A program made the position numbers and the translations under genes. Shown in pieces: positions 1 through 33,855 of a stretch of DNA of 33,855 nucleotides (positions are counted from its first letter, which is position 1; each line of letters starts with the position of its first letter). Location: the NCBI GenBank assembly GCA_022508785.1, contig JAFLUN010000002.1, positions 16,157-50,011 on the forward strand. The letters are read 5' to 3'. Below the pieces are notes generated by a model that was not told the origin of the DNA, searched no databases, and saw only the letters and a program-made list of their open reading frames with translations. The DNA is from Oscillospiraceae bacterium (GTDB lineage Bacteria > Bacillota > Clostridia > Oscillospirales > Acutalibacteraceae).

Positions 1-2
1 GT

Positions 3-671
3 ATGGTTACACTCGGCAATAATTGGGATATTTTACTTCGTGACGAATTTCAAAAAGACTATTATATAAATTTAAGAAAATTTTTGGTGTCGGAATATAA
101 AACACAGACGATTTACCCTGATATGAACAATATCTTTAACAGTCTTAAACTGACAGATTATAAAGACGTTAAGGTTGTAATTTTAGGGCAAGACCCTTAC
201 CACGAGCCCGGGCAAGCCCACGGACTTTGCTTTTCCGTAAAAAAAGGTGTTCCTATTCCGCCGTCACTTCAAAATATTTACAAGGAAATCCACGCGGAAT
301 TGGGTCTGCCGATACCCACTCACGGGGAGCTTACCGATTGGGCCAAAAGAGGCGTTCTGCTTATGAACACCTGCCTTACCGTTCGCAGGGGGCAGGCAAA
401 CAGTCATAAAGGTATGGGCTGGGAAATATTTACCGATAATGTTATAAAACTTCTCAATGCCCGTCCCGAGCCAATCGTATTTTTACTTTGGGGCAGAAAT
501 GCAAGGGACAAGGCAAAACTTATTACAAACTCTGCTCATTTAGTGCTGGAATCCGCACATCCGAGCCCGCTTTCCGCTTACAACGGTTTTTTCGGCAACG
601 GGCATTTCAAAAAGGCAAATAATTTTCTCCGTAAGTCTTACGGTCAGGAAATTGATTGGGAAATAAAATAG
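3..671 (+). CDS. ung: Uracil-DNA glycosylase
   Basis: Translated ORF carries the UDG motifs VVILGQDPYHEPGQAHGLCFSV and LLMNTCLTV, and ends with SAHPSPLSAYNGFFGNGHF. The window edge lies 2 nt upstream, so the start is not fully verifiable. Confidence 0.96.
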   Translation: MVTLGNNWDILLRDEFQKDYYINLRKFLVSEYKTQTIYPDMNNIFNSLKLTDYKDVKVVILGQDPYHEPGQAHGLCFSVKKGVPIPPSLQNIYKEIHAELGLPIPTHGELTDWAKRGVLLMNTCLTVRRGQANSHKGMGWEIFTDNVIKLLNARPEPIVFLLWGRNARDKAKLITNSAHLVLESAHPSPLSAYNGFFGNGHFKKANNFLRKSYGQEIDWEIK

Positions 672-690
672 GAAAGGTACGTGTTAAATT

Positions 691-1614
691 ATGATAAGAA
701 AAGAATTTAAGGTTCCTTCAACTTCGGGGCTTTGCGACATTTTCGCACAAAGCTTCATTCCCGAAAAGGATGTAAAAGCGGTAATTCAGATTTCACACGG
801 TATGACTGAGCACAGCGACCGCTACGTACCCTTTGCCGAAAAGCTTTGCGAGGCAGGCTATGCCGTATTTACAAACGACCATTTAGGCCACGGAAGGTCT
901 GTTAAAGACGACAGTATGCTGGGCTTCTTCGGCAGCGAAAAAGGCTATATGAACATTGTGAATGACTGCAAAAAACTGACTGAAATTGCAAAAGCGGAAT
1001 ACCCCGACATGCCCTATTTCTTTTTCGGTCACAGTATGGGCTCGTTTATTGCCCGTTGTTATACAAAATATTACGGTGACGGAATTGATGCCGCCGTTTA
1101 TTGCGGAACAAGCGGTCCGAACCCGGGGGCAGGCATTGGAATTTCCATTGCAAACTTACTTATTAAAGCAAAAGGCGAAATGCACCGCTCCAAATTCATA
1201 AACTCCGTTGCATTCGGTACATACAACAAAAAGACCGACAAGAAAACGGAATTTGACTGGTTGACTAAAGATGAGAAAATCGTTCAGGAATATATTGCAG
1301 ACAAATACTGCGGTTTCTTGTTCACTGCCGCAGGCTTTAGAGACCTTTTCAGCGTACTGAATGAGGTAAACTCCGTCGATTGGTACAATTCATTTAATAA
1401 AAGCCTTCCCGTTCTTTTGATTGCAGGCGAGGATGACCCCGTAGGCGCATACGGAAAAGGTGTTACCGCCGTTCACGACAAGCTTGTTGAAACGGGACAT
1501 ACGGATGTTACCCTTAAGCTTTACCCCAACGACCGCCACGAAATCCTCAATGAAACAGACAGAAATGATGTTATGGATTACCTTGTTTCATGGTTTGACA
1601 GCAAATTAAAGTAA
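691..1614 (+). CDS. Alpha/beta hydrolase, monoacylglycerol-lipase-like (serine aminopeptidase S33 type)
   Basis: ISHGMTEHSDRY oxyanion region, GHSMGS nucleophile elbow, late Asp (GEDDPVG) and His (NDRHEILNE). RBS AGGAAAGG upstream. Confidence 0.9.
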   Translation: MIRKEFKVPSTSGLCDIFAQSFIPEKDVKAVIQISHGMTEHSDRYVPFAEKLCEAGYAVFTNDHLGHGRSVKDDSMLGFFGSEKGYMNIVNDCKKLTEIAKAEYPDMPYFFFGHSMGSFIARCYTKYYGDGIDAAVYCGTSGPNPGAGIGISIANLLIKAKGEMHRSKFINSVAFGTYNKKTDKKTEFDWLTKDEKIVQEYIADKYCGFLFTAAGFRDLFSVLNEVNSVDWYNSFNKSLPVLLIAGEDDPVGAYGKGVTAVHDKLVETGHTDVTLKLYPNDRHEILNETDRNDVMDYLVSWFDSKLK

Positions 1615-1621
1615 GAACCCG

Positions 1622-1653
1622 ACTCGCCAACGCAAGTAAACTTGCGGGCGAGT
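1622..1653. repeat. Imperfect stem-loop in the 3' intergenic region
   Basis: ACTCGCC(1622-1628)...GGCGAGT(1647-1653) enclosing CGCAAG(1631-1636)-TAAA-CTTGCG(1641-1646). Confidence 0.6.
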
Positions 1654-1690
1654 ACCCCGGAACCTTGTTGCTTCGCAATAAAATAAGACT

Positions 1691-1722
1691 AAAAAAAGAC
1701 GGAAGAAAATCCGTCTTTTTTT
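1691..1722. terminator. Bidirectional intrinsic terminator between convergent hydrolase and spoIVA genes
   Basis: AAAAAAAGACGGA-agaaaa-TCCGTCTTTTTTT stem with A-run on one side and T-run on the other. Confidence 0.85.
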
Positions 1723-1734
1723 ATACATAAATAT

Positions 1735-3213
1735 TTATAAGATAATACACAAAAGTCCGTTACAGCCTTCGTTGATAACCCGTTCAAGAGTTTCCTGGAA
1801 TTTCTTTCTCGCATCATCCGGAATGTGGTAAAGTTTATTGCGAAGCCCCTCGTTTACAAGGTCGTTTAAAGGCTTGCCGAAAATGTTTGAATCCCAAATC
1901 TTTCTCGGATCCTCTTCAAACCCTTCCAAAAGATATTTTACAAGCTCTTCGGACTGGCTTTCACTGCCCACAATTGGTGCAATTTCCGTTTTGATGTTTG
2001 CCTTCATCAAATGAATTGACGGTGCCGATGCAGAAAGCCTTACTCCGTAGCGTCCGCCCTGCTTTACAATTTCGGGCTCTTCCAAAGTCAGCTCGTCAAT
2101 GGTAGGCATAACTATTCCGTAGCCCTTTTCAGCGACATCGTTTAAAGCAGATTTAATCCGCTCGTAGTCCTTTTTCATTTGGGCAAGCTCTTTCATGCGT
2201 TTAAGCAGCGTTTGCTCTCCGTCAATTTCAATACCCGTACTCTCGGCAAGTATTTTATAGAACAAATCGCCGTTCATATTTATTGAAATCCACGCACTGC
2301 CAATACCTAAGTCCATTCCCGTAATGTCCGCGCCCGTAATGTACTCGCAGTTTCCCAGCGCCTCGGTCAGTAAACTAATATCACGTACATATGTAATATT
2401 TTCAAGGGCTTCGGAAACGGATTTGTATGTTTCTGCTCTTACGGGGTGGTCTTCGGGAAGATTTATGAGCCACTGGGGCAGGTCAATCCCTATTTCTTTA
2501 ACGGGAAATTCAAAAAGCACCTGCGTAATAATTTCTTTTATCTCCTGCTCGGAAAGCTCAAGGCAGTTAACAGAAATAACTGGAACCTGATACTTTGCGG
2601 AAAGAGAAGATGACAGCTTTAATGCGTTTTCGCCCTTGGGGTGCATACAGTTAAGAAGAACAACAAAGGGCTTGTTGATTTCTTTAAGCTCCGCAATTAC
2701 TCGCTCTTCCGCTTCCTCGTACTCGTCTCTTGAAATGTCGCTTATACTGCCGTCAGTTGTTACCACAAGTCCTATGGTAGAATGCTCGGTTATTACCTTT
2801 TTTGTGCCGATTTCCGCCGCCTGCGCAAACGTCATTTCCTCTTCCGCCCACGGAGTGCGAACCATTCTCGGCCCGTTTTCTTCTATGTACCCGAGAGAGC
2901 CGGGAACGATATACCCTACGCAGTCAATCATTCGCACGTTAAACTCAGCATTGTCGGGAAGCTTTATTCTCACGGCATTTTCAGGTATAAATTTCGGTTC
3001 GGTGGTCATTATTGTTCTGCCTGCCGAGGATTGCGGAAGCTCGTCAGTCGCTCTTTCTTTAACGGAATCGTTTTCCATATTTGGAATAACGACCGTATCC
3101 ATAAAGCGCTTAATAAAGGTTGATTTTCCCGTTCTGACGGGTCCCACTACGCCAATATAAATATCGCCGCCGGTACGGGCTGCAATGTCTTTATAAATAT
3201 TTGTACTACTCAT
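1735..3213 (-). CDS. spoIVA: Stage IV sporulation protein A (spore coat morphogenetic ATPase)
   Basis: Walker A GVVGPVRTGKSTFIKRFM; 492 aa, the expected size; MIDCVGYIVPGSLGY and the STIGLVVTTDGSI region are characteristic. RBS GGAGGGAG upstream. Confidence 0.96.
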   Translation of the reverse strand: MSSTNIYKDIAARTGGDIYIGVVGPVRTGKSTFIKRFMDTVVIPNMENDSVKERATDELPQSSAGRTIMTTEPKFIPENAVRIKLPDNAEFNVRMIDCVGYIVPGSLGYIEENGPRMVRTPWAEEEMTFAQAAEIGTKKVITEHSTIGLVVTTDGSISDISRDEYEEAEERVIAELKEINKPFVVLLNCMHPKGENALKLSSSLSAKYQVPVISVNCLELSEQEIKEIITQVLFEFPVKEIGIDLPQWLINLPEDHPVRAETYKSVSEALENITYVRDISLLTEALGNCEYITGADITGMDLGIGSAWISINMNGDLFYKILAESTGIEIDGEQTLLKRMKELAQMKKDYERIKSALNDVAEKGYGIVMPTIDELTLEEPEIVKQGGRYGVRLSASAPSIHLMKANIKTEIAPIVGSESQSEELVKYLLEGFEEDPRKIWDSNIFGKPLNDLVNEGLRNKLYHIPDDARKKFQETLERVINEGCNGLLCIIL

Positions 3214-3224
3214 ATTGCTCCCTC

Positions 3225-4745
3225 CTATATTTTCGGTATAAGCAGCTTACAGCAGTGATTTATCTCTTCGTTTTGCATACGGTTCTCACGCAGAATTGCT
3301 TCAACTGTTGTATTGTAATGACGGGCTATATCCCAAACGCTTTCATTTTCATCAGCAAAATAAACCGTAAGAGATGCTGTTTTTACCGATTTGCACTTTG
3401 ATTTATCAAGAGTAATTTCCGTAACCGCTTTTGCTTCCGTTCCGCTGAAAACGAGCCCGTTAATTAAAATCTCAATTCTGACGTCAAGCGCTCCGTTTGT
3501 GCCTAATGCATAGTTATACGCCGAAACCGATGCGCCGATACTGCTCGATGACACATTTTCAAAAATTGACGGGTGCTTATATTCAAAGGGTATTTGCCTT
3601 GTAACATAATTTATATCGTTGTTTGAATCTTCAAAAATGCAGTCCGCCGTAATGCTTCCCGAAACGCAGATACTGCCGTCTGACACAGAAACATTTGACA
3701 AAATATTACTGCATTCAAAAGAAAGCACCTTTTGAATACCAACTGAGGAAACATCAACGCTCTCACGGCAAAGGAAGGTGTCATACATTTTTTCGCAAGA
3801 TGTATTTATACTTACCGTCCTCATCTCGTTTTCCGTTTCGTATTTAGTTGAATATGCATCGCAGACAAGGGTAAGCTCTCGCATATCATAGGCGCGTACC
3901 GCTATATAAAGGGTTGCTTCAATGTCAAGAAGTCCTCTGTCGCCAGACTGCTCGGAACGGGGTCTGACGGAAACGGTCGTTGCATTTATATCTGTCTGAA
4001 TAATGTTTTCTTCAACAATATCCGGCACATCTACAATTTGATTTACGGCAACTGAATTTTCAAAACACCGAATGTCGCTGTCCTCGGTTAAGCAAACCGT
4101 TCTGACAATAAGCTCACCTCTGACGAAGAGTTTGCCGTGTATTGCTTTTGCCTCGTCCGTTCTTATAAAATGGTTTACCGAAAGTACCGACTGAATTTTC
4201 TCGTTGCTGTTTATTTCGCAGGTTTCAGATACGGAAAAAGTTTTTCCTGCAAATGATGACAAAGTACAAACGTTAAGATTTTGTGCGCGCACCGTCATTC
4301 CGTCGCCCTCTGCACCGGAAATAATCTCTCTTTGTGTTTTTTGAAGCCCCGCAGCCGTAACCGTTACCGCCCCGTGAATTTCAATTTTTCTGCTGCTCGA
4401 AACACGGTAATTCACAAATTCATTTTTAGCGCTGACTGTTACGCTCTCTTGATATTCTCCGTTAAATTCAAGCTGCTTTCCGAAATGCTCGGTTTGCTCA
4501 AAGCAATGTATTTTCCCCTGCTCGCAAATGTAAATCACAGAAGCCGTGCAGTCGCACTCCGTCATTATTCTGTCGCCGCTTATTTGCTGTGACGCAACAG
4601 ACGGCGCAAGACAGCACCGCAGCACTCTTACTACGTCCGGCATATATTCCGGAAGGGTTATGTCGCAGTCTACCGTGTGTTCGGCGCAAGATATGACACG
4701 GCTGTCACATACCGAAATACTGTCCTTTTTTACGGTAAAATCCAT
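3225..4745 (-). CDS. sipL: SipL-like spore coat protein: DUF3794/SPOCS repeats plus C-terminal LysM
   Basis: Repeated SPOCS-like blocks (CDITLPEYMPDVVRVLRC...), C-terminal LysM (VYFADENESVWDIARHYNTTVEAILRENRM...KLLIPKI), size close to SipL. Start taken at MDFTVKK (4745) behind AAAGGAGA rather than the track's 4778. Confidence 0.85.
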   Translation of the reverse strand: MDFTVKKDSISVCDSRVISCAEHTVDCDITLPEYMPDVVRVLRCCLAPSVASQQISGDRIMTECDCTASVIYICEQGKIHCFEQTEHFGKQLEFNGEYQESVTVSAKNEFVNYRVSSSRKIEIHGAVTVTAAGLQKTQREIISGAEGDGMTVRAQNLNVCTLSSFAGKTFSVSETCEINSNEKIQSVLSVNHFIRTDEAKAIHGKLFVRGELIVRTVCLTEDSDIRCFENSVAVNQIVDVPDIVEENIIQTDINATTVSVRPRSEQSGDRGLLDIEATLYIAVRAYDMRELTLVCDAYSTKYETENEMRTVSINTSCEKMYDTFLCRESVDVSSVGIQKVLSFECSNILSNVSVSDGSICVSGSITADCIFEDSNNDINYVTRQIPFEYKHPSIFENVSSSSIGASVSAYNYALGTNGALDVRIEILINGLVFSGTEAKAVTEITLDKSKCKSVKTASLTVYFADENESVWDIARHYNTTVEAILRENRMQNEEINHCCKLLIPKI

Positions 4746-4781
4746 TATTATCTCTCCTTTTTGCTTTTTCAGTGTCAAATA

Positions 4782-4810
4782 ACTATATGAAGACGGGAAA
4801 AAGATTATGC
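4782..4810 (-). promoter_or_regulatory. Sigma-E-like promoter upstream of sipL-spoIVA
   Basis: Minus strand GCATAAT (4810-4804), 14 nt, CATATAGT (4789-4782); compare the sigma-E consensus KMATATT and CATANNNT. Confidence 0.5.
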
Positions 4811-4820
4811 TAAATCTTAC

Positions 4821-4849
4821 TTGTTAATCTTGCAGTTTCGTGATAAAAT
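4821..4849 (+). promoter_or_regulatory. Sigma-A promoter for dusB
   Basis: TTGTTA (4821-4826), N17, TAAAAT (4844-4849). Confidence 0.65.
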
Positions 4850-4883
4850 AGCGAAAACAAAAGTTTTAAAGGAGTGTGCGGAA

Positions 4884-5849
4884 TTGAAAATCGGTAACAG
4901 AGAAATTAACGGCAAAGCAATTTTAGCTCCTATGGCAGGCGTTGCAGACCGAGCATTCCGTGAGCTTTGCGTGTCTTACGGCGCATCCTTTGTTGTCAGC
5001 GAAATGGTAAGTGCAAAGGGGCTTGAAATGGGAGACAGAAAATCAAAATCCCTTTCGTTTTTGTCCTATAAGGAGCGCCCTGCCGCAATACAGATTTTCG
5101 GCAGTGACCCTAAAACAATGGCGCAAAGCGTTCACACTGTTCTTGAATTTAACCCTGAAATAATTGATATAAATATGGGTTGTCCGGCGCCGAAAATTGC
5201 AGGAAACGGCGGCGGTGCTTCCCTTATGAGAAATCCTGAGCTTGCCGAAAGCATCGTTCGTGCGGTTGTTAAAGAATCCACTGTTCCCGTAACGGTAAAA
5301 ATTCGCAGCGGATGGGATGAAAATTCAATAAACGCTGTTGAAATGGCAAAGCGTGCAGAAAATGCAGGGGCGGCGGCAATTACCGTTCACGGCAGAACAA
5401 GAGCGCAGATGTACTCCCCGCCCGTAAACACGGATATTATTGCCGAGGTCAAAAAAAAAGTCACCATTCCAGTGATAGGTAACGGCGACATTACAGACGG
5501 ACAGTCAGCGGCGCTAATGCTTGAAAAAACAGGCTGTGACCTGATTATGATTGGCAGAGGAGCGTTGGGCTCACCGTGGGTATTTTCACAGATAAACGCT
5601 TACCTTGAACACGGGCGAATAATCCCCACTCCGCCCGTTTCCGAGCGTATGCGGGTTATGGTAAACCATGTTGAAAGCATTTGCGAGTACAAAGGCGAAA
5701 AGGTAGGAATAAGAGAAGCGAGAAAGCACGGTGCCTGGTACACTAAAGGGCTTCACGGCGCCGCAAAATACAGAAAAGAGCTGGGCAGTGTCTCTTCCCT
5801 TGACGAGCTTCGGGAAATAGCATTCAGAATATGCGTTGAAAACCAGTAA
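4884..5849 (+). CDS. dusB: tRNA-dihydrouridine synthase (DusB family)
   Basis: LAPMAGVADRAFRELC, INMGCPAPKI, VTVKIRSGW, ITVHGRTRAQMY, IMIGRGALGSPW. Start revised to TTG 4884 behind AAAGGAG, because the upstream ORF start overlaps the promoter. Confidence 0.94.
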   Translation: MKIGNREINGKAILAPMAGVADRAFRELCVSYGASFVVSEMVSAKGLEMGDRKSKSLSFLSYKERPAAIQIFGSDPKTMAQSVHTVLEFNPEIIDINMGCPAPKIAGNGGGASLMRNPELAESIVRAVVKESTVPVTVKIRSGWDENSINAVEMAKRAENAGAAAITVHGRTRAQMYSPPVNTDIIAEVKKKVTIPVIGNGDITDGQSAALMLEKTGCDLIMIGRGALGSPWVFSQINAYLEHGRIIPTPPVSERMRVMVNHVESICEYKGEKVGIREARKHGAWYTKGLHGAAKYRKELGSVSSLDELREIAFRICVENQ

Positions 5850-5850
5850 A

Positions 5851-5875
5851 AAAAGTCCGCCATAGGCGGACTTTT
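5851..5875. terminator. Bidirectional intrinsic terminator
   Basis: AAAAGTCCGCC-ATA-GGCGGACTTTT perfect stem between convergent genes. Confidence 0.88.
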
Positions 5876-5901
5876 ACTATATTTTGTTAAGGCGAAAAGG
5901 A

Positions 5902-6543
5902 TTAAACATCATTCATTTTCCATTCAACAAAACGAGACTGCAAATATTCATCAGAATACTTTTTATCAATAAATTTTTCAATCCGCGTTCTCGGTTCAGG
6001 ACTTTTCGCCCTTTGCCCCCAGCGTATAAACACCGCTACGCTCAGCAATAGGTTTATACACATAAACACGGTAAAAACCTTGGAAAAGCTACGCCATTTT
6101 TTTGATTCTGTATGTTCAAAGCACTTGCTTATAAAAGGCATAAACACTTTCATAAAAATCAAGCCCAAAAGTCCCCACGCCAGCGCAAAAGGAACACTTA
6201 AATATTTGCCTATCGTAAGCTTACCGTAGCTCCAGGAATAAGAATTAAATAGCTTATCCTGAATAAAGCCCATAAGCCATTCTATTGCGCTCCCGAAAAA
6301 AGTAAAACACATAAACTGCGTAAATATGCTTTTTCCGTCAAGCTCGGTAGAAGCCAAATACATTACAACAGCACCGAGCCCGTATACAATGTTAAAAGGT
6401 CCCCAAAGAAACGTTACGTGAGTTTCCCATTCGCCGTGCCTGAAATAACAAAATGAACCCTCAAGAATAACTCCGAGTATGCACCCTATCATGAAAAGCA
6501 AAAAAACATTATGATATTTTATCTCTTTACCAATACCCTTCAA
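5902..6543 (-). CDS. Membrane protein of the putative ABC-transporter type IV / PF06541-like family
   Basis: Multi-TM protein with GVILEGSFCYFRHGEWETHVTFLWGPFNIVYGLGAV, resembling the PF06541 pattern. No ATPase partner adjacent. Confidence 0.7.
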   Translation of the reverse strand: MKGIGKEIKYHNVFLLFMIGCILGVILEGSFCYFRHGEWETHVTFLWGPFNIVYGLGAVVMYLASTELDGKSIFTQFMCFTFFGSAIEWLMGFIQDKLFNSYSWSYGKLTIGKYLSVPFALAWGLLGLIFMKVFMPFISKCFEHTESKKWRSFSKVFTVFMCINLLLSVAVFIRWGQRAKSPEPRTRIEKFIDKKYSDEYLQSRFVEWKMNDV

Positions 6544-6572
6544 TGTATTTCCACCTCTTAATATCGCCTTTT

Positions 6573-7952
6573 TTAACTCTTTTTAAGCCCGTTCTTTTTA
6601 AGGAAAATAACGGGAAGGAATATGAGCGCGCCGACTGCTGCCGCCGCAAAGAACATTACAGCCCCCGGTGCTGACTGCACAACATCGTATTCGTTAGTAT
6701 ATGTAATTGCGGAAATTTTGCAGATTTCTTTGCCAATAACAGGGCCTATTACCATAGGAAGAAGCACCATGAAAATCATACGAATACCCTGGAACATACC
6801 CGTTTTATCCTCAGGTGTAAAGTCACGGATTGTAGCTCCCAGCAAAATCATAAAGCAGCCGTAACCTGCCATTGTTATGAGCATTCCTATTCCGAAGCCT
6901 GCAAGGCTTTTATCGTTAATTCCCGTTATTACAAGACCGGCAATGAACAGTAAAATCGACGCATAAATAAATTTATCCTTGCCGAATTTGTCCATAAGTC
7001 TGCCAAGAGAAATTATGCCGGCTACCAAAGCGACTAAGCAAACAACCGCAATTATTATCATTTTCGGCGTAATTCCTGCAAGGAGTTTGTCAAAAGTGAA
7101 ATCTAACGAATGTTGAAGATAGATAAATATATACGGGAAGAACACCTGATATGCAATATTGAAAATTGCCATTGCGCATAAAGACAGATAAAGATTTTTA
7201 TTTGTCTTTACTACCGAAGGCTTAAAGCCGTAAATAAACTCGGCAAAAAAGCTCTGCTTTTCAGCTGAAACCTTTTGCGCTCTGCTGTCTTTAACCGTGA
7301 AGATGCCTATTATTCCGCACAATGCAACAACCGAACCGAGAGCTATGAAAAATGCAGGGTAGCCTATGGCGCCCACAAATCCGCCCATTGCCATAACGAT
7401 TACCATTGCAAAAACAGGCATAAGAGTAAGCACGCTTTCGGTTGTGGCACGGTTTGTAACATCCGTAATATCAGTTACCCAAGCATTAAATGCCGAATCG
7501 TTGCTGGTTGAGCCCATAAACGTCATAACACAGTCCATTACAATAACCGTTACAACAGTTGCGGTGAGTATTTTAACTTCGTTGCTTAAATGGAACAGCA
7601 ACGCAACGTTATCTCTTGTGATAAATCCGAAGCAAGCGGTAATTATACCCCAAAGAATATAGCCTATTGAAATAAACCATTTTCTGCTGTTAACACGGTC
7701 GCTCAAAACGCCCATAATAAAGGTCGTAACAACTGCCGCAACGGCGCTGAACGCTACCATTCGGCTGATAGCATCCATTACGTCAATTGAGCCGTTAATT
7801 GCAGTTTGTGTGGCCCCGTTATAAACGGAATTGTAAAGAAAAGTATTGAAATACATATTCTCTACTGCCCAGGCAATCTGCCCCATAAGCCCGAAAAGAA
7901 TAAGATTAAACCATTGAACCCCTTTTAATTTGCTTTTGTTTCCCATAAACAT
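6573..7952 (-). CDS. MFS / GPH-type sugar transporter
   Basis: About 12 hydrophobic segments; VMGVLSDR-type loop (FIMGVLSDRVNSRKW) and GRLMDKFGKDK. Start moved to ATG 7952 (MFMGNK) or ATG 7946; the track's TTG start lies inside the upstream hairpin. Confidence 0.85.
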   Translation of the reverse strand: MFMGNKSKLKGVQWFNLILFGLMGQIAWAVENMYFNTFLYNSVYNGATQTAINGSIDVMDAISRMVAFSAVAAVVTTFIMGVLSDRVNSRKWFISIGYILWGIITACFGFITRDNVALLFHLSNEVKILTATVVTVIVMDCVMTFMGSTSNDSAFNAWVTDITDVTNRATTESVLTLMPVFAMVIVMAMGGFVGAIGYPAFFIALGSVVALCGIIGIFTVKDSRAQKVSAEKQSFFAEFIYGFKPSVVKTNKNLYLSLCAMAIFNIAYQVFFPYIFIYLQHSLDFTFDKLLAGITPKMIIIAVVCLVALVAGIISLGRLMDKFGKDKFIYASILLFIAGLVITGINDKSLAGFGIGMLITMAGYGCFMILLGATIRDFTPEDKTGMFQGIRMIFMVLLPMVIGPVIGKEICKISAITYTNEYDVVQSAPGAVMFFAAAAVGALIFLPVIFLKKNGLKKS

Positions 7953-7956
7953 AATG

Positions 7957-8003
7957 CGGTGCAAATTTTAAACTTTTAAAATAAAATTTTGAAATCTGCA
8001 CCG
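7957..8003 (-). other. Long hairpin between malL-like gene and MFS gene, separating SD from start codon
   Basis: CGGTGCA (7957-7963) pairs with TGCACCG (7997-8003); pairing continues inward through 7965-7978/7982-7995 with few mismatches and a short loop. Confidence 0.75.
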
Positions 8004-8023
8004 TTCCCTTTCTTATTATTTAC

Positions 8024-9694
8024 TTATTTAAAATAGTACACTCTTGTTTCGTACGGTCTTGTTACAAAGCCGTTGTCTTTTGTGGGATTTATGCGGTAGT
8101 TGTTAAGAACAAGCTCTCCCTTGCTTAAATCGAACCCTTCCGGAGCAGTAAAAGTAACGTTTTGCTCCGTAAACGAGCTTACAACTAAAAGTCTTTCACC
8201 GTCAAGATTTCTTTCATAAACATAAAGCTGACTGCTGTTTTTTAAATGCTCTTTATAATCCCCGTAAACCGCAACCTTATGGTTCTGACGGAAGGCAAAA
8301 AGCTTTCTGTAATAATTCAAAACCGAATCGGGGTCGCTTTCCTGTTTCTCTACATTGATTTCCTTATAATTGGGATTAACATAGAACCACGGCTCAGCCG
8401 TAGAAAATCCAGCATATTCACTACTGTCCCACTGAACGGGAGTGCGTGCATTTTCACGGGTGGTTCTGTTTGCAATTTTAAGATATTTTTCATCGGAAAA
8501 GCCCAACTTTTTGAAAAGCCTTTGATTGTTAAAGGTAACAACATCCTTAAATTTATCAATACTGTCAAGGGTAATGTTTGTCATACCGATTTCCTGACCC
8601 TGATAAATAAAGGGTGTTCCGCACTGCATATAGCACATTGTTGCAAGCATTTTAGCGCTTTCATCGTGATATTTCTCACTACCGTAACGGCTGACGATTC
8701 TCGGGTGGTCGTGATTTTCTATGTAAAGACAGTTCCAAGCCTTGCCTGCCAAATCGTTCTGCCAATGAGTAAAGGCTTTTTTCAGCTTTTTAAGACTGAA
8801 CGGGGTCTGTATTGTGTCCGTCATAATGCAGTCTGCCTGCATATGGTCAAAGCCTATCATCATATCAAGCTCATGGTCGTCGCCTGCGGTAAATTCAAGG
8901 CAGTCACTTGAATTTGACATAGGCGATTCGCCTACAACAAAGCAGTCGTATTTATCAATAACGTCATGGCGAAATTCTTTAAGGTATTCGTGAATATGCG
9001 GGCCTTTTTTATAATGCTCTATTCCCGTTGCAATGGGAAGCGGGAAGCCGTTGGGAAGCCCCTCTTTTTTTGAAATGAACGTGATTACGTCTTCTCTGAA
9101 GCCGTCAACACCCATGTCAAGCCAAAATCGCATTATATCCTTAACCTCTTCACGAACCTTGGGGTTATCCATATTAAGATCGGGCTGTTTTTTTGCAAAA
9201 ACGTGAAGATAATGCTGATTTAACTCCTCATTGTATTCCCACGCTCCGCCCTCAAAGGTGGAAAGCCAGTTGTTAGGCGGTTTTTTGCCGTCTTTTCCCT
9301 TGCCGTCACGCCAAAAATAGTAGTCGTGATAAGGATTGTCCTTACTTTTAAGACCCTCTTTAAACCATTCGTGTTCGTCAGACGTGTGGTTAACGACTAA
9401 GTCCATTATTACTTTCATTCCGCGCTCGTGAGCGCCGTCAAGAACCTTTTTGAAAAGCGGGAGTGTGCCGTATTCCGGATTTATATCCTTGTAATCGGCA
9501 ATATCATACCCGTAATCCGCATTGGGAGAAGGGTAAATAGGCGAAAACCAAATTGCATTAGCGCCGATACTCTTTATGTAGTCAAGCTTTTCGAGTACGC
9601 CCTCAAGGTCGCCTATTCCGTCGCCGTTGCCGTCCTTAAAGCTTCGGCACCAGATTTGATAAACCACTAAATCCTTATACCAACTGTTGTCCAT
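8024..9694 (-). CDS. malL: GH13 alpha-glucosidase, oligo-1,6-glucosidase type
   Basis: WYKDLVVYQIWCRSFKDGNGDGIGDLEGV, VMDLVVNHTSDEHEWF, GVDGFREDVI (nucleophile Asp), VGES (acid/base), NHDHPRIVSRYG. Val after the nucleophile Asp is typical of alpha-1,6 specificity. Confidence 0.92.
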   Translation of the reverse strand: MDNSWYKDLVVYQIWCRSFKDGNGDGIGDLEGVLEKLDYIKSIGANAIWFSPIYPSPNADYGYDIADYKDINPEYGTLPLFKKVLDGAHERGMKVIMDLVVNHTSDEHEWFKEGLKSKDNPYHDYYFWRDGKGKDGKKPPNNWLSTFEGGAWEYNEELNQHYLHVFAKKQPDLNMDNPKVREEVKDIMRFWLDMGVDGFREDVITFISKKEGLPNGFPLPIATGIEHYKKGPHIHEYLKEFRHDVIDKYDCFVVGESPMSNSSDCLEFTAGDDHELDMMIGFDHMQADCIMTDTIQTPFSLKKLKKAFTHWQNDLAGKAWNCLYIENHDHPRIVSRYGSEKYHDESAKMLATMCYMQCGTPFIYQGQEIGMTNITLDSIDKFKDVVTFNNQRLFKKLGFSDEKYLKIANRTTRENARTPVQWDSSEYAGFSTAEPWFYVNPNYKEINVEKQESDPDSVLNYYRKLFAFRQNHKVAVYGDYKEHLKNSSQLYVYERNLDGERLLVVSSFTEQNVTFTAPEGFDLSKGELVLNNYRINPTKDNGFVTRPYETRVYYFK

Positions 9695-9731
9695 TTCTCA
9701 ATACCCCTTTTGTTAAATTTTTATCATATTT

Positions 9732-9760
9732 AGTATAACACAACAAAATATTTAATACAA
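9732..9760 (-). promoter_or_regulatory. Sigma-A promoter for malL-MFS operon
   Basis: Minus strand TTGTAT, N17, TATACT. Confidence 0.55.
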
Positions 9761-9814
9761 TAGAAAATTATTAAAGAACTTTGCTAAAAGCTAAGCAAAA
9801 ATCAAAGTAAAATA

Positions 9815-9843
9815 TTGATTTTTTTCTAAATTTATGATATCAT
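9815..9843 (+). promoter_or_regulatory. Sigma-A promoter for structured leader / DUF2798 gene
   Basis: TTGATT (9815-9820), N17, TATCAT (9838-9843); the -10 sits in the palindrome TTATGATATCATAA (9832-9845). Confidence 0.55.
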
Positions 9844-9872
9844 AACTAAAAATAAAATACGGATAATCAACG

Positions 9873-9932
9873 ACACATGTGGCACTTTACGGTGCGTAAA
9901 TCTGATTACGGTACAGATTTTACTGCATGTGT
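9873..9932 (+). ncRNA. Candidate cis-regulatory RNA: three-way-junction leader element
   Basis: P1 ACACATG/CATGTGT (9873-9879/9926-9932), P2 GCAC-TTTACG-GTGC (9882-9895), P3 AAATCTG-ATTACGGTA-CAGATTT (9898-9920); followed by an intrinsic terminator. Fold done by eye. Confidence 0.55.
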
Positions 9933-9944
9933 TTTTTATTTTGG

Positions 9945-9970
9945 GCACATGCATATCATGTGCTTTTTTG
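9945..9970 (+). terminator. Intrinsic terminator upstream of the DUF2798 start codon (attenuator)
   Basis: GCACATG (9945-9951)-CATAT-CATGTGC (9957-9963) followed by TTTTTTG. Confidence 0.8.
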
Positions 9971-9993
9971 TTTGTCCGAAAAGGAGAATATTT

Positions 9994-10560
9994 ATGCCGA
10001 GAAATCAATTTCAAAGAATGGTTTTTGCCTTTATTACAGTGGTGATAACCGTACATGCTTATGTGTTTTACAGTCTTTATGTAATTCACGGTAACATGTT
10101 TATGAACCTTACCGGAGAAACGGGGGTAATTGCCGCCATTAACAAAATGGGCGGCGTTCCCGTGTTCGGAAAACCCGTGCCGATTTGGGCAATAATACTT
10201 ATTGAGTTTGTATTAGCCTACACACTTGAAGTTCTTTTGGGCTCTCCCCTTTCATTTAAACTTGCCTGCAAGAATTTCGACCCTCGCACAACTCACCCCG
10301 TGTTATTTGAAACTGCAATTATTTGTGCCACAGTCGGTATTATGTGCCCTGTAATGAGCTTTATCGCCGCCTTTCTTTACTATAACTATCAGGCAGGATT
10401 TAATATGTGGACACTGCTTGCAGAATGGCTTAAGCTCGTGTGCTTTAATTTCCCGTTTGCATTCTTTACACAGTTATTTTTCATTCAGCCGTTTGTCAGA
10501 ACGGTATTCAAGTCTATATTTGCAAAAGATATAAAAAAAGCACAAAAAATTGATAATTAA
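9994..10560 (+). CDS. DUF2798-like integral membrane protein
   Basis: MPRNQFQRMVFAFITVVITVHAYVFYSLY resembles DUF2798; about four TM segments. ATG 9994 behind AAAAGGAGA; the longer track ORF reads through the leader RNA. Confidence 0.72.
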   Translation: MPRNQFQRMVFAFITVVITVHAYVFYSLYVIHGNMFMNLTGETGVIAAINKMGGVPVFGKPVPIWAIILIEFVLAYTLEVLLGSPLSFKLACKNFDPRTTHPVLFETAIICATVGIMCPVMSFIAAFLYYNYQAGFNMWTLLAEWLKLVCFNFPFAFFTQLFFIQPFVRTVFKSIFAKDIKKAQKIDN

Positions 10561-10596
10561 CAGTAAAATTATTAAAGAGCGTTTTTAAAAGTTTGC

Positions 10597-10625
10597 TTGA
10601 AAGGGCTTGACAGCAGGAGTATAAT
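10597..10625 (+). promoter_or_regulatory. Sigma-A promoter for the V/A-type ATPase operon
   Basis: TTGAAA (10597-10602), N17, TATAAT (10620-10625), about 40 nt upstream of the first ATPase gene. Confidence 0.65.
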
Positions 10626-10664
10626 AGTTAGAACACGAAAAACACAAAAGGAGTGATTTTCGAT

Positions 10665-10985
10665 ATGGAAAGCAGTATGGATATAATTCTCAAACAGATA
10701 ATAGAAACCGATACCCTTTCCCGTGAAAAGGTAAACGAGAAAAAGCAACGGCTTCTTTCTCTTGACACGGAAATTACGGAATCAAAAAATGCAATTGATG
10801 CAGAGCTTAGCGAGCGGTCTAAAAAAAATATTGCTAAGCAAACCGAAACGTCTGAAATAAAGCTGAAAAAAGAGCTTGCAAGAATTGCTTCGTTCTACGC
10901 AGATGCGGAAACGAAGCTTCGTGACGCATTCCAAAACGGACGAAATGAAATGGTTGAAAAAATCTTTAAAAAGGTTACTGAATAA
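10665..10985 (+). CDS. V/A-type ATPase peripheral stalk subunit H/G-like coiled coil
   Basis: Small, highly charged helical protein, first gene of the ATPase cluster. ATG 10665 preferred over GTG 10653, which overlaps the RBS AAAGGAG. Confidence 0.7.
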   Translation: MESSMDIILKQIIETDTLSREKVNEKKQRLLSLDTEITESKNAIDAELSERSKKNIAKQTETSEIKLKKELARIASFYADAETKLRDAFQNGRNEMVEKIFKKVTE

Positions 10986-11018
10986 ACACATTGGAGTTTT
11001 TGCGAAGGGAGTGAGAAA

Positions 11019-12056
11019 GTGAATTATTCGGAAAATGCCGTTACCGCAAAGGTGCACGCGCTTTTTGCAAAACGGTTGACAGATGAAGATTACGCAAATT
11101 TACTGTCGTTTCATTCAAATGAAGAAATATTTAACTATCTTCGCAATGAAACATCTTACGCTGAATATTTAGATGTTCTGCCCTCCGTTACACTTTCTTC
11201 CTCGCGTTTTGAAAACGCGTTGCAAAAGTGTCTTCTGGACAGAAAAGCGTCCCTTTGCAGATTTCAAAAGCTCATCGGCGACAAGACATACAGTTATTTC
11301 ATAAAAAAAGACGAAATAGAAGCAATTTTATATTGTGCAAGACACCTTGACACCGAAATTATTACAGACTTATTTGACCGTCCTGCTTTTTTTATCCGTG
11401 AGCAGTCCGTTTCCGGAACTGAGCTGCAACGGGCAACGTCATTTGACGAATTTGCCGATTTGCTTTCTCAAACACCGTATGCCAAAAAAGTCGAACCGTT
11501 ATTTTCATCGGACAGTAATTATAAAAGCCTTGCCGCACTTGAAAGAATACTGTTTAACGACTTGTATTCTAATCTTAAAGCTACTATATGTAAGAAATAT
11601 AAAGGTAAAAGCAGTAAAGAAATTATAAGATATATCGAGTTTATTTCTGATATGAGCATAATCAGCTCGTTTTACAGATTGACTGAGAATTATCCCGACT
11701 TTAAAAATTACCAAGCGGGTATACTTATGCCGTCCGTTACTGCATTTACACCAAAAGAAATCCGTCAATTTGAAGCGGCTCAAACAGCTAAAGATGTTTT
11801 GAATATTGTAAAAGCTTCCGTCTACGGAAAATATTTTACTGAAAAAATTACAAACATCGATTTATTCGTGCGAAAGCTCACGGTGGAAAAGAGCGTAAAA
11901 AACATACGGTATTCTCAAAACCCGATTCTCTCGCTCTTTTCTTATGAGACGGTTTTGCAAAACGAAATAAACAATATCATACACATTATCGAGGGTGTAA
12001 AATACGGTCTTAACCCTTCCGAAATATCAGATATACTTGTGAAAGGAGGATGCTGA
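11019..12056 (+). CDS. ntpC: V-type ATPase subunit C (central stalk/d-type)
   Basis: MNYSENAVTAKVHALFAKRLTDEDYANLL, size about 345 aa, position in cluster; GTG start behind GGGAG. Confidence 0.85.
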   Translation: MNYSENAVTAKVHALFAKRLTDEDYANLLSFHSNEEIFNYLRNETSYAEYLDVLPSVTLSSSRFENALQKCLLDRKASLCRFQKLIGDKTYSYFIKKDEIEAILYCARHLDTEIITDLFDRPAFFIREQSVSGTELQRATSFDEFADLLSQTPYAKKVEPLFSSDSNYKSLAALERILFNDLYSNLKATICKKYKGKSSKEIIRYIEFISDMSIISSFYRLTENYPDFKNYQAGILMPSVTAFTPKEIRQFEAAQTAKDVLNIVKASVYGKYFTEKITNIDLFVRKLTVEKSVKNIRYSQNPILSLFSYETVLQNEINNIIHIIEGVKYGLNPSEISDILVKGGC

Positions 12057-14011
12057 TGTCTGTTCAAAAAATGCAGCTTGTCACCCTTAGCGGTGATAAT
12101 AATCTTCTGCATGAAACTGCAAAAAAGCTTTATAAGTGCGGATATTTTCAACCGGAAAATCCGGGGAAGCACATATCCGTTTCTCTTGGATTTATTCCTT
12201 ATGCAGATGAAAATCCGTACACAACTATGCTTGAAAAAATGCACGGGCAGATTGAAAACAGCGGTTACACCGTAACTTATAATCCGGAAACTGCCGATTT
12301 TCCGCTGACTGACGAAGAAACCGCACGCTTAAACGAGCTGTATGAAAAATCCGAAAAGATTTCAGAAAAAAAGAAATCCTTAATTTCTCAAAAACAAGCC
12401 TGCGAGGAGGGCATTACGAAATTCTCGCATTTTAAAGAGTTGAGTGTTAATCTTGACGATATTACCGCTCTTCAATACGTAAAGGTGCGTTTCGGTCATA
12501 TGCCGAGGGAAAGTGTAAAACGGCTGCCCGAGCTTTTCGAGAAATGTCCCTATTTCTATTTCGTACCGTGCAGTGCCGACAAAACGGATTTCTGGGGCGT
12601 TTATTTCGCTCCCAAAAACCACATTGACGAGGTTGACGGAATATTTGCTCTGCTGCTTTTTGAGCCCTTTGAGGTTCCTTCCGCCGCAGGTACGGTGCAG
12701 AGCGTTATAGCTGAGCTCCGGAGCAGTCTAAAAATTATTGACGAGCAGTTAAACGAGATAGACGAGGAATCTAACACAGAATGGAATAATGACACTTCGG
12801 TTTACGACACGGTTTATTCAAAAATATATTTTATGAACCGCCTTGAAGAATTAAAAAGTTATTCCGTCCACAACGGTCACTACTTTATGCTTGTGGGTTG
12901 GGTTCCGCAAAAACAGCTTGCAGAACTTTCCGATTTATTTAACGGAAGCGGAATTTCAGTTGAAACAGGCGATACGGATTCCGAAAACGCTACGCCGCCA
13001 GTTTCGGTCAAAGAGCATAAAGGACTTTTAAAATTTCTTGTAAATCCTTATAAATTCTATATTGATATGTACGGCACGCCCTCTCACAAGGACATTGACG
13101 TAACAGCGTTCGTAGCAGTTACCTACACAATTCTTTTCGGTGTAATGTTCGGCGATATGGGCCACGGTCTTGTACTTTCCGTTGCGGGATTTTTAATGTA
13201 TAAACTCAAGAAAATGGAAATAGGCAAAACTCTTATTCCCTGCGGCATTTCTTCAATGGTGTTCGGATTTATTTTCGGAAGCGTATTCGGCTTTGAAGAG
13301 TTGCTTGACCCTATTTACAAAGCAATGGGTCTTTCGGGAAAACCTGTTTCGGTTATGGACAGCGTAAATTCCGTGCTTCTCGTAACCCTCGTTATAGGAA
13401 TAGTGCTGACTACCCTTTCAATGCTTCTGAATGTTTACGGTTGTATAAAGAACAAACGATTCGGTGAGGCGATATTCAGCAATAACGGTCTTACGGGCAT
13501 TGCGGTTTACCTTTGCGGCGCAAACTTAGCTTCACGCTTTATGGGCGGATTTGCTCCGATACCATCGGGTGTTGCGGCAATAATTATTGGCGTGGGTGCG
13601 GTACTTTTACTCGTAAAAGAAATTCTTATCGGCGCGATTGATAAGCATAAAGACTTTATGCCAGAAAGCATAATGGACTTTATTCTTCAAAATTTCTTTG
13701 AGCTTATTGAATATATTTTATCGTATCTCAGCAACACGCTTTCATTCCTTCGTATCGGCGCTTATGTTCTTGTTCACGCAGGAATGATGCTTGCGGTTTT
13801 TGCCCTTGCAGGCGAAAACAGAAATGCGCTGATTCTTATATTCGGCAATATTTTTGTTATTGCAGTTGAAGGTCTTTTGACCGCTATTCAGGTTTTACGT
13901 CTTGAATTCTATGAAATGTTTTCAAGATTTTACGGCGGTGACGGTAAACCGTTCATCCCGTTCACAGACAAACAATTCTCTATCGGAGGTAATAAAAATG
14001 AAAAACATTAA
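12056..14011 (+). CDS. ntpI: V-type ATPase subunit I (a-type)
   Basis: About 650 aa; soluble N-terminal half then multi-TM C-terminal half with MFGDMGHGLVL and SNTLSFLRIGAYVLVHAGM; start overlaps the ntpC stop (TGATG). Confidence 0.95.
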   Translation: MSVQKMQLVTLSGDNNLLHETAKKLYKCGYFQPENPGKHISVSLGFIPYADENPYTTMLEKMHGQIENSGYTVTYNPETADFPLTDEETARLNELYEKSEKISEKKKSLISQKQACEEGITKFSHFKELSVNLDDITALQYVKVRFGHMPRESVKRLPELFEKCPYFYFVPCSADKTDFWGVYFAPKNHIDEVDGIFALLLFEPFEVPSAAGTVQSVIAELRSSLKIIDEQLNEIDEESNTEWNNDTSVYDTVYSKIYFMNRLEELKSYSVHNGHYFMLVGWVPQKQLAELSDLFNGSGISVETGDTDSENATPPVSVKEHKGLLKFLVNPYKFYIDMYGTPSHKDIDVTAFVAVTYTILFGVMFGDMGHGLVLSVAGFLMYKLKKMEIGKTLIPCGISSMVFGFIFGSVFGFEELLDPIYKAMGLSGKPVSVMDSVNSVLLVTLVIGIVLTTLSMLLNVYGCIKNKRFGEAIFSNNGLTGIAVYLCGANLASRFMGGFAPIPSGVAAIIIGVGAVLLLVKEILIGAIDKHKDFMPESIMDFILQNFFELIEYILSYLSNTLSFLRIGAYVLVHAGMMLAVFALAGENRNALILIFGNIFVIAVEGLLTAIQVLRLEFYEMFSRFYGGDGKPFIPFTDKQFSIGGNKNEKH

Positions 14012-14339
14012 AAAAATCGTTAGCGTGATAATCGTTGCAATTATGCTTATGTCTGCATTTTCCGTATTCGCTTTCGCAGAAGAGGCAACAACCGAAGCCG
14101 CCGCATCAGGTGACAGCGCAGGCTTTGCAAAGGGTATGGGTCTTTTGGCCGCTGCAATAGTAACGTCCCTTGCAGGTATCGGCGGCGGTATTGCAATAGC
14201 ATCAGGCGCTCCTGCCGCTATTGCCGCAAACGCTGAAAACCCAAAGACATTCGGTAAATCAATAATTTTCGTTGCTCTCGGTGAATCAATTATTCTTTTC
14301 GGCTTCGTTGTATCCATTCTTATTTTGCAGAAGGTATAA
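13998..14339 (+). CDS. ntpK: V/A-type ATPase c-ring subunit K, two-helix form with N-terminal signal sequence
   Basis: Signal peptide-like MKNIKKIVSVIIVAIMLMSAFSVFAFAEE, then helix GMGLLAAAIVTSLAGIGGGIAIASGAP, loop AENPKTFG, and helix with VALGESIILFGFVVSILIL. ATG 13998 behind GGAGGT. Confidence 0.92.
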   Translation: MKNIKKIVSVIIVAIMLMSAFSVFAFAEEATTEAAASGDSAGFAKGMGLLAAAIVTSLAGIGGGIAIASGAPAAIAANAENPKTFGKSIIFVALGESIILFGFVVSILILQKV

Positions 14340-14341
14340 TT

Positions 14342-14647
14342 ATGAAGTTTTATCTGCTTTCAGACGATCCAGATTCTATTGTCGGGCTTCGTCTTGCCGG
14401 TATTCAGGGAAAGCTTTTGCAGAACGGCGAGAGCGCCCTTGAACAAATCCAAAAAATAAGCGAAGATAAAGACATTGGTATGATTTTAATTACGCCGAAC
14501 ATTTCAAAGCTTTTAGGCAGTTCGTTAACCGAGCTTAAAAAGAAAAATCTTCCGCTTATTTCTGAAATTCCCGACAGCAATCCTCAAAACAATTCTTCGG
14601 ATAATGTTACGGACTATATCCGCTCTGCAGTCGGAATAAAAATTTAA
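14342..14647 (+). CDS. ntpF: V-type ATPase subunit F
   Basis: MKFYLLSDDPDSIVGLRLAGIQG start, GMILITPNIS motif, about 101 aa, cluster position. Confidence 0.9.
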   Translation: MKFYLLSDDPDSIVGLRLAGIQGKLLQNGESALEQIQKISEDKDIGMILITPNISKLLGSSLTELKKKNLPLISEIPDSNPQNNSSDNVTDYIRSAVGIKI

Positions 14648-14660
14648 GGAGGCGATACTA

Positions 14661-15242
14661 ATGGATAACCGCCTTGATACTTTCCTTAAAAGCGTAACCG
14701 ATTATGCGGACATTCAATGCAAAAAGCTTGAACGCACCGCTGAAACGCAAATGCAAAAGGAAATTACAGCATACAAAAAACAGGCTACCGAAAACAACCG
14801 AATAAATACACACCGCGAAGTCAGCAAAATTCAGTCTGACGCCGCTTTGAGGGCAGCCCAATATGAATCAGAAAAAAGGCTCGCTTTGGCAAGTCTTCGA
14901 AATGAGCTTTCAGACGGTATTTTTAAAGAAGCTGAATTGAAAATCAAGGATTTTACGCAGTCACAGGAGTATCCCGATTTTCTTAAAAAGAGTGCTGAAA
15001 GACTTGTACAGACACTGGGCGCTGAAATTATATTTTACGTTCGCCCGTGCGATATGGTTTACGGCAATATCTTTAACGAAGTTGCAAAAAATGCAACGTT
15101 GTGCGAAGATGAAAATATCCGTTTTGGCGGAATTATTGCAACAGATAAAGCCGACACTCTGCGCGCAGACGACACCTTGGATTCAAGGCTTAGCGCCGAA
15201 AAGAAGGCTTTCTTTGAAAATGCCGATTTTAAAATATTTTAG
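14661..15242 (+). CDS. ntpE: V-type ATPase subunit E (peripheral stalk)
   Basis: N-terminal coiled coil and C-terminal NtpE-like (RFGGIIATDKADTLRADDTLDSRL); RBS GGAGG. Confidence 0.87.
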   Translation: MDNRLDTFLKSVTDYADIQCKKLERTAETQMQKEITAYKKQATENNRINTHREVSKIQSDAALRAAQYESEKRLALASLRNELSDGIFKEAELKIKDFTQSQEYPDFLKKSAERLVQTLGAEIIFYVRPCDMVYGNIFNEVAKNATLCEDENIRFGGIIATDKADTLRADDTLDSRLSAEKKAFFENADFKIF

Positions 15243-15253
15243 GGGGCAAATGT

Positions 15254-17008
15254 ATGTCAGAATATAAAATTTACGGCATTAACGGCCCCGTTGTAACCGT
15301 CAAGGGCAAAACGGATTTGCAAATGACGGAAACCGTTTATGTCGGTGAAAAACAGCTTATCGGAGAGGTTATCGGCCTTTCTGAAAATCATGCTACAATT
15401 CAGGTTTATGAAGAAACGGCAGGTCTTACGCCGGGCGAGCCTGTTTTTTCTTCCCGCTCGCCTATGAGTGTAACCTTAGGACCCGGGATAATGAGCAATA
15501 TTTTTGACGGTATTGAGCGACCCCTTGAAAGCGTTCGGGAAATTTCGGGCGCATTCATAGAAAAAGGGATAAATATTCCTGCTGTCAGTGAAACGAAAAA
15601 ATGGGCAGTCACGGTTGCTATTCACGAGGGTGATAAGGTTTTCGGCGGTGAAATTTTGGCTACTTGCCCCGAAACCGACTCAATAACCCATAAATCCCTT
15701 GTTCCGCCAAATGTAAAAGGCACGGTCACAAAAATCGTTCCTGACGGAGAATATACGGTAACCGATACAATAGCGGAGATTACTGACAGCAACGGTAAAA
15801 TCCACGAAATAAAGTTAGCTCAGCGCTGGCCCATAAGAGTGCCGAGACCCGTTAAGGAGCGGTTGCCCCTCGGGAAACCGCTGATAACAGGACAGCGTAT
15901 TATTGACACCGTTTTCCCCATAGCAAAGGGCGGAGCGGCGGCTATCCCCGGCGGCTTCGGTACAGGTAAAACCATGACTCAGCATCAGCTTGCCAAATGG
16001 TGTGACGCCGATATTATAATTTACATCGGCTGCGGTGAGCGCGGCAATGAAATGACTCAGGTACTGAGTGAATTTTCAGAGCTTTCTGACCCGAGAACGG
16101 GGAAATCCCTTCTTTCAAGAACGGTGCTAATTGCCAACACCTCAAATATGCCCGTTGCCGCCCGTGAGGCGTCGATTTATACGGGAATAACCTTAGCTGA
16201 ATATTACAGAGATATGGGGTATCACACCGCAATTATGGCGGACTCCACTTCCCGCTGGGCAGAGGCTTTGAGAGAAATTTCAGGCAGACTTGAAGAAATG
16301 CCTGCCGATGAGGGCTTCCCTGCTTATTTACCGTCACGCCTTTCGGAATTTTATGAAAGAAGCGGTTATTTTGAAAACCTGAACGGTACGGAAGGCTCCG
16401 TTACAATAATCGGCGCGGTTTCTCCCCAGGGCTCCGATTTTTCCGAGCCTGTAACGCAAAATACAAAACGCTTTACGCGCTGTTTCTGGGCGCTGGATAA
16501 ATCCCTTGCGTACGCTCGCCACTACCCTGCAATAAATTGGACAACGTCATACAGTGAGTACACAAACGAGCTTTCGGATTGGTATAAGGAAAATGTTGAC
16601 CCTATGTTCACATCATACCGTGACAGACTTACGGCAATTCTTTCCGAAGAAGCAAATCTTATGGAAATTGTAAAGCTTATTGGCGCTGACGTTCTGCCCG
16701 ACGACCAAAAGCTGATAATTGAAATTGCAAGAGTTATTCGAGTAGGTTTTTTACAGCAAAACGCATTTCACAGTGATGACACTTTTGTGCCTGCGAAAAA
16801 GCAGATGAAAATGATGCAGTCAATTCTTCATCTTTACGACCGTTCAAAAGAGGTTGTGGCACGGCAAATTCCCATTTCCAAAATTACTGCTACGGGACTT
16901 TTCGACAGGCTCATAAAAATGAAATACGATATTCCGAATAAAAATCTCGAAATGTTTGATGATTTAAACAGCAACATTGATGAAGCTATAAACGACATTC
17001 TTCGGTAA
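15254..17008 (+). CDS. ntpA: V-type ATPase catalytic subunit A
   Basis: IPGGFGTGKTMTQHQLAKW P-loop, YIGCGERGNEMTQVL, ADSTSRWAEALREISGRLEEMPADEGFPAYL. Confidence 0.98.
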   Translation: MSEYKIYGINGPVVTVKGKTDLQMTETVYVGEKQLIGEVIGLSENHATIQVYEETAGLTPGEPVFSSRSPMSVTLGPGIMSNIFDGIERPLESVREISGAFIEKGINIPAVSETKKWAVTVAIHEGDKVFGGEILATCPETDSITHKSLVPPNVKGTVTKIVPDGEYTVTDTIAEITDSNGKIHEIKLAQRWPIRVPRPVKERLPLGKPLITGQRIIDTVFPIAKGGAAAIPGGFGTGKTMTQHQLAKWCDADIIIYIGCGERGNEMTQVLSEFSELSDPRTGKSLLSRTVLIANTSNMPVAAREASIYTGITLAEYYRDMGYHTAIMADSTSRWAEALREISGRLEEMPADEGFPAYLPSRLSEFYERSGYFENLNGTEGSVTIIGAVSPQGSDFSEPVTQNTKRFTRCFWALDKSLAYARHYPAINWTTSYSEYTNELSDWYKENVDPMFTSYRDRLTAILSEEANLMEIVKLIGADVLPDDQKLIIEIARVIRVGFLQQNAFHSDDTFVPAKKQMKMMQSILHLYDRSKEVVARQIPISKITATGLFDRLIKMKYDIPNKNLEMFDDLNSNIDEAINDILR

Positions 17009-17020
17009 GGGGTGAAAAAC

Positions 17021-18388
17021 GTGATAATTGAACATACAAAGCTTTGCGAAATCAACGGTTCTCTTGTGACAGTTGACGGTGTAGAAAACCCCGTTTATGA
17101 AGAAATTGCACATTTTTTCCTTGATGACGGAACTATGCGCACGGGAAGAGTTGTTAAAATTGACGGCAAAAAGGTAACTCTTCAGGTTTTTGAGGGAACC
17201 CGCGGAATGTCCGCCTTTAACACAAAAACCGTTTTCACCGGGGAAAGTATGCGTTTGCCCTTATCTCCTGAAATTCTCGGCAGAGTTTTTGACGGTCTTG
17301 GCCGCCCTAAAGACGGACTTGGCGAGATTTACCCCGAAAAAAAACAGGATGTTAACGGCGCACCCATCAATCCCGTTTCCCGTGAATACCCAAAGAACTA
17401 TATTAGAACGGGTATTTCGTCTATTGATGCTCTCGCCACTCTTATAAGAGGGCAAAAGCTCCCGATTTTTTCAGGCTCGGGTATGAAGCACAACGAGCTT
17501 GCCGTTCAGATTGTGCGTCAGTCCACAATAGCCGACAGCGAAGATTTTGCAATCGTTTTCGCCGCAATGGGTGTTAAAAACGACGTTGCAGCGTATTTTC
17601 GTTCGCAATTTGCCGCATCAAACGTTATGAACAGGGTTGTAATGTTCTTAAACCTTGCAAACGACCCGATAATTGAACGAATTATGACCCCAAAATGCGC
17701 CCTTACCGCCGCAGAATATTTGGCTTTTGAACTGGGCAAGCACGTTCTTGTTGTTATGACGGATATGACGTCTTATGCGGAAGCTCTTCGTGAATACAGC
17801 TCTACCAGAGGCGAAATTCCAAGCAGAAAGGGCTTTCCCGGTTATCTGTACTCCGACCTTGCGGCAATTTACGAGCGCGCAGGTATGATAGAGGGTAAAA
17901 AAGGCTCTGTTACGCAAATACCGATTTTAACAATGCCCAATGATGATATAACACACCCCATTCCCGACCTTACGGGGTACATTACCGAGGGGCAGATTGT
18001 TCTTGACCGCAGCCTTGATTCAAAGGGAATTTACCCGCCCGTGAGTGTTTTACCGTCCCTTTCCCGTCTTATGAAGGACGGTATCGGCGAAGGCTTTACA
18101 AGAGAGGATCACCCTGCCCTTTCCAATCAGCTTTTAGCATCTTACGCAAAGGTGCAGGATGCCCGCGCCCTTTCATCGGTTATCGGTGAAGACGAGCTTT
18201 CAGCATCCGATAAAGCACTTTTACAATTCGGAAAAGAGTTTGAGGAAAAGTTTATTTGCCAAAGCTTTACGGAATGCAGAAGCATTGAGCAGACATTGGA
18301 TCTTGGTTGGTCACTTTTGTCGTCGCTTCCCGATTCAGAGCTTGACAGAATTGATGAAAAAATCCTAAAAAAATACTGCAAAAAGTAG
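17021..18388 (+). CDS. ntpB: V-type ATPase subunit B
   Basis: [60 protein letters not shown]. Start set to GTG 17021 because GTG 17012 abuts the RBS AAGGGG. Confidence 0.97.
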
Positions 18389-18417
18389 TTTTTAAAAATT
18401 AAGTGGGAGGTGTTACA

Positions 18418-19038
18418 ATGGCTCAAATCGCCGCAACAAAGGCAAATCTTGCCGCTGCTAAAAAGTCCTTGGAATTAGCAACACTGGGCTTTGAGCTTAT
18501 GGACAGGAAGAAAAATATTCTTGTCCGTGAAATGATGAGCCTTGTTGACGATGCGGCAAAAATCCGCATTGAAGTTAACGAGTGTTATGAAAATGCATAC
18601 CGTTTTTTGCGCCTTGTAAACACTACGCTGGGGTTTTGCGAAAGTTTTGCACACACAGTCCCGATAGACACCTCTCTTTCAATGGATTTTAAATCTGTTA
18701 TGGGTGTTGAAATCCCCGTTATATCCTCGGAAAATCAGCCTTTAATGCCCTATTTCGGTCTTATATCCTCAAACGATTATCTTGATAAGGCTTATGTTTA
18801 TTTTAACGAAGCAAAGCTTAAAACCGTTCGCCTTGCAGAAATTGAATGTGATGTTTACCGCCTTGCCGACGCCATTAAAACAACACGCAAGCGGGCAAAT
18901 GCACTGAACAACATTATGATTCCGAAATTTAATGCGGACATTAAGGCAATCAGCGAAGCGTTAGATGAAAAAGAACGCGAGGATTTCACAAGATTAAAGG
19001 TTATTAAATCAAGAAAAGAAGCAGAAAAAGACCGCTGA
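18418..19038 (+). CDS. ntpD: V-type ATPase subunit D (central rotor)
   Basis: IAATKANLAAAKKSLELATLGFELMDRKKNILVREMM, cluster position; ATG 18418 behind GGGAGG. Confidence 0.94.
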   Translation: MAQIAATKANLAAAKKSLELATLGFELMDRKKNILVREMMSLVDDAAKIRIEVNECYENAYRFLRLVNTTLGFCESFAHTVPIDTSLSMDFKSVMGVEIPVISSENQPLMPYFGLISSNDYLDKAYVYFNEAKLKTVRLAEIECDVYRLADAIKTTRKRANALNNIMIPKFNADIKAISEALDEKEREDFTRLKVIKSRKEAEKDR

Positions 19039-19055
19039 GCGCTCAGCGGTCTTTT
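19027..19055 (+). terminator. Intrinsic terminator overlapping the ntpD stop codon
   Basis: GACCGCTGAGC|GCTCAGCGGTC (19030-19051) perfect palindrome followed by TTTT and preceded by AAAA; the ntpD TGA (19036-19038) lies within the 5' arm. Confidence 0.85.
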
Positions 19056-19071
19056 ATATTCTGAATACTTA

Positions 19072-19995
19072 TTAAAATTCAAGTGTAGCAGTAATCATAT
19101 AATGGTCGGAAACGTTGCTTTTTACATTGTCGTAATGAACTACTGAATAATCATTTGCAGAAAACTCACTGTTTATAAAGATAAAATCAATAGGCGAGCC
19201 TTCCTTGTCTCTTGTCCACGCATTATAAGTCAAAAGATTATCTTTACCGAAGCTTTTTCCCACATTGGTGTAACCGTTTTGTTCCAACGCCGCACAGCCT
19301 TTTCCGTTTGAATACTGATTAAAATCCCCCGTCACAACTATGTAAATACCCTCATACTTTTTGCTGATTTCATCTGCATATTGGGCAATTAACTTTCCGC
19401 CGAGGTTTTGCGCCTCTTCGCTTACATTGTCAAGATGCGTGTTAAAATGAACAAATTTAACATTCGTTTCCCTGTTTTCAAGAACTACATAAGAGCAAAC
19501 TCTGTTACAGCCTGCGCCCTCAAAATACGATTCTTTTTCCGGCGTTTCGGAAATCCAAAACGTGCCGCTGTTAATAAGAATAAATTTATCCTTAAGATAA
19601 AAAATACCGCTCATCTCAGAGGTTTTTTCACTGCCGTCTCCGCCTCTTTTTACTCCGTAGTAACTGTATTGTGGCAAAAGCTCTTCCATTTTTTCAACCC
19701 AGTCGCTGTTCATCTCCTGCACGCCGAGAGTATCGGGCATAATGTTATTTACTTGCTCGGCAAAAAGATGCGCTCTGCGTTTTGTGTACGTACCGTTAAG
19801 AAGATTTCCCCACGGAGCCGCCGTATTAAAGCTTGCAACAAATAACTCGTCTGTATTTTTAATTCGGCTTTCCGCTGATTTAATTTCCACCTTAGGGCTC
19901 ATTGGATATACCGCAAAAAAAATTGCCGATGCCGCACCGAATATGAGTACAACAGAAATTAAAACCGCTAAAATTATTTTCAATTTTTTGTTCAT
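19072..19995 (-). CDS. Membrane-anchored/secreted endonuclease-exonuclease-phosphatase (EEP) family protein
   Basis: N-terminal signal anchor MNKKLKIILAVLISVVLIFGAASAIFF; LGVQEMN, FVHFNTHLDN, VVTGDFNQY, SDHYMITATL. ATG 19995 behind AAAGGGAG. Confidence 0.88.
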   Translation of the reverse strand: MNKKLKIILAVLISVVLIFGAASAIFFAVYPMSPKVEIKSAESRIKNTDELFVASFNTAAPWGNLLNGTYTKRRAHLFAEQVNNIMPDTLGVQEMNSDWVEKMEELLPQYSYYGVKRGGDGSEKTSEMSGIFYLKDKFILINSGTFWISETPEKESYFEGAGCNRVCSYVVLENRETNVKFVHFNTHLDNVSEEAQNLGGKLIAQYADEISKKYEGIYIVVTGDFNQYSNGKGCAALEQNGYTNVGKSFGKDNLLTYNAWTRDKEGSPIDFIFINSEFSANDYSVVHYDNVKSNVSDHYMITATLEF

Positions 19996-20093
19996 TGCCG
20001 TCATTCTCCCTTTGTTATCTTTCTCTTTTAATTTATCACAATTTTTTTTGTCGGTCAATGAAAAATTCAAGAAGCCGTAATCCTTTTTATATA

Positions 20094-20131
20094 TTGTAAA
20101 ATCATATAAAATATGATAATATTATCATATT
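20094..20131 (+). promoter_or_regulatory. trkA promoter with operator-like palindrome over the -10
   Basis: TTGTAA (20094-20099), N17, TAATAT (20117-20122); perfect 22-bp palindrome AATATGATAAT|ATTATCATATT (20110-20131). Confidence 0.65.
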
Positions 20132-20156
20132 CAAGTATTTTACGGAGATTGTGAAG

Positions 20157-21512
20157 ATGAATATTATTATTGCAGGCGGCGGCAAAGTCGGCGAAACGCT
20201 TATAAAACAGCTTTCAGATGAAGAGCATGACATAGTTGTTATTGATAAGAACCCAAAGCTTATTGAACGCTTGGTTAATTCTTACGACGTTTTAGGAATA
20301 TGCGGCAATGCGGCAAACTACGACGTGCAAATGGAAGCAGACGTTGATTCTGCTGATGTTTTCATAGCGTTAACACAGACCGACGAGCTTAATATTCTTT
20401 CCTGTTTAGTTGCAAAAACTGCAGGCGTTAAGCATACAATAGCAAGAGTGCGCAATCCCGATTATAACAAGCAGTTTGCATTCTTCCAAAATGAATTGGG
20501 TCTTAGTATGACGGTAAATCCCGAATATGCCGCAGCCCGTGAAATTGCGAAGGTGCTTCATTTCCCGTCGGCAAACAATATAGAATCCTTTGCAAAGGGC
20601 GCAGTTGACCTTATTGAAATGAAAATAAATTCCAATAATCCCCTTGACAATATGGAGATTACGGAAATCCACAGAAGGTTCCATGTCAACGTGCTTGTTT
20701 GCGCCGTTCAAAGAGGTACGGACGTGTTCATTCCCCGCGGTGATTTCGTATTAAAATCAGGCGATAAGATTCACATTACCGCTTCACGCAAAGAGCTTGT
20801 AAAGTTTATGAAAAAGCTGGGAATTTACAAGCATAAAACTAAAAATATTATGATTATCGGCGGCGGCAAGATAGGCTACTATCTTGCAAAACAGCTTTCC
20901 GAAAACGGCGGGTACAACGTTAAAATCATTGAAAGCGATTTCTCAAGATGCGAATTTCTTTCGGAAGCTCTGCACGATGTGCGAATCGTAAACGGAGACG
21001 GAACCGACCACGATATCCTTTTTGAACAGGGAATTGAATCTGTTGACGCATTCGTAGCACTTACGACGATAGATGAAGAAAATATTATTTCAGCAATGTA
21101 CGCTTCGTCGTTAGGAATAACCAAAACCGTTGCGAAAATTAACAGAGTATCGTCAAAAGTGCTTCAAAGCATCGGTATGGACTCTGCGTTTTCATCAAAA
21201 TTTATTGCGGCGGACAGAATAGTCGGGTACATTAGAGCAATAGGAAATTCAGGCGAATCCAGCGTTCAAACCCTTTACAAGCTTGTTGACGGCAAGGTTG
21301 AAGCCCTTGAATTCTTTATAACTTCGGATTTCGGCAAAACGGGAATCCCCCTTAAAGACCTTAAAATACACAAAGACACGCTCATTGCAAGCATTATACG
21401 GGGTACCCGTGTTATCTTCCCCCGAGGTGATGACACCATTGAAACGGGCGACAGCGTAATTATTGTTTCCAAGAGCAAACAGTTCAGAAGTATTAACGAA
21501 ATTTTCCGATAA
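20157..21512 (+). CDS. trkA: Trk system potassium uptake protein TrkA (two RCK modules)
   Basis: Two Rossmann RCK_N domains (MNIIIAGGGKVGETLIKQL and NIMIIGGGKIGYYLAKQL), each followed by a TrkA_C-like module; 452 aa. Confidence 0.95.
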   Translation: MNIIIAGGGKVGETLIKQLSDEEHDIVVIDKNPKLIERLVNSYDVLGICGNAANYDVQMEADVDSADVFIALTQTDELNILSCLVAKTAGVKHTIARVRNPDYNKQFAFFQNELGLSMTVNPEYAAAREIAKVLHFPSANNIESFAKGAVDLIEMKINSNNPLDNMEITEIHRRFHVNVLVCAVQRGTDVFIPRGDFVLKSGDKIHITASRKELVKFMKKLGIYKHKTKNIMIIGGGKIGYYLAKQLSENGGYNVKIIESDFSRCEFLSEALHDVRIVNGDGTDHDILFEQGIESVDAFVALTTIDEENIISAMYASSLGITKTVAKINRVSSKVLQSIGMDSAFSSKFIAADRIVGYIRAIGNSGESSVQTLYKLVDGKVEALEFFITSDFGKTGIPLKDLKIHKDTLIASIIRGTRVIFPRGDDTIETGDSVIIVSKSKQFRSINEIFR

Positions 21513-21525
21513 GCGAAGGTTGTTT

Positions 21526-22977
21526 ATGAATTACAGGATGATAAGTTCAACCGTAGGGAAGCTCCTTATGATTGAAGCGTTATTTATGGCATTGCCGCTT
21601 TTTGTATCATTTTACTATGCAGAGGGTATTTCCATTGCAGGTGTTTACTCATTTGTTATGGTAATTCTTGTTGTTACGGGCGCTGTTTTGTCAGCTATAA
21701 AGCCGAAAAACCGAAGAATATTTGCCAAAGAGGGCTTTGTTATTGTTGCTCTTTCGTGGATTATGGTTGCGCTTTTCGGCTCCCTTCCCTTTTATTTCAG
21801 CGGTGCAATTCCAAGCTTTACAGACGCTTTTTTTGAAACGGTTTCAGGCCTTACCACAACAGGAGCAAGTATTTTAAACGACATTGAAGCGCTTCCCAAA
21901 AGCCTTCTTTTTTGGCGCAGCTTTACACACTGGATAGGCGGAATGGGCGTTATCGTTTTCGTTCTCGCAATTTTGCCTCAAAAGGACACACAGTCAATGC
22001 ACATTATGCGCGCTGAGGTTCCGGGGCCTATTGTGGGCAAGCTGCTCTCAAAAACGGCGGCAACGGCGAGAATCCTTTATCTGCTTTACACCGCTTTTAC
22101 CCTTTTGGAAGCCTTTATTCTGTACCTTGGCAGTGTTCCCCTTTTTGACAGCATAACCCTTGCCTTTTCAACGGCAGGCACAGGCGGATTTGCCATTAAA
22201 AACGCAAGCATTGCAGCTTATAACAATTTGTATGTTGAAATCGTTATTTCGCTGTTTATGATAATTTTCGGCATAAACTTCAATCTGTTCTATCTTATGC
22301 TCGTCCGTCAGGTAAAAAGAGTATTAAAAAGCGAGGAGCTTTGGGTTTACCTTTCGGTTATAGCGATAAGCACATTCACAATAGCTTGCAACATTTTGCC
22401 GTATGTTAAAACGTTCGGTTCGGCTCTCAGGCAGGCAGGCTTTACGGTTACCTCGATTATTTCCACCACGGGATTTGTTACGGCGGATTTTGACATTTGG
22501 CCCACCTTTTCAAAATGCATTATCGTCGCCCTTATGTTCGTCGGCGGAATGGCAGGCTCCACGGGCGGCGGTCTTAAAGTTGCAAGAATTATTATACTGT
22601 TTAAATCCGCTATTCGTGAAATACGCCGTGCGGTGCGTCCGGGAACCGTTAAGTCAATTAAGCTTGACGGCGCTTTAATTGATAAAGCGACCGTTTCAAC
22701 CGTAAATTCTTATTTTATTCTCTATATGGTTATTATCGGGGTTTCGACTATTCTCGTTTCCTTTAATAATCTTGATTTCACAAGTACCGTTATATCTGTA
22801 ATTACCTGTATAAATAACGTAGGTCCGGGTCTTAATGCAGTAGGACCGACTTGTAATTTTTCAGCGCTTTCCGATTTTACAAAACTTGTTTTGACGGCGG
22901 ATATGTTAATTGGCAGGCTTGAAATTTTCCCGATGCTTATTCTGTTTTCACCTGTTGCATGGAAGAAAAATTCCTGA
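21526..22977 (+). CDS. trkH: Trk-type potassium transporter membrane subunit TrkH
   Basis: Four P-loop motifs: GLTTTGASIL, STAGTGGFAIKN, ISTTGFVTADFD, INNVGPGLNAVGP. ATG 21526. Confidence 0.95.
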   Translation: MNYRMISSTVGKLLMIEALFMALPLFVSFYYAEGISIAGVYSFVMVILVVTGAVLSAIKPKNRRIFAKEGFVIVALSWIMVALFGSLPFYFSGAIPSFTDAFFETVSGLTTTGASILNDIEALPKSLLFWRSFTHWIGGMGVIVFVLAILPQKDTQSMHIMRAEVPGPIVGKLLSKTAATARILYLLYTAFTLLEAFILYLGSVPLFDSITLAFSTAGTGGFAIKNASIAAYNNLYVEIVISLFMIIFGINFNLFYLMLVRQVKRVLKSEELWVYLSVIAISTFTIACNILPYVKTFGSALRQAGFTVTSIISTTGFVTADFDIWPTFSKCIIVALMFVGGMAGSTGGGLKVARIIILFKSAIREIRRAVRPGTVKSIKLDGALIDKATVSTVNSYFILYMVIIGVSTILVSFNNLDFTSTVISVITCINNVGPGLNAVGPTCNFSALSDFTKLVLTADMLIGRLEIFPMLILFSPVAWKKNS

Positions 22978-23023
22978 TGTAACTTAAATAACGGCACTTT
23001 GTACTTTTGAAGGTGATTTTAAT

Positions 23024-24181
23024 ATGCTTCCCAAAAGAATATATGCAAAAATAAACCTTGACAATATTGCAAAAAACATTGGTCTTGTTCGTGAAAAGAT
23101 AGGCGAAAATGTTCGTATTATGGGCATTGTAAAAGCGGACGGCTACGGTCACGGAGCAGTTGAGACCGCAAAACTCCTTTCCGAAATCGGAGTACACGAT
23201 TTGGGCGTTGCCACCGCAGGTGAAGCGGTAAGCTTACGCCGACACGGAATTGACAGCCGCATTTTAATTCTCGGCCACATTTTTCCCGAAGATTTTTCTA
23301 ATGTTTTATCACATCAAATTGATTCTACCGTGTTCGATGTATCCCACGCAAAGAAGCTTTCTGAAGAGGCGCTCAAAAGGGGCGTAAAAGCAGGGGTTTA
23401 CATAAAAATTGACATCGGAATGGGAAGATTGGGATTTCAGGCTGATGAAAACGGGGAAAAACAGATTAAAGAACTGTTCTCTCTTTCGGGGCTTGAAATT
23501 CTCGGCGCATTTTCTCATTTTCCGTGTGCAGATTCAATCGACAAAACGGTAACGGAAGCACAAAGACAAAGGTTTTTTGAATTTACCGACAAACTGATTG
23601 CAGAGGGCTTTCCGCTTCCTTGCAGACACATTTACAACAGCGCCGCCGCAATTTCACTTAACGGCGAGTGCGGCGATTTAGTCCGTTGCGGAATTGTAAT
23701 TTACGGGCTTTATCCGTCGGAAGAATTAAAGAGTGTCTGCACGCTGTACCCTGCAATGGAAATTAAAAGCAGTATTGCATTTATAAAAGATGTCCCGAGT
23801 GGATTTACCGTCAGCTACGGCTCAACCTTTGTGACGGATAAACTAACTAAAATTGCAACCGTAACGGCAGGCTACTCTGACGGTTACCCAAGATACCTGT
23901 CAAATAAAGGTGAAATTCTTGTTCACGGAGTTCGCTGCCCAATAATCGGCAGAGTTTGTATGGATCAGTTAATGGCAGATGTCACAAATGTGCCGAATGT
24001 ACGGACGGGTGACGAGGTAACCCTTGTGGGCACAGACGGGAATGAAACTATCAGCGTTGAGGATATTTCCGACCCGCTTGCCAGGTTCAATTACGAAATA
24101 GTCTGCCTTATAAACAAGCGTGTTCCGAGAGTTTACGTTAAAAACGGAGAAGTAATTAAAATTGAGGATTGTTACGAATAA
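23024..24181 (+). CDS. alr: Alanine racemase
   Basis: GIVKADGYGHGAVETAKLL PLP-lysine motif, TVTAGYSDGYPRYLSN, GRVCMDQLMADVT. Confidence 0.97.
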   Translation: MLPKRIYAKINLDNIAKNIGLVREKIGENVRIMGIVKADGYGHGAVETAKLLSEIGVHDLGVATAGEAVSLRRHGIDSRILILGHIFPEDFSNVLSHQIDSTVFDVSHAKKLSEEALKRGVKAGVYIKIDIGMGRLGFQADENGEKQIKELFSLSGLEILGAFSHFPCADSIDKTVTEAQRQRFFEFTDKLIAEGFPLPCRHIYNSAAAISLNGECGDLVRCGIVIYGLYPSEELKSVCTLYPAMEIKSSIAFIKDVPSGFTVSYGSTFVTDKLTKIATVTAGYSDGYPRYLSNKGEILVHGVRCPIIGRVCMDQLMADVTNVPNVRTGDEVTLVGTDGNETISVEDISDPLARFNYEIVCLINKRVPRVYVKNGEVIKIEDCYE

Positions 24182-24201
24182 ATGAACTGATAATACAGTA
24201 A

Positions 24202-24238
24202 AGCGGAGTGAATTTTAAAATCCACTCCGCTGTTTTTT
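24202..24238. terminator. Intrinsic terminator
   Basis: AGCGGAGTG (24202-24210) / CACTCCGCT (24223-24231) followed by GTTTTTT, between convergent genes. Confidence 0.82.
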
Positions 24239-24253
24239 GTTCTATTTAAACTT

Positions 24254-24748
24254 TTACATTTGAAAAAGTCCGTAAGTAAGGCCTGACATAATAAAACCTG
24301 CAATAAGCACGCCGAGAGCAATTATCGGCAAGGATTTTTTCAGTCTTATGTCAAGAAGAGCCGCCATCAATGCGCCTGTCCAACCGCCCGTGCCGGGGAG
24401 AGGAATGGCAACAAACATTAAAAGCCCCCAAGCTTCATACCGCAAAACCTTTTCTTTGTTTTTCTCCGTTTTCTTTTCCAGCTTATCAACGATTTTTCCG
24501 AAAAACTTAAACCGCCTTAAAAACTCAAAAATTTTTCTTATGAAAAGAATAATAAACGGAATAGGCAGCATATTCCCTGCATAACAAATAAAGAATGCCT
24601 TCCAAAACGGGAGCTCCAAAAGGCGGGCAGCTATCATTCCGCCCCTTATTTCCAAAACAGGCATAAGCGAAATCAAAAAAGCCGTCAGCTCTGCAGGCAT
24701 TTTATCCGTAAAAAAGGCAAGTATTTCTTTAACAATCTGTTCCAGCAT
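24254..24748 (-). CDS. Small multi-drug export family membrane protein (PF06695-like)
   Basis: LISLMPVLEIRGGMIAARLLELPFWKAFFICYAGNMLPIPFIILFI and VAIPLPGTGGWTGALMAALLDI are characteristic. Start at ATG 24748. Confidence 0.85.
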   Translation of the reverse strand: MLEQIVKEILAFFTDKMPAELTAFLISLMPVLEIRGGMIAARLLELPFWKAFFICYAGNMLPIPFIILFIRKIFEFLRRFKFFGKIVDKLEKKTEKNKEKVLRYEAWGLLMFVAIPLPGTGGWTGALMAALLDIRLKKSLPIIALGVLIAGFIMSGLTYGLFQM

Positions 24749-24785
24749 CAGTAATTCCCTCTTTGGCAAGGTGTAAACTCGGGCG

Positions 24786-25526
24786 TCAGCCGTTAATAAT
24801 TAAGTGGCTACCAAGGTATTCGTTTGCTTTTATAAGTATTTGCTTGTCATTGGGAAATCTTAAAATGTCCATAGCCTTTTGGAAGCCCAGCCATAAATAC
24901 TCTTCAATTTCCTCCTGCTGAATAACCGTACGGGTGTCTTTTGTGGTTGCTAAAAATATTATAACCTTTTTCTCAATTCTGTTTTGAATTGAATACTCGG
25001 ACTTAAATCGAAAATCGGGCAAAAATTCTATTCTTACTCCCGTTTCCTCCAAAACCTCTCTGTAAGCGGTCATATGCTCGTCTTCACCGCGCTCCATATG
25101 ACCTTTCGGGAAGCCCCAATTAAGACTTCTCTTGTTTTTGATCAACAAAAAGCGAACCTCACCGTTTATTATTCTGTAAACAACAGCTCCGCATGAGGTT
25201 TCGTAAATGCAATCAAGCTCGTAAGTGCCTTCTTTTTCCGCATAAGCTATTGCATCCTCAATATCGTGAACGATAAAGCGCTTGCTTTTAGGGGCAACAA
25301 CAAGAAATATTCCGCCCCCGTTTTTTCTTTTGATAACTGCTATAACTCTGCCTTCAAACAGCCTCACCCTATGGTTCACACCCATAATGTATGCACCCTT
25401 GACCGGGTTTCTCGGATCCATTCCGCTTTCAACCTTACCGAAATTCAGTTCGTTTCTGATTCCGTTCTCTGCGTCAAAGGAGTGCATAGGCTTGGTGACA
25501 CGCACCGTTACATATTTGCCTAACAT
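24786..25526 (-). CDS. Nudix hydrolase with N-terminal inorganic-pyrophosphatase-like domain
   Basis: Nudix box GHMERGEDEHMTAYREVLEETGV fits GX5EX7REUXEEXGU; N-terminal MLGKYVTVRVTKP...GAYIMGVNHRVRLFEGRVIAVIKRKN...VVAP resembles the short Firmicutes pyrophosphatase pattern. Confidence 0.85.
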   Translation of the reverse strand: MLGKYVTVRVTKPMHSFDAENGIRNELNFGKVESGMDPRNPVKGAYIMGVNHRVRLFEGRVIAVIKRKNGGGIFLVVAPKSKRFIVHDIEDAIAYAEKEGTYELDCIYETSCGAVVYRIINGEVRFLLIKNKRSLNWGFPKGHMERGEDEHMTAYREVLEETGVRIEFLPDFRFKSEYSIQNRIEKKVIIFLATTKDTRTVIQQEEIEEYLWLGFQKAMDILRFPNDKQILIKANEYLGSHLIING

Positions 25527-25645
25527 AAATTCAAACTCCTAAACCAAAACTGAACATATTATACATATTTTACGCACTTCTTGCAAGAGGTGACGCAGAG
25601 AAATGTATATTTTTTATTTTTCGACTGATTTTTTATAAAAACATA

Positions 25646-25674
25646 TTGTTATTTTATCACTATTGTTGTAAAAT
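25646..25674 (+). promoter_or_regulatory. Sigma-A promoter for the LCP gene
   Basis: TTGTTA, N17, TAAAAT. Confidence 0.55.
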
Positions 25675-25708
25675 AGCGGTGTATTGTTTTTGTAAAGGAT
25701 GAAGGATT

Positions 25709-26956
25709 TTGGAAGGTAAAAACCGCAGAGATGATTTTGAGGATTTTTATTCAAAAACTCCCTCAAAACCTAAATTTGAAGTAAATATTGAAGATGATGA
25801 TTTTCAGGATATTTCCTCTTTTTCAGAGAATTACGGCGTGGCGCCTCAAGTAAAATATAACAGCTCCGCTGATAACAGACGGCGTCAGGAATACTCTTTT
25901 GGCGATTCTCAAGACTTGTACGAAAATATGATTCCCGAAGACCCGAACGGCCCTAAAAAAAAGAAAAAACGCCATCCTGTTCTTGCAGTGATATCAATTC
26001 TCCTTGTGCTTGTTATCGTTGTAACCGGAAGCTTAGGTTTTTACGCCTATTCAACTGTCAAAAAATTAGTGGGCAGCATTACTGTTGACGAGCCCCTTCA
26101 GGATAATATTTATATTTCCGACGCGGAGCTTTATAAAGACAGCGAGCAAATCAATATTCTTCTCGTCGGTACAGACGCAAGAGAAAAAGATGTGCAGTCG
26201 CGCTCCGACACGATGATACTTTTAACCCTCGATTATAAAAACAAGCAAATTAAGCTTACCTCTTTTCTTCGTGATTCTTACGTTACGATTGCGAGGGAAA
26301 ATCTTCGTAAATCAAAGCTCAATTCGTCATTTTACTTTGGCGGAATCCAAATGCTTATTGACACTCTTGAGCTTAATTTCAAGGTGGAAATTCCCTATTA
26401 CGCAATTGTCGATTTTGAAATATTTGAAAATATTATTGACCGTCTCGGCGGAGTTGACATTGAGGTAACGGCAAGGGAAGCCAAGTACATAAACAGTCAA
26501 GACCACATGACAAAGGAAATCAAGAAGGATTTCCCTGAAGAAATCTTTGAAGGTGAAAACCACTTTACGGGCGGTCAAGCTCTTTGGTATTCACGAATCC
26601 GTTATCTTGATTCCGACTTCATGAGAACTCAGCGTCAAAGAAAAGTAATTCAGGCAATTATCGGCAAAGCCACAGGTCAAAAACCTAAAGAGCTCTTGGC
26701 TCTGGCTCAGGAAATTATGCCGATGGTACGCACAAACATTCCGTCTGACGATATAATGGAGTTCGGAATGAACGCTCTTCTTGAAAAGGCATACGGATTT
26801 GACGTTGTTCAGCATTCCATTCCTGCCGACGGTACTTGGTCAAACAAAACAATTTCTGGCGTAGGTTCTTGCCTTGTGCTTGATTTTGATGAAAACGTTA
26901 ATTTGCTGCACGAGTTTTTAAAGAACCGCCAGTTAACAGATGAAGAAACAAAATAA
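25709..26956 (+). CDS. LytR-CpsA-Psr (LCP) family cell wall protein
   Basis: Cytoplasmic charged N-terminus, single TM, then INILLVGTDAREKDVQSRSDTMILLTLDYKNKQIKLTSFLRDSYVTI, and FTGGQALWYSRIRYLDSDFMRTQRQRKVI. TTG start. Confidence 0.95.
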   Translation: MEGKNRRDDFEDFYSKTPSKPKFEVNIEDDDFQDISSFSENYGVAPQVKYNSSADNRRRQEYSFGDSQDLYENMIPEDPNGPKKKKKRHPVLAVISILLVLVIVVTGSLGFYAYSTVKKLVGSITVDEPLQDNIYISDAELYKDSEQINILLVGTDAREKDVQSRSDTMILLTLDYKNKQIKLTSFLRDSYVTIARENLRKSKLNSSFYFGGIQMLIDTLELNFKVEIPYYAIVDFEIFENIIDRLGGVDIEVTAREAKYINSQDHMTKEIKKDFPEEIFEGENHFTGGQALWYSRIRYLDSDFMRTQRQRKVIQAIIGKATGQKPKELLALAQEIMPMVRTNIPSDDIMEFGMNALLEKAYGFDVVQHSIPADGTWSNKTISGVGSCLVLDFDENVNLLHEFLKNRQLTDEETK

Positions 26957-28480
<1,524 letters not shown>

Positions 28481-28589
28481 TTGTAGTACAATATTTAACA
28501 GTTGAAAAACTTAAGGAAAGGAACGGTACCGTGCACAGAAAAGTTTTATACTCTTTTTGTGCAAACGCTGTACACACAGGTGATAAGTT

Positions 28590-29372
28590 ATGGCAGTTAA
28601 ATGTCCTGAATGCGGACACACATTGAAAATTTGGAACATTAAGGCTGAGTGCCCGAAATGCGGCATCAATCTTCCTAATCACAAATGGGAAGAGCGTTTG
28701 GAAAAGGATGCCGACATTGCGGAAACCTCTTTTGCAAAGCTTCATTACAGAACAAAGAACTTTAAATCTGCTCTTTTCGGCTCAAAGCTTCGTATTGTCC
28801 GTCTTGTAATGACCTTTGCTCCGCTTATAGCCCTTGTTCTTCCCCTTTATACCTTTAAACTTTCTCTTCCCTTCAATGAAGGAAAGCAAACGGTATCTTT
28901 CTTAACCTTTATTTTAAAATATCTTTTAAAAACCGATATAGGCTCGGTTTTAACCCTTGCAGGCGGTGAGGTTTTGGGAACTGCAGCAACGCTTTTAATT
29001 ACAGCTTGTGTGCTTATGCTTTTCTCCGTTGTTTGCGGTGTTCTCAATTTCCTTGTTTTACTCATTGCAGGCATAAATCTTCGATATGTTTTAAACATAA
29101 TCCTTAATGTACTCAGCACGGTTTCGTTTGGCGCCGCAGCATTCTTCTTCATTAAATTTACAAGCGAATGCGCAAACTTAGGCGGCGGAATTATCACGGA
29201 AGGTACTGTAAGCTTTGGATTTATTGTCGGTTGCGTTCTTTTTGCCGTTAACTTCATTCTTAATGTTATCGTCGGAAAATCCTTTAGTGAGCAAAAAGAA
29301 AACCAGCCTGACCTTGAAGGGTTTGTTGAAAACGAGCTTCGTGAGCTTCGCCAGCCTAAAACTGCCGAATAA
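28590..29372 (+). CDS. Zinc-ribbon membrane protein of unknown function
   Basis: N-terminal CPECGHTLKIWNIKAECPKCG zinc ribbon followed by several hydrophobic helices. Confidence 0.75.
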   Translation: MAVKCPECGHTLKIWNIKAECPKCGINLPNHKWEERLEKDADIAETSFAKLHYRTKNFKSALFGSKLRIVRLVMTFAPLIALVLPLYTFKLSLPFNEGKQTVSFLTFILKYLLKTDIGSVLTLAGGEVLGTAATLLITACVLMLFSVVCGVLNFLVLLIAGINLRYVLNIILNVLSTVSFGAAAFFFIKFTSECANLGGGIITEGTVSFGFIVGCVLFAVNFILNVIVGKSFSEQKENQPDLEGFVENELRELRQPKTAE

Positions 29373-29394
29373 TTGTTTTTAATTTAATATTTAA

Positions 29395-29430
29395 AAAGGA
29401 GCCGGTAATTTTACCTGCTCCTTTATTTTT
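29395..29430. terminator. Intrinsic terminator between convergent genes
   Basis: AAAGGAGC (29395-29402) / GCTCCTTT (29417-29424) with interior GGTAA-TTTTACC pairing, followed by T-rich tract. Confidence 0.8.
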
Positions 29431-29447
29431 TTGATTATTTTATTTGT

Positions 29448-31145
29448 TCATTCTGTTTCAAGGTAAACTCTGTACCTGCCGTGAAGGATTTCATAGAACG
29501 GACAAAGTGTGTGCCCGTCAACTGAGAATTTCATATCGCCGCATTTTTTAATATCGGTACTTTTAAGCGGAGCGCAATATATAAGCTTTTGCTCAGTAAA
29601 ATCGTTTTCACCTGCGGCGTGGTCACTTTCCGGGCAATTTTCGTTCCCCAAAAACTCTGCAAGCACAATTTCGCCGTATGTAAAATACACGAAGCGGTTA
29701 TCGTCACTCTTTGTGTGCTTTTCAAGTTCTCTTGGTAGATAAATTTTAACTATATCCCCTCTTTTGAAAAAAGAATTTATTTTAACATACCCGTTTTCGT
29801 AATTAGAAATTTCTCCGTCTTTATATTCTACCTTAAAATTCTTGCACCATGCAGGACTTCTTAAATAAACCGTGCCGTTATAATCCCTTGTAAATTCAAG
29901 GGTTTTCACGCCTTTATCTAAAGACTTAAGCCTTACGGATACATCTTCATCATCAAAAGCCGAATCAATATACAAATTTACATACAAGCCCTTGTCATAG
30001 TTGAAAATTAACTTACTGTATGTAAACGGATTTTCAAGCCCTGAGCCAAAGCAGCACCAAAATGAATCTTCTGGTGTTGAATAGACCTTAAAGTTACTCG
30101 GTGCGAGCCCTACAAAATAGGTTTTCATACCTGTTTCGTCCTGCGACGGTAAAATGTGATTATAAAGAGCGTGTTCAATGTAATCGAAATACTTACTGTT
30201 CCTCTCTCTTTCCCAAAGCATTTTTGAAAGAGTAATCATATTATTGGTGTTGCAGGTTTCGCAGGTGTTTGTTTTAAGAGGTTTTTCATCATCTTTACAA
30301 AAATGCTCCCCTGCACCGTGACCGCCTATGGCATAGGAACGGCGATTTACTACCGTATCCCAAAAGAATTTTGCCGCTGAGTAAAGATAAGCCTCTCCAC
30401 CGTTTTCATAAACCTCTAATGCGCCGATTATTTTAGGAATCTGCGTATTTGCATGGAGATTTGAGAGTATATCCTCACTCTTTGACAATGGTACAAGCAA
30501 ATTTTCTTCGCAGAAAAAATCCGCCGCTTTCTTAAAATGCTCATTTCCCGTGTGCTTATAAAGTCTTGAAAGAACGTCGTTCATTCCGCCGTATTCACAT
30601 TTGAGCAGTCTTAATCTTTGCTCAGAATTGAGAGTTGACGTGGTTTTATAAGTCCATTCGCCCAATTTTTCGGCAACTGTTAATGCATCAGCAGTTCCGA
30701 TATTTTCGTAAATATCAATAAGTCCTCTGAAAATTTTATGAAGAGAATAATAAGGCACCCACCAGCCTGCAAGGTCAAATCCGCCTGCAGTAAAGCCCTC
30801 AGGGTTTGAAAAAACCTTGTCAAAGCTTTCACTTTCGGGAAAGCCTGCAATATATCCGTTTTCGCCTTGCAGATTTTTCAGCGTATTTACGCAGTATTTC
30901 GCTCTCTCTTTTGCAAGGTTATCGCCGTTTGCGGCGTAAAGGAATGACAGAGCAGACATATAATGCCCTAAAGTGTGACCCGATATGCCCTTTGCCTCCC
31001 AGCCGCCGTAGCGTTCTGCCTTCGGCTCTTTACCCATTGCCTCAAAGCACGGAGCTAAAAGTCTGTCGGGAGATAAATCCATTATCATTTTTCTTCCCGT
31101 TTCAAAAGAAGAGAGAAAAAGTTTGTCATAAATCGTTGTTTTCAT
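29448..31145 (-). CDS. GH127-family glycoside hydrolase (beta-L-arabinofuranosidase, DUF1680-like)
   Basis: GGWEAKGISGHTLGHYMSALSFLYAANGD, GGHGAGEHF, NTCETCNTNNMITLSKMLWE; 565 aa. Confidence 0.88.
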   Translation of the reverse strand: MKTTIYDKLFLSSFETGRKMIMDLSPDRLLAPCFEAMGKEPKAERYGGWEAKGISGHTLGHYMSALSFLYAANGDNLAKERAKYCVNTLKNLQGENGYIAGFPESESFDKVFSNPEGFTAGGFDLAGWWVPYYSLHKIFRGLIDIYENIGTADALTVAEKLGEWTYKTTSTLNSEQRLRLLKCEYGGMNDVLSRLYKHTGNEHFKKAADFFCEENLLVPLSKSEDILSNLHANTQIPKIIGALEVYENGGEAYLYSAAKFFWDTVVNRRSYAIGGHGAGEHFCKDDEKPLKTNTCETCNTNNMITLSKMLWERERNSKYFDYIEHALYNHILPSQDETGMKTYFVGLAPSNFKVYSTPEDSFWCCFGSGLENPFTYSKLIFNYDKGLYVNLYIDSAFDDEDVSVRLKSLDKGVKTLEFTRDYNGTVYLRSPAWCKNFKVEYKDGEISNYENGYVKINSFFKRGDIVKIYLPRELEKHTKSDDNRFVYFTYGEIVLAEFLGNENCPESDHAAGENDFTEQKLIYCAPLKSTDIKKCGDMKFSVDGHTLCPFYEILHGRYRVYLETE

Positions 31146-31160
31146 AATTTCACCTGCGAA

Positions 31161-31190
31161 AAAAGGTCTGTAAAAACAGACCTTTTATTT
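31161..31190 (-). terminator. Hairpin terminator between glyS and the GH127 gene
   Basis: AAAAGGTCTG (31161-31170)-TAAAAA-CAGACCTTTT (31177-31186), T-run on both strands. Confidence 0.75.
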
Positions 31191-31199
31191 TAATGCCAA

Positions 31200-32600
31200 T
31201 TAAAATTTAATCTTTTCAGAAATGTAATTTACAAGCTCTGAAACAGGCATTCTTACCTGCTCCATTGTATCTCTGTCACGAACGGTTACGCAGTTGTCGG
31301 CAGGTGTATTTTCATCGCCGACAGTCTGGAAATCAACAGTTATGCAAAACGGCGTGCCGATTTCGTCCTGACGGCGGTAACGCTTGCCGATTGACCCCGT
31401 CTCGTCAAAGTCTGTCATAAAATGCTTTGAAAGCTCAGCGCAGATTTCCTCTGCCTTATCGGACAGCTTCTTTGAAAGGGGAAGAACTGCCGCTTTATAA
31501 GGTGCGATTGCCGGATTCAAATGAAGAACTACGCGGGTGTCGTTTTTCTCTTCATCAAGCACCTCTTCGTCATAAGCCTGAGCCAAAAGAGCCAACACGG
31601 TTCTGTCAAGACCGTATGTGGATTCAATAATAAACGGAATATACCTTTCATTTGTTTCAGGGTCAAGATATTCCATTTTTGCTCCGCTGTATTCCTGATG
31701 TCTTGTCAAGTCAAAATTCGTTCTGTTGTGGGTGCCGTTAATTTCGCCCCAGCCAAAGGGGAATAAAAATTCTATATCACAGGCGGCTTTTGCGTAGTGC
31801 GCCAGCTTTTCGTGGTCATGGAATCTGAGATTTTCAGCGGGAAGTCCCAAATCTTCAAAGTACTTCTTGCCGTATTCCTTAAAATATTCATACAGCTCTG
31901 TATCAGATCCCTCTTTACAGAATGTCTGAAACTCCATCTGCTCAAATTCAATTGTTCTGAACGTAAAGTTACCGGGAGTAATCTCATTTCGGAATGCTTT
32001 ACCTATTTGACCGATGCTGAACGGGAGCTTTGCTCTCATAGTGCGCTGAACATTGAGATAATTTACATATTCTCCTTGGGCATTTTCTGGGCGAAGATAA
32101 ATTACACTCTTACTGTTATTTGTAACGCCGCGAAATGTCTGGAACATAAGGTTAAATTCACGGATGTCCGTAAAATTATGCTTACCGCAATGGGGGCACG
32201 GAATGCTGTGCTCCTTAATATATTCAAACATTTCTTCCTTTGTCATACCGTCTGCGTGGGCTTCAGGGTCAAAATCGTCAATAAGATTATCAGCTCTGTG
32301 GCGCATTTTGCACTCCTTGCAGTCAAGAAGCGGATCTGAGAATGAGGATACGTGACCGCTGGCTTCCCAAACCTTCGGGTGCATAAGAATGTCAGCGTCA
32401 ACCTCATAGCTGTTTTTGCGCTCCTGAATAAACCTTTTTCTCCAAGTGTCCTTAACATTGTTTTTAAGCCTTGCACCCAAAGGGCCGTAGTCCCAAGTGT
32501 TCGCAAGACCGCCGTAAATATCGCTGCCTGCAAATATAAAACCGCGGTTTTTGCAGAGAGCAACGATTTTTTCCATCGTTTTTTCTGTATTTTTAAGCAT
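31200..32600 (-). CDS. glyS: Glycyl-tRNA synthetase, alpha2-dimeric type
   Basis: Class II motifs: GFIFAGSDIYGGLANTWDYGPLGARLKNNVKD, LRPENAQGEYVNY, GKAFRNEITPGNFTFRTIEFEQMEFQ, EYSGAKMEYLD, STYGLDRTVLALL. Confidence 0.97.
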   Translation of the reverse strand: MLKNTEKTMEKIVALCKNRGFIFAGSDIYGGLANTWDYGPLGARLKNNVKDTWRKRFIQERKNSYEVDADILMHPKVWEASGHVSSFSDPLLDCKECKMRHRADNLIDDFDPEAHADGMTKEEMFEYIKEHSIPCPHCGKHNFTDIREFNLMFQTFRGVTNNSKSVIYLRPENAQGEYVNYLNVQRTMRAKLPFSIGQIGKAFRNEITPGNFTFRTIEFEQMEFQTFCKEGSDTELYEYFKEYGKKYFEDLGLPAENLRFHDHEKLAHYAKAACDIEFLFPFGWGEINGTHNRTNFDLTRHQEYSGAKMEYLDPETNERYIPFIIESTYGLDRTVLALLAQAYDEEVLDEEKNDTRVVLHLNPAIAPYKAAVLPLSKKLSDKAEEICAELSKHFMTDFDETGSIGKRYRRQDEIGTPFCITVDFQTVGDENTPADNCVTVRDRDTMEQVRMPVSELVNYISEKIKF

Positions 32601-32703
32601 TGTCCATCAGTCCTTAAAAGTTTTTATAATAATAAGATAGTTTATAATAAATCTTTAATAAAGTCAAGCAAATACAAATTTTAAAAAATTTTGCAAAAAA
32701 TTC

Positions 32704-32732
32704 TTGACAGTCATATGACAATGTGATATAAT
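32704..32732 (+). promoter_or_regulatory. Consensus sigma-A promoter for the SPFH gene
   Basis: TTGACA, N17, TATAAT; spacer contains palindrome GTCATATGAC (32710-32719). Confidence 0.85.
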
Positions 32733-32822
32733 CAAGTGAACTCAAAAGAGGAGGAACAAAAATAAAATGTAAGCACCGAGAGTTCTAAAAATTAAAAATT
32801 TATTTTAAAAGGAGATTTAAAA

Positions 32823-33677
32823 ATGAAACAAAAAGCAATTTTAGTTGATGAAAATTTAAAGGAAAAATTCTCAAGCTCATTTGGCAAAAAAGCAATAATT
32901 GCCGCCGTAGTCGTCCTTGCAATTATAATTTTAGCGGCAAACTGCATTACTATTGTCGAGGCAGGCCACACAGGCGTTATCGTAACACTCGGTAAAGTAA
33001 ACGAGGGCGTTTTGCAAGAAGGGCTCCACGTTAAAGCTCCCTTCGTTCAACAGGTTGTGAAAATCGACAACAGAATTACAAAATTGGAGGTTGAAACAGA
33101 GGCTTTTTCGAAGGACCTGCAGACAGTTTCAACAATTCTTGCAATCAACTACCGTGTTGATACAAGCAAATCCTACAGCATATACAAAAACATCGGCGCA
33201 GATTATGAAACCGTGCTTGTAACTCCTGCTGTAAACGAGGTGCTTAAAGCAATTACGGCAAAATACACCGCCGAAGAAAGCGTTACGAACAGAGCGCTGA
33301 TTTCCGACGGCTTAATTGAAGGACTTAATGAAAAGCTTAACAGCATAGGTCTTTATGTTACGGATGTTAACATAATAAACTTTGATTTCTCCGAAGCGTT
33401 CATTACTGCTATTGAAGAAAAACAGGTTGCACAGCAGAAATTGCTTAAATCCGAAACGGACAAGCAAACTGCTATTATCAATGCAGAAGCACAGGCAGAA
33501 ACCATAAGGATTACTGCCGAAGCAGAAGCAAAGGCAAACGAAATCATCAACGATTCATTGACAAAAGAGGTTATTGAATACAACAAGGTTGAAAAATGGA
33601 ACGGCGAGCTTCCCAAAGTTACGGGAAACGGCGGCAGCTTTGTAAGCCTTGATTCATTGACCGACAACAACGGATAA
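32823..33677 (+). CDS. SPFH/Band 7 (prohibitin-like) membrane protein
   Basis: N-terminal TM, then IVEAGHTGVIVTLGKVNEGVLQEGLHVKAPFVQQVVKIDNRITKLEVE and the Ala/Glu-rich coiled coil QKLLKSETDKQTAIINAEAQAETIRITAEAEAKANEI. RBS AAAAGGAG. Confidence 0.93.
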   Translation: MKQKAILVDENLKEKFSSSFGKKAIIAAVVVLAIIILAANCITIVEAGHTGVIVTLGKVNEGVLQEGLHVKAPFVQQVVKIDNRITKLEVETEAFSKDLQTVSTILAINYRVDTSKSYSIYKNIGADYETVLVTPAVNEVLKAITAKYTAEESVTNRALISDGLIEGLNEKLNSIGLYVTDVNIINFDFSEAFITAIEEKQVAQQKLLKSETDKQTAIINAEAQAETIRITAEAEAKANEIINDSLTKEVIEYNKVEKWNGELPKVTGNGGSFVSLDSLTDNNG

Positions 33678-33709
33678 CATTTAACAGTTTTCTTGCACTT
33701 ATCTTGTAG

Positions 33710-33731
33710 GGGAGGGCTTCCACGCCCTCCC
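33710..33731. repeat. GC-rich stem-loop, probable dispersed intergenic repeat (family A)
   Basis: GGGAGGGC-TTCCAC-GCCCTCCC perfect 8-bp stem in otherwise AT-rich sequence. Confidence 0.6.
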
Positions 33732-33755
33732 GCGTAAATAAACAATGCAACTAAA

Positions 33756-33808
33756 TCCCCTCCCTCAGTCAAGCTAACGCTTGACAGCTCCCTCAGAGAG
33801 GGAGCAGA
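33756..33808. repeat. Composite palindromic element, probable dispersed intergenic repeat (family B)
   Basis: GTCAAGC-TAAC-GCTTGAC (33768-33785) followed by GCTCCCTC-AGA-GAGGGAGC (33787-33805), with an upstream CCTCCCTC able to pair with the same GAGGGAG. Confidence 0.65.
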
Positions 33809-33855
33809 ACAACTCACATCTAACATCTAAAATGATATGGGGAACCCACAACGAG

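Follow-up and report, generated by a model that had tools for sequence, protein, structure and literature searches.

The leader preceding a gene for a DUF2798-type membrane protein in the window (the whole 33,855-nucleotide stretch of Oscillospiraceae DNA analysed here) is probably, at an estimated probability of about 0.8 from comparative sequence evidence, a copy of a transcriptional ON riboswitch that is embedded in a terminator, responds to a small-molecule ligand and belongs to an unlisted class. The initial annotation of this leader had described it as a riboswitch-like attenuator; the attenuator, the absence of its class from Rfam and the exclusive helices have been retained, whilst the roles given to two of its helices, P1 and P3, were misassigned. 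Should the present reading be right, the element would represent a riboswitch class that is not listed and whose architecture is compact and testable. It would then give DUF2798 proteins their first functional lead, place them in a common regulon with MATE and MFS exporters, and indicate a compound which bacteria of gut and rumen must expel. The consensus, the exclusive helices and the mutable single bases are explicit enough for direct probing and termination assays. The features of the leader are collected in Table 1.

Table 1. Layout of the leader and its flanking signals in the window (coordinates are window positions).
Feature	Position	Strand	Remarks
Sigma-70 promoter TTGATT-17-TATCAT	9815-9843	+	TG precedes the -10 box
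Pa 5' strand AATC (closing helix of the putative ON-state aptamer)	9865-9868	+	Homologous columns covary; 4 bp with 9916-9919
Core block 1, ACGACACATGT (consensus ACGACACRNGY); doubles as 5' arm of terminator 1	9870-9880	+	All columns but N near-invariant in 189 leaders
P2 hairpin GCAC-TTTACG-GTGC (9882-9885/9892-9895)	9882-9895	+	Top covarying pairs
Core block 2, GTAAATCTGATTACGG (consensus RUAARYCUGAUYACGG)	9896-9911	+	Near-invariant; its R5 covaries with Y9 of block 1
P3, AAATCTG 9898-9904/CAGATTT 9914-9920; accessory OFF-state hairpin, would lock core block 2	9898-9920	+	Complete only in a subset of relatives
Pa 3' strand GATT	9916-9919	+	Covariation and pairing with 9865-9868
Terminator 1 (P1 of the initial annotation), 9872-9881/9924-9933 then T6; P2 and core block 2 lie within it	9872-9937	+	
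Antiterminator, 9924-9934 pairing with 9943-9953; excludes both terminators	9924-9953	+	11 bp
Terminator 2, 9 bp, 5-nt loop, T6; 5' arm CACATG resembles core block 1	9943-9969	+	
Shine-Dalgarno sequence AAGGAG	9981-9986	+	
Regulated gene, 188-aa DUF2798-type membrane protein, ATG at 9994	9994-10560	+	

The promoter and the three pairings originally proposed, P1 (ACACATG 9873-9879/CATGTGT 9926-9932), P2 and P3, were all found in the window, as was the terminator ahead of the Shine-Dalgarno sequence (9943-9965 followed by six T), and the complementarity noted between the 3' strand of P1 and the 5' arm of that terminator was seen to extend to the 11-bp antiterminator helix. Folding of the P1-P3 region gives -20.6 kcal/mol with a z-score of -3.73, a value that none of 200 shuffles equalled, and the z-score of the full leader fold is -2.99. 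P1 had been taken for the closing stem of an aptamer, which is not supported: since a run of six T directly adjoins its 3' strand, P1 is the stem of a first terminator, and a U-run lies immediately 3' of this strand in most leaders. The core is closed by Pa, a flanking helix that had been overlooked. The terminator of the initial annotation is a second, optional one; a simple scan for hairpins gave 23 leaders of 182 (about 13%) with such a second terminator, and in many of these the 5' arm carries GCACATG, a copy of block 1. P3, formerly a core element, is weak or absent in several relatives (e.g. L014, L016, L054, L075 and L081), and for this lack of conservation it was dropped as an aptamer helix.

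Relatives of the leader were collected at increasing taxonomic distance. A DNA search returned close copies within the genus, and a striking block recurs upstream of the family's DUF2798 homologues. The 14-mer AAATCTGATTACGG occurs 49 times in 398 genomes of the family and its reversed control not at all, so that the leader motif is not a product of chance, although the occurrences outside the family leaders lie mostly inside other sequence and do look like chance. On reading of all fetched loci, 34 distinct family leaders were found to carry both blocks, and a covariance model built on these matched 37 of 396 order-level and 32 of 388 class-level genomes, counts that include a few low-scoring chance matches; among 219 phylum-wide genomes it matched two more, from other classes. 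Low-scoring model matches (L115-L118 and L148-L150) were left out of the counts. A pattern scan of named genomes added at least 118 contigs with the element; among the matches listed, most were from gut or rumen Lachnospiraceae, Oscillospiraceae and other Clostridia, together with Treponema berlinense and one Treponema metagenome-assembled genome (MAG), and Pseudobutyrivibrio ruminis and Clostridium bovifaecis are also among the named records. Some taxon assignments, for example that of one Muribaculaceae MAG, may reflect contamination. In total 191 distinct sites were assembled, mostly from Clostridia, with others from further classes of the phylum and from Treponema; more than a hundred Clostridia of the gut and rumen, along with a few Treponema, carry the element. 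These sites were gathered by sequence patterns, so the conservation of the core is partly built in, although the covariance-model searches added few looser relatives. The core pattern had no exact counterpart in a virus collection.

Across 189 aligned leaders the two blocks are near-invariant and flank P2. When 2926 column pairs were scanned without supervision, three P2 pairs ranked highest, followed by the pair between Y9 of block 1 and R5 of block 2 and then by two Pa pairs. The strongest P2 pairs are formed in 99%, 98% and 83% of leaders, and 94% of all P2 cells are paired; Y9-R5 is U-A in 179 leaders and C-G in 10, with zero exceptions, a covariation carried by these 10 variants, which come from few lineages. 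The combined covariation score of Pa and P2 was 0.658 in the seed alignment, where shuffled controls gave 0.292 +/- 0.025 and slid controls no more than 0.231, and 0.539 in 90 distinct sequences (0.255 shuffled, 0.240 slid); the shuffled controls ignore phylogeny and the slid ones keep it, but the sequences scored are those from which the structure had been obtained. In 86 of 189 leaders Pa forms a stem of 4 bp or more, against 42 (maximum 55) with shuffled partners, and Pa is thus real but loose, about half of the leaders being without 4 bp in the searched register. A lack of covariation or of terminator conservation had been named at the outset as refuting a structured regulatory RNA, and this refutation failed: P2 and the closing helix covary, and so does the terminator stem. 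Taken on these alignments, the leader is almost certainly a conserved, structured RNA.

Within the core, the two blocks would be joined by a helix consisting of C5-G9, A6-U8, the mismatch N7xC7, G8-Y6 and Y9-R5, of which the invariant pairs lie beyond covariation. The variable base N of block 1 stands opposite a C that is invariant, and just 2 of the 189 leaders have G at N, though neighbouring variable positions are G in 23%; this avoidance suggests that the mismatch is required. A further contact of two pairs, C-G and G-C, presumably links ACGA (9870-9873) with ACGG (9908-9911), and its C-G position reads C-G in 182 leaders, U-G in four, U-A in two and C-A in one.

That the element controls transcription termination is very probable from the arrangement of its strands. 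For 151 leaders the terminator 3' strand could be placed from its U-run, N being left out of the placement; in 123 of them N pairs with the base facing it in that strand, where 75 are expected and the maximum in 10,000 shuffles was 92. Because N covaries with the terminator 3' strand, block 1 belongs to both the aptamer and terminator 1, and only one of the two states can form at a time. The mutually exclusive helices first suggested for the window are supported. Antiterminator complementarity was also read by eye in L002, L003 and L064. The OFF fold (both terminators, P2 and P3) was calculated at -28.8 kcal/mol and the ON fold (aptamer and antiterminator) at -15.9 kcal/mol, values that leave co-transcriptional folding and tertiary contacts out of account; the difference implies that termination would be the ligand-free default and that the ligand would have to act during transcription. 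A -10 box was found at a median of 26 nt upstream of the ACGACAC core in 147 of 187 leaders, against 63 expected by shuffling, and 122 of these 147 also carry a -35 box; the mRNA therefore opens directly with the aptamer, transcription starting some 20 nt ahead of the core.

In the proposed mechanism, block 1 would, when ligand is absent, be paired by its downstream complement and transcription would stop. Binding of the ligand to the nascent aptamer would lock block 1 in the pocket and block terminator 1, allowing the exporter-type gene to be transcribed. In the window and in similar leaders the freed 3' strand of terminator 1 would then pair with the 5' arm of terminator 2 (11 bp in the window), so that one binding event could disable both terminators. 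At positions 1602-1680 of L299, a leader from another class, a second hairpin containing a degenerate motif copy (GGCACACGT..TTAAATTACG) acts as the second terminator before an MFS gene, and this copy hints at how the two-terminator arrangement may have originated.

Attenuation of this kind could also be governed by a protein. In protein-controlled antitermination, long conserved single-stranded blocks likewise overlap a terminator, as the blocks of the present element do, and a regulator such as an antiterminator protein might bind the core and so block the terminator. Such a regulator would have to act across phyla on one element that serves three unrelated exporter-type families, and no common regulator gene neighbours it: in the 154 loci with enough downstream sequence no gene behind DUF2798 is strongly recurrent, another MATE gene being found there in six cases. 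The interlocked blocks, the covarying contact and the G-avoiding mismatch also look like a folded pocket, and control by a protein is accordingly considered improbable. A second proposal made at the outset, that translation of a leader peptide is sensed, has practically nothing left to recommend it. An in-frame reading frame does run from the ATG at 9877 into the gene, but this ATG has no preceding Shine-Dalgarno sequence and exists only through a T at the variable core position, which is T in 92 of 189 leaders, and what is conserved is RNA letters and pairs, not codons.

With Rfam 15, the window gave no match at the gathering cut-off, the relatives gave only 5S rRNA or tRNA, and in six relatives there was no match to the leader at E <= 5, in agreement with the original remark that the leader belongs to no recognised class. 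At relaxed thresholds the best score below cut-off in the window was that of preQ1-II, 26.8 bits (cut-off 47), which was absent in the relatives and was judged incidental. The openly licensed, non-preprint papers searched contained no relevant occurrence of the core letters, no link between DUF2798 and riboswitches and no relevant fifth guanidine class; the chance that the element has already been reported elsewhere is put at about one in four. The HMP-PP riboswitch (thiS motif) is also described as a terminator-embedded aptamer (PMC6478431); it differs in its association with thiS, and the window has no Rfam match.

The logic of an ON switch with an aptamer element inside the terminator has been described for guanidine-IV and its variant Gd4v, MATE genes are targets in all three systems, and Gd4v is gut-enriched (PMC9788692; PMC7736828). 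Guanidine-IV (the mepA/GGAM-1 motif) is a transcriptional ON switch that has part of its aptamer inside a Rho-independent terminator, with MATE genes downstream (PMC7736828; PMC12186494), and the present element could in principle be a member or close variant of either. However, guanidine-IV consists of two hairpins joined by a pseudoknot and is found mostly with sugE, and Gd4v has its own 5' hairpin and pseudoknot. Here the promoter is followed by about 20 nt of unpaired leader, the position of the -10 box leaves no room for a 5' hairpin, and the centroid fold of the window has no hairpin upstream of the core. The guanidine-IV consensus is without conserved ACG trimers according to its authors (PMC7736828), whereas ACG is near-invariant here at both 9870-9872 and 9908-9910. 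The targets differ as well, being mostly DUF2798; the main genes of Gd4v, including its transaminase and acetyltransferase (GNAT) targets, are absent here except for MATE, and sugE is absent too. Membership in guanidine-IV or Gd4v was rejected on these features (5' hairpin, ACG and targets), which were compared through the published text of the two motifs, and is considered very unlikely.

A different relation to guanidine is conceivable, in which the element is a new riboswitch for guanidine or a close organic cation and its ACGA and ACGG pair antiparallel to form the binding site. In guanidine-II (mini-ykkC), which also has efflux targets, the loops have the sequence ACGR and are paired by the cross-strand contacts C8-G9' and G9-C8' (PMC5486947), and in the present element ACGA and ACGG are both near-invariant and able to form the same C-G/G-C pairs. 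The exporter-type targets fit such a ligand, guanidine-IV likewise controlling MATE genes (PMC12186494). The resemblance amounts to four letters, however, and can be chance. The ACGR elements of guanidine-II, a riboswitch thought to act mostly on translation, stand in the loops of two GC-rich hairpins, whereas those described here lie in one internal loop beside a terminator and not in kissing-loop geometry, and U-A is tolerated where guanidine-II needs C-G. No match to guanidine-II (RF01068) was obtained in the window or its own genome. The hallmark gene of guanidine riboswitches, sugE/Gdx, was never found with the motif, none being identified among the 191 sites, and two genomes (G977 and G1016) carry guanidine-I upstream of a sugE-like open reading frame and the present motif elsewhere; no guanidine-I riboswitch in the class was seen upstream of DUF2798 or of the exporters described here. 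A guanidine-type ligand is therefore a tentative proposal, and as a special case of the ON riboswitch it adds nothing to the probability of the main reading. Its fuller form, in which a new, widespread ON riboswitch of gut Clostridia and Treponema would sense guanidinium or another small toxic cation through the ACGR pair and the uncharacterised DUF2798 protein would be the dedicated exporter, is slightly more doubtful still; if true, an exporter role would be new for the DUF2798 family.

The genes downstream of the 191 sites encode DUF2798 proteins in 152 cases, MATE proteins in 26 and MFS proteins in three, with 10 unassigned, three of which are cut off by the end of a contig. The gene in the window passes the Pfam model of DUF2798 with 24.3 bits (cut-off 23.5), which bears out the target first named and fits exporter-type targets. 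Its AlphaFold2 model (mean pLDDT 86.7) has four long helices and found no match in a fold search of the PDB (best E 2.9); the alignment shows two invariant glutamates, E71 and E79, both within the second of these predicted long helices. Distant DUF2798 homologues of about 30-38% identity (L020, L022-L030 and two plasmid records) are without the element. Locus L207 (C. bovifaecis CP046522, minus strand, 4225-4263) has a seemingly intact element and terminator, but the DUF2798 frame downstream appears truncated or broken. The MATE targets of about 660 amino acids were considered as DUF2798 fusions, which was rejected, Pfam giving a cytidylate-kinase-like domain instead: in L227 this domain (PF13189) is C-terminal, an unusual combination, and other MATE loci of equal length (e.g. 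L197, L213 and L251) look like L227. The MFS target at L243 (1593 onwards) is EmrB-like and has a C-terminal CBS pair, and its leader is without a clear terminator. In the window, what looks like an operon for an archaeal-type (V-type) ATPase follows at 10664-14647 with its own promoter-like site (10597-10625), a link to the leader being improbable, and an alpha-glucosidase-like gene (8024-9694, minus strand) is divergent from the same intergenic region.
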